Of a stretch of 64,000 nucleotides of DNA, positions 1 to 64,000 are shown piece by piece. Within the stretch, counting starts at the first letter, position 1; each line of letters opens with the position of its first letter. A program made the translations under genes and the position numbers. Under the pieces are notes generated by a model. It was not told where the DNA came from. It made no database searches and saw only the letters and a program-made list of their open reading frames with translations. The DNA comes from an uncultured Verrucomicrobiota bacterium (GTDB lineage Bacteria > Verrucomicrobiota > Verrucomicrobiia > Opitutales > Intestinicryptomonadaceae): assembly GCA_949293415.1 (NCBI GenBank), contig CASFDK010000023.1, forward strand, positions 1 through 64,000, in the 5' to 3' direction.

Positions 1-143
1 CGGAAGGCTTCCTAAACGTAGTTCCGAAATCGGCGGAATACGCCGCCATTTTTTGGGGCGATTGCGATTGCTTTTGTATTGAAGCTCAAGGCTACAACCT
101 TGACGGTACGGAAGAGAACATAACCAAGCGATTGGGCGTTTAA
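1..143 (+). CDS. 3' end of an unidentified gene (partial)
   Basis: A reading frame open from the window edge (first full codon at base 3) ends at TAA 141-143, giving 46 C-terminal residues. The other two forward frames are soon closed (TAA at 13-15, TGA near 80). The peptide has a cysteine cluster (D-C-D-C-F-C) after a tryptophan and ends in KRLGV. I do not recognise the family, and 46 residues are too few to assign a function. The stop codon lies inside a hairpin (132-154), and the gene converges on smc. It could be a chance open frame, but a perfect hairpin at its stop argues for a real gene end. Confidence 0.5.
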   Translation, partial: EGFLNVVPKSAEYAAIFWGDCDCFCIEAQGYNLDGTEENITKRLGV

Positions 144-154
144 GAAACGCCCAA
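132..154 (+). terminator. hairpin spanning the stop codon of the upstream gene
   Basis: Perfect 10-bp stem, TTGGGCGTTT (132-141) against AAACGCCCAA (145-154), with a 3-base loop. It overlaps the TAA stop. No T-tract follows, so it is not a canonical intrinsic terminator and may act as an mRNA 3'-end stabiliser. Confidence 0.5.
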
Positions 155-172
155 TACGGAAGAAACACAAAG

Positions 173-223
173 GGCGCGGCTATAGCCGCGCCGAAGTATC
201 ACAACTCCCGAACGAAGTTCGGG
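173..223 (-). repeat. double-palindrome intergenic repeat, copy A
   Basis: Two palindromes separated by 14 bases: GGCGCGGCTATAGCCGCGCC (173-192, perfect) and CCCGAACGAAGTTCGGG (207-223, 7-bp arms, GAA loop). Read on the minus strand, the order, spacing, linker (11 of 14 bases) and first palindrome match copy B at 32319-32369. The second palindrome keeps the CTATAG core but has different, still self-complementary arms. It lies between two convergent genes. Confidence 0.75.
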
Positions 224-274
224 CAGGGCTTCTTCTTTGCCGTAGCCGTACAAGCAGCAGCCTGCCTTTAAGTG

Positions 275-3200
275 TTAACGGGCTACTTCTATTGTGGCTT
301 CGGCTTCTTTCAGTCGCATCGAGATTAAACGGGTTACGCCGCGCTCCTGCATTGTTACGCCGAAGATTGTCTGCGCCGCCGACATCGTGCGCTTGTTGTG
401 CGAAATCACGAGGAATTGCGAATAGCGGGTAAACTCCTTGAGCAGGTCGGTGTACCTCCCGATATTTGCATCGTCAAGCGGCGCGTCGAGCTCGTCGAGC
501 ACGCAGAAAGGACTGGGCTTTACCATATAAATGGCAAACAAAAGCGAAACGGCAGTCATCGTGCGCTGCCCGCCCGAAAGTAGCGAAAGACTCTTGAGCA
601 CCGTTCCGGGGGGACGCGCGACAATCTCTATGCCGCTGTCGAGAACGTCTTCGGTCTCGACAAGCTTCAAATCGGCAGTGCCGCCGCCGAAGATTTTCTG
701 GAAAGTGAACTGGAAATTTTTCTTTATCTGCTCGAAAGTGTCGGAGAACAACTTCTGGCTCGTGGCGTTGATTTCGTCGATGTCGGCGACAAGCGAATTT
801 TTCGATGTCCAAAGGTCGTCGGTCTGCTTTTTGAGGAAGTCGTAACGCTCCTTCAACTCGGCGTATTCCTCGATTGCAACAAGATTTACCGCGCCCATCG
901 AGTTTATGCGCTCGCGCAAATCGCGCACTTCGTCGTCGATTAGAGAGAAGTCGGTATTATCCATTTCGGCGAAATCCGCCTCGGTGGGTTCGCCGCGCTC
1001 GCGCTTCTGCTTGGGGGCAACCTCGCCGTCCTCAAGCTCGTCGAGCTTCACCTTGAGCTCGAATTCTTCGTCCGACTTCCAAAGCTCAGCCTTCCAATCG
1101 ACCGATGCAACATCCGTTTCGTACTCGTTGAGAATGCGCTCGGCAATGTAGTCGAGCTTGGAGCGCAACTTTGTAATGCGAACGTCGTACTCGTTTTTCT
1201 GGGCGTTGCTGCGCATAAGTGTTTCGCGCTCGCCTGTAAGGGAGGCTTCGAATTCGGAAATATTCCGCTCGCACTCGGTGAATTTCACGCGCTGCGCCTC
1301 GATTTCGCCCACCGACGCGGCGAGCGTTTCGGCGAGTGCCTGCGCGCGGCGTTGCTCGGAAAGCGTTTCGTCGTCGAACTTCGCCATCTGCTCGGAAATC
1401 GAGCGCGATTCCGCCGAACGGCGTTCGATAAGGGCGCGCGTTTCGTTCTGCTGTTCGCGCAACGCGCCAAGACCGCGCTCGAGACTTTCCAAACGCGAAC
1501 GCTTCGAGGCAAGCTCGAGACGTGTTTCGGAAACGACGGCGTATTTCTGGTCTTTGCTTTCGCGCAACTCGGCAATTTCGCGCTCCTTTTGCTCGGCGAC
1601 TTCGCGCGCCTGCGATATTGACTGCTCGGCTTTCGCCAAAGCCTCGGTCGCGGCATTGAGCTTGTCCTGCGCCTCAAAACGCGAATTTTCCATATCGGCA
1701 ACGAGCGCGGTCTTCTTTTCAAGCTCCGCCGACTTTTCGGAAAGCGAAGCTGCAACGCCCGCAGTCTGCCCGTTTATGGAGGCTATTTCGCGCTTGATTT
1801 CGGCGGCGATATTTTTGCAATTTTCTATTCCGCGCTCCGCCGAATCGAGGGCGGCGTTGATTTCCATCGCGCTTTCGGTGAGCGCGGTAAGCGCGGAATT
1901 GTCGGCTTCGATTTCCTCTTTGAGGCGTTTGATTTCCTGATTGCGCAGGATGAAGCTGCTTTCGGTGTCGCGCTTTTCGCCGCTTGCGGCATAGACTATT
2001 CCGCGCGGGTCGAGCATACTGCCGTCGCGCGCGACCGCCAAAACGAATCTGAAATTTCCGTCGCCCGCAGCGAATGCGGCAAACGCCGCGATATCTTCGC
2101 AGAAATAGCAGCCGGAAAGCAGGTTCGCGGTGTAGGGCTTGAGGTCTTCGCGCTCGGTTTTTACGATGTCGGAAGCCCTGAAAATTCCCGCTGGAAGCGG
2201 CGTAGCGGAGTCTTCAAAATTCGACTCCGAAATCTGTATGCATGCGTTGCCCAGATTGCGCTCGCGCAAAAGCGAAAGGGTCTGCGAAAGCTTCGACGAA
2301 TCGTCGAGCACGACCGCGTCGAGAGCCGTTCCGAGCATCGTTTCGAACGCGGAAGTCCAACCGTCTGCGACCTCCACATTCTGGCTAACAATGCGCACGT
2401 TCGACGGGTCGATGCATTCGGAAAGCCGCCCCTTCACAATCGCCTTTACGCCGTCCGAAAAGCCCTCCATCCGCGACTGGAAATCGTTGAGAAGACCGAG
2501 CCTCGCGCTTTTGCTGGCAAGCTGCCTGTCCATCTGCTGGATTTCCGCCTGCTTGTTGCGGTATTGCATACGCAGTTCCTCGGAACGCGACTGGGCTTCG
2601 GTGGTGTCGGCTTCGGCGTTGCCGAGGCGTTCGTTCGCGCTTTCGAGAGCTGCGCCAAGCTCGGCTTTGCGGTTTTCGAGCGCGACAACCTCCTCCTTCA
2701 ACTGGAAAATAGAGTCCGAAACGGCGGCGTGGCGCACTTGGTACGACTTCAAATCGACCTCGAGCGTCGTGCAATTCGAGCGCAGGCGCGTTATGGAACT
2801 CTCGTTCATCAGGGCGTCCTGCTTTGCGCGCGAAAGCTGTGTTTCGGCTTCGCGCAATTCGTTTTCGATTTCCGCAAGCTCCGCGCTCTGGCGGCGGAAT
2901 ACTTCGTCGTCGGCGGAAACGAGGTCGAGCTGCATCTGCTTTACTTCGGCATCGCCCTTCGCCCTGCCCTCGAGCGCGGCAAGCTGCTCGTTGAGCGACG
3001 AAAGTTCCGTCGAAAGCTGCTCGAGACGCTCGGCAAGGTCGCGCTTGCGCACGCCCGCAAATTCACAGTTGCGCTCAGCCTGTTCTTTTTGCGAGCGGAT
3101 TTCGGCGGCAGCCTGACGCATTTGTTCGAGCTGCGCGGCGCAATTTCCGCGTTCGCCGCGCATTTGCGAAAGCTTTTCCTCGGCAATTGAAAGATTGCGG

Positions 3201-3976
3201 GTAAGCTCCAAAATTTCGGTCGAAAGCTTATCGAGAGCCTCTTGGTCGGCTTTTAAATTCGCGTTGCGGTCGGAATAATTTTTTGCGTTGAGAGCAAGGT
3301 CGAGGTGCTTGAGCCTAAAACTGAGCCGCTTGTAGCGCAACGCCTTCGACGCCTGCCGCTTGAGCGTGCCAATCTGTCTGCCTATTTCCTCGATTCTGTC
3401 GGTCGCGCGCGCGAGGTTCTGCTCTACGAGCGCAAGTTTGTTCAACGCCTCGCGCCGCTGCGTTTTGTATTTTGTGATACCCGCCGCCTCTTCGAAAATC
3501 GAGCGGCGTTCGCCGGGGTTGGACGAAAGAATCTGGTCTATCTGCCCCTGCACCATAAACGAGTACGACACACGCCCGACGCCGGTATCCATAAAAAGGT
3601 TCTGGATGTCCTTGAGTCGGGCGGGCTTGCCGTTTATGTAATAGTCGCTACCGCCGTCGCGCACGACCCTTCGGGTAATTTCGACCTCGTTGAAGTTCGT
3701 GCCGAGCTGCCCTTCGCAGTCGGAAAAAAGCAGGCTGACTTCGCAAAGCGGCAGCGGCTTGCGCGTTTCCGTGCCCTGAAAGATAACGTCCTGCATCTTT
3801 CCGCCGCGCAACGCCTTTGCGCTCTGCTCGCCGAGCACCCAACGGATGGAATCGACAATGTTGCTCTTGCCGCAGCCGTTCGGTCCGACAATGCAAGTGA
3901 TTCCTGGGGTAAGAGGCATCGTCGTTTTGTCGGCGAAGCTCTTGAATCCGTTGATTATTACCTGCTTTAAATACAT
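275..3976 (-). CDS. smc: chromosome segregation ATPase SMC
   Basis: Structural maintenance of chromosomes protein, the ATP-driven core of bacterial condensin, which loads on the nucleoid and organises and segregates newly replicated DNA. At 1233 residues it is normal family length. Walker A GPNGCGKS is at residues 31-38, the ABC signature LLSGGQR near 1132-1138 and Walker B VLDELD at 1159-1164. Long Glu/Lys/Ala-rich coiled coils flank a hinge at roughly 490-660 (FSDGVKAIVKG). The ATG at 3976 starts the canonical N-terminus (MYLKQVIINGFKSFA) and is preceded by an AGGAAG-like site. It lies 7 bases after alaS on the same strand, so it is probably the last gene of a leuB-alaS-smc transcript. No scpA or scpB is in the window. 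Confidence 0.97.
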   Translation of the reverse strand: MYLKQVIINGFKSFADKTTMPLTPGITCIVGPNGCGKSNIVDSIRWVLGEQSAKALRGGKMQDVIFQGTETRKPLPLCEVSLLFSDCEGQLGTNFNEVEITRRVVRDGGSDYYINGKPARLKDIQNLFMDTGVGRVSYSFMVQGQIDQILSSNPGERRSIFEEAAGITKYKTQRREALNKLALVEQNLARATDRIEEIGRQIGTLKRQASKALRYKRLSFRLKHLDLALNAKNYSDRNANLKADQEALDKLSTEILELTRNLSIAEEKLSQMRGERGNCAAQLEQMRQAAAEIRSQKEQAERNCEFAGVRKRDLAERLEQLSTELSSLNEQLAALEGRAKGDAEVKQMQLDLVSADDEVFRRQSAELAEIENELREAETQLSRAKQDALMNESSITRLRSNCTTLEVDLKSYQVRHAAVSDSIFQLKEEVVALENRKAELGAALESANERLGNAEADTTEAQSRSEELRMQYRNKQAEIQQMDRQLASKSARLGLLNDFQSRMEGFSDGVKAIVKGRLSECIDPSNVRIVSQNVEVADGWTSAFETMLGTALDAVVLDDSSKLSQTLSLLRERNLGNACIQISESNFEDSATPLPAGIFRASDIVKTEREDLKPYTANLLSGCYFCEDIAAFAAFAAGDGNFRFVLAVARDGSMLDPRGIVYAASGEKRDTESSFILRNQEIKRLKEEIEADNSALTALTESAMEINAALDSAERGIENCKNIAAEIKREIASINGQTAGVAASLSEKSAELEKKTALVADMENSRFEAQDKLNAATEALAKAEQSISQAREVAEQKEREIAELRESKDQKYAVVSETRLELASKRSRLESLERGLGALREQQNETRALIERRSAESRSISEQMAKFDDETLSEQRRAQALAETLAASVGEIEAQRVKFTECERNISEFEASLTGERETLMRSNAQKNEYDVRITKLRSKLDYIAERILNEYETDVASVDWKAELWKSDEEFELKVKLDELEDGEVAPKQKRERGEPTEADFAEMDNTDFSLIDDEVRDLRERINSMGAVNLVAIEEYAELKERYDFLKKQTDDLWTSKNSLVADIDEINATSQKLFSDTFEQIKKNFQFTFQKIFGGGTADLKLVETEDVLDSGIEIVARPPGTVLKSLSLLSGGQRTMTAVSLLFAIYMVKPSPFCVLDELDAPLDDANIGRYTDLLKEFTRYSQFLVISHNKRTMSAAQTIFGVTMQERGVTRLISMRLKEAEATIEVAR

Positions 3977-3983
3977 CTGCTTC

Positions 3984-6656
3984 CTATTTTATTGCGGCAG
4001 CATAGTCGGCGAAGACCTTTGCGAGTTCGGCGGAAGAACCGCCGCCCTGCGCGAAGTCGGGCTTGCCGCCGCCCTTACCGCCGAGTTTGCCCGCAAGCTC
4101 GCGGACGATTTCGCCCGCCTTGTATCCGGCGGCGATTGCGTCGGGCGAGCAGAGGGCGAGCACCGTGGCCTTTTCGCCGAACGCCGCGCCAAGGACTACC
4201 GCCCCGTCGGCGCGTTCCTTGATTGCGTCCACCGCCAGCACGCGCATCGCCGCGGGGTTTTCCGCCTCGACAACGCGAACCATAAACGGAATCTTTCCGT
4301 CGCGCAAAATTGCGTCGGTCGCCAAACTCTTTGCAACCTTGCCCGCGCTTTCCCTGCGGAAATTCTTCAGCTCCCTTTCAAGCTCGTTCTTTGCGTCGAC
4401 AAGCTTCTTGAGTCGCAGTGCTGATTCGTCCGCCTTGCACGAAAGCGAGCGCGAAATTTCGCCGAGCATAGACTGCATTTTTTCGACGCGCTCCAAAGCC
4501 GCAACGCCCGCCACGGCCTCTATTCTGCGAGTGCCCGACGAGATTGCGCCCTCGCCGAGAATTTTTATGAAGCCGATTTCGCCCATCGCCGAAACGTGCG
4601 TGCCGCCGCAAAGTTCCTTGCTGAAGCTGCCAACTTCTACCATTCGGACGACCGCGCCGTACTTTTCGGAGAACAACGCCATGCATTCGGGCGGAACTTC
4701 GTTGCGCGGAAGAACGCGCCAAGAGACGGGCTCGTTCATCAAAATTTTCGTGTTCGCAAGGCGTTCGATTTCCACGAGCTGCTCGGGCGTTGGGGCTTCG
4801 TAGTGGGTGAAGTCGAAACGCAGGCGTTCGGCATCGACGTACGAACCCGCCTGTCTGATGTGCGTGCCCAAAACTTGGCGCATCGCCCAGTGCAGAATGT
4901 GCGTCGCCGTGTGGTGGCGTTGAATCGCCCTGCGGCGCAGCATATCGACCGATAGGACAACTTCGCGCCCTATCATATTCTGCTTGAAAACGCCCTTGCG
5001 CACTTTGTGCAAAATGTGGTCCGCCTTGTCCGACTTCGTGTCGGTGACTTCGTGCGCAACGCCGTCGATTTCGATAAAGCCCGTGTCGCCTACCTGACCG
5101 CCCTTCTCCGCGTAGAACGGAGTCTGCGGCAGAATGATGTAGTCGGCGTCTTCGTCCTCCAAAATCGCGCTGATTGTAGTCGTGAAATTCAAGAGGTTGT
5201 CGGAGCTGTAGCCGATGAACTGCGTTGCGTGTTCGGCTTCGGAAAGATCGGATACGCTGATGACCTTGCGGGTCTGCGCCTCCCTTGCACGCTTGCGCTG
5301 CTTCTCCATTTCGCGCTCGAAGCCCTCGGTATCGACGGGCATATTGCGCTCGCGGGCGATAAGCTCGGTGAGGTCGATGGGGAAGCCGAATGTGTCGTAC
5401 AGGATGAACGCCTGTTCGCCGCTGATTTCACCATCGGTTGTGGTGATTCTGTCGAGAAGCTCAAGCCCGCGGTCGAGCGTGCGCGCAAAGCTCGTTTCCT
5501 CGGCTTCGATTGTCTTTACAATCATCTTGCGCTGCTCCTTGAGCTCGGGAAAATACGGCGACATCTTTTCGATGACGGGTTCGGTCAGACGCGTGAAGAA
5601 GCCGCGCTCCAAACCCAGACGCTTTCCGTACATAACTGCGCGGCGCAGAATGCGGCGCAGAACGTAATTGCGCCCCTCGTTTCCGGGTATGATACCGTCG
5701 GCAATCGAGAACGTAAGGGTTCTGATATGGTCGGCAAGTACGCGGAAAACGCAGTCCGTAAGCTCCTGCGCCGACATGTCGCGCGGGTCGCGCGGCAGCG
5801 TGCCCGTGTACGTCTTGTCCGACATATGCGAAATGTATTTGAAGATGTCGGTAAACAGATCGCTGTTGTAGTTGGATGCGAGTTTCGAGAAATCGGTAAA
5901 GTTCTTCGTAGTTGCGAGAATGCCCGCCACGCGCTCGAAGCCCATCCCCGTGTCGATGTTCTTGTGCTTGAGTGGCTCGAACGTTCCGTCGGGACGCGCG
6001 TTGAACTGCATAAACACCAAGTTCCAGATTTCGATGCAAAGCGGCGAACCCGCGTTGACGAGCGCGCCCTGCGTGTCGCCGTTGGGCGTCAGGTCCATAT
6101 GGATTTCGGAGCACGGCCCGCACGGTCCCGTTTCGCCCATCATCCAGAAGTTGTCCTTTTTTCCGCACTTTTTGATGTGCACATCGGGGTCAAGCCCGTA
6201 TTTTTTGAACACGTCGACCCAGTAGCCGTACGCCTCCGAGTCGAACTCGGCGGGCTCGCCCTCGGCGGGCTCGTATACGGTTGCGTAAAGGCGTTCCTTG
6301 GGGAACTTCCAGACATCTACCAGAAGTTCCCACGCCCAGTTTATCGCCTCTTTTTTGAAGTAGTCGCCAAACGACCAATTGCCGAGCATTTCGAAAAACG
6401 TATGGTGGTACGTGTCGAACCCGACGTCTTCAAGGTCGTTGTGTTTGCCGCCCGCGCGTATGCATTTTTGCGTGTCGGCGGCGCGCAGAAACGGATTTTT
6501 TTCCTCGCCCAAAAAGTAGGGAACGAACTGGTTCATCCCCGCGTTTGTGAAGAGCAGATTGGGCGATGTCGGCATCAGCGACGCCGACGGAACTATCGTG
6601 TGCCCCTTCGACTTGAAAAATTCCAGAAAACTTTTTCTAATTTCTGCGGATTCCAT
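3984..6656 (-). CDS. alaS: alanine--tRNA ligase
   Basis: Cytoplasmic class II synthetase that charges tRNA-Ala and hydrolyses mischarged Ser- or Gly-tRNA-Ala. The 890 residues contain the N-terminal aminoacylation domain, with typical early sequence (GHTIVPSASL, then LLFTNAGMNQF). The editing domain has the zinc-binding HxxxH at H582-H586 and CGGTH at C683-H687. The C-terminal domain ends in a Gly-rich stretch (GGKGGGKPDFAQGG) followed by LAKVFADYAAAIK. The ATG at 6656 fits the conserved MESAEIRKSFLEFF start; no clear ribosome-binding site precedes it. It sits 14 bases after leuB and 7 bases before smc, all on the minus strand, so the three are probably co-transcribed. Confidence 0.98.
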   Translation of the reverse strand: MESAEIRKSFLEFFKSKGHTIVPSASLMPTSPNLLFTNAGMNQFVPYFLGEEKNPFLRAADTQKCIRAGGKHNDLEDVGFDTYHHTFFEMLGNWSFGDYFKKEAINWAWELLVDVWKFPKERLYATVYEPAEGEPAEFDSEAYGYWVDVFKKYGLDPDVHIKKCGKKDNFWMMGETGPCGPCSEIHMDLTPNGDTQGALVNAGSPLCIEIWNLVFMQFNARPDGTFEPLKHKNIDTGMGFERVAGILATTKNFTDFSKLASNYNSDLFTDIFKYISHMSDKTYTGTLPRDPRDMSAQELTDCVFRVLADHIRTLTFSIADGIIPGNEGRNYVLRRILRRAVMYGKRLGLERGFFTRLTEPVIEKMSPYFPELKEQRKMIVKTIEAEETSFARTLDRGLELLDRITTTDGEISGEQAFILYDTFGFPIDLTELIARERNMPVDTEGFEREMEKQRKRAREAQTRKVISVSDLSEAEHATQFIGYSSDNLLNFTTTISAILEDEDADYIILPQTPFYAEKGGQVGDTGFIEIDGVAHEVTDTKSDKADHILHKVRKGVFKQNMIGREVVLSVDMLRRRAIQRHHTATHILHWAMRQVLGTHIRQAGSYVDAERLRFDFTHYEAPTPEQLVEIERLANTKILMNEPVSWRVLPRNEVPPECMALFSEKYGAVVRMVEVGSFSKELCGGTHVSAMGEIGFIKILGEGAISSGTRRIEAVAGVAALERVEKMQSMLGEISRSLSCKADESALRLKKLVDAKNELERELKNFRRESAGKVAKSLATDAILRDGKIPFMVRVVEAENPAAMRVLAVDAIKERADGAVVLGAAFGEKATVLALCSPDAIAAGYKAGEIVRELAGKLGGKGGGKPDFAQGGGSSAELAKVFADYAAAIK

Positions 6657-6670
6657 AAAATCAAAAAATA

Positions 6671-7768
6671 TTAGAGTCTGTCAATGACCGCCTGTTTCAT
6701 TTGGTCGGTCGAAACCGGTTCGATTCCGAACGCAATGTCGCCCGTGCGGACGCCCGAGCATACCGCGTCGCGAACAGCCCTTTCGATTTCCGCCGCAATT
6801 TCGTCCTGACCGAACGAGTAGCGCATCATCAACGCCGCCGACAAAATCTGCGCACACGGATTTGCAATGCCCTTGCCCGCAATGTCGGGAGCCGTGCCGC
6901 CCGCGGGTTCATACAAGCCGAACTTCAGACCGAGCGAATTTTTTATGTCGCCGAGCGACGCGCTGCAAAGCATGCCGAGCGAACCGCAAATGACCGCCAT
7001 TTCGTCGGAGAGAATGTCGCCGAACATATTTTCGGTGAAGAACACGTCGAACTGGTTGGGGTCGCGCGCAAGCTGCATCGCGGCGTTATCTACGTACATG
7101 TATTTCAGCTCGACTTCGGGGAAATGCTTCTTGAAATATTCCGTTACCGTCTTGCGCCAGAGTACGGACGTTTCGAGAACGTTCGCCTTGTCAATCGAGC
7201 AGACCTTTTTCCCGCGCGCCATTGCGGTGTTGCCCGCGACCTCTGCAATGCGCTCGATTTCGCTTACGCGGTACATCATCGTATCGCACGCGGCAAGCTG
7301 ACCGTCGGGCTCTGTCCAAGTCTTCTTTTCGCCGAAGTAGATGCCGCCCGTAAGTTCGCGGATGCACACGATGTCGATACCGTCGGGAATGCGTTCCGAC
7401 TTAAGCGGCGATGCGTCGGTAAGCTGCGGATAGAGCAGTCCGGGACGGATGTTTGCAAAGAGCTTGAAGATTTTGCGCAGTGGCAGAAGAGCCGCGCGTT
7501 CGGGCTGTTCCGCAGGGGGAAGGTGTTCCCACTTGGGTCCGCCGACCGAACCGAAGAGGATTGCGTCGGAAGCCTTGCAGGTTTCGACGGTGGAATCGGG
7601 AAGAGCCTTTCCGAATTCGTCAATGCCCGCGCCGCCGACTGCGCAAACCTTGTAGTCAAGGCTATGACCGTGTTTTTTGCACGCCACTTCGAGGACTTCG
7701 AGTGCCGCCTTCATTACCTCGGGCCCGATACCGTCGCCGGGCAAAACTACGAATTTGAATGTAGACAT
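6671..7768 (-). CDS. leuB: 3-isopropylmalate dehydrogenase
   Basis: NAD-dependent oxidative decarboxylation of 3-isopropylmalate in leucine biosynthesis. The 365 residues match LeuB length. Family motifs include RELTGGIYFG, the metal/substrate region VDNAAMQLARDP followed by FGDILSDE, and GGTAPDIAGKGIANP near the C-terminus. RELTGGIYFG favours LeuB over isocitrate or tartrate dehydrogenases. The start at 7768 gives MSTFKFVVLPGDGIGPEV, the usual N-terminus, preceded by an AGAGAAAAT purine run. It is the first gene of the leuB-alaS-smc group; the gene upstream is separated by a terminator. No other leu genes are present in the window. Confidence 0.95.
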   Translation of the reverse strand: MSTFKFVVLPGDGIGPEVMKAALEVLEVACKKHGHSLDYKVCAVGGAGIDEFGKALPDSTVETCKASDAILFGSVGGPKWEHLPPAEQPERAALLPLRKIFKLFANIRPGLLYPQLTDASPLKSERIPDGIDIVCIRELTGGIYFGEKKTWTEPDGQLAACDTMMYRVSEIERIAEVAGNTAMARGKKVCSIDKANVLETSVLWRKTVTEYFKKHFPEVELKYMYVDNAAMQLARDPNQFDVFFTENMFGDILSDEMAVICGSLGMLCSASLGDIKNSLGLKFGLYEPAGGTAPDIAGKGIANPCAQILSAALMMRYSFGQDEIAAEIERAVRDAVCSGVRTGDIAFGIEPVSTDQMKQAVIDRL

Positions 7769-7832
7769 ATTTTCTCTATTATTAAATCTGTATAAACCCG
7801 CAATTAAACACCTTTAAAGGAATATTTCCAAC

Positions 7833-7867
7833 AAAAAAAAGCGGGGGCGCGAAACAACCGCCGCCCC
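7833..7867 (-). terminator. intrinsic terminator after the 7882-8772 gene
   Basis: On the minus strand GGGGCG pairs with CGCCCC (plus-strand positions 7862-7867 and 7844-7849), followed by CCGC and then eight T residues (7840-7833). It separates the outer-membrane protein gene from leuB. Confidence 0.75.
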
Positions 7868-7881
7868 GACGAAAACGGGCA

Positions 7882-8772
7882 TTAAAGTTTGCAGCCCAAG
7901 TGCACGAAAAATACGGGGGCGGGGTCGCAACTGTATTCGTCGCTTGAGTTTCCGCCCCGACGGAAACAGAGTTTGCGGTAGACGTTTGCGCCCACCGAGC
8001 CCGAGACATAAAGGTATTTGCCTATATTGTATGTCGCGCCGACCGCGATATTGACGAAATTGTCGCCCACGGAACGTTTTGTCCCACCGTCTTTTTTCAG
8101 CCGGAAATACGAGTTGTCGTATTCTCCCGAAACGTTCAGCAACAACGACGAGTCGCCGAAAACGTCGTAGACGAGCGCGATTCCGTTTAGCGTGCGCAGG
8201 CTGAGCTTTTCGTCGATTTTCCAGCGCAGGTAGCCGAGCGGAAGCGGAAGCCAAGTGTTGTCCATTCTCGAAACCGCCATCATACCTATGCCGAACGCCA
8301 GATTTTCGTCGACGACATAGCCAACTCCGCCGCCCGCGATAAGTCTGCCGCCGTCGGATAAATCCGCGCCCTCCTCCGCCGCAAAACCGCCGCGCGCCGC
8401 GCCGAAGATGCTCCACTTTCGGTCTATGGCGTACGAGTAAAATGCATTTGCGGAAAAGTCGTTTGTATCAGAAAACGGCGACGTGCGCGAGAAATCGAAG
8501 CGAGAACGTTCCCACCCGGCGGAGATGTCGAATGTGTGGCGGTTGCGCGAGCCCTGCGCCTTGACGACCGCCGCGGTTTTGTATACGCCCAGCGTGCCGC
8601 CGTCGCCGCCGTACACGCCGCTCGGAACGGCAACCGATTCCATAACGTCGGCGGTTATGCCCATATGCCAGTCGGAAACTATCTGGTCGAAGAAACTCGA
8701 CCCAGCCACGACCTGTGCGGACGATGCGCAAACCGCCGACGCAAAAAATGCGAACGCAAAAAGTTTTTTCAT
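7882..8772 (-). CDS. exported protein, predicted outer-membrane beta-barrel
   Basis: About 296 residues. A signal peptide (MKKLFAFAFFASAVCASSAQ) is followed by a sequence rich in alternating aromatic/hydrophobic strands with Gly/Tyr/Asn turns (for example SGEYDNSYFRLKKDGG and GATYNIGKYLYVSGSVGANVY), ending in a hydrophobic strand (PVFFVHLGCKL). This pattern suggests a small beta-barrel or autotransporter-like outer-membrane protein. I prefer the ATG at 8772 because the n-region then begins MKK; an ATG five codons upstream (8787) is also possible. It lies 101 bases downstream of the large glycosidase-like gene on the same strand and ends before a terminator, so the two may form a transcript. 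Function unknown. Confidence 0.75.
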   Translation of the reverse strand: MKKLFAFAFFASAVCASSAQVVAGSSFFDQIVSDWHMGITADVMESVAVPSGVYGGDGGTLGVYKTAAVVKAQGSRNRHTFDISAGWERSRFDFSRTSPFSDTNDFSANAFYSYAIDRKWSIFGAARGGFAAEEGADLSDGGRLIAGGGVGYVVDENLAFGIGMMAVSRMDNTWLPLPLGYLRWKIDEKLSLRTLNGIALVYDVFGDSSLLLNVSGEYDNSYFRLKKDGGTKRSVGDNFVNIAVGATYNIGKYLYVSGSVGANVYRKLCFRRGGNSSDEYSCDPAPVFFVHLGCKL

Positions 8773-8873
8773 AACCGCAAAATTCAACGGCAGCCCCGCC
8801 TATGTGTCAACAAAATGCGGCGCGAAGAGTTCCCACGCGCCGCATATGAATTGCCGATAATTGCGGTTAAAAT

Positions 8874-11800
8874 TTAGTCTATTTTCACAATTTCAAACAT
8901 CGGCGTTGCACCGTTTTCGAGTTTCGAATTGTCGATTTTCAGCTTCATCACGCCGTCGGCGAACTCGAACGGAATCTTTTCCCTGCGCTCGCCGTTGAGC
9001 GCGACGGGGCGCACCTCGTATTTGCCGCCGTACGCCAGGCGCAACTCGGCCTCGATTTTGCCGCGCTGCACAACTATCGGAGGCTTTCCTCCGCCGACGG
9101 AAACAACGTCGTCGGTCGAAAGCTTCATATCAGTATTGCCTTCGAGCGTTGCGAATGCGAAAATCAGGCGCGAACTTTCGGAAATCTTTTTGCCGTCCAT
9201 CGAGCAGATTCCGACCGTGCACGGCACGTTGCCCGAAACGATTTTCAGCGCGCCCAAACGCGTAGTTTCGGGAGTGCGCATTGCGATTATCTCGGAGCGC
9301 GGCGTGACCACTTTCAGGAAAATCTTTTTCGCGTCGAGCGTAATCTGCCCCGTATCGGACTGGAAGACTCCCCTTGCGACATCGGTTTTATTCTCGGGCG
9401 GAAGAATGCCTTTCCTGCGCATTTCGGCGACGAACTTCGACAGGTCGAAGTCGGACTTTCCGCTTTCCTTAACACTGTGGAACCACGCCTCGGCGACGAT
9501 TTCAGAGCTGCCGACAGGGCTTGTTTCCATATCGGCGGGCTTCACCTTGACGTTTTTCAGAACCTCGGGAACTTTGCCCTCGAAGGCGTTTGCGTAGCCC
9601 GTGAGCAGCAATATTTGCGTCTGCAGCGAATTGAAGCCGCGCACCGAGCGGGAGTTGTTTTGGAGGAAGTCGTCCGAAACTTTCATATCTATTCTGTGGC
9701 GGGCGGGTTCTACGTCGCCGCGAATGAACATCGCCGAGCAAAACAGTTCCGAAACCTGCGCCACGGGCGACGGATATACCGAGAATGGCCCGACCGTCCT
9801 TCTGGGCTTTCTGTGCGGAATTGCGTCGGAATGGATTGTAAGCCCCGAGAAATTCTGGAACGCCGAGTACGGCGCGAACATCGCGGGCATTTGGTAGCGC
9901 GATTTGCTCCAGTAGCAGTGGTTGTACTCGGTTACGAACATCGGGCGGTTGTTGATTTTCATCGAGGCGACCCCGCGCCAGAATCCCGCGCGTTCGTTTA
10001 TAGCGTCGCCCTGCGGACATTTCGCGTTGTTGATGTTGAAGCTCGACGGATGCGAATAGTATGTGTTCGCGATTACATAGTCGGTCGTCTTCGAACGTAT
10101 CGCCGTGCCGTAGACAATAGGTCCGAGGTTGTTCTGCACTTTCAGTCCCTTGTAGCCAGTGGAGTCCACGACTTTTTCGGCGAAGTCAACGAAGTCGGCG
10201 AGGTGGTCCCAGCAGCAGCGAGTCCAGTCGTCGTTGCCTTTTACTATGCAGGGAACTTCGTCGAAGGTCTTGTAGTTGAATTTGCCTTTTGTGTAAAATA
10301 TTTTATCCCACGCGGCGTTGAGTTTTGATATTTCACCATAACGCTTTTCGAGCCACTTGTGCCATTTCGACATAACGAGTTTTTTCGTCCCGGGCAGTAT
10401 GGTATCGTTGGGGTCGAACTTGCTTGTTTCGTCCATTCGGCTGAAGCAGATTGCAAGCTCGTTGTAATATTCGACGCAGACGATTACGGGGTCGTCCTTC
10501 CAAGCCAAGCCGGTGTAGGGGTTGACGTGGTTGAGCACGAACTCGGTCGTTTTTTTCCAGTGGCTGCGCACATTGTCGTCGCCGAAGACGGCGCGGAGCT
10601 TTACGTCGTCGCGGATGTAGAAGTTGTAGTTTTTAAGCCCCATCCTGTACCACACGAGCGTCACGTGGATGTACACGCCGTTCTTCTTGAGCTCCGCCAC
10701 GAGCCTGTCCGCCGCGTCGTAGAGCGTCTGGCGTTCCAAGTCGGTCATGTTGTCGCGGAGGATTTCGAACGATATTCTTGCGAAGTTGTAGCCGTACACT
10801 TTGAATGATTCCGCGTAGCGCTTGATTTCCTCCGCGCGTTTGTCGGCGGGAAGTTTTGCGAAATACGAAAGCGAGTATTCGGAAAAGCCCTTGAAGCGCG
10901 CGTCTTTTTGCGGAGTTTTTTCGAAGGCGAGCGTGCCGCGGTCGCTTACAATCACGCGTCCGTACGCGCCGGCGGGCGCGCTGTCGAAGAACGCCGACTG
11001 GTCGAGTGCGGAACCCCTTTTCATATTCATATCTTCGGGCATATCCACGGCAACCCATTCGTCGGGGTTGAACGGCTTGATGTTTATCGTGTCGATTTTC
11101 TCGTCGCTAAACGTCGCGCCCAGCAGAATGAGCGCGTCGGAATTGAGCGATTCTATTTCAACCGATTTCAGCGCGGCATCGGCGGGAAGCTCGAAGCGCG
11201 ATAGGAACACTTTGCCCCTTTTTGTTTTCGGAGAGACGGTATAAACGGTGCGCACGTTGTCGTTGATGTCGCGGCTGTCGTTGAAAATCCACGTATCCCT
11301 GCGGCGTTTCATAATGTATGTGCGCTGCGAGCCGTCCGAAGTGTTGAACGTGATTTTCGCAATGTCCTGCGGCGCGTTTTGCGCGTAGATTGCGGTATGG
11401 AGAAGGTACAGATACGCGCCCGTGTAGTTTACGGGAATTGAAATTTTTGCGCAGGTTTCGCGCTGCCGCTGCGAGTTGAAAAGCACGCCGCCCATGCCGC
11501 CGTTTGCCGCAGGGTCGATAAGTCTGAAGCGCATTCCGCCGAAGTACTTTTGCTTCGGATCGAGAGAGGCGAGGTTTTCATCCATCTTCCAATTCGAGAA
11601 GTCGCCGAGCTTGAAGTTTGCGTATTTGGAGATGTCGAGCGTCTGCGTGCCCGTATCGACATCGACAAACCCTATCGGCTTGACGCGGAACGAAACTTCG
11701 TAGGTCTTGCCCTTTTCGACCGCGATGTTTTGCGTTGCGTATGTCAACGCCCACGCGCGCAGGTATTTGTTGTGTTTGCCGTCGGGAAGGATTTCGTCCA

Positions 11801-12242
11801 TAAGGCGCGTCGGATAGACGCGGTTTATGCGCCAGTTATACGAAAAATCCCCGTTTTCAAAGCCTCCGTTCTTCACGTGTTTGCCGTCGATTTTTACGTC
11901 GTCGTAGCAGACTGCAAGAATCCGGCGTTTGCCGTTTTTGAAAGAGTGCAAACCCGACAGGCCTAGCGAAACTTCGCCGGAGAAATGCGCCTTGAACTTG
12001 AAGGACGCAGTTTCCCATCCGTCCGTTTTGTTTTGGTAGTGGAAACGGACAATCGGGCACATCGTGCCGCCGCGGTTTACCTCGCCCGCTTCGGCTTTGC
12101 CGTTGGGCGAGCCGACACACTCGAGTTTTTCGCCCACGCCCGCGCTTACGAAAACATATGCCTGCGCCTCGCGCGGCGGATTTTTTGCAGACAGTACGGC
12201 GCAGCAGAGCAGTCCGCACACAAACGACAGTAGCTTCTTCAT
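8874..12242 (-). CDS. large exported glycoside hydrolase-like protein (clan GH-A type fold)
   Basis: 1122 residues. A signal peptide (MKKLLSFVCGLLCCAVLSA) is followed by about 370 residues of beta-rich, carbohydrate-binding-module-like sequence containing FENGDFSYNW. The central region (about 430-860) resembles a clan GH-A TIM barrel: YGYNFARISFE, then a strand ending in YYNEL with a candidate acid/base E595, and FVTEYNH with a candidate nucleophile E772. A beta-sandwich tail follows. The glycosidase assignment is inferred from the Asn-Glu pair and the later strand-end Glu; I cannot place it in a numbered family (GH5, GH42 and GH39-like are all possible). Likely periplasmic or secreted, acting on a plant or host polysaccharide. 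Confidence 0.8.
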   Translation of the reverse strand: MKKLLSFVCGLLCCAVLSAKNPPREAQAYVFVSAGVGEKLECVGSPNGKAEAGEVNRGGTMCPIVRFHYQNKTDGWETASFKFKAHFSGEVSLGLSGLHSFKNGKRRILAVCYDDVKIDGKHVKNGGFENGDFSYNWRINRVYPTRLMDEILPDGKHNKYLRAWALTYATQNIAVEKGKTYEVSFRVKPIGFVDVDTGTQTLDISKYANFKLGDFSNWKMDENLASLDPKQKYFGGMRFRLIDPAANGGMGGVLFNSQRQRETCAKISIPVNYTGAYLYLLHTAIYAQNAPQDIAKITFNTSDGSQRTYIMKRRRDTWIFNDSRDINDNVRTVYTVSPKTKRGKVFLSRFELPADAALKSVEIESLNSDALILLGATFSDEKIDTINIKPFNPDEWVAVDMPEDMNMKRGSALDQSAFFDSAPAGAYGRVIVSDRGTLAFEKTPQKDARFKGFSEYSLSYFAKLPADKRAEEIKRYAESFKVYGYNFARISFEILRDNMTDLERQTLYDAADRLVAELKKNGVYIHVTLVWYRMGLKNYNFYIRDDVKLRAVFGDDNVRSHWKKTTEFVLNHVNPYTGLAWKDDPVIVCVEYYNELAICFSRMDETSKFDPNDTILPGTKKLVMSKWHKWLEKRYGEISKLNAAWDKIFYTKGKFNYKTFDEVPCIVKGNDDWTRCCWDHLADFVDFAEKVVDSTGYKGLKVQNNLGPIVYGTAIRSKTTDYVIANTYYSHPSSFNINNAKCPQGDAINERAGFWRGVASMKINNRPMFVTEYNHCYWSKSRYQMPAMFAPYSAFQNFSGLTIHSDAIPHRKPRRTVGPFSVYPSPVAQVSELFCSAMFIRGDVEPARHRIDMKVSDDFLQNNSRSVRGFNSLQTQILLLTGYANAFEGKVPEVLKNVKVKPADMETSPVGSSEIVAEAWFHSVKESGKSDFDLSKFVAEMRRKGILPPENKTDVARGVFQSDTGQITLDAKKIFLKVVTPRSEIIAMRTPETTRLGALKIVSGNVPCTVGICSMDGKKISESSRLIFAFATLEGNTDMKLSTDDVVSVGGGKPPIVVQRGKIEAELRLAYGGKYEVRPVALNGERREKIPFEFADGVMKLKIDNSKLENGATPMFEIVKID

Positions 12243-12361
12243 AATTATATATTCTCCGTAAAGATGTTGTCGGACACTTTCTACGAAAAATGCGCGGCTA
12301 TGTCAAACACCGATTGAACCGAATTTGGTAAACGATTAAATTGCCCGCGCCGCCCGAAAAC

Positions 12362-12387
12362 AAAAAAGCCCCGATTGCTCGGGGCTT
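12362..12387 (-). terminator. intrinsic terminator after the discoidin-like gene
   Basis: Minus strand: AAGCCCCGA / TCGGGGCTT stem (12387-12366), 4-base loop, running into a T-tract (12367-12362). It ends the group of minus-strand genes from 16351 down to 12406. Confidence 0.85.
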
Positions 12388-12405
12388 CCTTGAAATGCAG
12401 TTATA

Positions 12406-13041
12406 TTATCTGCCGAAAACTTCGACTTCGATATAGTGGTTCATATCGTTCGAAGTGTTGCCGTTCGAGTAGAGGCGGATATATCTGCCCTTGACGGGCG
12501 GATTTACAACCATCAGCTTGCCGAGGTTTGTTTCGACATAGGCCTTGTTCTGGCCTTTGCCGAGTTTCGCCGAGTTGTCGTGGTCGTTGTTGAAGATTGT
12601 CTTGACGCCGCTCTTGAAAGTGGGGTCGTCAGAAACCTGAACAACTACGTCCTTGTAGGCGCGTTCCTGACTGTGGTAGTGCCAAACCGCAACCGCGAAA
12701 ATTTCGGAGGTCTTTTCGAGGTCGATTTGAACCCACTGGAAGCCGTTCTGGATTTCGACATACGAGCCTTCAGCCGCTTCCTTGTCGCCGTCGGTTACGA
12801 GTTCGAGCTCGCCGATAAGCGGAAAGTCGTCGGACGAAGTTACCTTCTTGCCCTTGGCGATATTCTTTACGTCTTCGGGAACGTCGGGTTCGGGATTGGG
12901 TGTTTTTGCTTCGAGGTTGTCGATTTTAATCGGAACGGGTGTACCCGTGAGCTGCGAACGCGGAACGTCGAGCTTAAGGGGCTTTGCGTACGAGCAAAGC
13001 GCCGCCGCCAATGCGACAAATGCAATGATTGTCTTCTTCAT
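12406..13041 (-). CDS. exported discoidin (F5/8 type C)-like domain protein
   Basis: 211 residues. A signal peptide (MKKTIIAFVALAAALCSYA) is followed by one domain of about 150 residues with F5/8 type C features: an opening NIAKGKKVTSSD, a loop LVTDGDKEA, the core strand WVQIDLEK, and closing KGRYIRLYSNGNT and HYIEVEVFGR. Such domains usually bind carbohydrate, so this may be a sugar-binding partner of the exported enzymes encoded nearby. AAGGAAA lies just upstream of the ATG. It follows the Gfo/Idh/MocA gene by 32 bases and is followed by a terminator, so it is probably the last gene of that transcript. No catalytic domain is visible. Confidence 0.8.
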   Translation of the reverse strand: MKKTIIAFVALAAALCSYAKPLKLDVPRSQLTGTPVPIKIDNLEAKTPNPEPDVPEDVKNIAKGKKVTSSDDFPLIGELELVTDGDKEAAEGSYVEIQNGFQWVQIDLEKTSEIFAVAVWHYHSQERAYKDVVVQVSDDPTFKSGVKTIFNNDHDNSAKLGKGQNKAYVETNLGKLMVVNPPVKGRYIRLYSNGNTSNDMNHYIEVEVFGR

Positions 13042-13074
13042 ATTTTTTCCTTTTAGATGTGTTTTAAAGATGGA

Positions 13075-14442
13075 TTACGATACAACAAAGTCGGAATCGC
13101 TGAATGTCAGCGGACCTTCAGTAACGGCTTCGCGCGCCTTGAATACCGCCGCTTCCGCTTCGAACGCGTGTTCGGAGTCGCAGGAGAGCTTGTTTTCGCC
13201 GCGCACCGCGCCTACGAAGTTTTCGAGGTGGTACATATGGATGGGCTTTTCCGAGCTGAATCCGGGGACTTTTTCGGGGAAGCTGTAGCCGACGAGAGCC
13301 TTCGATTCGCGAGCGTCGGCAATCTTGGCCGAAGCTGCGGGAGCTTCGCCCGCGCCGATTACGCCTTTGTCGATAAGCGGCTTCCAGTCGGGAGCGTTGT
13401 TTTCGCGGAAGAGCTTTGTAAGCGCGGGATTTTCCGACATCTTGAGCGTGCCTTGGTCGCCCATAAACGATTCGAAGTATCCGCCACCCGCGCTTGTGGT
13501 CGTCAGAACCTGATAGAACGCCTGCGCCTTTTTGCCTTGGAATGTCTTGTCGAATTCGAAAATGCACATTACGTTGTCGTCCCAGTCGTGCGCTGGAGTG
13601 CCGTCGGCATTCTTGTAATAGTCGCGGTTGCCCGAAGCCATTACGCGCGTGGGGCGTGCGCCGAGCATCCAACCGAAGATGTCGATCTGGTGCGCGCCGA
13701 GGTCGGAGATTGCGCCGCCGCCGAGACCCTTCGACCAACGCCAGTTGAGGAACTGGTTCATATCCCTGTAGCCGTACTTCACGAGGATTTCCTGCGGAAT
13801 GGCGTATTTGGGATTCTTCGGAGCTTCGATGTCGCGCGAAACGGCTCTGTTCCACTGACCGTTGCAAGCCATAATGTTGCCGCAGATGGATGCGTCGCGC
13901 AGAAGCTTTTCACGCGCATAGATGTAGCGCGGGTTGCTCTTGCGCTGGTGCCCGATTTGCAGGAGCTTCCCGCTCTTGCGCGCCGCGCGAACCATCTCGC
14001 GCGCGCCTTCGAGAGTGTCGGACATCATCTTTTCGCAGTATACGTTTACGCCCGCTTCGAGGAAGTCTACCGTCATCGGCGAGTGCCAGAAGTCGGGAGT
14101 TGCGATGAACACTGCGTCGAGGTCCTTGGCGTGGTCCTTGATGAGTTCCTTGTAGTCGATATAGCCCTTTGGGGTCTGCTTGAGGGTCTTCTTGATGAGA
14201 GCCAACGCGTATTTCTGGTTGTATTTTTCCCAGATGTCGCAAATGGCAACAAAGTTGAGGTTGGGCATTTTCAGAAGGCTCTGGAGCAGTACGCGACCTT
14301 CCGCGCCTACGCCAACCATCGCGATGTTGAGCCGCTTGCCCGACTTCGCCGCCTGTGCGTTGAGCATTCCCGCCGAGAGGACGAGACCGCCGCCCGCAAC
14401 CGATGCCGTTTTGAGAAAATCTCTACGAGTAAAATCTTTCAT
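13075..14442 (-). CDS. Tat-targeted Gfo/Idh/MocA-family oxidoreductase
   Basis: 455 residues. A twin-arginine signal (TRRDFLKTA plus a hydrophobic segment ending near LNAQAA) precedes a Rossmann domain (RLNIAMVGVGAEGR). The family EKP motif reads EKM here (VYCEKMMSD), followed by a substrate domain with GGGAISDLGAHQIDIF and candidate catalytic H251. Family members are NAD(P)-dependent sugar or polyol dehydrogenases that typically form keto-sugars or inositol derivatives. A Tat signal implies export of a folded, cofactor-loaded enzyme. The DoxX-like gene lies 30 bases upstream on the same strand and the discoidin-like gene follows, suggesting one periplasmic sugar-modifying unit. The substrate cannot be read from sequence. 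Confidence 0.92.
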   Translation of the reverse strand: MKDFTRRDFLKTASVAGGGLVLSAGMLNAQAAKSGKRLNIAMVGVGAEGRVLLQSLLKMPNLNFVAICDIWEKYNQKYALALIKKTLKQTPKGYIDYKELIKDHAKDLDAVFIATPDFWHSPMTVDFLEAGVNVYCEKMMSDTLEGAREMVRAARKSGKLLQIGHQRKSNPRYIYAREKLLRDASICGNIMACNGQWNRAVSRDIEAPKNPKYAIPQEILVKYGYRDMNQFLNWRWSKGLGGGAISDLGAHQIDIFGWMLGARPTRVMASGNRDYYKNADGTPAHDWDDNVMCIFEFDKTFQGKKAQAFYQVLTTTSAGGGYFESFMGDQGTLKMSENPALTKLFRENNAPDWKPLIDKGVIGAGEAPAASAKIADARESKALVGYSFPEKVPGFSSEKPIHMYHLENFVGAVRGENKLSCDSEHAFEAEAAVFKAREAVTEGPLTFSDSDFVVS

Positions 14443-14472
14443 AGTTGTATGTTTGATAGATAGTATTGTTTG

Positions 14473-15081
14473 TTATTTGTTCTCGCAATTACACGACATA
14501 CCGCAGCCGCACTTGCACTTTACGAGTTCGAATTTGTTGTAGTCGGCAAGCAACAGAGCCGCCACTATGAGCACCATATGCACGCCGAGGTATGCGATAC
14601 CCGCCGCCGCGTTCGGTCCCATCGAAGGTTCGAGGATGATGAAGCCCCAAGTCAGCGAGATGTAGAGCAAGCCCATCAAGAAGAGGGTCAGGCGCGTGCA
14701 GATGCCGAGCAACAGGGTCAAACCCAAGCCGATGAGGGCAAAGCCGAGCACGAATGCATAGGGCTGAACCATAAACGAGGGCATAAGCGGGCTTGCGCTG
14801 AATGTGTCGACCGTCATCGGACCTTTCTCAGGGAGACCGTGGTAGAACTGGAAGCCGAGCGTCTGAACGGTTTCGGTAACCTTTTCGACGGGCGGACCGC
14901 CCGCCGCGTTAGACGCGACTTCCTGAAGGATGTCGACATCGTCCGCGCTCAAACCGCCGGCGTCTTTTACGACTTCCTTTGTGCCCTGAAATTTTGTAAG
15001 CCCCGTGCCGATTGCCCTTGCGGCGAGCCAGAAACGGAGCAGCCAAAATGCCATTGTGTACGTGATTTTATTGAACTTCAT
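14473..15081 (-). CDS. DoxX-like four-helix membrane protein with Cys-rich tail
   Basis: 202 residues. Hydrophobic segments lie near 10-28, 95-125, 128-147 and 155-175, the DoxX/SURF4-type four-helix plan. An extended polar loop of about 65 residues lies between helices 1 and 2. The C-terminus has five cysteines in 11 residues (C-x-C-x-C-x-x-x-C-x-C), suggesting metal binding. DoxX proteins are often encoded beside redox enzymes; here it precedes the Tat-exported oxidoreductase by 30 bases, and electron or quinone coupling is a reasonable guess but only inference. No Shine-Dalgarno is visible, only an A-rich leader. A candidate promoter lies 50-80 bases upstream. Confidence 0.75.
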   Translation of the reverse strand: MKFNKITYTMAFWLLRFWLAARAIGTGLTKFQGTKEVVKDAGGLSADDVDILQEVASNAAGGPPVEKVTETVQTLGFQFYHGLPEKGPMTVDTFSASPLMPSFMVQPYAFVLGFALIGLGLTLLLGICTRLTLFLMGLLYISLTWGFIILEPSMGPNAAAGIAYLGVHMVLIVAALLLADYNKFELVKCKCGCGMSCNCENK

Positions 15082-15131
15082 TTTTTGTTTTCTATTTTAG
15101 ATTGGTGAAATGAATAATATTTCGGGAGAGC

Positions 15132-15159
15132 GTTATAGCCGATTGCCTTTGTATGTAAA
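15132..15159 (-). promoter_or_regulatory. candidate sigma-70 promoter for the DoxX-oxidoreductase genes
   Basis: On the minus strand TTTACA (15159-15154) and TATAAC (15137-15132) are separated by 16 bases in AT-rich DNA, about 50 bases upstream of the DoxX-like start. Inferred from consensus only. Confidence 0.4.
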
Positions 15160-15310
15160 GTTTTTTAATATGCAAATTGCCCCGAAAACAACTCCGCCCC
15201 ATCTCGGCGGTGCGGACATATTTTGTATAGTGTCCGCCGCCGATAAAAGGCAAATAGCCACGATCGGGGCGATTTAACACCCTTCGACAAAAGCAGTCGG
15301 CAGACAAGCC

Positions 15311-16351
15311 CTACTGGTTGGACGTGTCGAAAGCCGAATCGAACGCGATGTCGCTCGTCGGAAAATCGAACGACTTAACCTTCGCGCAGGCTTCCGTCGC
15401 GCCGTGGATTCTGTCCATTCTGCCGTCTTCCCATTCGACCGAAAGCGGGCCATTGTACTTGATGTCGTTGAGGGCGACGATAATTTCCTCGAAGTTGATG
15501 TCGCCGTGTCCGATTGAGCGGAAGTCCCAGTAGCGGCGCGGATCGCAGAAATCGGTATGTCCGCCGAATACGCCCGCTTCGCCCGTACCGTGCCCCCACC
15601 AAACGTCCTTCATATGGGCGTGGAAGATGCGGTCGGCGAACTTGCGGATGAACTTTACGTAGTCCACGCCCTGATAGCCGAAGTGCGAGGGGTCGTAGTT
15701 GAAACCGAAGCGCGGGTGGTTGCCGATTGCCTTCAATGCGCGTTCAGCACTTGCGATATCGAATGCGATTTCCGTGGGGTGCACTTCGAGCGCGAAGTTT
15801 ACGCCCTCCGCGTCGAACGCGTCGAGAATCGGCTTCCAGCGTTTTGCGAAGTCGGCGTAGCCCGCTTCAATCATTTCCTGCGACGCAGGCGGGAACGAGT
15901 ACAGATACTGCCAAATCGACGAACCCGTAAAGCCCGTAACCGTGGGGGCAATAGGGGATGCCGCGAGAGAGGCGGGACGCATCGACATAAACTTTTTGCA
16001 GATTTTTGCGGTGCGAACCATTTCGTCTGCCGCGCGCTGGCGCACGCCCTCGGGATTGCCGTCGCCCCAGATGGAATCGGGCATCATTGCGCGGTGGCGC
16101 GAGTCGATGTTGTCGCAAACGCACTGCCCCACGAGGTGGTTCGAGAGCGCGAAGCAGTTCAGACCGTTCGCCGCAAGGATGTCCCAACGGCTTTTCAGGT
16201 ATGCTTCGTCGTCGGCTTTCGACATATCGAAGTGGTTTTGCGTGAGGGCGATTTCCAAGCCCTGATAGCCCATTTTCGCCGCCAGAGGAGCGAGGTCTTC
16301 AAGCTTCATATCGGCCCATTGCCCCGTGAAGAGTGTGATAGTTCTTGCCAT
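15311..16351 (-). CDS. cytoplasmic sugar phosphate isomerase/epimerase family protein (TIM barrel)
   Basis: 346 residues with no signal peptide. It shows the AP-endonuclease-2/xylose-isomerase-like barrel pattern: [39 protein letters not shown] and [12 protein letters not shown] supply the Glu/Asp/His metal ligands at strand ends. An AAAGGAAAATT ribosome-binding site precedes the ATG. The group includes inosose, tagatose and keto-sugar isomerases; the actual substrate is unknown. It is the most upstream of four minus-strand genes, but a 229-base gap with its own candidate promoter separates it from the DoxX gene, so co-regulation is likelier than strict co-transcription. Its neighbours suggest it handles the product of the exported oxidoreductase. 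Confidence 0.9.
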
Positions 16352-16534
16352 AATTTTCCTTTATATAGTTTTGATGTTTTATAAAAGTCGGCGGACGGCG
16401 CATAAAACGCAGCCCGTTTTTCGCGAAATAAATTAGGTCGAACGCCGAAACTTTCAAGCTATTTTTCCCCGCGATTCGAAAAATTCGATAGTACAGCGCG
16501 GATTGCGCCGCGCCCCTACCCGAGAATAAAAAGG

Positions 16535-16564
16535 TTGATTTCGGAGCGGAAAGCCTGCAATATT
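16535..16564 (+). promoter_or_regulatory. weak candidate promoter for the STAS gene
   Basis: TTGATT (16535-16540) and AATATT (16559-16564) with 18-base spacing, 33 bases upstream of the ATG, in the divergent region between the isomerase and STAS genes. Consensus match is modest. Confidence 0.25.
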
Positions 16565-16596
16565 CGGTCAATTGTAAAACTTAAAGAATCGGAACT

Positions 16597-16929
16597 ATGG
16601 AAATCACACAGGAAAAAGTAAACGACATCGCCGTAATTTCGCTCAGCGGCAGACTCAATGTTACGACGACAGCCGAACTCGAACAGGTATTTACCAAGCT
16701 TCTCGAAGAAAAGCAGACAAAGGTTCTCGTAGAATGCCGCGAGCTTGAATACATCAGCAGCGCGGGCTTGCGTGTGCTCCTGACTGCGGCGAAGCAGTTC
16801 AAGAAAATCTCTGGCGAAATCGCGCTTGCAGGGCTGAGCCAGAACGTAAAGCAGGTTTTCGAAATCTCGGGCTTTACGAGCATATTCCCCATCTACACAA
16901 CGCGCGACGAAGCGGTCAAGTCGATGTAG
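16597..16929 (+). CDS. STAS-domain anti-sigma factor antagonist
   Basis: 110 residues, a single STAS domain of the SpoIIAA/RsbV type. It has the expected beta-strand opening (NDIAVISLSGRLNV) and the phospho-acceptor loop YISSAGLRVLL, with S54 or S55 as the predicted phosphorylated serine. Such proteins bind and sequester an anti-sigma kinase when unphosphorylated, releasing an alternative sigma factor. It stands alone with its own terminator; no RsbW-like kinase, PP2C phosphatase or sigma factor is nearby, so its partners must be elsewhere. No strong ribosome-binding site is visible. Confidence 0.93.
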   Translation: MEITQEKVNDIAVISLSGRLNVTTTAELEQVFTKLLEEKQTKVLVECRELEYISSAGLRVLLTAAKQFKKISGEIALAGLSQNVKQVFEISGFTSIFPIYTTRDEAVKSM

Positions 16930-16957
16930 ACTTCCGCCGAAAGGCAAAAAGCCTTAA

Positions 16958-16986
16958 ATCTTCGCCGCTTGGCGGAGATTTTTTTT
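16958..16986 (+). terminator. intrinsic terminator after the STAS gene
   Basis: ATCTTCGCC pairs with GGCGGAGAT (one G-T pair), loop GCTT, followed by seven T residues. It lies between the convergent STAS and GH26 genes. Confidence 0.8.
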
Positions 16987-16997
16987 GCGCCGCATAC

Positions 16998-18053
16998 CTA
17001 CTTGCCGTCGAAGACGGCTTCGGGAAATTTTATAAGCTTGGGGTCGTTCATAAGCTTTCCCGCATTTTTATAAATCTGGATACCCCAAGGTCCGTGCCAA
17101 AAAAGCACGCAAAAAGAACGGGGACAGTGCATATCGAGTTGTTCGGTAAGCGTGGATACATCGTAAGCCCCGTTTTTGTCGTCCAGCCCGAACTTTACCC
17201 CGAACTCGGCGACGGCAAAAATTTTTCCGTTTTCAATAACCGCATCGTATTTGTCCTTGATACATCCGAGGTTTTTTGCGCGTTTGTATTTGTACACGTC
17301 GAGCCCCACAATATCGGCGTTGAAGAAATCGTACGAGCCGTCGGGAAGCCTGTATTGTTCCAACGAACGCCCCGCAGCGAGGGCATTCAGCCAGACAACC
17401 CTGCACCCCTTTGCGTCCAAAGCCGCCTTTATCTGATTCCACAACTTGCGCTGGGTATCGACGGGAATTTTTGCGCCCCACCAAAACCATTCGCCGTTCA
17501 TTTCGTGCATCGGTCCGAAAATCGGTATTACCCCTCTGTCGTTGAGGTCGCGAACGCCGTCGGCGACTTCTTCAAGCATCGCAAGCCAACGCGACTTCTC
17601 GGGCGAGTCCGCCGAAGCGACGAGTTTCGCCGACTTATCCTCGAGCTTTACGCGCAACCCTCCGTAGTTCGGGAAATACGGATTTGGAAAGTGGCAAACT
17701 ATCCTCACGAGACCGCCGCCTTTATAATGGCGTTCGGCAACGGAATTGACCGACCTCCAAGCGACGGGCTTTTCCCCGTCCCTTAATTTGCGCATTCCCT
17801 CTTTGTACAGATACTCCACACACATCAGCGCAGGGACTTTGCCGAAGCGGGTTTTCATTAAGTCCCAATCCTTTTCGTTATAACTTTCACCGAGTATGTA
17901 TCTGTCGGAAGCGGCGACATCCCGTATATATTTTAGAAGCGCGGCTTTTTTTGCGTCGAGTTCGGCTTCGGAAGGAACCGAAGCGGCAAGATGCAAAGAT
18001 GCAAACGAAACGCCGAGTACAATTAGGCAGAATTTCAACGAAAATAAATTCAC
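16998..18053 (-). CDS. exported GH26 beta-mannanase-like glycosidase
   Basis: 351 residues with a signal peptide (MNLFSLKFCLIVLGVSFASLHLAA). GH26 hallmarks are present: PMHEMNGEWFWWG with predicted acid/base E184, and IFAVAEFGV with predicted nucleophile E283, plus LVRIVCHFPNP and VLFWHGPWG around the active site. Family 26 is mostly endo-beta-1,4-mannanase, so hydrolysis of mannans or mannan-containing glycans is likely. The length is that of a lone catalytic domain without binding modules. It lies upstream of nothing on its strand and converges on the STAS gene; the exported isomerase gene upstream on the same strand ends in its own terminator, so the two are probably separate transcripts. 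Confidence 0.9.
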   Translation of the reverse strand: MNLFSLKFCLIVLGVSFASLHLAASVPSEAELDAKKAALLKYIRDVAASDRYILGESYNEKDWDLMKTRFGKVPALMCVEYLYKEGMRKLRDGEKPVAWRSVNSVAERHYKGGGLVRIVCHFPNPYFPNYGGLRVKLEDKSAKLVASADSPEKSRWLAMLEEVADGVRDLNDRGVIPIFGPMHEMNGEWFWWGAKIPVDTQRKLWNQIKAALDAKGCRVVWLNALAAGRSLEQYRLPDGSYDFFNADIVGLDVYKYKRAKNLGCIKDKYDAVIENGKIFAVAEFGVKFGLDDKNGAYDVSTLTEQLDMHCPRSFCVLFWHGPWGIQIYKNAGKLMNDPKLIKFPEAVFDGK

Positions 18054-18137
18054 GACAAATAACCCCTTCCTACCTGCGGATGCAATCGGAAACGGAACGG
18101 AATTTCAATGAAAAAAATTTTTTCGACGTACCCGCCG

Positions 18138-18167
18138 AAAAAAAAGGCGTCCCGCAAACGGGACGCC
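18138..18167 (-). terminator. intrinsic terminator after the exported isomerase gene
   Basis: Minus strand GGCGTCCCG / CGGGACGCC stem (18167-18146), 4-base loop, then eight T residues (18145-18138). Confidence 0.9.
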
Positions 18168-18199
18168 CAAAGGACCTAATGAAAAAGTTAATCAGCCGA

Positions 18200-19075
18200 C
18201 TATTTCACGAAGTCGGAATTGTTGAGGTAGTCGTAGCTCATCTTCACGCTTTCGCAGGGCGTGTAGTTGTAGCGTTCGACTTCGACGAAGAAGTGTTCCG
18301 TGCCCGCAATCTTGAGGTTTCTGAAGATTGCGTCGAAACCGACCATACCGCTCTGTCCGAGTTCCTTTTCGTCCTTGATGTGGAGCAGTCTGAAGCGGTT
18401 GGGATATTTCTTGAAGAGATCCACGGGACCCATTTCGCCGCGCACCGCCCAATATACGTCAAGCTCGATGAATACGTAGCGGGGATCCGTGTTCTGGAGC
18501 ATATACTCCATCATCGAAATCTTGTTTTCGATTTTTTCGAACTCGTGCTTGTGGTTGTGGTAGCCGAATGCGATTCCCTTTGCCGCAGCGCGCTTGCCGA
18601 CTTCGTTGAAGTATTCGCAGTATGTCTGCATATCCTTCAGGGTCGAGGGTTTCTTGAGGTAGGGCATAACCATATATTTCATACCCGCCTTCTGGTGCGC
18701 GTCGATTGCCTGATCCCACCACGCGAGGGCTTTCGAGAAGTCCTTCGAGGCAAGCTCTTCCTTCGACAGAACGCGGTTCTGGTGCGAGGAAATGGCCTTC
18801 ATACCCGCGTCTTCGACGAGCTTCTTGAATTCGACGGGATCCATTCCGTAGAATTTGCCGTTGCCGTAGCCCGCAGCCTCAATCGAAGTGTAGCCCATTT
18901 CGGCAGCCTTCTTGATTGTGCCCGCGAGGTCCTTCTTCACGTCCGCCCTGAGCGAATACAGCTGCAAGCCGATTTCCTTTTTGGCGGCGCAGCACGACGT
19001 GCCCGCGCAGCCGAAGTTCAGTGTTACGAGTGCGGCGAGAACAACCGCGTTGATAACCGTTTTAATCTTCATCAT
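18200..19075 (-). CDS. exported lipoprotein sugar isomerase/epimerase (TIM barrel)
   Basis: About 291 residues. A lipoprotein signal (MMKIKTVINAVVLAALVTLNFGC) has its candidate lipidated Cys after LNFG; it is followed by a short Cys-containing linker. The TIM barrel has family strand ends YVFIELDVYWA, RLLHIKDEKELG and HFFVEVERYN as metal-ligand positions. The reading frame is open 16 codons further upstream (to 19123), but the signal peptide starts at the tandem ATGs at 19075/19072. Export of an isomerase is unusual but recurs in this window (44940-45944). Predicted to act on a periplasmic sugar; substrate unknown. It ends in a strong terminator. Confidence 0.88.
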   Translation of the reverse strand: MMKIKTVINAVVLAALVTLNFGCAGTSCCAAKKEIGLQLYSLRADVKKDLAGTIKKAAEMGYTSIEAAGYGNGKFYGMDPVEFKKLVEDAGMKAISSHQNRVLSKEELASKDFSKALAWWDQAIDAHQKAGMKYMVMPYLKKPSTLKDMQTYCEYFNEVGKRAAAKGIAFGYHNHKHEFEKIENKISMMEYMLQNTDPRYVFIELDVYWAVRGEMGPVDLFKKYPNRFRLLHIKDEKELGQSGMVGFDAIFRNLKIAGTEHFFVEVERYNYTPCESVKMSYDYLNNSDFVK

Positions 19076-19247
19076 ATATTTCTTGTTGCCTGTTGAAAAA
19101 TTGCCGTTTGAAAGGTCGTACAATGACGGTAATAAATTCCGATTTCAAGCATATAATCCGCCCGAAACGCCAAAATAAATTGCCTTGACACTCGGGGCGC
19201 GCTCTGGAGAATGGCGGCGGATTCGCGCGTTTGACATTGCCTTTCAA

Positions 19248-20404
19248 ATGTTGGAGAGAAAAACAGTGGTGTTGTCGGTTGCGGCGTACTTTGCGTTCGC
19301 CGCGGCGGCGTTTGCCTTTCGGATTTCGACCGACTTGGGAACCGCGCCGTTCGGGGTGTCGGTATCGCCCGAAAACCCGCACCCACTGCACCTGTGCGAC
19401 ATCGCCGACGAACTCTACGAATACAAAAAACTGACGGGGTTTCTTTGTCTGTTTGTCGCGCTTTCTATCGGAATTTTCGGGGCGTGGTTCCTCGGCTCGA
19501 GAAGCGCGGAAAACAGGACGCTTTCGATATTCAATAGTCTGCCGGGGCGGGTCGGGATATGCACGCGCGATAAAAAAATCCTGTTTTTCCACTCCGAAAT
19601 AAAAGAGCTGAACGAAAAACGCTTCTCGCACCTGCGCGAAATAAAAAACATCGACTACGATGCGATTTCCGCCGCAATCAACACGGTGTTCAATACGGGA
19701 GAGCCGTTCGTGCTAGACTACGACTATAAAAAGGTGAGACGTTCAATGACCATCTCGCCGCTCGACAAATCGGTTTTCGGGCGCGAATGTGTAATCTGGT
19801 TTTCGCACGACAACACCGAACTGCAGGAGGCGCGCGAACAGGCGGAATATTTTGCGCGAAAGAGCGCGGCGTCGCTGCAGCAACTGCGGGAGAACACGCG
19901 GATGTGGAAAATCCTGCTAAACGCCCTGCCGATAATCGTGTTCGCAAAAGATCCGCAGGACGACTTCAGATACGTATTCGCGAATAAGGCGCGCGGAGAT
20001 TCGCAAATTCGCACGTCGTGGGGCTTACCGACTTCGACATTTTCCCCGAAAAATTCGCCCGCGAACACCTCCGCGAAGACATCGAAAATATGGCGACCCC
20101 CGACGAGGGAATGGAACAGTGCATAACATTTACCGACAATTCGGGGAAGACCCGCTATATGCGGGACATCCGCTACCCCTTCACCGACGAAAACGGCAAA
20201 TCCCTGCTTTTGGGCGCGATGTTCGACATATCCGAAATGTACGAAAGCAACCCGCAACTGCCCGCAAAACCCGTCGCAATCCATCCGACACAAAACATCG
20301 GCAATCGCGAACCGCCGCCCGCAGATTTTTCGGAGGAAACGCAATCGGACACCAAAAAAAAAAGATTGATATGCGTCCCGAAAACGCCATTATCGGACTT
20401 TTAA
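19248..20404 (+). pseudogene. membrane-anchored PAS-domain sensor, broken by a one-base frameshift
   Basis: The first frame (from ATG 19248, or TTG 19185) encodes a transmembrane helix (about residues 5-24), a short outer loop, a second helix (LCLFVALSIGIFGAWFLG) and a PAS-like region ending ...RYVFANKA. It then runs out of homology and stops at 20126. The PAS domain continues in another frame, open from 19988 to the stop at 20404: RRFANSHVVGLTDFDIFPE onward. One extra base near 19989-19993 (AAGGCGCGCGG, where AAGGCGGCGCGG would restore ANKAARRFANSH) joins them. No kinase or other output domain follows. Either a recent inactivation or a sequence error; no convincing slippery site supports programmed frameshifting. 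secG starts 23 bases later. Confidence 0.8.
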
Positions 20405-20427
20405 CTTAGAAAACTTAGGATTTATAA

Positions 20428-20817
20428 ATGGCTTCCATATTGATAGGTATCTTCACTTTCGTACTCGTACTGGTCTGCGTACTTCTGGTGCTCGTCATTC
20501 TGATGCAGCGTCCGAGCGCAAACGCGGGAATGGGCGCAGCCCTCGGCGGCGGAATAGCTGAAGGCGCGTTCGGCGGCGAAACCGGCAATGTCCTCACAAA
20601 AGCTACCGTGAAGCTGACGGTGCTCTACTTCGTAATTTCGGCGGCACTCTATCTGGGCTATATCTACACGACGGGCGGAAGCGCGTCGGAATCGTCGCAA
20701 ACGCCCTCGATTTCGTCGCTCGTGGAAAAGAAGAAGGCGGAAGCCGAAAAGGTGGCCCCAAAAGCGGACACGGCGAAAGCCCCCGCAACTCCCGCAGCCC
20801 CCGCACAGAAAAAATAA
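20428..20817 (+). CDS. secG: preprotein translocase subunit SecG
   Basis: 129 residues. Two transmembrane helices (about 3-25 and 55-76) flank the conserved cytoplasmic loop LMQRPSANAGMGAALGGG and FGGETGNVLTKAT, diagnostic of SecG. It assists SecYE/SecA protein export by topology changes in the inner membrane. The C-terminus carries an Ala/Pro/Lys-rich tail of about 40 residues beyond the usual SecG length, common in this phylum. The next gene, encoding a LolA-like protein, starts 3 bases after the stop, so an envelope-biogenesis transcript is likely. Start chosen by conserved N-terminus. Confidence 0.95.
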   Translation: MASILIGIFTFVLVLVCVLLVLVILMQRPSANAGMGAALGGGIAEGAFGGETGNVLTKATVKLTVLYFVISAALYLGYIYTTGGSASESSQTPSISSLVEKKKAEAEKVAPKADTAKAPATPAAPAQKK

Positions 20818-20820
20818 CGG

Positions 20821-21654
20821 ATGGCGAAATTTCTCCAACTTTTGACGGGCGCGGTTTTCGCGCTTGTTTTTGTATCCGCAGCCGACGCGCAAATTCGGCG
20901 CGGTTTCGACAAAGTACCCGAAATAACCGAAGCGCAGGCTGAGGAAGTCTGGGACACTTTCAAAGGCGCAAGGCTCGCGGGCGACTACGTTTTCGAATTC
21001 GAAATAACCCACTCGCCCCGACGCGGCGAAGACGTTGCGTACGTCGGCGAGATGTACGGCTCGGAGCGCGGCGGCGGGAAACTGACGCGCATAAGGGTGA
21101 AAAAGGCGGGCGAACCCGATTCCGCGTACCGCGATTTCATTCTCGAAAATTCGTCCGCCGCCCAAAAAGTCTGGACTGTAAAAGACGGCGCATTCGCGGA
21201 AGTGCCGACTTCGCAATGGATGAAGCCGCTTGTGGACGGGCTGATTTTTTCGCCGTTCGACCTGCTTATGCCCTACGTGAACTGGGCGCACAAGTACGCG
21301 CGCGCGGGACGCGTCGGGCAGGCGGTCTATTTCTTCGACCTGCCCGCCCCCGACAATTTCGGCGAGAATGTCTCGAAGGTCGAACTTGCGATCACGCGCG
21401 AGTTCAATTCGCCCGCGCAGACGCGCATATTCGCAAAAGACGGCAAAACGCTCAAGACGGTTTCGCTCGGCTCGGTGAAGAAAGTCGACGGTGTGTGGAT
21501 TGTCCTCGAGCTTTCCGCCCGCGACGAAATCTCGCGCGACAAAGACAAGCTCAAGTTCCGCGCGGCAAACCTGAGGACGGTAGTCGATTCCGCCGTGTTC
21601 GACCCGTCGCAAAAGCCGAGCCAACCGCCGCGCCGCGAGATGAAAAAACTCTGA
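20821..21654 (+). CDS. periplasmic LolA-like outer-membrane lipoprotein-sorting protein
   Basis: 277 residues with a signal peptide (MAKFLQLLTGAVFALVFVSAADA). The remainder is the beta-rich LolA/LolB-like half-barrel of the lipoprotein-sorting group: RIFAKDGKTLKTVSL, the strand VDGVWIVLELSARD, and SRDKDKLKFRAANLRTVVDSAVFDP at the end are typical. LolA ferries lipoproteins from LolCDE to the outer membrane. LolCDE-like components are encoded at 50431-52345, so it may act with them, although paralogues with other hydrophobic cargo exist. It starts 3 bases after secG. The tail ends KPSQPPRREMKKL. Confidence 0.8.
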   Translation: MAKFLQLLTGAVFALVFVSAADAQIRRGFDKVPEITEAQAEEVWDTFKGARLAGDYVFEFEITHSPRRGEDVAYVGEMYGSERGGGKLTRIRVKKAGEPDSAYRDFILENSSAAQKVWTVKDGAFAEVPTSQWMKPLVDGLIFSPFDLLMPYVNWAHKYARAGRVGQAVYFFDLPAPDNFGENVSKVELAITREFNSPAQTRIFAKDGKTLKTVSLGSVKKVDGVWIVLELSARDEISRDKDKLKFRAANLRTVVDSAVFDPSQKPSQPPRREMKKL

Positions 21655-21779
21655 GCCTTGTTGCGCGCAACGTCCGCAATTCCCAGCCGTCCCAATCCAT
21701 TTAAAAGATTGTAAGTTTTCCGCGCCCGATTTATTGTTGGCGCGTTTTTTACGAATTTCTGCTTTCAAAGGAAAATATT

Positions 21780-22889
21780 ATGGATTCACGTTATATCAAA
21801 CTGGCAAAAACTTTGTGCGGACACTCCGCTAAAATCGCAAAGGGCGAACACGTGCTTCTCGATCTCTGGGAAACCCCCGTGGAAATGGCGGAGGCACTCA
21901 TCGACGAAATCGCGTCGCGCGGGGCATTCGCGCACGTGGAGCTGGGCAATCCGCGCATCGCCCGCAGGCTCGCGCTCTCATCGGGCGGAGACAGGCTCGC
22001 GGTCGCCGCCGACTGCTCGCTCTACAAGATAAAGAAAATGGACGCGTACATCGCAATCCGCGGCTCGCACAACATTTTCGAAAACTCCGACGTCCCGCAA
22101 AACAAAATGGCGGAAATTTCCGCGGCGATGAAGGAATCGGTTGACTGGCGCGTGAACAAAACAAAGTGGGTTGTCCTGCGCTGGCCCAATTCGGCGATGG
22201 CGCAGCTTGCGCAGATGAGCACCGAAGCATTCGAAGACTTCTACTTCGACGTATGCACGATGGACTACGACAAAATGGAGTCGGGTATGGCTGCAATGAA
22301 AAAGCTTATGGAGCAGACCGACCAAGTGCACATCAGGGGAATCGACACCGACCTGCGCTTCTCCATCAAGGGGATGAAGGCGATTCCCTGCGGCGGACAA
22401 TACAACATCCCCGACGGCGAAATATTCACCGCGCCGATACGCGACAGTGTGGAGGGCGTGGTAACCTACAACGCGCCCACAATCTACAACGGCGTTTCGT
22501 TCGACAGAATCACGCTCGAATTCAAGAAGGGGAAAATCGTGCGCGCGGGCTCGCCGTCGAACGAGCTTATGTTGCGGAAAATCCTCTCGAGCGACGAAGG
22601 CGCATCGTACATAGGCGAATTTGCAATGGGCTTCAACCCCTACGTCAACCGCCCGATGCGCGACATTCTCTTCGACGAGAAAATCGCGGGCTCGTTCCAC
22701 TTCACACCCGGTCAGGCATACACCGAGGCGGACAACGGCAACAAGTCGCGAATCCACTGGGATATGGTCTGCATCCAGACGCCCGAATACGGCGGCGGCG
22801 AAATCTATTTCGACGGAAAACTCGTGCGCAAAGACGGTCTGTTCGTGGGCGGCGAAATCGAAAAGCTCAACCCCGACTACCTCAAATAG
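21780..22889 (+). CDS. M29-family aminopeptidase
   Basis: 369 residues, cytoplasmic metallo-aminopeptidase of the AmpS/PepS (thermophilic aminopeptidase) family. Recognised by IPDGEIFTAPIRDSVEGVV, GEFAMGFNPYV, and HFTPGQAYTEADNGNKSRIHWD near the C-terminus, which supply Glu, His, Tyr and Asp metal or catalytic ligands. Length matches the family (about 370-410). It is preceded by a 125-base gap and AAGGAAAATATT upstream of the ATG, a reasonable ribosome-binding site. The pseudouridine synthase gene begins one base after its stop, so they are probably co-transcribed. Role: peptide turnover by removal of N-terminal residues. Confidence 0.92.
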   Translation: MDSRYIKLAKTLCGHSAKIAKGEHVLLDLWETPVEMAEALIDEIASRGAFAHVELGNPRIARRLALSSGGDRLAVAADCSLYKIKKMDAYIAIRGSHNIFENSDVPQNKMAEISAAMKESVDWRVNKTKWVVLRWPNSAMAQLAQMSTEAFEDFYFDVCTMDYDKMESGMAAMKKLMEQTDQVHIRGIDTDLRFSIKGMKAIPCGGQYNIPDGEIFTAPIRDSVEGVVTYNAPTIYNGVSFDRITLEFKKGKIVRAGSPSNELMLRKILSSDEGASYIGEFAMGFNPYVNRPMRDILFDEKIAGSFHFTPGQAYTEADNGNKSRIHWDMVCIQTPEYGGGEIYFDGKLVRKDGLFVGGEIEKLNPDYLK

Positions 22890-22890
22890 C

Positions 22891-23835
22891 ATGGACCGCA
22901 CAAGAATCTACACCCACCCCGAAGGCGCGCCGCCAACCCGCGCCGACAAGGCGGTATCGGCGTTCCTTGCCGACGAAATCTCGCGTTCGCGCCTCGAGGA
23001 AAGCTTCAAAGAGGGCAAAGTGAAAATCGGCGGACAGCCTATTGCAAAAAAACTCGAATTGCGCGCGGGCGACTGCGTAGAAATCGAGCTTCCGCCGCCG
23101 CTCGAAACGGAGGTAAAACCCGTGGACATCCCCGTCGAAATCCTCTTCGAAGACGACGACGTTGCGGTCGTCAACAAACCCGCGGGAATGACCGTACACC
23201 CCGGAAGCGGCACGGGCAACGACACGCTCGTACACGCAATGATGTTCCACTGCAGGGGAAAGCTGAGCATGGCGGGCGGCGCGATGCGGCCGGGGATAGT
23301 CCACAGGCTCGACAAGGAAACTTCGGGCGTGATGATTATGGCGAAAAACGACAACGCCTACTACAGACTCGTCGAAATGTTCTCTGAACGCGAGCTCGAC
23401 AAGGAGTATGCGGCAATCGTAAGCGGCGTGCCGAACGTCGGCAGCGGCACGATACGCAAGCCCATAGGCAGGCATCCCGTTTTCAAAACAAAGATGTGCA
23501 TAAGCGAAGCGGGGCGCGACGCGCGCACCGACTGGACTCTTGTCGAAAAATTTGCCAACAAAGCGGCGTTGCTTTCGTGTAAAATCTTCACGGGGCGCAC
23601 GCACCAAATCCGCGTGCACCTCGCCGACCTCGGCTACCCCATTCTCGGCGACTACACGTACTGTTTCCAGAAAAACAAATTCCGCGAAATGGAGCCGCCG
23701 CAACGCGTGATGCTGCACGCAAAAAAGCTGCGCCTACCGCATCCCACAAAGAGCGGACAAATAATCGACGCCGAAGCGCCGTTCCCCGAAGATTTCCGAA
23801 ACCTTCTCGAAACACTGAGAAAGACATACATTTAA
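22891..23835 (+). CDS. rluD: RluA/RluD-family 23S rRNA pseudouridine synthase
   Basis: 314 residues. An N-terminal S4 RNA-binding domain (about 1-75: LADEISRSRLEESFKEGKVKIGG, written here in part) precedes the catalytic domain with HRLDKETSGV; D141 is the catalytic aspartate. KIFTGRTHQIRVHLADLGYPILGD (positions about 230-253) is the family's second motif. The S4 domain and length favour RluD, which modifies helix 69 of 23S rRNA. The frame is open upstream inside the aminopeptidase gene, but the ATG at 22891, one base after that gene's stop, gives the natural N-terminus (MDRTRIYTHPEG). A second family member lacking S4 lies at 60311-61135. Confidence 0.9.
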   Translation: MDRTRIYTHPEGAPPTRADKAVSAFLADEISRSRLEESFKEGKVKIGGQPIAKKLELRAGDCVEIELPPPLETEVKPVDIPVEILFEDDDVAVVNKPAGMTVHPGSGTGNDTLVHAMMFHCRGKLSMAGGAMRPGIVHRLDKETSGVMIMAKNDNAYYRLVEMFSERELDKEYAAIVSGVPNVGSGTIRKPIGRHPVFKTKMCISEAGRDARTDWTLVEKFANKAALLSCKIFTGRTHQIRVHLADLGYPILGDYTYCFQKNKFREMEPPQRVMLHAKKLRLPHPTKSGQIIDAEAPFPEDFRNLLETLRKTYI

Positions 23836-23856
23836 AACAATCAACATACAATAAAA

Positions 23857-25134
23857 ATGGATAACAACTATCACATAGAAACAATCTCGGTGCAGGGCGG
23901 ATGGGAGCCGAAAAACGGCGAGCCGCGCGTTGCGCCCATCGTGCAGAGCACGACGTACAAATACGAAACCGCGCAGGAGCTCGCCGACCTCTTCGACCTC
24001 AAGGCGGCGGGACATTTCTACACGCGCCTTAGCAATCCGACGGTGGAATTTCTCGAGAGGAAAATGGCTGCGCTCTGCGGCGGCATCGGCTCGATAGCAA
24101 CTTCGAGCGGTCAGGGAGCAACGTCGCTGCTCGCGCTAAACCTCTGTTCGGCGGGAGACCACATCGTAAGTTCCGACACAATCTACGGCGGAAGCACAAA
24201 CCTGCTCGGACACTCGCTGGCGAAGCTCGGCATAGAAACGACATTCGTAAATCAGGACGCGCCCGAATCCGAAATCGCGGCGGCTATCCGTCCCGAAACG
24301 AAATTCATCTTCGTCGAAACGCTCTCGAATCCGAGCGTAAAGGTGGTCGACTTCGACAAGTTCTCGCGCATCGCAAAGGCGGCGGGCATTCCGCTTGTAG
24401 TCGATAACACGTTTCCGACTCCCGCGCTCTGCCGTCCGTTCGACTTCGGCGCGAACATCGTAACGCACAGCACTTCCAAGTTCGCCGACGGGCACGCGTC
24501 CGCGCTCGGCGGAATCGTCGTGGACAAGGGCGACTTCGACTTCGCCGCGTCCGACAAATTCCCCGCCCTCACCACGCCCGACGAAAGCTACCACGGAATG
24601 GTCTACACTAAGACCTTCGGCAAATTCGCATTCCTCGCCAAAGCCCGCACCCATGTTATGCGCGACTTCGGCATGATGATGGCGCCGATGAACGCATGGA
24701 TTACGAACATGAACCTCGAAACGCTCGCTCTGCGTATGGAACGCCACAGCTACAACGCGCAGAAGGTGGCGGAATTCCTCGAATCGCATCCGAAGGTCGA
24801 ATGGGTAAACTACCCCGGACTGAAAAGCTCGCCCGAGCACGAACGCGCTAAGAAATACCTCAAGGCGTGCGGCGGCGTAATGACGTTCGGTCCGAAAGGC
24901 GGCAGGGCCGCGGCGGAAAAACTTATGGACAATCTGAAGCTCGCCGCGATAGTCTGCCACGTTGCCGATGCGCGCACCGGCGTTCTCCATCCCGCAAGCA
25001 CCACGCACCGCCAGCTTTCCGAAAAGGAACAGATTTCCACGGGCATCCTGCCCGAGCTTATCCGTCTGTCGGTGGGTATCGAGCATGTCGACGACATCAT
25101 CGCCGACCTCGACCAAGCCCTTGCGAAAATATAA
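23857..25134 (+). CDS. metY: O-acetylhomoserine aminocarboxypropyltransferase/cysteine synthase family enzyme
   Basis: 425 residues, PLP enzyme of the Cys/Met metabolism family. HYTRLSNPT-type motif reads HFYTRLSNPTVEFLE; the PLP phosphate region is SSGQGAT; SKFADGHASALGG carries the Schiff-base lysine K208. Length and the N-terminal IETISVQGGWEP favour MetY-type sulfhydrylases over cystathionine gamma-synthase: homocysteine from O-acetylhomoserine and sulfide. It starts 21 bases after the pseudouridine synthase gene; that gap is too short for a SAM riboswitch. It ends in a bidirectional terminator shared with sufD. Confidence 0.93.
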   Translation: MDNNYHIETISVQGGWEPKNGEPRVAPIVQSTTYKYETAQELADLFDLKAAGHFYTRLSNPTVEFLERKMAALCGGIGSIATSSGQGATSLLALNLCSAGDHIVSSDTIYGGSTNLLGHSLAKLGIETTFVNQDAPESEIAAAIRPETKFIFVETLSNPSVKVVDFDKFSRIAKAAGIPLVVDNTFPTPALCRPFDFGANIVTHSTSKFADGHASALGGIVVDKGDFDFAASDKFPALTTPDESYHGMVYTKTFGKFAFLAKARTHVMRDFGMMMAPMNAWITNMNLETLALRMERHSYNAQKVAEFLESHPKVEWVNYPGLKSSPEHERAKKYLKACGGVMTFGPKGGRAAAEKLMDNLKLAAIVCHVADARTGVLHPASTTHRQLSEKEQISTGILPELIRLSVGIEHVDDIIADLDQALAKI

Positions 25135-25156
25135 TCGTCCGGCGACTTTAAAATAC

Positions 25157-25196
25157 AAAAAAGACTGCGAAATTTCGTTTTTCCGCAGCCTTTTTT
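25157..25196. terminator. bidirectional intrinsic terminator between metY and sufD
   Basis: An A6 run, GACTGCG, a 14-base loop, CGCAGCC and a T6 run form a hairpin that works in both directions between the convergent genes. Confidence 0.85.
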
Positions 25197-25211
25197 ATTA
25201 AAATTTCGCGT

Positions 25212-26366
25212 CTATTGATTTTCGCCGCCGAACTTTTCGAATGTCGATTTCGCGAAGCTTTCGGTTATCAATTCGAGAGCCTCCGCAGTGTTGAGCCCGC
25301 GCTGGTTCATATAGAAAAGCTCTTCGGGGTCGGGCTTCGAAACCGTGCAGCCGTGCGAGCACTCGACATCGTTTGCCATGATTTCGAGCACGGGCGAAGC
25401 CTGCGTCTTTGCGAAATCGGAAAGCGAAAGCGAGCGGCAACTCTGGTACGCCTTTGTCTTTTGCGCTCCCTCCTCCACTCTGATAAGCCCCGCGAACGCC
25501 GCCTTCGAGTTGCCGTCGACGACGCATTTTACCGCTAGGTTGCTCGCCGCGCCGCCTACCCTGTGCATTTGCGACGTGCGCAGGTCGTGCGTGAGTTCGC
25601 CCGTAGTTTTGAGAAATGCGCGCGCGTCGATGTCCGCGCCTTCGCCGACAATTTCGAAATTGCGCTCCGCGCGCGACGGCGAAAGACCGAGCTCAGCGTA
25701 CGCATCCACAACCGAAACGCCCGCCGAAACGCGGAAGTCGTCGCGCAGATACGAGTGCGCCGCCGCCCCAGAATATTTATGCGTTCCAAGCTCGAGCCGC
25801 GAACCGTCCGAAAGCGCGAACTTCGACATAGCAATGCCGAACGATCCGCCGCCGAGCGCAAAATTTCTCGCCAGCCTTAGCCGCGCGTTTTTGCCGACAA
25901 GGAACAATATCGAGCAAACCGAAAGCCCGAGCTTGGAGACAACCGCCATATCGAGCGCTGCGTCCGCGCCGTCCGCCACGACAACCACCGCACCGTTATA
26001 CGCGCGCGCTGCGGCTACCGTGTCGAATTTGCCCTTTGCCGCTCCGAAAAATTCTGACACTTCCGCGGAATATTTTTCCGCTCCGTCCGCCATCGACACG
26101 ACCTTTACGCCGTCGGGAACGTTTGCCGAAACAAGCTGTCCGTCGAAGAACGCCAGAGCCGACTGCGCCGCAGACTTTGCAATCTCCGCGACTTGCGCGT
26201 CTTCGTCCGACTTGGGAACACCCTGCGAAAAATGCGGAAAGAGCGCGTCGGCACTCCACGCGTTCAGGTCGGAAAAACGCCAGTATTCGTCCTTTTTGTG
26301 CGGGAACGGGATCTGCGCAAAACGCGTCTTCGCCGCGTTCGAAATGTCGTCGAGAAGCGCGCTCAT
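25212..26366 (-). CDS. sufD: Fe-S cluster assembly protein SufD
   Basis: 384 residues, the SufB-paralogous scaffold subunit of the SufBCD complex. The C-terminal right-handed beta-helix shows the family end [33 protein letters not shown] (key residues C and H in the CSHGC segment; listed here only in part elsewhere). The N-terminus is variable, as usual. Its start overlaps the sufB stop by 4 bases, indicating translational coupling, and it is the last gene of the carB-Minf_1886-sufC-sufB-sufD run. A bidirectional terminator follows. No SufS, SufE or SufU is present in the window. Confidence 0.93.
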
Positions 26367-27784
26367 CCCACAGCCCCCTCCATTTGAAGCTCGATGAGCC
26401 GCTTGAGCTCGACCGAATATTCCATCGGAAATTCCTTTACCAAATCATTGACGAAGCCGTTGACCGAAAGGCTGACCGCCTCGTTTTCGGAAAGCCCGCG
26501 CTGTCGCATATAGAAAATCTGCTCTTCGCTCAGTTTGGAGACACTCGCCTCGTGCTGTACGCTGTTGTTGTGCCCCGAGCACATAATTGCGGGATAGGTA
26601 TCGGTGCGCGAGTTCGTGTTGATCAGGAGCGCGTCGCATTCGGTATTGTTTTTACAGTTTTTAGCCGAATCCGACATATACACGAGCCCGCGGTACGAAG
26701 CCCTTCCGTTGCCTATGCTGACCGACTTCGAAAGCACGTTCGACGACGTGTTGTCGGCAAGGTGTATCATTTTTGCGCCCGTGTCCTGATGTTGCCTGTT
26801 GTTTGCAAGCGCAATCGAAATCACTTCGCCCTTCGCGCCGTCTCCCTTGAGAACCACCGCGGGATATTTCATCGTAATGCCGCTGCCTATGTTGCAGTCC
26901 ACCCAGCGGATCTGCGCGCCCGCCTCCGCCATTCCGCGTTTTGTCACCAGATTGAAAACGTTGTCGGACCAGTTCTGGACGGTTACATACTGGATTTTCG
27001 CATCCTTGAGCGCAACCAGTTCCACGACCGCCGAGTGCAGCGTGCCCGACTCGAAGCGAGGCGCGGTGCAGCCCTCCATATACATAAGCTCCGAGCCTTC
27101 GTCGGCGATGATGAGCGTACGCTCGAACTGCCCGAAACTTTCGGCGTTGATGCGGAAATACGCCTGAAGCGGCTGCTGCACTTTCACGCCCTTGGGCACA
27201 TAGATGAAGCTTCCGCCCGAGAATACCGCGCTGTTGAGCGCGCTGAATTTGTTGTCGCCCGTCGGGATGACTTTGCCGAAATATTTGCGGAAAATTTCGG
27301 GGTGCTTTTTCAGACCCTCCGTCGAGTCCATAAAAATTACGCCGTCCCTTTCGAGGTACGCCTTCATGTTCGAGTACGCCGATTCGGAGTCGAACTGCGC
27401 CTCCACGCCCGCCAGAAACGCGCGTTCCTGCTCGGGCACGCCGAGCCTTTCGAAAGTTGTCTTTACGTCGGACGGAACTTCGTCCCACGATTTCCTTTTT
27501 TTCGCGCCCTTTGCAAGGTAGTAGCGGATTTTCGAAAAGTCCAAATCGCGGAGTTTTTCGGACGCCCAGTGAAAGGGAATTTCGAGCGACTCGAAAGTTT
27601 CCAGAGCCTTCAAACGGAAATCCAACAACCACGGGTCTTCGCCCTTGACCTTCGAGATGTAGCGGACGACATCGGCGTTAAGCCCTACGCCCGCGTCGTA
27701 CGCGTAGTCTTCCGCGAAGCTGAAATCGCCGACGCTCCTGTCGAGATTGAGACTCTCGGCGTTTTTGTCGGAAATGTTTTCCAT
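26363..27784 (-). CDS. sufB: Fe-S cluster assembly protein SufB
   Basis: 473 residues, the core scaffold of SufBC2D on which Fe-S clusters are built in the cytoplasm. Strongly conserved segments include [45 protein letters not shown] and [19 protein letters not shown] toward the C-terminus. Normal length for SufB. The start overlaps the last base of sufC and its stop overlaps sufD, so sufCBD is a tightly coupled set in the unusual order C-B-D with no cysteine desulfurase beside it. Confidence 0.97.
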
Positions 27785-28527
27785 TATAAATCCTTGAGCC
27801 AGTCGTACCCTTTTTGCTCGAGCTCGAGCGCGAGCTCCGCACCGCCGCTCAAGACTATCCTGCCGCCGCTCATGACGTGCACTTTGTCGGGCTTGATATA
27901 TTCAAGCAGTCTGTGATAATGCGTGATAAGAAGCATTCCGATGTTCGCACCGCGCGCGGTGTTCACGCCCTCGGATACGATACGCAGCGCGTCGATGTCG
28001 AGGCCGCTGTCGGTCTCGTCGAGAATCGCAAAGGACGGCTCGAGCATCAGCATCTGGAGGATGTCGCAGCGTTTTTTCTCGCCGCCGCTGAAGCCGTCGT
28101 TGACGCTTCTCGAGGTGAACGAGCGCGGCATTTTAAGTTCGTCCATTTTTTCGTAGAGCTTTTTGTAATACTCCACGGGATTAAGGGTTTCGCCCTCGGG
28201 AAGTCTTGCGTTCAGGCACGCGCGGATGAAGTTTGCAATGCTTACCCCCGGAATCGAAACGGGATACTGGAACGCGAGAAAGAAGCCCTTTCGCGCGATT
28301 TCGTCGGGTTGAAGCCCGACGATATTTTCGTCGTTTAGCAGGACTTCGCCCGAAGTTATTTTGTAGTCGGGGTGTCCGGCTATCGCCTTAGAAAGGCTCG
28401 TTTTACCTGTTCCGTTGGGTCCCATTATCGCATGGACTTCCCCCGCGGGAACGCCCAGATTCATTCCGTCGACGACCTTTTTGCCGGCGACTTCGACAGT
28501 CAAATTTTTTATCTCCAAACCGCGCAT
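27784..28527 (-). CDS. sufC: Fe-S assembly ATPase SufC
   Basis: 247 residues, ABC-type ATPase that powers conformational change of SufB-SufD. Walker A GPNGTGKT is at residues 36-43, the signature reads [15 protein letters not shown], and Walker B reads [12 protein letters not shown] with the SufC-typical [10 protein letters not shown]. It has no transmembrane part. The start lies one base after the stop of the Minf_1886 gene and the stop overlaps the sufB start, so all are probably on one mRNA. Confidence 0.97.
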
Positions 28528-28528
28528 T

Positions 28529-28918
28529 TTATTTCCTTCCTTTTGGCAGGAACGGAATCATGAATTCCGTGCGGAAATCGTATCCGTTTGCGAAATCCTC
28601 TATTTTGTCTTCGTCGGTTTTGCGCAAAGCCTGCGCGCGCACCATATTGAAGACAATCTGCCCGATGTCTTCGGTTTTGCGCACGCCCCACTCTTCGAAA
28701 AGCGTCATCGCCATCGGACCGAAGGTTTCGAGCGCGAAGTCGCGCACGCCCGCCAGCAGCTCGGCGGCGGAAACGTGCCGTTCCGTGCGCGACGGATTTT
28801 CCGCGCACGCGCGTTTCACGGTGAAATCGAGCGCCATCCGCACGAAGACGTATGCGCCAACGCCGTAGCGTTTGTCGTCGCGCAGGATTGCCTCGAGGGT
28901 TTTCTGAAAATTTCGCAT
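28529..28918 (-). CDS. Minf_1886 family protein, function unknown
   Basis: 129 residues, predicted soluble. It matches the pattern I recall for this family, conserved in the Planctomycetes-Verrucomicrobia group: an N-terminal [63 protein letters not shown] and a closing [11 protein letters not shown]. No catalytic motif is evident. It lies 26 bases after carB and one base before sufC, so expression with the Suf system is likely. A role in Fe-S assembly is possible by context only. Confidence 0.85.
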
Positions 28919-28944
28919 ACTCTATTTATCGGAACAAAACGAAA

Positions 28945-31900
28945 TTATTTCGACGCCTCAAGCTTTGCGCGTTTGGCGTCGATTTCCACTTTGTATTCCT
29001 GCAGGCTCTTGACGGTAAGCTGCTTTGTCTTGAGCGACTCGATGCCGCGCAGGGCTGCGTATGCGCCCATAATCGTGGTTATCATGCACACTCTCGAGAG
29101 CAACGCCTCTTCGCGTATCTTGTTTTCGTCGATGCGCGGATTCATGCCCGAAGGCGTGTTGATGATAATCTGGATTTCGCCGTTCTTTACCATGTCGACA
29201 ACATTCGGACGCGCGCCTTCGCTGAGTTTGTACGTCTTGGTGACGGGAATGCCCTTTTCGCGCAGGAACGCAGCAGTGCCCGCCGTCGAGTAGATTTTGA
29301 AGCCGAAGTTGATGAACTTTCGGGCGATTTCCGCAGCCGCCTCCTTGTCGTGGTCTTTGACCGAAAGGAAGATGTTGCCCGATGTTGGCAGCCCCGGTTG
29401 CGCCGCCATTTGGCTCTTTGCGAACGCCATACCGAGGTCGTCGGCAAGCCCCATTACTTCGCCCGTCGAGCGCATTTCGGGGGTGAGCATAATCTGCGAG
29501 CCCAAGAAGCGGACGAACGGGAAGACGCTTTCCTTTACGGCGATGTAGTCGGGCAGAACCTGTTTTGTAAAGCCCAAGTCTTTGAGTTTTTCGCCCGCCA
29601 TCACGCGCGCGGCAAGTTTTGCGAGCGGCACGCCGATGACCTTCGAGATGAACGGAATTGTGCGCGATGCCCTCGGGTTTACTTCGATGAGGAACAGTTC
29701 GCCCTTTTTGATTGCGTACTGCACGTTCATCAAGCCGACGACTTTCAGTTCCTTTGCGAGCGCGTAGGTCGCCTCGCGAACCTCTTTGATGATGTTTTCG
29801 GTGAGCGTGTGCGGCGGAATTACCATTGCCGCGTCGCCCGAGTGCACGCCCGCGTATTCGATATGTTCGAGCATGCCGCCGATTACCGTCGTTTCGCCGT
29901 CGCAGATTGCGTCTACGTCGAGCTCTATTGCGTCTTCGAGGAACTTGTCGAGCAGGACGGGCTTTCCGGGGGCAGCGTCGAATGCGTCGCGGATGACGCG
30001 TTTCATATCCTCCATTTCATAGACGATGAACATACCCCTGCCGCCGAGAACGAAGCTGGGGCGCAAAAGAATCGGGAAGCCGATTTGCCCCGCAAGTTCG
30101 TATGCCTGTTCGGGCGTTGTCGCCGTGGCGTTGACGGGCTGCTTGAGTTTGAGCTTCTCGAGGATGTGTTTGAAAATTTCGCGGTCTTCCGCCGCGTCGA
30201 TGGACTCGGGCGAAGTGCCGATGATGTTAACGCCGTTCGCCTTCAGTTCCGAAGCCAAGTTTAGCGGTGTCTGACCGCCGAACTGCACGATTGCGCCGTC
30301 GCACTTCTCCTGCTTGTAGACTTCGAGGACGTCCTCGAGAGTGAGCGGTTCGAAGAAGAGCCTGTCCGATGTGTCGTAGTCGGTGGAGACTGTCTCGGGG
30401 TTCGAGTTTATCATCAGCGTTTCGTAGCCCGCTTCGCGCAGTGCGAACGATGCGTGCACACAGCAGTAGTCGAACTCTATGCCCTGCCCGATTCTGTTGG
30501 GTCCGCCGCCGATAATCATAATTTTCTTTTTCGTCGACGGGCGGAGTTCGTTTTCAACGCCGTATGTCGAATAGTAATAGGGCGTGTACGCCTCGAATTC
30601 CGCCGCGCAAGTGTCGACGAGTCTGTAGACCGTGTTGATGCCGAACTGTTGGCGGAGCTGTTTGATGTTGCGGATTTTCGTCGCGCAGATGTGGGCGATT
30701 TGCCTGTCGCTAAAGCCCGCTTCTTTTGCGCGGCGCAGAAGGTCTTCGCCGAGGTTGAGGATGCCATTTCCGGCGAGTTCGTCTTCGATTTCAACGATGC
30801 CGCGAATCTGCCGCAGGAACCACGGGTCGATAGCCGTAAATTCGTGGATTTCCGCGTCGGTCATTCCCGCCTTGATTGCGTAGCGGACGTAAAAAATGCG
30901 TTCCGCCGTGGGGCGAACCAAACCCTTGCGGATTTCGTCGCGGTCGGTAACTTCCGCGCCGCCGAATTTTCCGCCGCCGCCGAGCCCCCACGTGCCGATT
31001 TCCATCGAGCGCAGCGCCTTTTGCAACGATTCCTTAAAAGTCCTGCCGATTGCCATCGCCTCGCCCACGCTCTTCATCGACGAAGTAAGCGTGTTGTCGC
31101 TGCCCGCGAATTTTTCGAAGGTGAATCTGGGGATTTTCGTTACGATGTAGTCGATTGTCGGTTCGAAGCTTGCGGGTGTTTCGCGTGTGATGTCGTTGCG
31201 CAGTTCGTCGAGCGAGTATCCCACCGCGAGTTTTGCCGCGATTTTCGCAATCGGGAAGCCCGTCGCCTTCGACGCCAGAGCCGAGCTGCGCGACACGCGC
31301 GGGTTCATTTCGATGACGATCATCCTGCCGTTTTCGGGGTTTACCGCAAACTGGATGTTCGATCCGCCCGTTTCAACGCCGATTTCGCGAATGACTGCGA
31401 AACTTGCGTCGCGCATAAGCTGGTATTCCTTGTCGGTGAGCGTCAGCGCGGGGGCTACGGTTATCGAGTCGCCCGTGTGAACGCCCATCGGGTCGAGGTT
31501 TTCGATGGAGCAGATGACAACGCACTGGTCTTTGTGGTCGCGCATAACCTCCATTTCGAATTCCTTCCAGCCGAGCAGGCACTCTTCCACGAGCACTTCC
31601 GAAACGGGCGATGCGCTCAGCCCGAAGGCGACCATTTTTTCGTACTCTTCGCGGTTGTATGCTATGCCGCCGCCCGTGCCGCCGAGTGTGAAGCTGGGGC
31701 GGATGATGACGGGAAATTTATTCCATTTTTCAATCCAGTCGATTGCCTCTTTGAGTTCGTGTACGACAACGCTCTGGGGGATGTCCAAACCTATTTTGAG
31801 CATTGCCTCGCGAAAAAGCTGGCGGTCTTCGCCCTTTTCGATTGCCTCGCGTTTTGCGCCGATTAGCTCCACGCCGTATTTGTCGAGTATGCCCTGTTTT

Positions 31901-32208
31901 GCGAGTTCGAGCGAAAGGTTCAAGCCAGTCTGACCGCCGAGTGTCGGCAGAAGTGCGTCGGGGCGTTCCTTTGCGATGATTTTCTCGAGGACTTCGGGAG
32001 TGAGCGGTTCGATGTATGTTACGTCGGCGAAATCGGGGTCCGTCATAATCGTGGCGGGATTCGAGTTGACGAGAACAACCCTGTAGCCCTCCTCTTTCAA
32101 GGCCTTGCACGCCTGCGTTCCCGAATAGTCGAATTCGCAGGCCTGTCCGATTACTATCGGACCCGATCCGATTATGAGTATTGTCTTGATATCAGTGCGT
32201 TTGGACAT
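28945..32208 (-). CDS. carB: carbamoyl-phosphate synthase large subunit
   Basis: 1087 residues. It makes carbamoyl phosphate from bicarbonate, ammonia (from CarA) and two ATP for pyrimidine and arginine synthesis. Two homologous halves each hold an ATP-grasp domain (first opening [20 protein letters not shown], second [20 protein letters not shown]), separated by an oligomerisation segment. A C-terminal allosteric MGS-like domain follows (about 940-1087). The frame is open to 32247, but the conserved N-terminus [16 protein letters not shown] starts at the ATG at 32208. CarA is not in the window. It heads the minus-strand run into sufCBD. The 339-base region upstream carries repeat elements. 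Confidence 0.97.
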
Positions 32209-32318
32209 AAATGTAGTGGAAATTTCGAAAGCGGATTTTCCGCCCAAATAAAAATCCTCAAAAACCTACACTTATATGCCAACCAAGCAAGCAAAAAACA
32301 AAGGCGAAGCCCTTGACG

Positions 32319-32411
32319 CCCGAACTTCGTTCGGGTGTTGTGATGCCTCGCGGCAACTATAGTTGCCGCTTTTGTGGATAAGTTCGCATTGAGCGGCGAA
32401 ATGCCGCTCAA
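32319..32411 (+). repeat. double-palindrome intergenic repeat, copy B, with an extra hairpin
   Basis: CCCGAACTTCGTTCGGG (32319-32335), a 14-base linker, then GCGGCAACTATAGTTGCCGC (32350-32369, perfect). A third hairpin, ATTGAGCGGC / GCCGCTCAAT with loop GAAAT, lies at 32387-32411. Matches copy A (173-223, opposite strand) in order, spacing and linker. The preceding AAAGGCGAAGCCCT also resembles the flank of copy A. It lies in the 339-base gap between carB and the 634-residue exported protein gene. Confidence 0.75.
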
Positions 32412-32482
32412 TGGCTTTGTTGATTCGAACTTATTTTGTTGGTTACCGAAACCTGCTTTTTTAATGAAAAATGAATAATGAA

Positions 32483-32548
32483 TTGTGCCGTACATTTATA
32501 ACGGCACAAGAATGAATTTCGGCGTTATAAATGTACGCCGAAATTCAT
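32483..32548. repeat. pair of hairpins with identical loops in opposite orientation
   Basis: Hairpin 1 (32483-32509): TTGTGCCGT / ACGGCACAA with loop ACATTTATA. Hairpin 2 (32512-32548): 14-bp stem containing TTTCGGCGT / ACGCCGAAA with loop TATAAATGT. The loops are reverse complements, so the same CGT-loop-ACG core sits in two different stems. Hairpin 2 begins directly at the stop codon of the gene at 32548. Related hairpins lie at 61137-61200. Confidence 0.7.
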
Positions 32549-34452
32549 CACCCAACCTCTACGCAGATTTCAAGTTTGTTCGAATCCGCGTAAAACGGCA
32601 CCGCCTCGAAGCCCGAAACGTGGTTGAACGCCCTGCCTTTCGGTGTTGCCGCAATTTTCAGCGGTCTGTCCGCCGACACTCTCACGGTGTGTCCGTTGCG
32701 GATGATTTCCGCAATGTTGGGCGAAACCATTCTGTACGAATCGTCCGACGAACAGACAATCGGCACGCAGATTCGCGGCGGCTTTGCCGAAGCGTCGCAT
32801 TCGAACGACATCCTGACCGCGTCCTCCGCAAAAACGTAGAGCATACGGCACTTTACCGCGCCCGACTTCGGGGCGTTTTGGCTGATGTCGGCAAGCTCCG
32901 ATTCACCGGAAATTTCGACTCTTCCGCCGTTTTTGCGCGATTCGATTTTGCATTTCAGACATTTGTCCGACGAGTAGTTTACGCCGTTTTCGACAACCTC
33001 GATTCGCGGAGTCAGAGTCATATAACTTGCATCCGTTTCGGGCTGCATATTGTCGATTTCGAAAAGCGCGTACTCGGTCATACTCGAGCTTGTTATTGCG
33101 CCGACCGCCCCGTGCCAGAGCAGCGAAAGCGACGCGCCGCTCGGGTGTCCCTGCGGTTTTTTCGGGTAGTAAACGCTGTCGTAGGCGGTGACGGTTGCGC
33201 GCCAGTCTCCGACCGACACGAGCGACGTGTCGAGGTCGGCGAAATGCTTCAGTCCGTAGCGTTCCTCGCACGGCAGTTTTACGCCGCCGATTGCGGGATG
33301 CGGGCGGCGCGGGCGCGTGAGGATGTCGGTCAAAACCTTCATCTGCACAAACGAATGGTGTATGCACGGCGGCACCCCGTGCGAAGCGTAGTGCAAGCCG
33401 CCCGCAAGCAGGTTCTGTACCGTGCATTTTTCGAGAAGGTCGAGGTTTGCGACCGCCGCCTTGAAGAAGCGCGGATCTTTGTCGGAAAGGCTCTCGAGCA
33501 CCGATACGCAGCCGTCAGATGTTCTACTTCCCCAATACGACCACTTGAAGCTGCGCGTGCCGAAGCCGTTGTCCATTCCGCCGTCGGGCAGCATGAATTC
33601 GAGGTGCGCCGCCGCGATTTTTGCGGCGTAGTCGCGAAGTTCCGCGTCGCCCGCCAGAAGCGCGTACGCCTCTATCGACGGCAGCGTTTCGGCGATGTTG
33701 TAGCCGATGTCGATTCCGTACAAACCCTTTGCGCTTTTGCGGTCGAGCGGGTGTATTTCGCCGAATACGAGGCTGTCGTTGGGCGAGACGAGGCGGCGGA
33801 ACGCCTGCGCGTAATACGCGGCGCGCTGGCGGTAGCGTTGGCAGTCTAGAACGTGCCCGAGCACGGCGAGCGAGTACGCCGCGCCGATTACATAGTTTGC
33901 GTTTGGCTTGCCGAGCCAGCGGTAGTTGTAGATAAATTCGGCGGCGACGGCGAGGCGGTCGCGCATTTTTCGGAGGTGTTTCGGCTCTATTATGTCGCCG
34001 AATTTCGAAATCGACTCGGCGAGCGCGACTGCGCGGAATGCCGTCGTGCCGCGCCAAGAGTTCCTGAAGTCGTTGCGCCACGCGCCGTCGGGCAGGGTCA
34101 TATATTTTTCCTGCCAGTCAAAGACGCCTTTTGCGGCGGCGATGTAGCGTTCGTCGCCCTCGGTTTTGGCGAGGTACAGAAACGGATATTCGGCATCGCC
34201 GACGCGTCCGTGGAGGAAGTCGCAGGCGGGGCATTTAATCGCGCCCGCATGTTCGCCGCTTTTTATCTGCAAGTCTTCGAGCGCGTCGCCCCAACGCTTC
34301 AGCAGGGCTTGGCAGCGCGCGTAAAATTCCGCGTCGGAAACCGATTCCGCGGAGCGTCCGCTCGAAACGTCCGAACCGCATCCGAAACTCGAAACCGCAA
34401 ACGCCCCCGCCGCAGCCGAAAGCGTATCCTTAAAAAATTTCCTTCTATTCAT
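32548..34452 (-). CDS. exported protein of unknown function, predicted alpha-toroid plus beta-sandwich
   Basis: 634 residues. The N-terminus NRRKFFKDTLSAAAGAFAVSSFGC combines a twin-arginine-like start with a lipobox-like end (SSFGC), so a Tat-exported lipoprotein is likely. Residues of about 45-400 are helical with repeated Trp/Tyr/Gly segments (WRGTTAFRAVALAES, YNIAETLPSIEAYALLAGD, MLPDGGMDNGFGT), resembling the alpha/alpha toroids of polysaccharide lyases and some glycosidases. The last 200 residues are beta-rich. A carbohydrate-active role is inferred from fold-like features and context; no catalytic residues can be named. It lies 36 bases after ppk on the same strand and ends directly at a hairpin. 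Confidence 0.75.
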   Translation of the reverse strand: MNRRKFFKDTLSAAAGAFAVSSFGCGSDVSSGRSAESVSDAEFYARCQALLKRWGDALEDLQIKSGEHAGAIKCPACDFLHGRVGDAEYPFLYLAKTEGDERYIAAAKGVFDWQEKYMTLPDGAWRNDFRNSWRGTTAFRAVALAESISKFGDIIEPKHLRKMRDRLAVAAEFIYNYRWLGKPNANYVIGAAYSLAVLGHVLDCQRYRQRAAYYAQAFRRLVSPNDSLVFGEIHPLDRKSAKGLYGIDIGYNIAETLPSIEAYALLAGDAELRDYAAKIAAAHLEFMLPDGGMDNGFGTRSFKWSYWGSRTSDGCVSVLESLSDKDPRFFKAAVANLDLLEKCTVQNLLAGGLHYASHGVPPCIHHSFVQMKVLTDILTRPRRPHPAIGGVKLPCEERYGLKHFADLDTSLVSVGDWRATVTAYDSVYYPKKPQGHPSGASLSLLWHGAVGAITSSSMTEYALFEIDNMQPETDASYMTLTPRIEVVENGVNYSSDKCLKCKIESRKNGGRVEISGESELADISQNAPKSGAVKCRMLYVFAEDAVRMSFECDASAKPPRICVPIVCSSDDSYRMVSPNIAEIIRNGHTVRVSADRPLKIAATPKGRAFNHVSGFEAVPFYADSNKLEICVEVG

Positions 34453-34488
34453 TTCCAGCGGGACGTATTATTTATTATGTCAAAATAA

Positions 34489-36549
34489 TCATTCCTTACA
34501 CATAAAATACCGTTGACACGAGAATTGTTCGGAGTTTTTCATATCTTCGGTTTTGTAATATGCGCCGTTGGGATGGAGTATGTTCGAAAATTGGTTGTCG
34601 CGGAGCATCGCGGGAAGTATGTCGCCGACTATGCGCTCCTTGATGTCGGGGTCTTCAATCGGGAAGAGACATTCTATTCGCTTGAACATATTGCGCGTCA
34701 TAATGTCGCCGCTGCCCGCATAGACGACGGGGTCGCCGCCGTTCTCGAAATAGTATATGCGGCTGTGCTCCAGATACACGCCGACTATGCTTTTGACCGT
34801 TATGTTTTCGCTCATTCCCTTCACTCCGGGGACGAGCGCGCAGATGCCGCGCACAATCATATCGATTTTCACGCCCGCCTGCGACGCCTCGTAGAGCGCG
34901 TCAATCGACGACTGCTCGACGACCGAATTAACCTTGATTATAATCCGCGCCTTTTTGCCGGCACGCGCGTTCTCGGTTTCGCGCCTTACGAGTTCAAGAA
35001 ATTTCGAATGGAAACAGAACGGGGCGACCATCAGCTTCTCGAACTTCGGCTCGGACACTTTGCCCGTAAGCGTGTTGAAGAGGTTTGCAACCTCCCCGGA
35101 CAAATCCTCGCGCGCGCTGAAGAACGAAAGGTCGGTATAGATTTTTGCGGTTTTCGAATTGTAGTTGCCCGTGCCCAAATGGATGTATCGGCGCAACGTT
35201 CCGCCCGACTCCCTGCGGACAATCAGGCAGGTTTTGCAATGTGTCTTGAAGCCGACAATGCCGTAGACAACGTGCACGCCTCGCTCCTCGAGCTCCCTCG
35301 CCCACTGGATGTTGTTCTCCTCGTCGAAGCGTGCCTTGAGTTCCACGAGAACCGTTACCTGTTTGCCGTTTGTCGCAGCCTCCTTCAACGCCTTGACAAT
35401 CGGCGAGCCTTGGCTCGTGCGGTAGAGCGTAAGTTTTATCGCAAGAACGTCGGGGTCTTTCGCCGCCTTCGAGATGAACTCTTCGACGGGCGAGAAGCTT
35501 TCGTATGGGTGGTGCAGAAGCCTGTCTTTTTGGCGGATTACCGCAAAATAGTCGGCGCAGTTTTTGAACACGTCGGGGAGGTAAGGACGGTACGGCGGGA
35601 ACTTGAGGTCGGGTCTGTCGATCATGTCGTAGGCAACCGCCAGACGCGCCAGATTCAGCGGGCTTGCGGGAATGCGGTAGATGAAACTCTCGTCGATGTC
35701 GAGCGCGTCTACGAGCGTTTTCAGAGCCGAATCCGAAACGCAGTCTTCTATTTCGAGCCTTACCGCCGCGCCCTTGCGCCTGTTGTGAAGCTCGTTTTCG
35801 ATTGTCTGCAAAAGGTTTTCGGTCTCCTCCTCGTCGATGTACAAATCGGAATTGCGGGTGATTCTGAAAATCGCCGAATTGCGCACTTTGTAGCCGGGGA
35901 ACAGGCGTTCGGCATAGTGTTTTATAGTGTCGCTAAGATAGACCAAATGCGTTTCGTCGGGATTTTTGCTCTCTATTCTTATCACGCGCGAGAGAATCGG
36001 CGGAACTGGGATGATTGCAATGTCCGACGGCGCGCGCTTTACTTTTGTGTCGGCTATCGAAAGCAGCACGTACAGTCCCTTGTTGCGCAGGTGCGGGAAC
36101 GGGTGGGCGGGGTCGACTGCAAGCGGCGTAAGCGCGGGATAAACGTCGTCTTCGAAATATTTTTTGAGCCATTCCTTTTCGGCGGCGGTGCACTCGCGCG
36201 GGGTTTTGAAGAATATCCTGTTTTTGCGGAGCGCGGGAATGAGGCTGTCAGTCCAGCAGGCGTATTCGTCGGCGGTCATTGCGGAGGTGATTACGCTTAT
36301 GCGGCGCAGCTGTTCGCGGGGTCCGAGCCCGTCGAAGCCCACATCGAGCACGCCCGACTCGAGCTGCTGCTCCAAGCCCGCCACGCGTATTTCGAAGAAC
36401 TCGTCGAGATTGCTGCTTACAATCGACAAAAACCGCATCTGCTCGAGAACGGGGAAAGTCGGTTCGGTGCAGAGGTTGAGCACGCGGCGGTTGAACGCCA
36501 GCCAGCTGAGTTCGCGGTTGAAATATTTTGGTTCGGCTTCTTTCGACAT
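34489..36549 (-). CDS. ppk1: polyphosphate kinase 1
   Basis: 686 residues, reversible synthesis of inorganic polyphosphate from ATP. N-terminal FNRELSWLAFNRRVL, the middle domain, and the two C-terminal domains with the phosphohistidine loop YIHLGTGNYN (H457) and LEHSRIYYFENGG, the second conserved His, are all present. Length matches PPK1. The start at 36549 gives MSKEAEPKYFNRELSWL. A 193-base divergent region separates it from the PEP-CTERM gene. The exported protein gene follows within 36 bases. Confidence 0.97.
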   Translation of the reverse strand: MSKEAEPKYFNRELSWLAFNRRVLNLCTEPTFPVLEQMRFLSIVSSNLDEFFEIRVAGLEQQLESGVLDVGFDGLGPREQLRRISVITSAMTADEYACWTDSLIPALRKNRIFFKTPRECTAAEKEWLKKYFEDDVYPALTPLAVDPAHPFPHLRNKGLYVLLSIADTKVKRAPSDIAIIPVPPILSRVIRIESKNPDETHLVYLSDTIKHYAERLFPGYKVRNSAIFRITRNSDLYIDEEETENLLQTIENELHNRRKGAAVRLEIEDCVSDSALKTLVDALDIDESFIYRIPASPLNLARLAVAYDMIDRPDLKFPPYRPYLPDVFKNCADYFAVIRQKDRLLHHPYESFSPVEEFISKAAKDPDVLAIKLTLYRTSQGSPIVKALKEAATNGKQVTVLVELKARFDEENNIQWARELEERGVHVVYGIVGFKTHCKTCLIVRRESGGTLRRYIHLGTGNYNSKTAKIYTDLSFFSAREDLSGEVANLFNTLTGKVSEPKFEKLMVAPFCFHSKFLELVRRETENARAGKKARIIIKVNSVVEQSSIDALYEASQAGVKIDMIVRGICALVPGVKGMSENITVKSIVGVYLEHSRIYYFENGGDPVVYAGSGDIMTRNMFKRIECLFPIEDPDIKERIVGDILPAMLRDNQFSNILHPNGAYYKTEDMKNSEQFSCQRYFMCKE

Positions 36550-36684
36550 GGAATGTTTTATTGTTTTTTCAAAAAATTAGCGCGGACTTTCCAGTTTTCA
36601 AGCAAAGAAAGCGCGAATTAAAATTCGGCAAAACGACAAGCCGCACAAAATCGGCAAAAACCGAAGCAAACGCTTTTTAAATCC

Positions 36685-36712
36685 TTGACAATTCACAACC
36701 ACACGCTATCTA
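36685..36712 (+). promoter_or_regulatory. sigma-70-like promoter for the PEP-CTERM gene at 36743
   Basis: TTGACA (36685-36690), a 16-base spacer, and TATCTA (36707-36712), with the ATG 30 bases further. A perfect -35 box in AT-rich DNA makes this the best promoter match in the window. Confidence 0.6.
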
Positions 36713-36742
36713 TGACTACCACTCTTTTAACCTAAAAAACAT

Positions 36743-37597
36743 ATGAAAAAATATATATCCTCTCTACTCGCGGCGGCATTGTCCGCCTCAACCTTAACTG
36801 CGCTGGAATCGCCCATCACGGAATCCACTACTATTTCCTCCAGCGAAACCATCAATTCGCCGTTGATTGTCAGAAACCCCGAGGGCAAATTCGTGCAACT
36901 GAAAATCTTGGGCTCCGGGACTGTGCTGACATCGAATTATTCGGGATCGGATTACGCAATAGATTTAAAAGCGAGCACGCAGCTAGTAATTGAAGATGGC
37001 GGCGGACTGAACATCACGACCTCAGGTTCGGGGGTGGCTATACGTTCCGGCGCGTCTATGTTGGTCAACACATCTGTCGGAGAAATCGAAATGGCGAAAG
37101 TAGTCCTCTTTGGCAGCAAGCTTACCATCAAAAGTGAAAACGCATTTTCCTGCGGTAAAACCGGAACTACCCTGATGCTTGTAAGCAATGGAAGCTACAT
37201 GGAGCTCGCGGCATCGCAGAGCTTCAATAAAATGGATATCCGCGCCAACTCGACAATCAAATTTTCCGACGGCGTAACACTTAATTTCAAGGACATAGAC
37301 ATCACCAATTCCGCGTCGAAAATCGATGTCGTACTCGAAGATTTCAGCAACACAAACTCAATTTACTTTGGAAGCGCAAGCGGACTGTCGCTTATCGACG
37401 GCGTGCTGACGGTTTCCAAATCCGATAAGAGCATAGACTATACGTTCAAAGACAAAGCGGGCGAAATCATGAAAAACCTCGTGCTCGACGCGAAGACAAA
37501 CACGCTGACACTCGCAAGCATTCCCGAACCCTCCACATACGCGGCGGTGTTCGGCGCGCTCGCGCTCGGCTTGGCACTCTACCGCCGCAGAAAGTAG
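36743..37597 (+). CDS. PEP-CTERM sorting-signal protein (exported)
   Basis: 284 residues. A signal peptide (MKKYISSLLAAALSASTLTA) is followed by Ser/Thr/Asn-rich beta-helix-like sequence. The C-terminal tripartite signal IPEPSTYAAVFGALALGLALYRRRK, of which PEP, the hydrophobic helix and the RRR cluster are the key parts, is the PEP-CTERM tag processed by an exosortase. Such proteins are typically extracellular matrix or surface proteins. It has its own promoter and terminator. It shares architecture, but little central sequence, with the paralogues at 40863 and 43007. No exosortase gene is in the window. Confidence 0.92.
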   Translation: MKKYISSLLAAALSASTLTALESPITESTTISSSETINSPLIVRNPEGKFVQLKILGSGTVLTSNYSGSDYAIDLKASTQLVIEDGGGLNITTSGSGVAIRSGASMLVNTSVGEIEMAKVVLFGSKLTIKSENAFSCGKTGTTLMLVSNGSYMELAASQSFNKMDIRANSTIKFSDGVTLNFKDIDITNSASKIDVVLEDFSNTNSIYFGSASGLSLIDGVLTVSKSDKSIDYTFKDKAGEIMKNLVLDAKTNTLTLASIPEPSTYAAVFGALALGLALYRRRK

Positions 37598-37619
37598 CCG
37601 ACAGCTCCAACCCATTTCA

Positions 37620-37643
37620 AGCCCGCGCCTGCGGGCTTTTTTT
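37620..37643 (+). terminator. intrinsic terminator after the PEP-CTERM gene
   Basis: AGCCCGC / GCGGGCT stem with loop GCCT followed by a T-tract. Confidence 0.9.
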
Positions 37644-37720
37644 GTGCCGTCTGCGAGTGGGTGAATAACCCCGAAGCCCCCTCCCCGTACGACGGGAAGG
37701 AATGCGCCGTTTGAATGCGC

Positions 37721-37758
37721 AAAAAGCCCCGAGAGGTGTTTCCGTCTTTCGGGGCTTT
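37721..37758 (-). terminator. intrinsic terminator downstream of valS
   Basis: AAAGCCCCGA (37723-37732) pairs with TCGGGGCTTT (37749-37758); on the minus strand it is followed by a T run. Weakly bidirectional. Confidence 0.75.
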
Positions 37759-37821
37759 ATCGTGTTGCGCGGAATTTTCGCTTTGCCGCGCCGATTGGAA
37801 GCGTTGCGGCGGCAATCCGCG

Positions 37822-40527
37822 CTACGCTTTGTACGCCTTGAGCAGTTTTCCGATTTCGGCGATTTTCGCGCGGCAGTCTTCGAGCTGTTTCCTTGCGCCC
37901 TCGATGACCTTTGCGGGGGCTTTCGAAGTAAACGCCTCGTTCGAGAGTCGGGCGACCGTCGCGTTTTCGAAACCCTTGAGCTTTGCAAGCTCCTTTTCCA
38001 GACGCATTACTTCCGCCGCCATATCGACTTCCCCCGTCATATCGAGATACACCGTGCCGAGGGCCGAGAGCGTCGCGGGCGAATCGTATTCAGTCTGGAG
38101 CACCGCAATCGATTCCGCGCCGACGAGCTTCTTGAGCTTTTCGACGTTCTTCGCGAAGACTTCCGCGCACTGCGCGTCGGCGGGCAGCAGCGACATTTTC
38201 GAGTCGCGTTTTGTGCCGACCTTGCACTGAGCCTTGAGCGCGCGCGCCTTTGCAACGAAGTCTTTGAGTTTTTCGGTGTCCGCCGCCGCGCTATCGTCAA
38301 TCGAAAGTCCCCAGTTGTCGATTTCGTCGACGAATGCGGGAGAGACGTTTTGGATAAACGAAGTTGCGTCGCCGTAGCCCATCGAGTGCCAAAGTTCCTC
38401 GGTGATGAACGGCATAAACGGATGGAGCATAAGCAGCGTCTGGCGCAGGCAGAGGTCTTGGACGGCGAGAACCGTAGCCTTCGCCGATTCGTCGGCAAGG
38501 CGCGACTTCGACACTTCGAGATACCATCCGCAGAAGTCGTTCCAGAAAAATGCGTAGAGGTCTTGGGTTACGGCGTTGAACTGGTACGACTCGTAGTCCT
38601 TTTCGACCGATTCGTAGCACTTTGTCAAGTTAGCGAGAATCGAGTGGTCGTCGGAGTCGAGCTTCGACACGTCGATGCGGTCTACAATCGCCTTGAGCGA
38701 GGAGTTGTCGCCCATACCGCCCGACATCTGGCGGAAGCGGCAGGCGTTCCAAAGTTTGTTGCAGAAGTTTCTGCCCAATTCCACGCGCTCTTCGCTGAAC
38801 AGGATGTCCTGCCCCTGCGGCGCGCAGTTCATCACGCCGAAGCGCAGACCGTCCGCGCCGTAGCGCGCGATGATGTCGAGCGGGTCGGGCGAGTTGCCGA
38901 GGCTCTTCGACATTTTGCGCCCCTGCATATCGCGGATAATGCCCGTAAAATATACGTTCTTGAACGGGATGCGTTCGCTCGGCGTGCCGTCGAGAAATTC
39001 CAGACCAGCCATAATCATTCTGGCGACCCAGAAGAAGATGATGTCGGGGCCCGTCACCAAGACGGATGTCGGATAGAAATAGTCCATCCCCTCCTCTTTC
39101 ATCTTTTCGGGATTCGGCCAGCCCATCGTGCCGAACGGCCAAATCCACGAGCTTGCCCAAGTATCGAGCGAGTCGGGGTCTTGCTCCCAATTTTCGGGGT
39201 CGGCGGGCGCGTCGACGCCAACGTAAACCTCTTCGGGGTTGTGTATGTCGGGGTTTGCAACACCCTTGCGGTACCACACGGGAATACGGTGTCCCCACCA
39301 AATTTGACGGCTTATGCACCAGTCGCGGATGTTGTCGAGCCAGTGTTCGTAAGTTTTTTCCCAGCGTTTGGGCCAGAACTTGATTGCGCCCGATTCCACC
39401 GCAGCCTTCGCCTCGGCGACTTTCGGATAGCGCATAAACCACTGGTCGGAAAGGCGCGGCTCAATCGGCACGCCGCCGCGTTCGGAAAAGCCCACGTTGT
39501 TGTCGTAGTCTTCGATTGCGACAAGCTGCCCGAGTTCGTCGAGCTTCTTCACCGCCTTTTCGCGCGCGGCAAAGCGGTCGAGCCCGCAGAAATCCTCTCC
39601 CGCGAGCGCGTTCATCGTCGCGTCGGGGTTCATTACGTCGATAATCGGCAGGTTGTGGCGTTGCCCGATTTCGAAGTCGGCAACGTCGTGCGCGGGGGTC
39701 ACCTTGAGCACGCCCGTGCCGAATTTCATATCGACGTATTCGTCGCCGATAATCGGAATCGGGGCTTTGGGGAACGGTCTCCAAACGTGCATTCCGACGT
39801 ACTTTTTATAGCGTTCGTCGTTGGGGTTTACCGCCACGGCTGAGTCGCCCATAATCGTTTCGGGACGCGTCGTGGAAATTTCGAGGAACACCCCGGGTTC
39901 TTCGACAAGCTCGTATTTCATTCTGAAGAGCTTGCTCTTCTGGGGTGTCATTATGACCTCTTCGTCGGAAAGCGCGGTAAGGTTTACGGGGCACCAGTTG
40001 ACCATTCGCTTGCCGCGGTAGATGTAGCCCTGTTTGAAAAGTTTTACGAAGGCGGTCAGAACGCCGCGCGAGTAGTCGTCGTCGAGCGTGTGGACGAGGC
40101 GCGACCAGTCGCACGATGCGCCCAGTTTCTTGAGCTGTTCGATGATTATGCCGCCGTGTTTGTCGCGCCACTGTTTTGCGACCTCTATGAATTTGTCGCG
40201 TCCGAGTTCGCGCGCGCTTGTCTTTTTTTCCCTGCGCAGGTACGACTCAACTTTTGTCTGCGTCGCAACGCCCGCGTGGTCCGTCCCCGGAATCCATATT
40301 GCCGATTTACCCGTCTGGCGCGCGCGGCGTATGAGGATATCTTGGATTGTGTTGTTGAGAACGTGCCCCATCGTCAGCACACCCGTTACGTTCGGCGGCG
40401 GAATGACGACAGAATACGCCTCCTTGTTCGGATCTATTTTGCCCTTGAAGCAACCCGATTCAACCCAAGTTTTATACCACTTATCCTCCACTTCCGAAGG
40501 ATTATATGCTTTTGAAATATCGCTCAT
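37822..40527 (-). CDS. valS: valine--tRNA ligase
   Basis: 901 residues, class I synthetase. PPPNVTGVLTMGHVLNN carries the HIGH-type motif (T52-M-G-H55), and GRKMSKSLGN the KMSKS loop (K538-S542). The CP1 editing domain lies between, and the C-terminal coiled-coil arm typical of ValRS (LEKELAKLKGFENATVARLSNEAFTSKAP, abbreviated) ends the protein. The frame is open 23 codons further upstream, but that part (MPRTITDIKDL) lies in repeat DNA; the ATG at 40527 gives the conserved MSDISKAYNPSEVEDKWY. It is flanked by a terminator downstream and the hairpin-rich gap upstream. Confidence 0.97.
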   Translation of the reverse strand: MSDISKAYNPSEVEDKWYKTWVESGCFKGKIDPNKEAYSVVIPPPNVTGVLTMGHVLNNTIQDILIRRARQTGKSAIWIPGTDHAGVATQTKVESYLRREKKTSARELGRDKFIEVAKQWRDKHGGIIIEQLKKLGASCDWSRLVHTLDDDYSRGVLTAFVKLFKQGYIYRGKRMVNWCPVNLTALSDEEVIMTPQKSKLFRMKYELVEEPGVFLEISTTRPETIMGDSAVAVNPNDERYKKYVGMHVWRPFPKAPIPIIGDEYVDMKFGTGVLKVTPAHDVADFEIGQRHNLPIIDVMNPDATMNALAGEDFCGLDRFAAREKAVKKLDELGQLVAIEDYDNNVGFSERGGVPIEPRLSDQWFMRYPKVAEAKAAVESGAIKFWPKRWEKTYEHWLDNIRDWCISRQIWWGHRIPVWYRKGVANPDIHNPEEVYVGVDAPADPENWEQDPDSLDTWASSWIWPFGTMGWPNPEKMKEEGMDYFYPTSVLVTGPDIIFFWVARMIMAGLEFLDGTPSERIPFKNVYFTGIIRDMQGRKMSKSLGNSPDPLDIIARYGADGLRFGVMNCAPQGQDILFSEERVELGRNFCNKLWNACRFRQMSGGMGDNSSLKAIVDRIDVSKLDSDDHSILANLTKCYESVEKDYESYQFNAVTQDLYAFFWNDFCGWYLEVSKSRLADESAKATVLAVQDLCLRQTLLMLHPFMPFITEELWHSMGYGDATSFIQNVSPAFVDEIDNWGLSIDDSAAADTEKLKDFVAKARALKAQCKVGTKRDSKMSLLPADAQCAEVFAKNVEKLKKLVGAESIAVLQTEYDSPATLSALGTVYLDMTGEVDMAAEVMRLEKELAKLKGFENATVARLSNEAFTSKAPAKVIEGARKQLEDCRAKIAEIGKLLKAYKA

Positions 40528-40572
40528 AAAACCGTAAATAATCCGATACCAACCCCAAACTGTCAAATCTTT

Positions 40573-40628
40573 TATATCTGTGATTGTGCGCGGCATTTTT
40601 TATATCTGTGATTATGCGCGGCAACTAT
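40573..40628. repeat. two tandem 28-bp units upstream of valS
   Basis: TATATCTGTGATTGTGCGCG at 40573 and TATATCTGTGATTATGCGCG at 40601, period 28, differing at one base over the first 20. The second unit runs into the CTATAG palindrome, and its TGTGATNNNNCGCGGC matches the linker of copy B, so the first unit looks like a truncated copy of the same repeat. Confidence 0.6.
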
Positions 40629-40737
40629 AGTTGCCGCTTTTCCGCTTCCTCCGCATTGGCAGGCTGGAGCCTGCACGCCATTGTGGGGGCTTCGCCCCCA
40701 AGTGGGCATTTTGCTTCGCAAAATAATCACCCACGTT
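40618..40737 (+). repeat. hairpin cluster with the CTATAG palindrome (copy C)
   Basis: In order: GCGGCAACTATAGTTGCCGC (40618-40637), identical to copy B; GCAGGCTGGAGCCTGC (40659-40674); TGGGGGCTTCGCCCCCA (40684-40700); ATTTTGCTTCGCAAAAT (40708-40724). GTGGG and CCCAC enclose the last one. The last two have a TTC loop and unrelated arms. It lies in the 335-base gap between valS and the PEP-CTERM gene; nothing coding is seen there. Confidence 0.7.
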
Positions 40738-40814
40738 CCCCCGCCGAACCTTTGGTGTAATTACGAACAAGCAACATCACTTATTCTGAGAATCTCTTTT
40801 TTTTCAAAAACAAC

Positions 40815-40842
40815 AAAAAAGCTCCGCATTTGCGGAGCTTTT
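40815..40842 (-). terminator. intrinsic terminator of PEP-CTERM paralogue 1
   Basis: Minus strand AAGCTCCGC / GCGGAGCTT stem, 4-base loop, T6 tract. Almost identical to the terminator at 42957-42986. Confidence 0.9.
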
Positions 40843-40862
40843 CATATTACAAAATCAGCCTG

Positions 40863-42314
40863 TTATTTTCTACGGCGATAGGCGGCAAAGCCCAACGCAA
40901 TCGCGCCGAATATCATTGCATAAGTGGACGGTTCGGGAACTACCGCGTTCAGCCAGTAGCCGCTTGTGCCGTCGATGTATGTTCCCGCAACAAGTTCCAG
41001 ATCGTCTTTCGTGAAAGTTTTGCCGTTTTTGTCGGTTGCGGAAATCGAGATTGCTCCCCAATTATCGCTGCTTGCAAAGAAAATGCGCTCGTCGCCAAAG
41101 TTTTCGATTAAGAGCGTGCCGCCGCCACCCGTTCCGATGCTGATTTGCTCGAAAAATATCGTTGCGTCTTCGGCAACATCGAGCGTTATGTTGTGGTTCG
41201 ACTGGAAGTACAAGGAGCGGAATTTGTTGTCTTCGTTGACGATGAGTTTACTCCCGTTGCCGCCGTAGACCACGATGTTGGCAAGATTGAAGCGCGTGCT
41301 GTTCACCTGTACGGCGTTTTCTACGTTCAACGTCAGGGTGCCGCCGCCCATCCTGATTCTCGGCTCGTAGGTTTTGTCGTCGACAATCGAGATTTTTCCG
41401 TTGTCGGAAACAGTCAGCGAGCCCGAATCAATTATAATCGCGCCGTTTGCGTTTATTATGCCGTTACCCGAAACCGTAGTCGCACCCGCAAGTGTTAAGT
41501 TCGACGCAACTCCGCCCTTTGTGATGAGCGTACCTGTAATGGACGCATCGCGCAAGGTCAAGCTCTGCCCCGCCGCCGCCGTATAGTTGTATTCGCCGCG
41601 GACGTTAACCGTGCTACCCTCTTTGAACGTGGGAGCGGTTGTTGTGTTGAATACAGAGCCCGTTTCGATATCGAGAACCGTGCCGCTGTTAAATTCCATC
41701 GCTCCCGTATTGTTGAAGGTGGAATTGCCGCCGAGGAAAATTCCCGAACCCGAGTAGGAGAACGTCGAATTTGCCACACGATAGTCTACAACCGCGCCGT
41801 TGCCCGCCTTCAAACCCGTACGGGCGTGCATAGTTGCGTTCAGATATGTTCCGCCGACATTTGCGTTCATATTGAACGACATCCAAGTGCTTTCGTTCGT
41901 GCCGTTGTTGTGGACAAACCTGAATTCTTCGCCCAAGTTTATATTTGCGGTCGCGGAATTGCCGAGCGAATTTTTGAAGTCCACGCCGCCGATGCGCCAA
42001 GACATTTTGCCGTTGTTGTCAAAGACGTGTTCGATAACGTCGTTCGAGGCGGTTTTTACGTCGATAGTCAAGCCGTAAGCGATGTCCCAGAGCGACGGCG
42101 ACCCGCTTGTGGTGAGCGAATTTACCGTTCCAAAGTCGCCGCTGAACATTGCGTTGTTGCTTTCGTTCGGTTTGAGGACGATGTCGTAATCGCCAGAGGG
42201 GATTAGCGTGCGCCCGCCCTGAGTACCGTTGCCGCCGACCACTTCCATAGGAGTTCCCGCGAACAGCGAAGCGGCGCAAAGCGAAGATAAAACAAATAAT
42301 GTAGATTTTTTCAT
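40863..42314 (-). CDS. PEP-CTERM exported protein, tandem paralogue 1
   Basis: 483 residues. A signal peptide (MKKSTLFVLSSLCAASLFAG) is followed by a long Gly/Asn/Thr-rich beta-helix region with repeated strand-turn units (SGNGIINANGAIIIDSG-like). The C-terminal exosortase signal is VPEPSTYAMIFGAIALGF followed by AAYRRRK. The first about 40 residues and last about 25 are nearly identical to the paralogue at 43007-44503, while the middle diverges with insertions. I chose the third-codon-later ATG at 42314 because the signal peptide then begins MKKST. The upstream region holds a palindromic candidate operator. Likely a surface or extracellular-matrix adhesin-like protein; exact role unknown. 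Confidence 0.9.
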   Translation of the reverse strand: MKKSTLFVLSSLCAASLFAGTPMEVVGGNGTQGGRTLIPSGDYDIVLKPNESNNAMFSGDFGTVNSLTTSGSPSLWDIAYGLTIDVKTASNDVIEHVFDNNGKMSWRIGGVDFKNSLGNSATANINLGEEFRFVHNNGTNESTWMSFNMNANVGGTYLNATMHARTGLKAGNGAVVDYRVANSTFSYSGSGIFLGGNSTFNNTGAMEFNSGTVLDIETGSVFNTTTAPTFKEGSTVNVRGEYNYTAAAGQSLTLRDASITGTLITKGGVASNLTLAGATTVSGNGIINANGAIIIDSGSLTVSDNGKISIVDDKTYEPRIRMGGGTLTLNVENAVQVNSTRFNLANIVVYGGNGSKLIVNEDNKFRSLYFQSNHNITLDVAEDATIFFEQISIGTGGGGTLLIENFGDERIFFASSDNWGAISISATDKNGKTFTKDDLELVAGTYIDGTSGYWLNAVVPEPSTYAMIFGAIALGFAAYRRRK

Positions 42315-42363
42315 AAGTACCAATAATTTCGGGTTCAGATTGTGGGGATGGTAGAGATGGTAA

Positions 42364-42389
42364 TATTGCCAACAGTAGTATTGGCAATA
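42364..42389. promoter_or_regulatory. palindromic candidate operator upstream of PEP-CTERM paralogue 1
   Basis: TATTGCCAA and TTGGCAATA flank 8 bases, 50 bases upstream of the ATG. On the minus strand TTGCCA and TATTAC within it are 16 bases apart, so it could overlap a promoter. The second paralogue carries a 180-bp expanded version at 44553-44732. Confidence 0.4.
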
Positions 42390-42550
42390 CGATGCAAACC
42401 CGCATCAACAACTGGCAAACGGATTGTGCAGCAGGAGAAAACTTTTTTCGACAAATTTTCGGAATTTTGTTGACTGAATTTCAAAAGCTTGCCAATCTCT
42501 CAAACGTTTGAGGGGGGCTACGGGTTTGCCCTGTTCCGATTCTTCGGCAG
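42390..42550. repeat. duplicated upstream block, copy 1
   Basis: About 160 bases matching 44733-44892 with only about nine differences, including the palindrome CTCAAACGTTTGAG (42498-42511). In copy 1 it overlaps the 3' part of the small gene at 42405-42746; in copy 2 it lies before the gene at 44940. Confidence 0.85.
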
Positions 42551-42746
42551 CGAAGCGCGCCTCCGCAGTGGGATCTCCCTGATTGGGATTGAGAACGAGG
42601 TCGGGCTTGCCCTCTTCGGAGACAAGCTGCACGCGGCTTGTTGTTCCGCCGTAGACGTTGGAAACCGTGTCTTCCTGCGCCTGCGCGAACGCCGCAAATG
42701 CGAATACCGACGCAATCGCGGCACAATATTTGGCTTTTGCTTTCAT
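42405..42746 (-). CDS. small exported protein, unknown function; C-terminus inside a repeat
   Basis: 113 residues with a clear signal peptide (MKAKAKYCAAIASVFAFAAFAQA). Residues 23-65 are acidic and polar (EDTVSNVYGG, VSEEGKPDLVLNPNQGDP). Residues from about 66 on are encoded in the duplicated block; in the second copy the equivalent frame ends after 14 codons, so the basic/aromatic tail (KFRKFVEKSFLLLHNPFASC) may be a by-product of repeat insertion. It lies 90 bases upstream of PEP-CTERM paralogue 1 on the same strand and has a plausible promoter. I do not recognise a family. Confidence 0.6.
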   Translation of the reverse strand: MKAKAKYCAAIASVFAFAAFAQAQEDTVSNVYGGTTSRVQLVSEEGKPDLVLNPNQGDPTAEARFAAEESEQGKPVAPLKRLRDWQAFEIQSTKFRKFVEKSFLLLHNPFASC

Positions 42747-42811
42747 AAGGATTTTAAGGTTGTTAAGTTAAAGCAGATATAAAATAAACCCACTGGGGCT
42801 CATCTGCGCGG

Positions 42812-42840
42812 AAATCTACCGCAAAAAGGCAATATATTCA
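42812..42840 (-). promoter_or_regulatory. candidate promoter for the small exported protein gene
   Basis: Minus strand TTGAAT (42840-42835), 17-base spacer, TAGATT (42817-42812), about 65 bases before the ATG. Confidence 0.4.
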
Positions 42841-42956
42841 ACACGAAATAACGGAAATTTATTCAACGGTTTACCAACACTATCACATTAAAATAAAGCA
42901 AATTACAAAACCGACCGTAAAACCGAGCAGACCTAAAGCAAACAAAAAACACTTGA

Positions 42957-42986
42957 CAAAAAAAGCTCCGCGTTTGCGGAGCTTTT
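42957..42986 (-). terminator. intrinsic terminator of PEP-CTERM paralogue 2
   Basis: Minus strand AAGCTCCGC / GCGGAGCTT around a 4-base loop with a T7 tract; one base different from the terminator of paralogue 1. Confidence 0.9.
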
Positions 42987-43006
42987 CGTATTACAAAATC
43001 AGCCCG

Positions 43007-44503
43007 CTATTTTCTACGGCGATAGGCGGCAAAGCCCAACGCAATCGCGCCGAATATCATTGCATAAGTGGACGGTTCGGGAACTGCGATCGCGTTCAAC
43101 CAGTAGCCGTTTATACCTTCGGTGTACTGACCTGCCACGAACTCGAAATCTTCCGTCGTCAACGTCTTGCCGTCTTCTGTCGTAGCGGAAATAGTCAGCT
43201 GTTTTTCGGCGAGCTCCTTGTTGATAAAGAATATTCTGTTGTCTTCAAAATTCGTTATATTCAGATAATTGCCCGATTCGGCGGTCGAGGACATTCCCTG
43301 AAATAGGAGCGTGGAGGAATCGTCAAGCACTACATCTACGGAATTGTTGTTGCCGCTGTAGTAAAGTTGGTCGAACTTGTTCGAAGCATTTAGGATGAGC
43401 TTTGTATTCTTCGACATAATCAAAAGATTTACGTTTCTCTCTTTTCCCTCCGAAGTTATACTTTTAAAAGCATTCTCTTTGCCAAGGGTAAGTTCCGCGC
43501 CATTGTTGAGCATTATTCTGCCCCTGTACATTGTATCCATATCGCGCAAAGTAATACCGTTACTTCCCGATTCAACAGCGAAAGTTTTACCGATAACCAT
43601 CGCGCCGATAAAGTCGCCCGAAGAGCCTGCGGCAAACGTTGTCGCGCCGTTGAATATTATGCGCCCGCTCGTGCCGAGCTTAACGTCCAAATCCTTTGCG
43701 ACAAACGAACCCGAAACATTCACATCTCCGCCGAAAGTGACAGACGATGTTCCCGTATAGTTGTAGTTTCCCGCCACGTTCAACTGGCTGCCCGAAGCAA
43801 AAGTGGGAGCAACCGTCGTATTGAATGTCGAACCCGCTTCCACATCGAGAACCGTGCCGCTTTTAAATTCCATCGCTCCCGTATTGTTGAAGGTGGAATT
43901 GCCGCTTACATAAACGCCAGAATTCAGTTTCGCGAAACTCGAGCGCGTGACGTTCCAGTTGACGGTCGAGCCGTTGTCCGCCTTCAAACCCGTTCTCTCA
44001 TAATCTAACGCGTTGAGGTATTTACCCTCTACATTGGCGTTCATCGAGAAAGCCAGCCAAGTGGACTGCTCGCCGTTGTTGTGGACAAGCCTGAATTCTT
44101 CGCCCAAGTTTATCTTTGCGGTCGCGGAATTGCCGAGCGAATTTTTGAAAGTTACGCCGCCGATGCGCCACTGCATTTTACCGTTGTTTACGAGCACGTT
44201 CTCGATGACGTCGGACGACGAATTTTTCACGTCGATTGTCAAGCTGTAGGCGATGTCCCAGAGGTCGGGATTGCCTTCGGTTGTAAGCGAGTTTATTGTG
44301 ACCAACCCACCTTCCGAATTGGTTTTAAAGAACGCTTTCGAAGGGGTATCGGCATTCGGCTTCAGGATAACGTCGTAATCGCCAGAGGGGATTGACGTGC
44401 GCCCGCTCTCAGCACCGTCGCCGCCGACCACTTCCATAGGAGTTCCCGCGAACAGCGAAGCGGCGCAAAGCGAGGATAAAACAAATAATGTAGATTTTTT
44501 CAT
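43007..44503 (-). CDS. PEP-CTERM exported protein, tandem paralogue 2
   Basis: 498 residues with the same plan as paralogue 1: signal peptide MKKSTLFVLSSLCAASLFAG, the shared opening TPMEVVGGDGAESGRTSIPS, a beta-helix-like middle, and the terminal VPEPSTYAMIFGAIALGF plus AAYRRRK tag. The shared middle motif FNNTGAMEFKSGTVLDVEAG marks a second conserved core. ATG chosen at 44503 for the MKKST n-region. The mature centre differs by many substitutions and indels, consistent with older duplication followed by diversification of the exposed part. Predicted exosortase substrate on the cell surface. Confidence 0.9.
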   Translation of the reverse strand: MKKSTLFVLSSLCAASLFAGTPMEVVGGDGAESGRTSIPSGDYDVILKPNADTPSKAFFKTNSEGGLVTINSLTTEGNPDLWDIAYSLTIDVKNSSSDVIENVLVNNGKMQWRIGGVTFKNSLGNSATAKINLGEEFRLVHNNGEQSTWLAFSMNANVEGKYLNALDYERTGLKADNGSTVNWNVTRSSFAKLNSGVYVSGNSTFNNTGAMEFKSGTVLDVEAGSTFNTTVAPTFASGSQLNVAGNYNYTGTSSVTFGGDVNVSGSFVAKDLDVKLGTSGRIIFNGATTFAAGSSGDFIGAMVIGKTFAVESGSNGITLRDMDTMYRGRIMLNNGAELTLGKENAFKSITSEGKERNVNLLIMSKNTKLILNASNKFDQLYYSGNNNSVDVVLDDSSTLLFQGMSSTAESGNYLNITNFEDNRIFFINKELAEKQLTISATTEDGKTLTTEDFEFVAGQYTEGINGYWLNAIAVPEPSTYAMIFGAIALGFAAYRRRK

Positions 44504-44552
44504 AAGTACCAATAAGTTCGGGTTCAGATTGTGGGGATGGTAGAGATGGTAA

Positions 44553-44732
44553 TATTGCCAATACTACTGTCAAGAGTTTTTTCATAAATTTGCGAAGCTT
44601 AGGATATAACCCTCTCCCCGCAAAATATCGCGAAAATTCTGCGATTGGCAAAACGGCGGCGAAACGCTCCGCCGCAACTTTCCCCAAAACACGCATATTA
44701 CAATTTCACACACAACAGTACTATTGGCAATA
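44553..44732. repeat. 180-bp segment bounded by 18-bp inverted repeats
   Basis: TATTGCCAATACTACTGT (44553-44570) and ACAGTACTATTGGCAATA (44715-44732) are inverted repeats with one mismatch, enclosing 144 bases with no open reading frame of note. The equivalent place beside paralogue 1 (42364-42389) has only TATTGCCA joined to the right arm. It is either a MITE-like insertion or an ancestral segment lost from copy 1. It occupies much of the 436-base divergent gap 44504-44939. Confidence 0.6.
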
Positions 44733-44892
44733 CGATACAAACCCGCATCGACAACTGGCAAACGGATTGTACAGCAGAAGAAAACTTTTTTCGGCAAATC
44801 TTCGGAATTTTGTTGACTGAATTTCAAAAGCTTGCCAATCTCTCAAACGTTTGAGGGGCTACGGGATTTGCCCTGTTCCGATTCTTCGGCAG
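44733..44892. repeat. duplicated upstream block, copy 2
   Basis: Matches 42390-42550 almost base for base, including CTCAAACGTTTGAG. The only coding remnant is a 14-codon version of the small exported protein's tail on the minus strand. Homology stops at 44892, 48 bases before the ATG of the next gene. Confidence 0.85.
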
Positions 44893-44939
44893 GCGGCGTG
44901 GCTTTCCCCGCATATAGGACAAAATCTATTGCTATCATT

Positions 44940-45944
44940 ATGGAAAATCTATCGAGAAGAAAATTTATGGGACTTTCGCTTGCGGGCGGGATGGCTCTGA
45001 CTTCGGGAATGCTCGTCGGCTGCGCAACGTCTTCGAACTGCGCAAAGTCGGACGCAAAAACTTGCGGCGCGAAAAAGTTCAAGATGAAGTTCGCTCCGCG
45101 CGGACTCTTCAGAGCCTCGTGCGGCAAAGACCCGTTCAAACGCTTCAAATGGTTGTCGGAAAACGGGTTTTGGGCGGTGGAAGGCGCCGTTTTCGTAAAC
45201 CCCGACAAAATCTATAGACAGGAGGAAATGAACCTGCAGCGCGCGCTCGGCGCGTACGCAAAGGAAGTCGGGCTTGAGATGGGCTGCGTAAGCTCGATGA
45301 ACAATAAGGACTTCCCCGTGATGACAGCAAACCAAGTACCCGTAAAGGACAGGGTTATCCGCGACAAAAAAGCACTCCGCCAACACCTCGCAAACCAGAT
45401 GGACAATACTTTCGGCGTGATGGAACGCCTCGGCAGCAGGCAGTTCATCATAGGCGCGGGCACGGTAGACAAGGAACTTTCGCCCGAAAAGCAGTACGAA
45501 AACACTGTCGAAAATATGGCGTTCTGCGCAGACTACTGCAAACGCTACGGTTTCACGATGGAAATCGAGCCGCTCAACACGACGAGCCATCCCAATTTGT
45601 ACATCGACAGAGCCGCACTCGGCGCGAAAATCGTGCGCGACGTAAACAATCCGCACTGCCGCCTGCTCTTCGACATCTTCCACGAACAAATGCAGGTCGG
45701 CAACCTCAACGCGCTCGACGACCCAGAAATCTGGAAGTGCATCGAGTCGTTCCACATGGCGGACGCGCCCGGCCGCAACGAACCCACCACGGGAATCATA
45801 GACTACAAGAAAGTACTCAAGAAAATTTGGGACAAAGGCTACCGCGGTTTCATCGGCTTGGAACACGGACAAACAGACAAGTCGCTTGCGGGCGACCGAA
45901 AGCTTTTGCAAATCTACCGCGATATCGATTCGGTCGTGGCGTAA
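44940..45944 (+). CDS. exported hydroxypyruvate isomerase-like lipoprotein (TIM barrel)
   Basis: 334 residues. A Tat-type signal (SRRKFMGLSLAGG) leads into a lipobox ending LVGC. The catalytic barrel has Hyi-family strand ends: FTMEIEPLN, LLFDIFHEQM, SFHMADAPGRNEPTTG and FIGLEHG, giving the two Glu, Asp and His metal ligands. Hyi normally interconverts hydroxypyruvate and tartronate semialdehyde in the cytoplasm; an exported lipoprotein form suggests another small keto-sugar substrate. The frame is open upstream to 44832, but that part lies in the duplicated block, and the signal starts at the ATG at 44940. The Gfo/Idh/MocA gene follows 43 bases later. Confidence 0.88.
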   Translation: MENLSRRKFMGLSLAGGMALTSGMLVGCATSSNCAKSDAKTCGAKKFKMKFAPRGLFRASCGKDPFKRFKWLSENGFWAVEGAVFVNPDKIYRQEEMNLQRALGAYAKEVGLEMGCVSSMNNKDFPVMTANQVPVKDRVIRDKKALRQHLANQMDNTFGVMERLGSRQFIIGAGTVDKELSPEKQYENTVENMAFCADYCKRYGFTMEIEPLNTTSHPNLYIDRAALGAKIVRDVNNPHCRLLFDIFHEQMQVGNLNALDDPEIWKCIESFHMADAPGRNEPTTGIIDYKKVLKKIWDKGYRGFIGLEHGQTDKSLAGDRKLLQIYRDIDSVVA

Positions 45945-45987
45945 ATTTCAAACTCAATATCAACTATTATTATATACAAGGAAAATT

Positions 45988-47289
45988 ATGAACAGAAGGG
46001 AAGCAATTAAATCGACGGCAGTTATCGGCGCGGCGGCTACCCTGCCCCGTTTCGCGTGGGCGGAAGGCAACAGAGCGCAACTTAGAGTGGGTCTTATCGG
46101 CTGCTCAGGCAGAGGCATGGGCGCGGTAAAGAATATGATGGATGCGGCAAAAGGCTCGGTAAAGCTCGTTGCAATCGCGGACCTGTTCCCCGACAGACTC
46201 AAGTTGGCAATGGACAAATTCGCAATGTATCAGGCGAAATTCGATTCGTGCAAGGGCAATTTCGACATCCCCGAAAGCCGCCAATACGCAGGTTGGGACG
46301 CATACAAGCAGCTCATCGACCAAGCCGATGTGGACGTTGTAATAAACGCAACTCCCCCTGTTTTCCGTCCCCTGCACCTGCGCGCGGCGGTCGAAGCGGG
46401 CAAGCATATCTTTGTCGAAAAGCCCGCGTGCGTCGACCCCGTACAGGCTCGCGAACTTTTCGAAATCGCCGATCTCGCCGACAAAAAAGGTCTTACAATC
46501 ATCCCCGGAGTACAGCGCAGATTCCACCCCGGTTATATGGAGGCAATCAAACGACTGCAGGACGGACAAATCGGCGAAATCGTCGCGGTTCAGGCGTACT
46601 GGCTCAACTCGCGCTTCTTCATCCAAGACGGCGGCAAGCTGCGCCTGCAAAATCCCGACCCCATGCAGATTGAATACCAAATCCGCAACTGGTTCATATT
46701 CCGTTGGACTTCGGGCGACTGCTACGTGGAACAGCACGTCCACAACCTCGACGTGGTTCTTTGGGCGCTCGGCAAAGACCCCGTCGAAGTTAACGGGATT
46801 GGCGGCAGACGTTGGGACATCCCCTATCCGCAGTACGGCGACAGATTCAGCCACTTCGGTGTTGATTTCGACTTCGGCAACGGTCTGCACTGCGCAAGCT
46901 ACAGCCGCCGCGAGCAGAAATCGAAAGACTATGTGCTGGAAAGATTTGTCGGCACAAAAGGTATCCTCGAAACGAACGAAAACAATATGCAGCGCATTAC
47001 GGGCGCAAAGCCGTGGGAAGCTCCGAAAGGTCTGCCGCACGCGCTCATCGAAGAACACAGGGTTCTCATCGACAGCGTATTGAACAACAAGAAAATCAAT
47101 ATGCTTCGCGAAATGGTAGACTCGACATTGATGGCGATTGCCGGACGCGAAAGCTGCTACTCGGGCACGAACTTCAAGTACGGATGGATTAAGCAGAAGT
47201 CGCAGCTGTCGCTCGCTCCGAAGGAATGGAAGTTCGGCGTGCACGACATCGATCCCATCCCGCTTCCGGGTGAATACAAACTAAGCTAA
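45988..47289 (+). CDS. exported Gfo/Idh/MocA-family oxidoreductase
   Basis: 433 residues. The signal MNRREAIKSTAVIGAAATLPRFAWA is Tat-like (RR). The Rossmann domain opens LRVGLIGCSGRGMG; VEKPACVDP is the conserved EKP motif; DCYVEQHVHNLDVVLW carries candidate catalytic H252. Probably an NAD(P)-dependent sugar dehydrogenase. AAGGA precedes the ATG by seven bases, and the start lies 43 bases after the Hyi-like gene, so the two form a transcript ending at the terminator at 47346. Pairing of an exported dehydrogenase with an exported isomerase suggests linked steps on one substrate. The longer open frame to 45886 overlaps the previous gene and is rejected. Confidence 0.92.
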   Translation: MNRREAIKSTAVIGAAATLPRFAWAEGNRAQLRVGLIGCSGRGMGAVKNMMDAAKGSVKLVAIADLFPDRLKLAMDKFAMYQAKFDSCKGNFDIPESRQYAGWDAYKQLIDQADVDVVINATPPVFRPLHLRAAVEAGKHIFVEKPACVDPVQARELFEIADLADKKGLTIIPGVQRRFHPGYMEAIKRLQDGQIGEIVAVQAYWLNSRFFIQDGGKLRLQNPDPMQIEYQIRNWFIFRWTSGDCYVEQHVHNLDVVLWALGKDPVEVNGIGGRRWDIPYPQYGDRFSHFGVDFDFGNGLHCASYSRREQKSKDYVLERFVGTKGILETNENNMQRITGAKPWEAPKGLPHALIEEHRVLIDSVLNNKKINMLREMVDSTLMAIAGRESCYSGTNFKYGWIKQKSQLSLAPKEWKFGVHDIDPIPLPGEYKLS

Positions 47290-47345
47290 AAGCTTGCGGA
47301 TTGGCGGGCTGGGAACAAAACCGCCCGTCTTCCGACCGAACAAAT

Positions 47346-47382
47346 ACGCGCAGGGACAACAACCCCCCCCCGCGCGTTTTTT
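47346..47382 (+). terminator. intrinsic terminator with a C9 tract
   Basis: ACGCGC / GCGCGT stem with a loop that holds AGGG and nine consecutive C residues (47363-47371), followed by a T6 run. Confidence 0.75.
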
Positions 47383-47410
47383 GTCGCCGCAAAAAAGACA
47401 AAACCGCAAT

Positions 47411-48520
47411 CTACAGGCTGTCGGATATTTCCAATAAGTCTTTCAGCCAGTACAAAGTTGCCGAACGACCCGCGCCGCTGTCGTAAACCGATACGATTTC
47501 GGCTTTCACCAATTTTTTCAGAAGCGCGTAGACTGTCGCGCTCGATGGATTCGACGAAAGCTTCAGCGAACTCTGCCTGAAAATCGGCTTTGCAATCATG
47601 GCATCCAAAAGCAAAATTGCGTGTTGCGAGGATGTTATGTCGATTATTTTCACCTTCGTGCTCTCGTAGTAGTCCATTATTTTCCTCACTACGGCATAGT
47701 TTCTATCCGCCTGCCACTTGACTGCGTCGAGGAAAAACGAAATCCAGCCAGTCCAGTCGCCGTTTTCGGTAATTTCGCGCAGCGAATCTTTGTAGCGCAT
47801 TTCGTTCTGTCCGAGATATTGGCTTACGTAAAGCGTCGGCTTCGACATCACGCCCTTCTTGTAGAGAAACAGCGGCACGAGCATTCGCCCGAGCCTGCCG
47901 TTGCCGTCGCAAAACGGGTGGATTATCTCGAACTGCGCGTGCATTACGGCGGCTTGGACAAGCGTGTCTTTGTCGTCGGACTCCAGATACTCGACAAGGT
48001 TGTCCATATACTCGGGCACGAGAAGCGGCTCGGGCGGGACGAAACGCGCGTTTTCAATGCCGCCGCTTTTCGAGCCTATGTAATTTTGAACTTCGCGAAT
48101 TTGCCCCGGGTTTTTCGTCGCGCCTCTGGCGTTGTCGAGCAAAAGCTTGTGAAGCTCTTTTATCATATAGAGCGAGACGGGGCGCGCGGCAAGCTCTTCG
48201 GAAGCATAACTAATAGCCTTTCGATAATTTATGACTTCTTGAATGTCGTTTTTGCGCTCGTAGGAATCTTCGTCAACGCCCGCCTCAAACGTCAAGACAT
48301 CGACCGCGTTTACCTGAGTGCCCTCTATTTTGCTCGAAAGGACGGCTTCGTTGCTCAAAATGGGCGACAAAAGCAAATCGGGATTGGGTATTGCATTCAA
48401 AATTCCGTTGAAATTTGCGACGGCGCGGTTGGTTTCCCCGACTTTCGAGATGAGGGAAAGCCAATCGATATTTGCCAATGGAAGCTTTTGCGGAATGTAG
48501 GGTTTCATAAAATCGGGCAT
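47411..48520 (-). CDS. Fic-domain protein with C-terminal winged helix
   Basis: 369 residues. The catalytic motif HPFCDGNGRLGR has H201, and the N-terminal inhibitory motif LSSKIEGT carries E66, the class II arrangement in which the Glu blocks ATP. A C-terminal winged-helix segment (SSATVYALLKKLVKAEIV) suggests DNA binding. Such proteins usually transfer AMP from ATP to a hydroxyl of a target protein. No antitoxin gene adjoins it, and all active-site residues are intact. An alternative ATG lies four codons in. The upstream 398-base gap contains the 71-bp repeats. Confidence 0.93.
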   Translation of the reverse strand: MPDFMKPYIPQKLPLANIDWLSLISKVGETNRAVANFNGILNAIPNPDLLLSPILSNEAVLSSKIEGTQVNAVDVLTFEAGVDEDSYERKNDIQEVINYRKAISYASEELAARPVSLYMIKELHKLLLDNARGATKNPGQIREVQNYIGSKSGGIENARFVPPEPLLVPEYMDNLVEYLESDDKDTLVQAAVMHAQFEIIHPFCDGNGRLGRMLVPLFLYKKGVMSKPTLYVSQYLGQNEMRYKDSLREITENGDWTGWISFFLDAVKWQADRNYAVVRKIMDYYESTKVKIIDITSSQHAILLLDAMIAKPIFRQSSLKLSSNPSSATVYALLKKLVKAEIVSVYDSGAGRSATLYWLKDLLEISDSL

Positions 48521-48581
48521 TTTATAACATCATCGGCATATTTGCGTCAAGCAAAATATGCATTTCATAAATACAAAGACG

Positions 48582-48865
48582 TTTGCGTTTAACGAATACG
48601 TGTTTTGCCAAACGCAAAATTTTTCGCTTTTAATAAAATCAATACAAAACGCTTTGTTTTTAGAAAATTGCCAATTTACTAAAAACAAAATCTTTTACTC
48701 TTATTTCGCTCAAGACAAATTTATTTGTTTTTAAAAAATTGCCGTTTTAGTAAAAACAAACTCAGTTGTTTTTATTTCAATCAACGCAAAGAGGCTTGTT
48801 TTTAGGAAATCGGCTTTTTCTTAAGAACAAAACTTTCTCGGTTTTTTTGCGAAGTATTTGCTTAA
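48582..48865. repeat. four degenerate 71-bp tandem units between fic and lysS
   Basis: Units begin at 48582, 48653, 48724 and 48795, exactly 71 bases apart. Each has an inverted repeat near its start: TTTGCGTTT / AAACGCAAA in unit 1, TTTGTTTTTAG / CTAAAAACAAA in unit 2, TTTGTTTTTA / TAAAAACAAA in unit 3, and TTGTTTTTAG with CTTAAGAACAA in unit 4. TTGCC or its relative lies between the arms. The rest of each unit shares TTAT, TCAA and ACAAA positions. Very AT-rich; a partial fifth unit may follow at 48857. Confidence 0.7.
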
Positions 48866-48918
48866 AAAAGTTGCCTTTTGGCTTTCTTGTGGGAGAATAC
48901 CCTTTTAATTTTATCGAA

Positions 48919-50427
48919 ATGAGCGAAGAACAAAAGACTATTCAGGATAATTCCCACGACCTTTTCGCCGTCAGAAAGGCGAAACTCGACGCAATGCGCG
49001 CAAAAGGCTTCGACCCCTTCCGCGCCGAATGGACACCCACGCATACAAGCAAAACCGCAATCGAATCTTTCGACAATTCCCTTGAAGAGGGGCAGAACTC
49101 CGAACACGAAGTCAGCGTGGCGGGGCGCGTGCTCGTCTTCAGACTCATGGGCAAGGCAAGCTTCCTGAAAATTCAAGACCGCGACGGAATAATCCAGCTC
49201 TACGTCGCCCGCGACGGTCTCCCAGAAGGCGTATACAACGACGACTTCAAGAAAAACCTCGACCTCGGCGACATCATCGGCGCGCGCGGCAAGCTCTTCA
49301 AAACAAAGACTGGCGAAATCACCGTCCGCGTGTCGGAATTCAAAATGCTTGCAAAGTCGCTCCGTCCCCTGCCCGAAAAATGGCACGGTCTGACGAATAG
49401 CGAACAAATCTACCGCCAGAGATACCTCGACTTGATGGTAAATCAGGACTCGCGCAAACGCTTCAAGCTCAGAAGCGCAATCGTGCGCGAAATCCGCGAA
49501 TTTCTCTGGTCGCGCGACTTTATGGAGGTTGAAACCCCCGTTCTGCACTCGGTTGCGGGCGGCGCGGCGGCAAGACCTTTCATCACGCACTTCAATGCAC
49601 TCGAATGCGATTTCTACCTACGAATTGCCCTCGAGCTGTATCTCAAGAGAATGCTCGTTGGCGGTTTCGACCGCGTTTTCGAGATGGGGCGCGTGTTCCG
49701 CAACGAAGGCGTAGACCGCAAGCATAATCCCGAATTTACGATGCTCGAAGTCTATCAGGCGTACTCCGACCACCGCGGTATGATGGAGCTTTTCCGTTCG
49801 ATGATTACCCGCATTTGCGAAAACGTCCTCGGCACGACGACAATCCAGCGCGCCGACGGCGGAACGATTGAGCTCGGCGGACAGTGGCGCGAAGTTGACT
49901 ACAAAGACCTCATTGTCGAAGCCACGAAAATGCCGAACTGGTTCGAACTCTCGCGCGACGAAAAGCTCGCCGCGGCGAAGAAAATAGCGTCGGAAACAAA
50001 TTCCGACATCGAGCTTAAGGACGACCTCGAAGACTACGAAATTACGAACAACGTCTACGGAAAGCTCGTAGAGCCGAACCTCATTCAGCCGACTTTCGTA
50101 ATGCACATTCCCCGAGAACTCTGCCCGCTTGCAAAGCTCAACAAAAAAGACCCGCGCGTGCTCGACGTTTTCGAATTGTGCATCAACGGGCAGGAAATCG
50201 CGCCCGCATATTCGGAGCAGAACGACCCATTCATCCAGCGCGAAATGTTCGAAGCGCAGGTCGGCGAGGAGAAGCAGAACCTAGACGAAGATTTCCTCAA
50301 TGCGCTCGAATACGGTATGCCCCCCGCGGGCGGTATGGGTATCGGCATCGACAGGCTCGTAATTCTGCTCACGGGCGCGGCGAACATCCGCGACACAATT
50401 CTCTTCCCGTCGCTCCGCCCCGAATAA
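48919..50427 (+). CDS. lysS: lysine--tRNA ligase (class II)
   Basis: 502 residues. An N-terminal OB-fold (VSVAGRVLVFRLMGKASFLKIQD, shortened) precedes the class II catalytic core with RYLDLMVNQDSR, FMEVETPVLHSVAGGAAARPF, FEMGRVFRNEGVDRKHNPEFTMLE (motif 2 arginines) and the closing GMGIGIDRLVILLTG (motif 3). These are LysRS-specific. The start at 48919 (MSEEQKTIQDN) is chosen because the open frame upstream is repeat DNA. The permease gene starts 3 bases after the stop. No T-box-like leader can be recognised. Confidence 0.97.
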   Translation: MSEEQKTIQDNSHDLFAVRKAKLDAMRAKGFDPFRAEWTPTHTSKTAIESFDNSLEEGQNSEHEVSVAGRVLVFRLMGKASFLKIQDRDGIIQLYVARDGLPEGVYNDDFKKNLDLGDIIGARGKLFKTKTGEITVRVSEFKMLAKSLRPLPEKWHGLTNSEQIYRQRYLDLMVNQDSRKRFKLRSAIVREIREFLWSRDFMEVETPVLHSVAGGAAARPFITHFNALECDFYLRIALELYLKRMLVGGFDRVFEMGRVFRNEGVDRKHNPEFTMLEVYQAYSDHRGMMELFRSMITRICENVLGTTTIQRADGGTIELGGQWREVDYKDLIVEATKMPNWFELSRDEKLAAAKKIASETNSDIELKDDLEDYEITNNVYGKLVEPNLIQPTFVMHIPRELCPLAKLNKKDPRVLDVFELCINGQEIAPAYSEQNDPFIQREMFEAQVGEEKQNLDEDFLNALEYGMPPAGGMGIGIDRLVILLTGAANIRDTILFPSLRPE

Positions 50428-50430
50428 GCG

Positions 50431-51660
50431 ATGAAATGGTGGCTTTACATTGCGCTGAAACAACTCTTCCCGACGGGAAGGGTTGTCTCGTTTTTTGCGG
50501 CGGTATCGGTCTTGGGCGTTGCGCTCGGCGTGCTCGGACTGTTCGGAACGCAAAGCGTAATGAACGGCTTCCACGAGCAGATAGGCGAAAAGCTCCGCGA
50601 CACAACGGGCGACATCATAATACGCCAAAACGGCCGCGCAATGTTCGCTCTCGATCAGCTGATAGCCGACCTCAAGAAAACGGAAGGCGTAAAGGTTGTC
50701 GAGAAAGTCGCGCGCGGACCTGTGATGATGCTTGTAAACAATGTTCCGACATTCCCCGTCCTGCGAAGCTACGACACTGTTGCGGGCGAATCGGCAATCC
50801 CGATTGCGGAAAAGAATTTTGTCAAGCTCGGCAGAATCGAAAACCTCGACGACGACACAATCATAGTGGGGCAGCGGCTTGCGTTCAACGCGGGAATCGG
50901 CGTTGGCGACACGGTCGAAATAGTCTCGCCCACGATGCTCGACAAAATCAAAAAAGACGAAGTGCCCATGCCCGTGCGCCTCGAAGTGGTCGGACTTCTC
51001 TCGACCGACTATTCCGAGGTCGACTCGAACATCGCCCTCGTCTCGCTCCGCCGAATGCGCGAACTTTACGGGCTCGGCAAGGGAACGCACGCGCTCGTTT
51101 TGCGCACCGGAAAAGACGTCGACTGCACCAAACTTGCGCGCGAAATTCAGGCGAACTTTCTGCGCTACCCCATGCGCGCCTCAACTTGGCTTACGAGCAA
51201 CGAGGCGTTTTTGCGGGTAATCAAAATGGAAAAAGTGATGATGTCGCTGATTATCGTGCTGATTATTTTGGTGGCGTCGTTTTCCATTTGCATATCACTG
51301 TACACGTCGGTTCTGCGCAAGACGCGCGAGATAGGGCTTACGGGAGCGATGGGCGCGCGCCCGTGGCAGATTGCGGCAACGTACTGCTTTCAGGGCTTTT
51401 TGATCGGTGTTTTCGGCGCGTTGGCGGGGCTCGGGCTGACGTGGCTTGTGCTGACTTTCCGCGAGCCGATTGTGCAGCTTGTGGTCGGACGCGAATCGCT
51501 GATAGAGTTCTACCACTTCGCGCACCTGCCCGTTAAGTACGAACTTTCCGACGCGCTCTGGGCTTCGGGGTTCTCGATTGTACTGTGCACTCTGGCGGGG
51601 CTTCTGCCCGCAATCAGGGCGGCAAGGCTGAAGGCATCGGAGGCAATGCGCAATGAATGA
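50431..51660 (+). CDS. lolC: LolC/LolE-type ABC transporter permease
   Basis: 409 residues. The first transmembrane helix (about 19-42, VVSFFAAVSVLGVALGVLGLF) is followed by a large periplasmic domain (about 45-265) and three more helices (near 275-300, 325-350, 370-392), the FtsX/MacB plan of lipoprotein-releasing permeases. MNGFHEQI and LTGAMGARPWQIAATYCFQG are typical LolC/E segments. Only one permease gene is present, so it may act as a homodimer (LolF-like). It overlaps lolD by 8 bases, which favours translational coupling. Predicted to extract lipoproteins from the inner membrane for delivery by a LolA-type carrier. Confidence 0.9.
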   Translation: MKWWLYIALKQLFPTGRVVSFFAAVSVLGVALGVLGLFGTQSVMNGFHEQIGEKLRDTTGDIIIRQNGRAMFALDQLIADLKKTEGVKVVEKVARGPVMMLVNNVPTFPVLRSYDTVAGESAIPIAEKNFVKLGRIENLDDDTIIVGQRLAFNAGIGVGDTVEIVSPTMLDKIKKDEVPMPVRLEVVGLLSTDYSEVDSNIALVSLRRMRELYGLGKGTHALVLRTGKDVDCTKLAREIQANFLRYPMRASTWLTSNEAFLRVIKMEKVMMSLIIVLIILVASFSICISLYTSVLRKTREIGLTGAMGARPWQIAATYCFQGFLIGVFGALAGLGLTWLVLTFREPIVQLVVGRESLIEFYHFAHLPVKYELSDALWASGFSIVLCTLAGLLPAIRAARLKASEAMRNE

Positions 51661-52345
51661 TTTCGACGATACGATTTTGCGTGCCGAAAACATCGCAAAA
51701 AAATTCAGGTCGCCAGACGGCGGAACAATCGAAGTTCTGCGCGGGGCAAACCTCTCCGTAAGGCGCGGCGAAAGCGTAAGCCTGCGCGGTGAAAGCGGCG
51801 CGGGCAAGACCACGTTTCTTAACATCGTAGCGGGTCTCGAAAGCCCGACATCGGGCGAAATTTTCTGGGACGGCAAAAGAATCGACAACCTATCGAACGC
51901 AAAGCAGGCAAAGCTCCGTTCCGATTTTATGGGCTTTGTCTTCCAAAACTACTGCCTTGTACCCGAACTGAACGCGCTCGAAAACGTCTGCCTCGCATCG
52001 CGCATCGCGGGAAAATTCGATTCGGCCGCAAAGGCGCGGGCGGCGGAACTGCTCGAAAAAGTCGGGCTTAAATCGAGAATAAAGCACCTGCCGTCGCAGA
52101 TGTCGGGCGGCGAAAAGCAGCGCGTCGCCGTGGCGCGGGCGATTGTAAATTCGCCGCGGATAATCCTCGCCGACGAGCCGACGGGCAACCTCGACGAATC
52201 GACCGCGAACGAAGTTATGGATATGTTTCTGAACCTCTGCACCGAATGCGGCACGGCGTTGCTTCTGATTACCCACAACCCCGACTTCGCAAAGCGCACG
52301 GCGCGCAGCGTCGTTATGTCGCGCGGCGAAATCGCCGGAGTTTAG
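51653..52345 (+). CDS. lolD: LolD-type ABC transporter ATPase
   Basis: 230 residues. Walker A GESGAGKT is at residues 46-53, the signature reads MSGGEKQRVAVARAI, and Walker B ILADEPTGNLDE has D174-E175. It belongs to the MacB/LolD group (GTTFLNIVAGLESPTSGE-like Walker A context and MGFVFQNYCLVPELNALENV). A GGAGG site 9 bases upstream of the ATG lies inside the permease gene. It ends 113 bases before the beta-galactosidase gene; a small GGCGG/CCGCC hairpin follows the stop. Confidence 0.93.
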   Translation: MNDFDDTILRAENIAKKFRSPDGGTIEVLRGANLSVRRGESVSLRGESGAGKTTFLNIVAGLESPTSGEIFWDGKRIDNLSNAKQAKLRSDFMGFVFQNYCLVPELNALENVCLASRIAGKFDSAAKARAAELLEKVGLKSRIKHLPSQMSGGEKQRVAVARAIVNSPRIILADEPTGNLDESTANEVMDMFLNLCTECGTALLLITHNPDFAKRTARSVVMSRGEIAGV

Positions 52346-52458
52346 AGGCGGGCGGAATGCCGCCGTCCGTCGGAAATCCGCCGGTTTGCTCAACTGTAAA
52401 GTAAAATATCGGCGCGTTTTGTGTGGACATTTTCGGCTGCGGATATTTCATCCGAGCT

Positions 52459-54375
52459 ATGAATGTACCGCCTGCAAAATACCTGAAAACAATTCCGACG
52501 CTTCTTGCCGCGCTCGCCATGTCCGCGCTGTTCGGTTGCGCCTCGCCGGAAAGCGAAAACGCCGAAACGGGCGCGGCGCGCGTCGACGAAAACGGCGTAT
52601 TCGTCGACGGCAAACCGTTCAGGTTTCTGTCGGGCGAAATGCACTATTTCCGCATTATGCCCGAATGCTGGCGCGACAGGCTCGAAAAACTGAGAGCCTG
52701 CGGGCTGAACACCGTGGCAACGTACGTTCCGTGGAATCTCCACGAGCCGTCGGAGGGCAAATTCGATTTCGACGGACGCGCCGACCTTGCCGCGTATCTC
52801 AAGCTCTGCGACGAGTACGGGCTGAAGGTAATGCTCCGCCCCGCGCCGTACATCTGTTCGGAATGGGACTTCGGCGGGCTGCCCGCGTGGCTTCTGAAAG
52901 ACCGCAACATGCACATCAGATGTTCCGACGGAAAATATCTCGAAGCAGTAAAAAAATACTACGACAAACTTTTCGAAATCGTGAAGCCCTTCTACTGCAA
53001 CAACGGCGGTCCGATTGTGGCAATCCAGCTCGAAAACGAATACGCAAACTTCGCCGACGACGCAAAGTACATCGAATTTCTGCGCGACTACGTTTTGAAG
53101 ACGGGCTTCAAGGGGATAATATATTCCGCCGATCCTTCGCCCGTGTTTGCGCTCACTCCCCTGCCCGTGGACGGCGTTTGGCGCACGGCAACCTGCGGCG
53201 ATAAATTCGTTGCAACCTTCAAAAAAATGAAGCGCATACAGCCCGACAAGCCCGTTATGATTAGCGAACTTTGGGCGGGTCAGGGAATGCGCCTGAAGAT
53301 TCCCATGCGCGTGCGCGACTATAAGGCGACCGCCGCCGAACTTGACGAATTTCTCTCGATGGGCGGACACGTCAGTTTCTATATGTTTCACGGCGGAACG
53401 ACATTCGGCTTGATGAACGGCGCAATGCGCAAGACGAAAAGCAACCCCGAATTTCTGCCGCTGATTTCGAGCTACGATGCCGACGCTCTCCTGAACGAAG
53501 CGGGCGACCCTATGCCGAAATATTTCGCCTTCCGCGAAGTGCTTTTGAAATACAACCCCGAAGCGAAAAAATACGCAGTGCCGAACGCGTCGAAAAAAAC
53601 GGTCCATTCCGACGTGTTGTTCGACAAATGCGCGCCGATGCGCGAAAACATCGCAAACCTTTCGGCGAAGACCTTCGACAGCGCAATTCTGCCCACGATG
53701 GAGGACGCCGACTGCAACTACGGCTTCATATTCCATTCGACGAAAATCCGCCCGCAAATTTCGGACAAAAGCAGGCTCTACCTCTTCGGAATACGCGACA
53801 GGGTTTGGGTGAACCTCGACGGCGAAGACATCGGCAACGTCGGGCAGAACGACCCCGAACCCATCTACAGCGTGGGAATAAGGAAATCGGGAAGTGTCCT
53901 GCAAATTCTCGCCGAAAATCAGGGGCGCGTGAATATCGGCGCAACGATGGTCGACAACCGCAAGGGCGTTATCGGCGGCGTGCGCGTCAACAACGAATTC
54001 CACTACGGTTGGACGACAAGCACAATCCCGCTAAACGACATCTCGAAGCTCGACTGGAAGCCGATTGTGCAAACCGACGGGAAATCCGACTATCCGATGT
54101 TCTTCAAGGGGAAATTCGAAGTCTCCGAAGTCGCCGATTCCTACCTCACGTTCGGAAACTTCACGCGCGGATACGTCTGGATTAACGGCTTCCTGCTCGG
54201 ACGCTACGACAAGGACAGCCCGCTGAAAACCGCATACGTTCCCGCGCAGCTCGTCAAAATGGGCGCGAACGAAATCGTCCTGCTCGAATGTGACGCCGCG
54301 GTAAACCCGATGCTGCACTTCACAAACGCGCCCGTCGGACTTGTCGGCGACAAAATAAAAGTCCTCAAAGACTGA
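52459..54375 (+). CDS. GH35 beta-galactosidase, lipoprotein
   Basis: 638 residues. A lipoprotein signal ends SALFGC. The GH35 barrel is clear: FRFLSGEMHYFRI, YVPWNLHEPSEGKFDF, IVAIQLENEYANF with acid/base E194, VMISELWAG with nucleophile E270, and SFYMFHGGTTFG. C-terminal jelly-roll domains (about 400-638) include GYVWINGFLLGRYD. It removes terminal beta-galactose from glycans; lipidation would hold it on the envelope. The open frame extends 12 codons upstream (GTG 52423), but the ATG at 52459 gives the proper signal peptide. It is separate from lolD and has its own terminator. Confidence 0.94.
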   Translation: MNVPPAKYLKTIPTLLAALAMSALFGCASPESENAETGAARVDENGVFVDGKPFRFLSGEMHYFRIMPECWRDRLEKLRACGLNTVATYVPWNLHEPSEGKFDFDGRADLAAYLKLCDEYGLKVMLRPAPYICSEWDFGGLPAWLLKDRNMHIRCSDGKYLEAVKKYYDKLFEIVKPFYCNNGGPIVAIQLENEYANFADDAKYIEFLRDYVLKTGFKGIIYSADPSPVFALTPLPVDGVWRTATCGDKFVATFKKMKRIQPDKPVMISELWAGQGMRLKIPMRVRDYKATAAELDEFLSMGGHVSFYMFHGGTTFGLMNGAMRKTKSNPEFLPLISSYDADALLNEAGDPMPKYFAFREVLLKYNPEAKKYAVPNASKKTVHSDVLFDKCAPMRENIANLSAKTFDSAILPTMEDADCNYGFIFHSTKIRPQISDKSRLYLFGIRDRVWVNLDGEDIGNVGQNDPEPIYSVGIRKSGSVLQILAENQGRVNIGATMVDNRKGVIGGVRVNNEFHYGWTTSTIPLNDISKLDWKPIVQTDGKSDYPMFFKGKFEVSEVADSYLTFGNFTRGYVWINGFLLGRYDKDSPLKTAYVPAQLVKMGANEIVLLECDAAVNPMLHFTNAPVGLVGDKIKVLKD

Positions 54376-54391
54376 CCGCAACCCCCTCCGC

Positions 54392-54418
54392 AAGCCCCGA
54401 AAAAATTCGGGGCTTTTT
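54392..54418 (+). terminator. intrinsic terminator after the GH35 gene
   Basis: AAGCCCCGAA / TTCGGGGCTT stem with an A4 loop, then T residues. Confidence 0.92.
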
Positions 54419-54478
54419 GTTGCGCGGACGGTTTAAAAAGTGTTGCAAGATACGATGTATTTAATTGAATGAAGGGAT

Positions 54479-55360
54479 ATGCAAAATTTTTCCGGAGTAT
54501 GGACTGCGTTGGTTACGCCGATGACCGAACAGGGTGTCGATTACGATGCCCTCAAAAATCTGGTCGAAGCCCAAGTCAGGGGCGGCGTGAGCGGGCTTGT
54601 GGCTGTCGGGACGACGGGCGAATCGCCCACTCTCGACCCCGTCGAACACATAGCGGTCATAAAAAAAGTAATCGAATACGCGGCGGGAAGAATTCCCGTC
54701 ATAGCGGGTACGGGTTCGAACTGCACGCGCGAAGCCGTACACCTTACGCGCGAAGCCGACGAAGCGGGCGCGGACGGTTTTCTGGTCGTTGCGCCCTACT
54801 ACAACAAACCGTCGCAGGAGGGCGTTTTCCTGCATATGTCGGAAGTGGCGAAATGCACGAACAAGCCGATTTTCCTCTATTCGATACCGGGCCGCTGTGG
54901 AATCGGAATTTCGAACGACACCGCCGTGCGCCTCTACAAAAAATACCCCAACATCTGCGTAATGAAGGAGGCGGGCGGCAAGGTCGACAAGGTTGAAGAC
55001 CTCCACGCAAAGGTTGACGACAACTTCACAATCCTCAGCGGCGACGACGGTCTGACCGTCGACTTTATGAAAAAGGGCGCAAAGGGCGTTATCAGCGTGG
55101 CTTCGAACATCATTCCCGAAAGAATGGTGGAGCTTGTAGACCTGATGCTTGCAGGCAATGTCGAGAAGGCGCAGACCATATCCGACGGTTTGGCGGGCTT
55201 CTTCCGCGCGCTGTTCATCGAACCGAACCCCGTCCCCGCAAAAACAGCGATGTGGCTCAAGGGTATGACGGCAAGTCCGTTCGTGAGACTGCCGCTGTGC
55301 GCAATGCAGCCCGAAAATCTGGCGGTTCTCAAATCCGAAATGGAAAAGGCTAAAATATAA
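54479..55360 (+). CDS. dapA: 4-hydroxy-tetrahydrodipicolinate synthase
   Basis: 293 residues. Condenses pyruvate with aspartate semialdehyde in lysine/diaminopimelate synthesis. Schiff-base lysine K163 is in CVMKEAGG; VGTTGESPTL and VVAPYYNKPSQEG are the family substrate loops, with the catalytic Tyr in APYYN. Normal length. AAGGGA lies six bases upstream of the ATG. Its stop overlaps the dapB start by one base (TAATG), so the two are translationally coupled. A terminator upstream isolates it from the GH35 gene, so a promoter lies in 54419-54478. Confidence 0.97.
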   Translation: MQNFSGVWTALVTPMTEQGVDYDALKNLVEAQVRGGVSGLVAVGTTGESPTLDPVEHIAVIKKVIEYAAGRIPVIAGTGSNCTREAVHLTREADEAGADGFLVVAPYYNKPSQEGVFLHMSEVAKCTNKPIFLYSIPGRCGIGISNDTAVRLYKKYPNICVMKEAGGKVDKVEDLHAKVDDNFTILSGDDGLTVDFMKKGAKGVISVASNIIPERMVELVDLMLAGNVEKAQTISDGLAGFFRALFIEPNPVPAKTAMWLKGMTASPFVRLPLCAMQPENLAVLKSEMEKAKI

Positions 55361-56088
55361 TGGCATTCAAAATTCTCATCAACGGCGCAAACGGCAGAAT
55401 GGGGCACGCAATCGCCGCCGCCGCAAAAGACGCGGGCTTGGAGTCGGTCGGCTGCGACGTGGGCGACAATCCCGAAGATTTCATCAAAGACTGCGACGCG
55501 GCGATAGACTTCTCGTTCCGCGACGCAACCGCGCCGCTCGCAAAGATCTGCGCAAAATACGGCAAGCCGCTCGTCATAGGCACGACGGGGCACTCGCCCG
55601 AACAGCGCGCGGAAATTCTCGAATATACAAGGCAAATCCCGATTGTGTGGGCGGGCAACTATTCGCTCGGCGTAAACCTGCTCAACTATCTTACCAAGAT
55701 AGCCGCACGCATTCTCGACGACTCCTACGATGTAGAAATCGTCGAAATGCACCACAAGCACAAGAAGGACGCGCCAAGCGGCACGGCTGACAAGCTCAAG
55801 GAAATCGTGCTCAAGGAGCGCGGAATCGGCGAAGACATGGTTTGCTACGGGCGCAAGGGAATGGTCGGCGAACGCAGAGTCGGCGAAGTCGGCGTGCACG
55901 CGGTGCGCGGCGGAAGCGTCGTCGGAGACCACACGGTGATTTTCGCCGCCGACGGCGAAAGGCTCGAGCTCGTCCACAAGGCGGCGGACAGAGCAGTGTT
56001 CTCGAAGGGCGCGGTGAGAGCCGCATTGTGGCTCAACGACAAGCCCGCCGCTCTGTACGGAATGGACGACGTTCTCAACCTCAAATAG
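55360..56088 (+). CDS. dapB: 4-hydroxy-tetrahydrodipicolinate reductase
   Basis: 242 residues. The NAD(P) loop NGANGRMGHAIA, GTTGHSPEQ and the catalytic/substrate motif EMHHKHKKDAPSGTA are all present. It reduces the DapA product in the DAP pathway. The reading frame overlaps dapA by one base, typical of a dapAB operon. Length is slightly short of E. coli DapB (about 270) but usual for the short form. Followed by a 209-base gap with a stable hairpin before ruvA. Confidence 0.96.
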   Translation: MAFKILINGANGRMGHAIAAAAKDAGLESVGCDVGDNPEDFIKDCDAAIDFSFRDATAPLAKICAKYGKPLVIGTTGHSPEQRAEILEYTRQIPIVWAGNYSLGVNLLNYLTKIAARILDDSYDVEIVEMHHKHKKDAPSGTADKLKEIVLKERGIGEDMVCYGRKGMVGERRVGEVGVHAVRGGSVVGDHTVIFAADGERLELVHKAADRAVFSKGAVRAALWLNDKPAALYGMDDVLNLK

Positions 56089-56162
56089 GGCGTTTACGAA
56101 CGGACGGATTTTCCGCGCGCAAAGTTTTCCGATTAAGACAATCAGATTTCTTTTTTTTCACG

Positions 56163-56193
56163 ACGGGGCGAAAACTGAAGATTTCCGCCCCGT
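56163..56193 (+). promoter_or_regulatory. stable hairpin in the dapB-ruvA gap
   Basis: ACGGGGCG (56163-56170) pairs with CGCCCCGT (56186-56193), preceded by a T-rich run. With no T-tract after it, it is not an obvious terminator on the plus strand; on the minus strand an A/T run follows. It may be a leader or attenuator element for ruvA. Confidence 0.35.
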
Positions 56194-56297
56194 ATTACTT
56201 GAAACGCCCGAACCCGGAACCTCTCGGGAGGCGGACAAAAAACAAGGCATATAGCACGGCGCAAGCGCGCTGCCCAAACACGGACATCGGAATATTT

Positions 56298-56897
56298 ATG
56301 ATAGCTGCAATCAAAGGCAAACTTTCGGAATCGTCGCTGTTTCTGGCGGTCGTGGATGTCGGCGGAATTTTCTACGAAGTCAACGTTCCGCTCACCACAA
56401 CCGAAGTACTGCCGAAAATCGGCGGCGAGGTTTTGCTTTACACCGTTGCGGTGTACCGCGAAGACTCGCAGGCCCTCTACGGATTCGCAACGCGAGCCGA
56501 CCGCGACTTCTTCAAGACAATCACCGAAAAGGTTTCCGGTATCGGACCGAAAACCGCGCTCAATATGATGAGCAGAATGTCGACCGCAACCCTGCGCGAG
56601 GCGATAGCTTCGGGCGACGTTGCGACGCTCGCGAAATGCCCCGGAATAGGCAAGAAAACCGCCGAAAGGCTCGTGCTCGAATTGAAGGGAACACTCGGCG
56701 CGGGCGGTTCGAAGGCGCACGTCCCCGAACTTGCGGGAATGCCCGCGCAAAGCACGAACGTTTCGGATGCCGTGGCGGCGCTCGCCGCGCTCGGTCTTAA
56801 AGTTGCCGACGCCGACAAGTATGTCCGCGCCGCAGTCCGCGAGCTCGGCGAAGATGCGCCGACAGAGACGCTCGTAAAATTCGCACTTTCAAAATAG
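56298..56897 (+). CDS. ruvA: Holliday junction branch migration protein RuvA
   Basis: 199 residues. N-terminal OB-fold (MIAAIKGKLSESS, VVDVGGIFYEVNVPL), tetramer/DNA-binding helix-hairpin-helix motifs (KVSGIGPKTALNMMSRM and CPGIGKKTAERLVLELK) and a small C-terminal domain III for RuvB contact. RuvA binds four-way junctions and loads RuvB. The open frame runs back to 55842 through dapB, but the ATG at 56298 gives the canonical start. No ruvB or ruvC is in the window. mrp follows after 6 bases. Confidence 0.96.
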   Translation: MIAAIKGKLSESSLFLAVVDVGGIFYEVNVPLTTTEVLPKIGGEVLLYTVAVYREDSQALYGFATRADRDFFKTITEKVSGIGPKTALNMMSRMSTATLREAIASGDVATLAKCPGIGKKTAERLVLELKGTLGAGGSKAHVPELAGMPAQSTNVSDAVAALAALGLKVADADKYVRAAVRELGEDAPTETLVKFALSK

Positions 56898-56903
56898 CAC
56901 ATT

Positions 56904-57923
56904 ATGACAAAAGAAGACATTTTAAACACACTCAAAGCGGTAAAATATCCGCCCTATTCGAAGGACATCGTTTCGTTCGGAATGGTCAAATACGTCAAGG
57001 CGGAAGCCGACCGCGCGGAAGTCCGCATTTTCACGGGCGGCGAAGCGGAAGCCGCAAAAAAAGTGGCGATCGAAGCGACGAAGACGCTCGAAGCGGCGTA
57101 TCCGAATTTCAAGTTCGACGTAATCCTGCTCGCCGAAGACCCCGCGAAATCCGCGCCGCCCGCGCCCAAAAGCGGCACGCTTGCGAACGTGAAAATCAAA
57201 ATCGCGATTGCGTCGGGGAAAGGCGGAGTCGGCAAAAGCACGGTTGCGGTAAACCTCGTCAAGGCGCTGGCGGAAATCTTCCCGAACAGCGGCGGCGAGC
57301 CGCGCGTTGGGCTTATGGACTGCGACATACACGGTCCGAGCGCGGCGATTCTGCTCGGCGAAAAGGTCTATCCGTCGGTCACCCCCGACGAGAAAATCGT
57401 GCCGCCTACAATCGACGGAATCAAGGTGATGTCGATGGGTATGCTCGTCGACGACGACCAGCCGCTTGTCTGGCGCGGTCCGATGGTCACTAGCGCAATC
57501 AAGCAGTTCGCCGAAGACATGGTTTGGGGAAACCTCGACGCAATGGTCATCGACCTGCCCCCCGGAACGGGCGACGCGGTGCTAAGCGTCGTGCAGCTCA
57601 TTCCGCTCGACGGCGCGCTGATTGTAACCACGGCGAACAATCTGGCGGCGGTAACGGCGGCACGCGGCGCAATGGTCTTCGAAAAAAGTTCGGTGAAGAT
57701 TCTCGGCGTGGTCGAAAATATGGCGTACTTCCAAATGCCCGACGGCTCGAAGGAATACATCTTCGGCGAGGGATTTGCCGACGGCGCGGCGGCACGCCTC
57801 GGAACGGAAGTCGCGGCGAGAGTGCCCATCGACAAGACGCTGCAGTCGGGCAATCCGTCGGAAGGTTCGCGCGAAATTTTCCTAAATCTGGCGCGCAAAA
57901 TTGTCGATAAAATCGGGAAGTAA
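56904..57923 (+). CDS. mrp: Mrp/NBP35-family Fe-S carrier P-loop ATPase
   Basis: 339 residues. An N-terminal MIP18/DUF59-like domain (about 1-85, KEDILNTLKAVKYPP) precedes the deviant Walker A GKGGVGKS (G105-S112). The following MDCDIHGPSAAILLG and VIDLPPGTGDAVLSV are Mrp signatures. The usual CxxC near the C-terminus is not seen (only single residues there), so cluster binding may be altered. Members deliver Fe-S clusters to apoproteins. It follows ruvA by 6 bases and precedes the ClpX/HslU-like gene by 42. Confidence 0.93.
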   Translation: MTKEDILNTLKAVKYPPYSKDIVSFGMVKYVKAEADRAEVRIFTGGEAEAAKKVAIEATKTLEAAYPNFKFDVILLAEDPAKSAPPAPKSGTLANVKIKIAIASGKGGVGKSTVAVNLVKALAEIFPNSGGEPRVGLMDCDIHGPSAAILLGEKVYPSVTPDEKIVPPTIDGIKVMSMGMLVDDDQPLVWRGPMVTSAIKQFAEDMVWGNLDAMVIDLPPGTGDAVLSVVQLIPLDGALIVTTANNLAAVTAARGAMVFEKSSVKILGVVENMAYFQMPDGSKEYIFGEGFADGAAARLGTEVAARVPIDKTLQSGNPSEGSREIFLNLARKIVDKIGK

Positions 57924-57965
57924 TTTTTTCGGGCAACACAATCCGCCCGAGTGTGGAGACTTTTT

Positions 57966-59573
57966 ATGGACAACGACAAACCCGACAAGGACGAAAACAA
58001 AAAGTCCGAGAATCCGCTCGACGAACTGAAGAAGCAGCTCGAGGGAATTTTCGGCGGCAAGCCCGTAAAGCTCGAGTTCGGCTCGTTCCCGCCTCCGCCC
58101 GAAGCCGATTCGGGCTTCCGCAACTCACCCCAGCAGGACGACGATTCCGAGGAAGTGCTCAGGCGCATCCGCGAATTTTCGATGAAGCCGCGCGAAATCC
58201 GCGACTACCTCAACCGCTATGTCATCAAGCAGGACGAAGCAAAAAAGGTTCTGTCGGTCGCCATCTGCGACCACTATAACCACGTGCGCAGATGCCTCGA
58301 AAATCCCGAGCTTAAAGAGCTTGAATACGGCAAGCAGAACATCCTCATTCTCGGTCCGACGGGCGTGGGCAAAACGTACCTTATGCGCACAATCGCAAAG
58401 CTAATCGGCGTTCCGTTCGTCAAGGCGGATGCCACGAAATTTTCCGAAACGGGCTATGTGGGCGCGGATGTGGAAGACCTCGTACGCGACCTCGTAAAAA
58501 CCGCGAACGGCAATGTCGACGTCGCGCAGTACGGAATTGTGTACATCGACGAAATCGACAAAATCGCGGGGCGCGGCGACTTCGGCGGCAAGGACGTGTC
58601 GGGACGCGGCGTGCAGATAAACCTCCTGAAACTGATGGAGGAGTCGAACGTAAACGTTGTAAGCCCGCAGGATATGATGGGGCAAATGCAGATGGCGATG
58701 AGCGCGCGCGGCGGCAAAAAGCCAAAGCGCACAATCAACACGCGCCACATTCTGTTCATCGTAAGCGGCGCGTTCGACAAGCTCGGCGAAAGCATCGCAA
58801 AGCGGATGAACCGCGGCACAATCGGCTTCGCGTCGGACGACGGCTTCGAAAGGGACGGCGACAATTCCGACTATCTCAAATACGCCGAAACGAGCGACTT
58901 CATCAAATACGGATTCGAAGCCGAATTTATCGGCAGACTCCCCGTGCGCGTGGCGTGCGAGGCACTCAAGCCCGACGACATCGCCGAAATTTTGGTCTCC
59001 TCGGAAGGCTCGATTCTCAAGCAGTACCGCGAGGACTTCAACGGATACGGCATTGATTTTTCGATAACACCCGAGGCGGTCAAGTCGATTTCGAACCTTG
59101 CATACCTCGAAAAAACGGGCGCGCGCGGGCTTATGACCGTGCTCGAACGCACATTGCGCGACTACAAATTCGAGCTTCCGTCTTCGGGAATAAAAAGCTT
59201 CGAGCTAAATACGCGCACCGTCGAAAACCCGAAGGAGACGCTGCGCGAGCTTCTCGTGGACAACGGCGATTTAATCAGGAATTCGATGGTTGCCGACATC
59301 GCGAAATTCGCGGAATCTTTCAGGGAAAAGACTGGCTACGGACTGAATCTCGACGACGGCGCGGAACGCGAACTGATTTCGATTGCGGTCGAAAAGGACA
59401 AGTCGGTTGCGGCGGTCTGCGAAGAGGTTTTCAAAGACTTCAAACACGGGCTTGCGATAGTCGCGCGGAACACGGGCGAAGCGTCGTTTGCAATAACGAC
59501 AGACTGTATTAAATCGCCCGACAAATATCTTTCGGATATGGTCGTGCGCTCGTTCGGAAAGTCCGAAAAATGA
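57966..59573 (+). CDS. AAA+ unfoldase, ClpX/HslU-like, no zinc-binding domain
   Basis: 535 residues. Walker A GPTGVGKT is at 130-137; VKADATKFSETGYVGADVE resembles HslU and carries the GYVG pore loop; Walker B YIDEID has D195-E196. The following part is ClpX-like: GKDVSGRGVQINLLKLMEE, RGTIGFAS with the ClpP-docking I286-G287-F288, AEFIGRLPV and KTGARGL sensor 2. No N-terminal C4 zinc domain and no HslU I-domain are present. A C-terminal extension of about 120 residues (from about 415) has no recognised match. It probably unfolds substrates for ClpP, but true ClpX may be encoded elsewhere. The ATG at 57966 is preferred to an ATG five codons upstream. Confidence 0.88.
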   Translation: MDNDKPDKDENKKSENPLDELKKQLEGIFGGKPVKLEFGSFPPPPEADSGFRNSPQQDDDSEEVLRRIREFSMKPREIRDYLNRYVIKQDEAKKVLSVAICDHYNHVRRCLENPELKELEYGKQNILILGPTGVGKTYLMRTIAKLIGVPFVKADATKFSETGYVGADVEDLVRDLVKTANGNVDVAQYGIVYIDEIDKIAGRGDFGGKDVSGRGVQINLLKLMEESNVNVVSPQDMMGQMQMAMSARGGKKPKRTINTRHILFIVSGAFDKLGESIAKRMNRGTIGFASDDGFERDGDNSDYLKYAETSDFIKYGFEAEFIGRLPVRVACEALKPDDIAEILVSSEGSILKQYREDFNGYGIDFSITPEAVKSISNLAYLEKTGARGLMTVLERTLRDYKFELPSSGIKSFELNTRTVENPKETLRELLVDNGDLIRNSMVADIAKFAESFREKTGYGLNLDDGAERELISIAVEKDKSVAAVCEEVFKDFKHGLAIVARNTGEASFAITTDCIKSPDKYLSDMVVRSFGKSEK

Positions 59574-60307
59574 ACGCCGAAAAGCCCATAGCCGACCCCG
59601 CAAAGCGCGAGGAAAATTCGGTCAAAAAAATGTTCTCGCGCATCGCGCCGTTCTACGACGCAATCAACCGCGCGATGACTTTCGGGCTCGACGTGCTCTG
59701 GCGCAAAAGGCTTGTGCACACGCTCGCGCTGCCCGACGGGAAAACTTGCGTCGCCGATTTGGCGTGCGGCAGCGGCGATGTCGCGGCGGAAATCGCCAAG
59801 CAAAAACCCGACGCGCAAATTGTCTGCGTCGATTTCTGTCCGCCGATGCTCGAGGCGGCGAAGGCGAAACTTTCGAAGAAGGGATTCGCAAACCGCGCGG
59901 AGTTTGTCGAAGCCGACTGCGCCAACCTGCCGTTCGGCGGCGAAGTTTTCGACGGCGCGACGATTGCGTTCGGCTTTCGAAACTTCAGAAACAGAGGCGA
60001 CTGCCTGCGCGAAATTGCGCGCATTCTAAAGCCGTCCGCGAAGCTTTGCGTACTCGAAGTGTGCAGGGCAAACGGCATATTCTGGAAAATCCAGAAACTT
60101 TTTATGGGCGTGTTCGTGCCGAACGTAGCAGTCCTCTTCGGCGGAAAACGCAATGACTACGTTTACCTTGCCGAAACCACGCTTGCCTATCCGCCGCGCG
60201 CCGATGTCGAAAAAATGTTCCGCGATGCGGGTTTCGAAAACGTGCAAACGCGCCCGATGGCGTTCGGGTTTGTCTCGATAACTTCGGGCGAGAAAATCGA
60301 GGGGTAA
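59570..60307 (+). CDS. menG: UbiE/MenG-type quinone methyltransferase
   Basis: 245 residues, SAM-dependent C-methyltransferase. MFSRIAPFYDAINRAMTFGLD is the UbiE/COQ5 N-terminal signature; VADLACGSGDVA is the SAM loop; FGFRNFRNRGDCLREIARILKP and the late VYLAETTLAYPPRADVEKMFRDAGF match the family. It methylates the quinone precursor (menaquinone or ubiquinone; menaquinone is my guess). It starts within the stop of the ClpX-like gene (ATGA overlap) and is followed 3 bases later by the pseudouridine synthase gene, so a single transcript is likely. Confidence 0.93.
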   Translation: MNAEKPIADPAKREENSVKKMFSRIAPFYDAINRAMTFGLDVLWRKRLVHTLALPDGKTCVADLACGSGDVAAEIAKQKPDAQIVCVDFCPPMLEAAKAKLSKKGFANRAEFVEADCANLPFGGEVFDGATIAFGFRNFRNRGDCLREIARILKPSAKLCVLEVCRANGIFWKIQKLFMGVFVPNVAVLFGGKRNDYVYLAETTLAYPPRADVEKMFRDAGFENVQTRPMAFGFVSITSGEKIEG

Positions 60308-60310
60308 TAT

Positions 60311-61135
60311 ATGGAAGAGGATGCAAAAAAATTGCCGCACGGCTCGGAATTCGGCGAGACGGCGGGGCTTGTGGATATGGACGAATTTCCCTCGTGGATA
60401 GTATATGAGGACGAAAATTTTCTGGTGCTCAACAAACCGGGGTGGCTTGTCTGCCATCCGTCGAAAAACGGTCCGCTATCGAGCCTTGTCGGCGCGGCGC
60501 GCGTGTACCTGAACGCCGACATTCTGCACCTTGTAAGCAGGCTCGACAGGGAAACGAGCGGCGTGGTTACGCTTGCGAAAAACAAACAGACGGCGAGCGT
60601 TGCGCAAAAGGCGATGGACTCGCGCGGGCTTGTTTCGAAAACATACTTGGCGTTGCTCGAGGGCAGACTCGAGGGCTGTGCAACAATCTCACAGCCGCTC
60701 ACCGACGACAAAAATTCGCTCGTTGCGATAAAAACCTGCTGCGCGGTTCAAAAGCCGTCGGCGAAAACCGCTGTGACGTTTTTCACGCCGATTTCGTACT
60801 CGCAACGCGGCGGCGACTACACTCTGGCGAAAGTAAAAATTCTCACGGGGCGCAAACACCAAATCCGCGCGCACGCGCAGTGGATGAACCATTGTGTCGT
60901 CGCCGACAAGCTCTACGGTTGCGACGAAACGCTGTATCTTGATTTCGCCGAAAAGGGTTTCACGCCCGAAATGACAAAGGTTCTGCCGATGAAACGTCAG
61001 GCGTTGCACGCCTACGAAATGGACTTTTCGAAAGTCTTCGAAAACACAATATTCCGCGCCCCGCTCCCGAACGATTTTCTCGACTTTATGAAAGAAAAGG
61101 AAATCGACCTGCCGAGCAAGTTGTGTAGTGAATGA
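60311..61135 (+). CDS. RluA-family pseudouridine synthase without S4 domain
   Basis: 274 residues. Catalytic motif SRLDRETSGV has D79; GRKHQIRAHAQWMNHCVVADKLYG (abbreviated) is motif III. Unlike the RluD-type protein at 22891, there is no N-terminal S4 domain, so it is closer to the RluA/RluC-like or TruC group; the RNA target cannot be told. It is probably the last gene of the mrp-clpX-like-menG-rlu run. Its stop codon runs straight into the repeat hairpins at 61137. Confidence 0.88.
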   Translation: MEEDAKKLPHGSEFGETAGLVDMDEFPSWIVYEDENFLVLNKPGWLVCHPSKNGPLSSLVGAARVYLNADILHLVSRLDRETSGVVTLAKNKQTASVAQKAMDSRGLVSKTYLALLEGRLEGCATISQPLTDDKNSLVAIKTCCAVQKPSAKTAVTFFTPISYSQRGGDYTLAKVKILTGRKHQIRAHAQWMNHCVVADKLYGCDETLYLDFAEKGFTPEMTKVLPMKRQALHAYEMDFSKVFENTIFRAPLPNDFLDFMKEKEIDLPSKLCSE

Positions 61136-61136
61136 A

Positions 61137-61200
61137 TTTCGGCGTTTACCATAGACGCCGAAAGAACAACACTTATCAATTTCGGCGTTTACCATAGACG
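61137..61200 (+). repeat. two direct-repeat hairpins after the pseudouridine synthase gene
   Basis: TTTCGGCGT, loop TTACCATAG, ACGCCGAAA (61137-61163) is a perfect 9-bp stem. TTTCGGCGTTTACCATAGACGC recurs 43 bases on, but the second right arm is truncated and continues CAAAAGAGC. ATGAATTTCGGCGT is shared with the hairpin at 32512-32548. It starts right at the TGA, with no T-tract. Confidence 0.7.
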
Positions 61201-61252
61201 CAAAAGAGCGAAGCGAGTTTTGCGTGTAGAATTAAATTCGGCAATCCGCAAC

Positions 61253-61597
61253 CTAATAGTCTTTTTCGATATTTTCGCCGAGTTTGTTCGGCAGAGATAT
61301 TTTCCCGCCCGCCGAATCCACAACTACGCCGTCGTACGATTCGCCCGCGACCGGCAGAAGCGCGTCGATATACTTAGAATCGACAAGCGTCTTGTAGTCC
61401 ACAACCTTCGTCGACTTGTCCTGATTGTAGCGTTGACCCGCGCGGATGATCTTCGAAATGTTCTCCGAAATGGCGTTTTCGCGTGCCGTCTTGCGGATTT
61501 TCACGGTTGCGGGCACGAACACCGCCGCAATCAGTCCGAGAATCACGACAACAAGCAACACCTCGACAAACGAAAAAGCCTTTCTCATATTTTTCAT
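61253..61597 (-). CDS. type IV pilin/pseudopilin-like protein
   Basis: 114 residues. MKNMRKAFSFVEVLLVVVILGLIAA is an N-terminal prepilin-type sequence with E at +5 of the presumed mature chain, followed by a GspG/pseudopilin-like helix and short acidic tail. Residue -1 of the expected cleavage site is Ala (KA|FSFVE) instead of the usual Gly, which may reduce prepilin peptidase cleavage. No other secretion or pilus genes are nearby. Function in type II secretion or type IV pili is inferred. Confidence 0.8.
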   Translation of the reverse strand: MKNMRKAFSFVEVLLVVVILGLIAAVFVPATVKIRKTARENAISENISKIIRAGQRYNQDKSTKVVDYKTLVDSKYIDALLPVAGESYDGVVVDSAGGKISLPNKLGENIEKDY

Positions 61598-61720
61598 ATC
61601 GACAATACTTTATTTTCATCGAAGAAAAATCAAGCATTTAACTCGCCCCTCTATGCGGGCATCGCGAATTTTTTTGTTTTTTTGGTTGAAGACACTGTTA
61701 TAAAAAATGAAATTTACGCA

Positions 61721-62137
61721 ATGAAAGAAAGAACTTTTATCATTTTCAAACCCGACTGTATGGAAAAACGCCTCGCGCCCGACGTTCTCGCGCGGCTGCT
61801 GAAATCGGGGCTCGACTTGGTTGCCTGCAAAATGGCGCGGCTCGACGAAGCCGTCCTCAAGGAACACTACGCGCACATCGTGGACAAGCCCTACTATCCG
61901 CCGCTCGTGACGTTTATGCAGCGCACGCCCGTAATCCTCGCGGTTTTCGAAGGTGTTGACGCAGTGGCGAAAGTGCGCCGACTCCTCGGTCCGACGAACT
62001 CGCGCGAAGCACCCTCGGGCACAATCCGCGGCGACTTCGGCGACGACACGCGCGAAAACATTGCCCACGCCTCCGATTCTGTCGAAAACGCGAAAATCGA
62101 AATCGCCCGCTTCTTCAAAGAGGACGAGATTTTCTAA
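61721..62137 (+). CDS. ndk: nucleoside diphosphate kinase
   Basis: 138 residues. FIIFKPDCMEK, the GPTNSREAPSGTIRGDFG segment and the phosphohistidine H116 in NIAHASDS are diagnostic. It balances nucleoside triphosphate pools. The frame is open for more than 160 codons upstream (from 61220), opposite the pilin gene, but the ATG at 61721 gives the conserved N-terminus MKERTFIIFKPD. Its stop overlaps the rsmG start (TAATG), indicating coupling. Confidence 0.97.
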   Translation: MKERTFIIFKPDCMEKRLAPDVLARLLKSGLDLVACKMARLDEAVLKEHYAHIVDKPYYPPLVTFMQRTPVILAVFEGVDAVAKVRRLLGPTNSREAPSGTIRGDFGDDTRENIAHASDSVENAKIEIARFFKEDEIF

Positions 62138-62781
62138 TGGAAAACCCGTTCGCGAAACTGCCGAACATCGCGCCCGAAAAAATCGAGAAGCTCCGCCGCT
62201 ACGGCGAGCTTCTGCGCGAAGTCAACCAGAAGGTGAATCTTCTATCGCGCAAGGATATGGACGACGTGGAATATCGGCACATAGCCTTTTGCGCCGCGCT
62301 CTCCGAATTTTTCAAGCCTGAAAAGGGCGCGAGAATCGCCGACGTTGGAACGGGCGGCGGTCTTCCGGGGATTGTCGCGGCGATTCTCTACCCCGACGCA
62401 TTCGTAGAAATGTTCGACGGCGTGGGCAAGAAAATCGCCATGATAAACGAAATGGTTGCCGAGCTGAAACTGACCAACGCCTACGCCCACAACGCGCGAA
62501 TAGAGGAATACAAAGACCTTTTCGACTATGCCACGGGGCGTTCGGTCTGCGCGCTGCCGATGTTTTTCGGCTTCGTGAAAAAGCGCATAAGGCGCGGACG
62601 CAAGGGCAATCTGAAAAACGGCGTAATCTATTTCAAGGGCGGCGAGCTCGAGCCGGAACTCGTCGCGAAGAAAATCCTGCCCGCCGCGGAACTCGACCTG
62701 CAAAAGTTTTTCGGAGACGACCGTTTCGAGGGCAAGAGACTCGTACACTTCCCGTTCGAGTCGATAATGAGACTCCGATAA
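62137..62781 (+). CDS. rsmG: 16S rRNA m7G methyltransferase
   Basis: 214 residues. IADVGTGGGLPGIVAAI with D69 is the GidB/RsmG SAM-binding loop; VNQKVNLLSRKDMDDVEYRHI and KPEKGARIADVG are family features. It methylates N7 of G527 in 16S rRNA. It overlaps ndk by one base and is followed by an intrinsic terminator, so ndk-rsmG is a two-gene operon. Confidence 0.95.
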   Translation: MENPFAKLPNIAPEKIEKLRRYGELLREVNQKVNLLSRKDMDDVEYRHIAFCAALSEFFKPEKGARIADVGTGGGLPGIVAAILYPDAFVEMFDGVGKKIAMINEMVAELKLTNAYAHNARIEEYKDLFDYATGRSVCALPMFFGFVKKRIRRGRKGNLKNGVIYFKGGELEPELVAKKILPAAELDLQKFFGDDRFEGKRLVHFPFESIMRLR

Positions 62782-62804
62782 ACCGAAAGTACGGAAAACG
62801 GGAA

Positions 62805-62845
62805 AAATCCGTTACACTAAATTTTGATAGTGAAGCGGATTTTTT
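62805..62845 (+). terminator. intrinsic terminator after rsmG
   Basis: AAATCCG pairs with CGGATTT and an inner CACTA / TAGTG stem gives a branched hairpin; a T run follows. Confidence 0.8.
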
Positions 62846-63021
62846 GTGAATACGTAGCAAAACACGTTTCGCCGTGTTCTACTTGGAAACGACGCCTGCA
62901 TAGTCTCCCTTTGCGGAACGCGGATTTATTCCCTCCGCCAATACCAAACCGCCTGCGCGCGCCCTAAAAACAAGGCGTTTGCGGGCGAATGCGCTTGCCA
63001 AATTCCGTCGATAAAAGTAGT

Positions 63022-63693
63022 ATGAATATTATGGACGCAAAGGAACAGTTCTCGAAAATTTCGGCTCAATACGATTCGCAGCGGCGCAACCTCATCCCCG
63101 AGTTCGACGGATTTTACGGGGCGGCGGTCGACGCGCTCGACTTGCCCCCGAATGCAAAAGTCGCCGACCTCGGCGCGGGCACGGGAATTATGGCGGCGCA
63201 GGTTTTGCGCAGATTCCCCGACGCGCGTTTCGAGCTTGTGGACGTGTCGGACAAAATGCTTGCGCTTGCGAAAAAGCGGTTCGCGGATTTCGCGGGATTT
63301 TCGTTCGTACGCTCCGACTTCGATTCGTGGACGCCGCAGGGTGAATACGACGCAGTTGTGTCGGCGCTGGCAATCCACCACATCGAAGACTCGGCGAAGT
63401 TATCGCTCTACAAAAAGATATTCGGCGCACTCAAAGACGGCGGAATGTTCGTCAACGCCGAACAGGTTCTGGGCGCGACTCCCGAGGAAATAAAGGCGAA
63501 TTCCGACGCGCGGCTTGCGATTGTCGAAAAATTTATGAACGCCGACGAAGCCGCCGTTGCCCTCGAGCGCCTCAAGCTCGACAAATGCGCGACCGTCGCG
63601 GAGAATCTGGCGATGCTTTCCGAAGCGGGATTTTCGGAATGCGGGTGCGTGTTCTCGCACTTGGATTTTGCGGTGCTTGCGGCAAAAAAGTAG
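63022..63693 (+). CDS. class I SAM-dependent methyltransferase
   Basis: 223 residues from the ATG at 63022. VADLGAGTGIMAAQVL is the SAM-binding motif (D49), followed by FELVDVSDKMLALA and the acidic-loop YDAVVSALAIHHIED. It belongs to the broad methyltransferase-11/25 type; substrate unknown. An open upstream stretch (to 62989) and a second ATG at 63031 make the start uncertain. It is separated from rsmG by the terminator, and it is followed after 55 bases by the lipoprotein gene. Confidence 0.9.
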   Translation: MNIMDAKEQFSKISAQYDSQRRNLIPEFDGFYGAAVDALDLPPNAKVADLGAGTGIMAAQVLRRFPDARFELVDVSDKMLALAKKRFADFAGFSFVRSDFDSWTPQGEYDAVVSALAIHHIEDSAKLSLYKKIFGALKDGGMFVNAEQVLGATPEEIKANSDARLAIVEKFMNADEAAVALERLKLDKCATVAENLAMLSEAGFSECGCVFSHLDFAVLAAKK

Positions 63694-63748
63694 CTCCGTC
63701 AAATTCTTATCCTCTTGCATTTCGAACACAAAAACCTACTCTGACGGT

Positions 63749-64000
63749 ATGAAAGTTAAATTATCGGCGTTCATTTTCTCGGCGGTTTCAGCGTTGTTTT
63801 GCCTATGCGGCTGCAATTCGGAATCGACCATCGACCCCACTCCGCGCGACGTTACGGGCGTGCTCAAGTACACGGGCGCAACATACGCACCCTTCCACGC
63901 GCCGCAGCCCTACAATTTTGCAATCTACAACGTGGACAACCGCTTTGTGGCTTATGTCGACACGACAAAACTCGTACTTCCCAAGATGGACGCGTACCGC
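63749..64000 (+). CDS. lipoprotein, 5' part (runs off the window)
   Basis: 84 codons are visible, open to the window end. MKVKLSAFIFSAVSALFCLCGC is a lipoprotein signal peptide with a lipobox (CLCGC). The mature part begins NSESTIDPTPRDVTGVLKYT, Pro/Thr-rich, followed by a beta-rich stretch (YNFAIYNVDNRFVAYVD). Family cannot be assigned from this part. The ATG at 63749 is the only start with an N-terminal signal. Confidence 0.8.
   Translation, partial: MKVKLSAFIFSAVSALFCLCGCNSESTIDPTPRDVTGVLKYTGATYAPFHAPQPYNFAIYNVDNRFVAYVDTTKLVLPKMDAYR

What the first reader, a model, noticed from the sequence alone, without database searches (positions are those of the whole stretch)
48582..48865. Four 71-bp tandem units with covarying inverted repeats between fic and lysS
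Starts are exactly 71 bases apart, and each unit has an internal inverted repeat whose arms change together (TTTGCGTTT with AAACGCAAA; TTTGTTTTTAG with CTAAAAACAAA). Sequence between arms keeps a TTGCC-like centre. Degenerate repeats with preserved pairing suggest an old, selected structure: a multi-site operator for fic or lysS, or a structured RNA.
Basis: partly seen in the sequence, partly recalled or inferred. Interest (0 to 1): 0.7.

Follow-up and report, generated by a model that had tools for sequence, protein, structure and literature searches.

The report
Helix-phased operator array beside a Fic toxin
The repeats are a row of eight short DNA palindromes, alternately 30 and 41 bases apart, in front of an anti-phage (SoFic-type) toxin gene; the same spacing, with different letters, sits beside related toxin genes in other phyla, so it is probably where the toxin binds DNA to control its own gene.

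Summary
The 71-bp periodicity is real and well above shuffled controls. Each 71-bp "unit" holds two palindromes, RCAAA-N4-TTTGY. Eight of them (48573-48840) step exactly 41, 30, 41, 30, 41, 30, 41 bp.

The array belongs with fic, not lysS. Relatives have lysS without it; a close relative (91% identical LysS) lacks the 1.58-kb fic+array segment. Upstream of independent fic homologues (Verrucomicrobiota, Bacteroidota, Elusimicrobiota, Pseudomonadota, Chloroflexota) the same 30 / 40-41 / 70-71 lattice recurs with different outer letters: exact 30-bp spacing in 13 loci, null 0.14. A three-site DNA pattern run against 2.9 million viral contigs hit twice, both directly upstream of a fic gene. Operator similarity tracks the Fic winged helix (Mantel r=0.46, p=0.0002), not host phylum. 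The gene matches the anti-phage SoFic model over its full length; the predicted fold has a C-terminal winged helix.

Best explanation: an autoregulatory operator array bound by Fic's own winged helix. Binding is inferred, not shown. RNA and lysS-operator readings are disfavoured. Unexplained: the same lattice upstream of phage pqqA genes and of an integrase-like gene.

The parts
48573..48840 (.). Operator array: eight RCAAA-N4-TTTGY palindromes, starts 41,30,41,30,41,30,41 bp apart
   Evidence: periodicity test
48573..48586 (.). Palindrome 1 (10/10), nearest fic
48614..48627 (.). Palindrome 2 (9/10)
48644..48657 (.). Palindrome 3 (10/10)
48685..48698 (.). Palindrome 4 (9/10)
48715..48728 (.). 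Palindrome 5 (10/10)
48756..48769 (.). Palindrome 6 (9/10)
48786..48799 (.). Palindrome 7 (9/10)
48827..48840 (.). Palindrome 8 (7/10, degenerate), nearest lysS
48521..48550 (-). Candidate fic promoter by eye: -35 TTGACG (48545-48550), 18-bp spacer, -10 TATAAA (48521-48526); the -35 lies inside a further palindrome ATATTTTGC-TTGA-CGCAAATAT
   Evidence: read; the strict consensus scan did not report it
47411..48520 (-). fic gene, 369 aa, SoFic-type class II Fic with C-terminal winged helix (real start may be 48508)
   Evidence: Pfam Fic_N and Fic; PADLOC SoFic E=1.4e-106; AF2 model pLDDT 90.3; Foldseek to 3eqx/3zcn TM 0.82-0.86
47283..48865 (.). Segment (fic + array) absent from relative G005, which has a spacer of about 240 bp there instead
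48871..48899 (+). lysS core promoter (TTGCCT-17-AGAATA) with similar sequence in relatives, just outside the array

Best explanation
The array is a multi-site operator through which the adjacent SoFic-type Fic protein controls its own transcription. Each RCAAA-N4-TTTGY palindrome would be the site for one pair of winged helices (two half-sites of about 11 bp, TTTG plus lineage-specific outer bases). Sites spaced 30, 41 and 71 bp are close to 3, 4 and 7 helical turns (at about 10.1-10.2 bp per turn), so bound dimers would lie on one face of the DNA, touch their neighbours and build a cooperative complex beside the fic promoter. That would keep a toxic AMP-transferase at low level and release it when the complex is lost, for example by DNA damage, titration or phage takeover. 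Shown here: array geometry, its recurrence beside fic, its covariation with the Fic protein, and a predicted winged helix. Inferred: binding, cooperativity, repression rather than activation, and the trigger.
For: Exact alternating lattice in the window. Independent fic loci: 30-bp spacing in 13 loci (null mean 0.14, max 1 in 200 shuffle sets), 40/41 in 14 (null 0.4, max 3), 70/71 in 12 (null 0.3, max 3), using a core defined on the window only. Viral-contig scan with three sites: 2 hits, both upstream of fic. Exact two-site pattern: 0 of 398 Pseudomonadota genomes; control spacing 35 in viral contigs 3 hits, all inside reading frames. In the own genome the two-site pattern occurs only in this array. 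Operator similarity correlates with Fic winged-helix similarity (r=0.46, p=0.0002; r=0.33, p=0.008 after removing catalytic-domain distance) but not with host phylum (r=-0.08, p=0.81). Arrays sit upstream of fic copies with a non-coding upstream region (20 of 21). Winged helix predicted, recognition helix about 327-339. Precedent: CccR, a Fic-HTH protein, represses its own gene by binding an inverted repeat (PMC9755527).
Against: No binding or expression data. Many fic homologues with a non-coding upstream region show no array with this core (42 loci); some have other half-sites (L083, L170), others may have none. In four loci the array is 3' of fic (L107, L110, L176, L260). The same lattice occurs upstream of phage pqqA genes and of an integrase-like gene in a genome where no Fic_N gene was found, so a different regulator could own it. 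The operator-protein correlation rests on 17 loci with hand-set site rules and is also significant for the catalytic domain.
Confidence: 0.72

Rival explanations
1. The array is bound by a separate DNA-binding protein (host or mobile-element regulator) that controls several kinds of horizontally moving genes, of which fic is one.
For: Same core and 30/40 lattice upstream of about 26 phage pqqA-like genes, an integrase-like gene in G425 where no Fic_N was found, and near an RHH gene (L211).
Against: Within the own genome the pattern occurs only beside fic; operator letters follow the Fic protein and not the host phylum; many distant hosts would each need the same extra regulator.
Confidence: 0.15
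2. The array encodes a repeat RNA that neutralises the Fic toxin, as in type III toxin-antitoxin systems, or another structured RNA.
For: Tandem repeats just upstream of a toxin gene; fold z-scores -2.8.
Against: Equal folding of both strands; units only partly alike (26 of 71 columns invariant), unlike processed antitoxin RNA repeats; no Rfam hit; no terminator found inside the array; helix-phased spacing conserved while sequence changes; arrays also found 3' of fic.
Confidence: 0.06
3. The array is an operator for lysS (lysyl-tRNA synthetase).
For: It ends about 31 bp upstream of the lysS -35 box.
Against: Twelve relatives of the same genus have lysS without the array; it came or went with fic.
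Confidence: 0.03
4. Recombination or mobility sequence: the repeats are ends or attachment sites that move the fic cassette.
For: fic+array is absent as a block in G005; similar arrays sit upstream of an integrase-like gene in G425.
Against: No integrase or transposase seen next to fic here; array on one side only; no copies elsewhere in the genome; lattice is specific in spacing, not identical in sequence.
Confidence: 0.04

Closest known systems
CccR of Yersinia pseudotuberculosis (Fic-HTH autorepressor, PMC9755527)
   Same: Class of protein (Fic domain plus C-terminal HTH), dimer, binds inverted repeats in its own promoter and represses it
   Different: CccR protects one 46-bp site AGATAATCAT-N26-ATGATAATCT; here eight palindromes with N4 centres at alternating 30/41 bp; CccR is a secreted effector and only a distant relative
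SoFic (SO_4266 of Shewanella oneidensis, PDB 3eqx/3zcn; EcSofic anti-phage system, PMC12249575)
   Same: Same domain order, inhibitory motif SxxxEG, catalytic motif, fold over full length (TM 0.82-0.86), PADLOC SoFic model
   Different: Only 23% identical in the structural alignment; an operator array was not found described; DNA binding by SoFic had not been demonstrated according to PMC10628234
CbFic2 of Coxiella burnetii (PMC10628234)
   Same: Class II Fic whose C-terminal HTH binds DNA with nanomolar affinity and changes the enzyme's state
   Different: Tested only with random DNA; no operator known; different N-terminal domain (DUF4172)
NrdR boxes of ribonucleotide reductase genes (recalled, not tested)
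   Same: Paired palindromes spaced by whole helical turns for a cooperative regulator
   Different: Different core sequence and regulator

Membership tests
SoFic anti-phage Fic | Full-length match to the PADLOC SoFic model | tested here: met
   PDLC03963 E=1.4e-106, residues 5-365 of 369
SoFic anti-phage Fic | NCBIfam SoFic equivalog cut-off (550 bits) | tested here: not met
   NF046030 148.6 bits: SoFic-like, not a strict equivalog
SoFic anti-phage Fic | Inhibitory helix SxxxEG and catalytic HPFxDGNGR | tested here: met
   E66, G67 and H201-R209 in alignment A1
SoFic anti-phage Fic | C-terminal winged helix | tested here: met
   AF2 model and Foldseek to 3eqx
SoFic anti-phage Fic | Protection against phage | not testable with these tools
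   needs an experiment
Autorepressed Fic-HTH (CccR-like) | Inverted repeats at its own promoter | tested here: met
Autorepressed Fic-HTH (CccR-like) | Protein binds them and represses | not testable with these tools
   needs EMSA, footprint, reporter
CRISPR array | Near-identical repeats with unrelated spacers and cas genes | tested here: not met
   repeats diverged, spacers resemble each other; Fic on one side and LysS on the other, no cas gene identified next to the array (cas not searched for elsewhere)
Type III toxin-antitoxin RNA | Near-identical RNA repeats followed by a terminator, toxin downstream | tested here: not met
   26 of 71 columns invariant; no terminator inside the array
Any Rfam family | Score at or above gathering threshold | tested here: not met

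The most novel reading that the evidence does not exclude
SoFic uses its operator lattice as the infection sensor: the toxin is held inactive or scarce on a helix-phased DNA scaffold, and invading phage DNA (some of which carries the same lattice, as upstream of phage pqqA with the half-site TTTGTATGTAATA also seen at Endomicrobium fic genes) competes for or disrupts the complex and so triggers, or blunts, the defence.
Probability: 0.1. Interest if true: 0.85.

Novelty: new variant of a known kind. Interest (0 to 1): 0.62.

Why it matters
How SoFic is kept quiet and then switched on is stated to be unknown, and its C-terminal domain is known only to matter for toxicity (PMC12249575). A conserved, helix-phased operator lattice at its gene in several phyla gives that domain a specific, testable job and provides a sequence signature for finding such genes and their regulation. 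It also offers a natural series of protein-operator pairs for working out winged-helix recognition.

Tried and rejected
DNA similarity of the array in phage and plasmid records: none. DNA search in 133 relatives gave only short AT-rich matches. Fic DNA from two Pseudomonadota homologues in E. coli genomes: none, so the experimentally studied EcSofic promoter was not examined. Fic protein in viral contigs by peptide patterns: none. CRISPR, attC-like and lysS-leader readings were considered and dropped. Core-agnostic dyad search also showed 20 and 50 bp spacings, which are other multiples of about 10 bp; not pursued statistically.

Full report
Observation. The 71-bp repeat between fic (47411-48520, minus) and lysS (from 48919, plus) is real. 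Tandem Repeats Finder gives period 71; self-match at lag 71 is 0.61 against at most 0.45 in shuffles, and the best lag-71 segment scores 44.5 against at most 18. The palindrome at 48653-48689 has 17 of 18 complementary positions, the best in the window.

Anatomy. A scan for RCAAA-N4-TTTGY shows eight palindromes starting at 48573, 48614, 48644, 48685, 48715, 48756, 48786 and 48827: steps of 41 and 30 bp in exact alternation. Seven score at least 9 of 10 against 0.64 expected. I take the N4-centred pair as the basic site because its gap is constant in the loci scanned while the distances between sites vary (30, 40, 41, with 20 and 50 in a core-agnostic scan); since N4 is built into the scan, this is an argument and not a proof. 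The array lies between a candidate fic promoter (by eye; the strict scan found none) and the lysS promoter, whose core is recognisable in relatives.

It belongs to fic. In the genus, 13 of 14 genomes gave a LysS match, and the upstream regions read from the other twelve carry no array. The relative G005 (91% LysS identity) has the same upstream oxidoreductase next to lysS, with a spacer of about 240 bp in place of the 1.58-kb fic+array segment (47283-48865). The own genome has the two-site pattern nowhere else.

Homologues. Fic proteins were found in relatives, named genome contigs, Pseudomonadota and plasmids. Upstream of many of them are arrays with other letters but the same spacing: the second genus member (63% Fic identity), Akkermansia glycaniphila, Endomicrobium, a Rickettsiales bacterium, Chloroflexi, alphaproteobacterial prophages and a Riemerella anatipestifer plasmid. 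With the core fixed from the window, 83 other fic loci gave exact 30-bp spacing in 13 loci (null mean 0.14, max 1), 40/41 in 14 (0.4, max 3) and 70/71 in 12 (0.3, max 3). These are near 3, 4 and 7 turns of DNA if the repeat is about 10.1-10.2 bp.

Specificity. A three-site DNA pattern with no protein information, run against 2.9 million viral contigs, gave two hits; both lie directly upstream of a 383-aa fic gene. They are close relatives of each other. The exact two-site pattern is absent from 398 Pseudomonadota genomes. With one mismatch in 388 Verrucomicrobiota genomes it finds fic loci, one integrase-like family and scattered hits inside reading frames.

Protein. The Fic has Fic_N and Fic domains, a full-length SoFic match in PADLOC, but falls short of the stricter NCBIfam equivalog. 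The AF2 model (pLDDT 90) ends in a winged helix and matches SoFic structures over its whole length. Operator similarity among 17 loci follows the winged helix (r=0.46, p=0.0002; partial r=0.33, p=0.008 given the catalytic part) but not host phylum (r=-0.08, p=0.81). Site choice was partly manual and the catalytic part also correlates (0.42), so this supports coinheritance firmly and direct recognition moderately.

Mechanism. Known biology: CccR, another Fic-HTH protein, represses its own gene by binding an inverted repeat through its HTH domain (PMC9755527); CbFic2 binds DNA through its HTH and changes activity (PMC10628234); SoFic is an abortive-infection toxin whose activation is unexplained (PMC12249575). 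Together with the data above, autoregulation by cooperative binding to the array is the best reading. Whether it represses or activates, and what releases it, is inference.

Limits. Of 86 fic loci with enough upstream sequence, 21 have an array with this core; 23 of the other 65 have coding sequence upstream. Some others use different half-sites (L083, L170, L074). In four loci the array is 3' of fic, before hsdS, a RhuM-like gene or another gene. The same lattice stands upstream of phage pqqA-like genes and of an integrase-like gene in a genome where no Fic_N gene was found (86% complete). A second family of regulators with the same site geometry, or an unseen Fic, could explain these. The literature search covered open-access papers only.

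RNA reading. Both strands fold about equally better than shuffles, as DNA palindromes must; there is no Rfam match, and what is conserved is spacing in base pairs. I give it 6%.

Noticed in passing
L177, L178, L181, L183, L187 and about 20 further viral loci: Freshwater-type phage contigs carry the same 30/40 palindrome lattice 41-117 bp from a pqqA-like gene (MWTTPSATEMRFGFEVTMYVMNK); half-site TTTGTATGTAATA equals that of Endomicrobium fic arrays. Phage PqqA itself is known from Lake Baikal (PMC7678222).
   Followed up: partly
L108, L117, L119 (G425): Three loci with TTATCACAAAG palindromes at 30/41 bp; two lie upstream of an IntI-like tyrosine recombinase, in a genome where no Fic_N gene was found.
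   Followed up: partly
L107 1431-1545, L110 1440-1580, L176 2706-2780, L260 570-623: Arrays placed 3' of a fic gene, between it and hsdS, a RhuM-like gene or another gene.
   Followed up: partly
L070 (G054): A fic copy truncated at its 5' part and with a stop inside, still preceded by an intact array.
   Followed up: no
L083, L170, L074: Other Fic subfamilies have arrays with quite different half-sites (CTAAAATAAGA, AAATTAAAGAA, TTATACTAAACGC) but again steps near 40-41 bp.
   Followed up: partly
window 48508-48520: Homologues start at the second ATG (MKPYIPQKLP), and the candidate -10 box abuts the first ATG, so fic probably starts at 48508 with little or no leader.
   Followed up: no
window 40570-40623: A 28-bp unit (TTTTATATCTGTGATTATGCGCGGCATT) repeated 1.9 times at 96% match.
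   Followed up: no
window 43007-44512, minus: Protein ending VPEPSTYAMIFGAIALGFAAYRRRK, a PEP-CTERM-type sorting signal.
   Followed up: no
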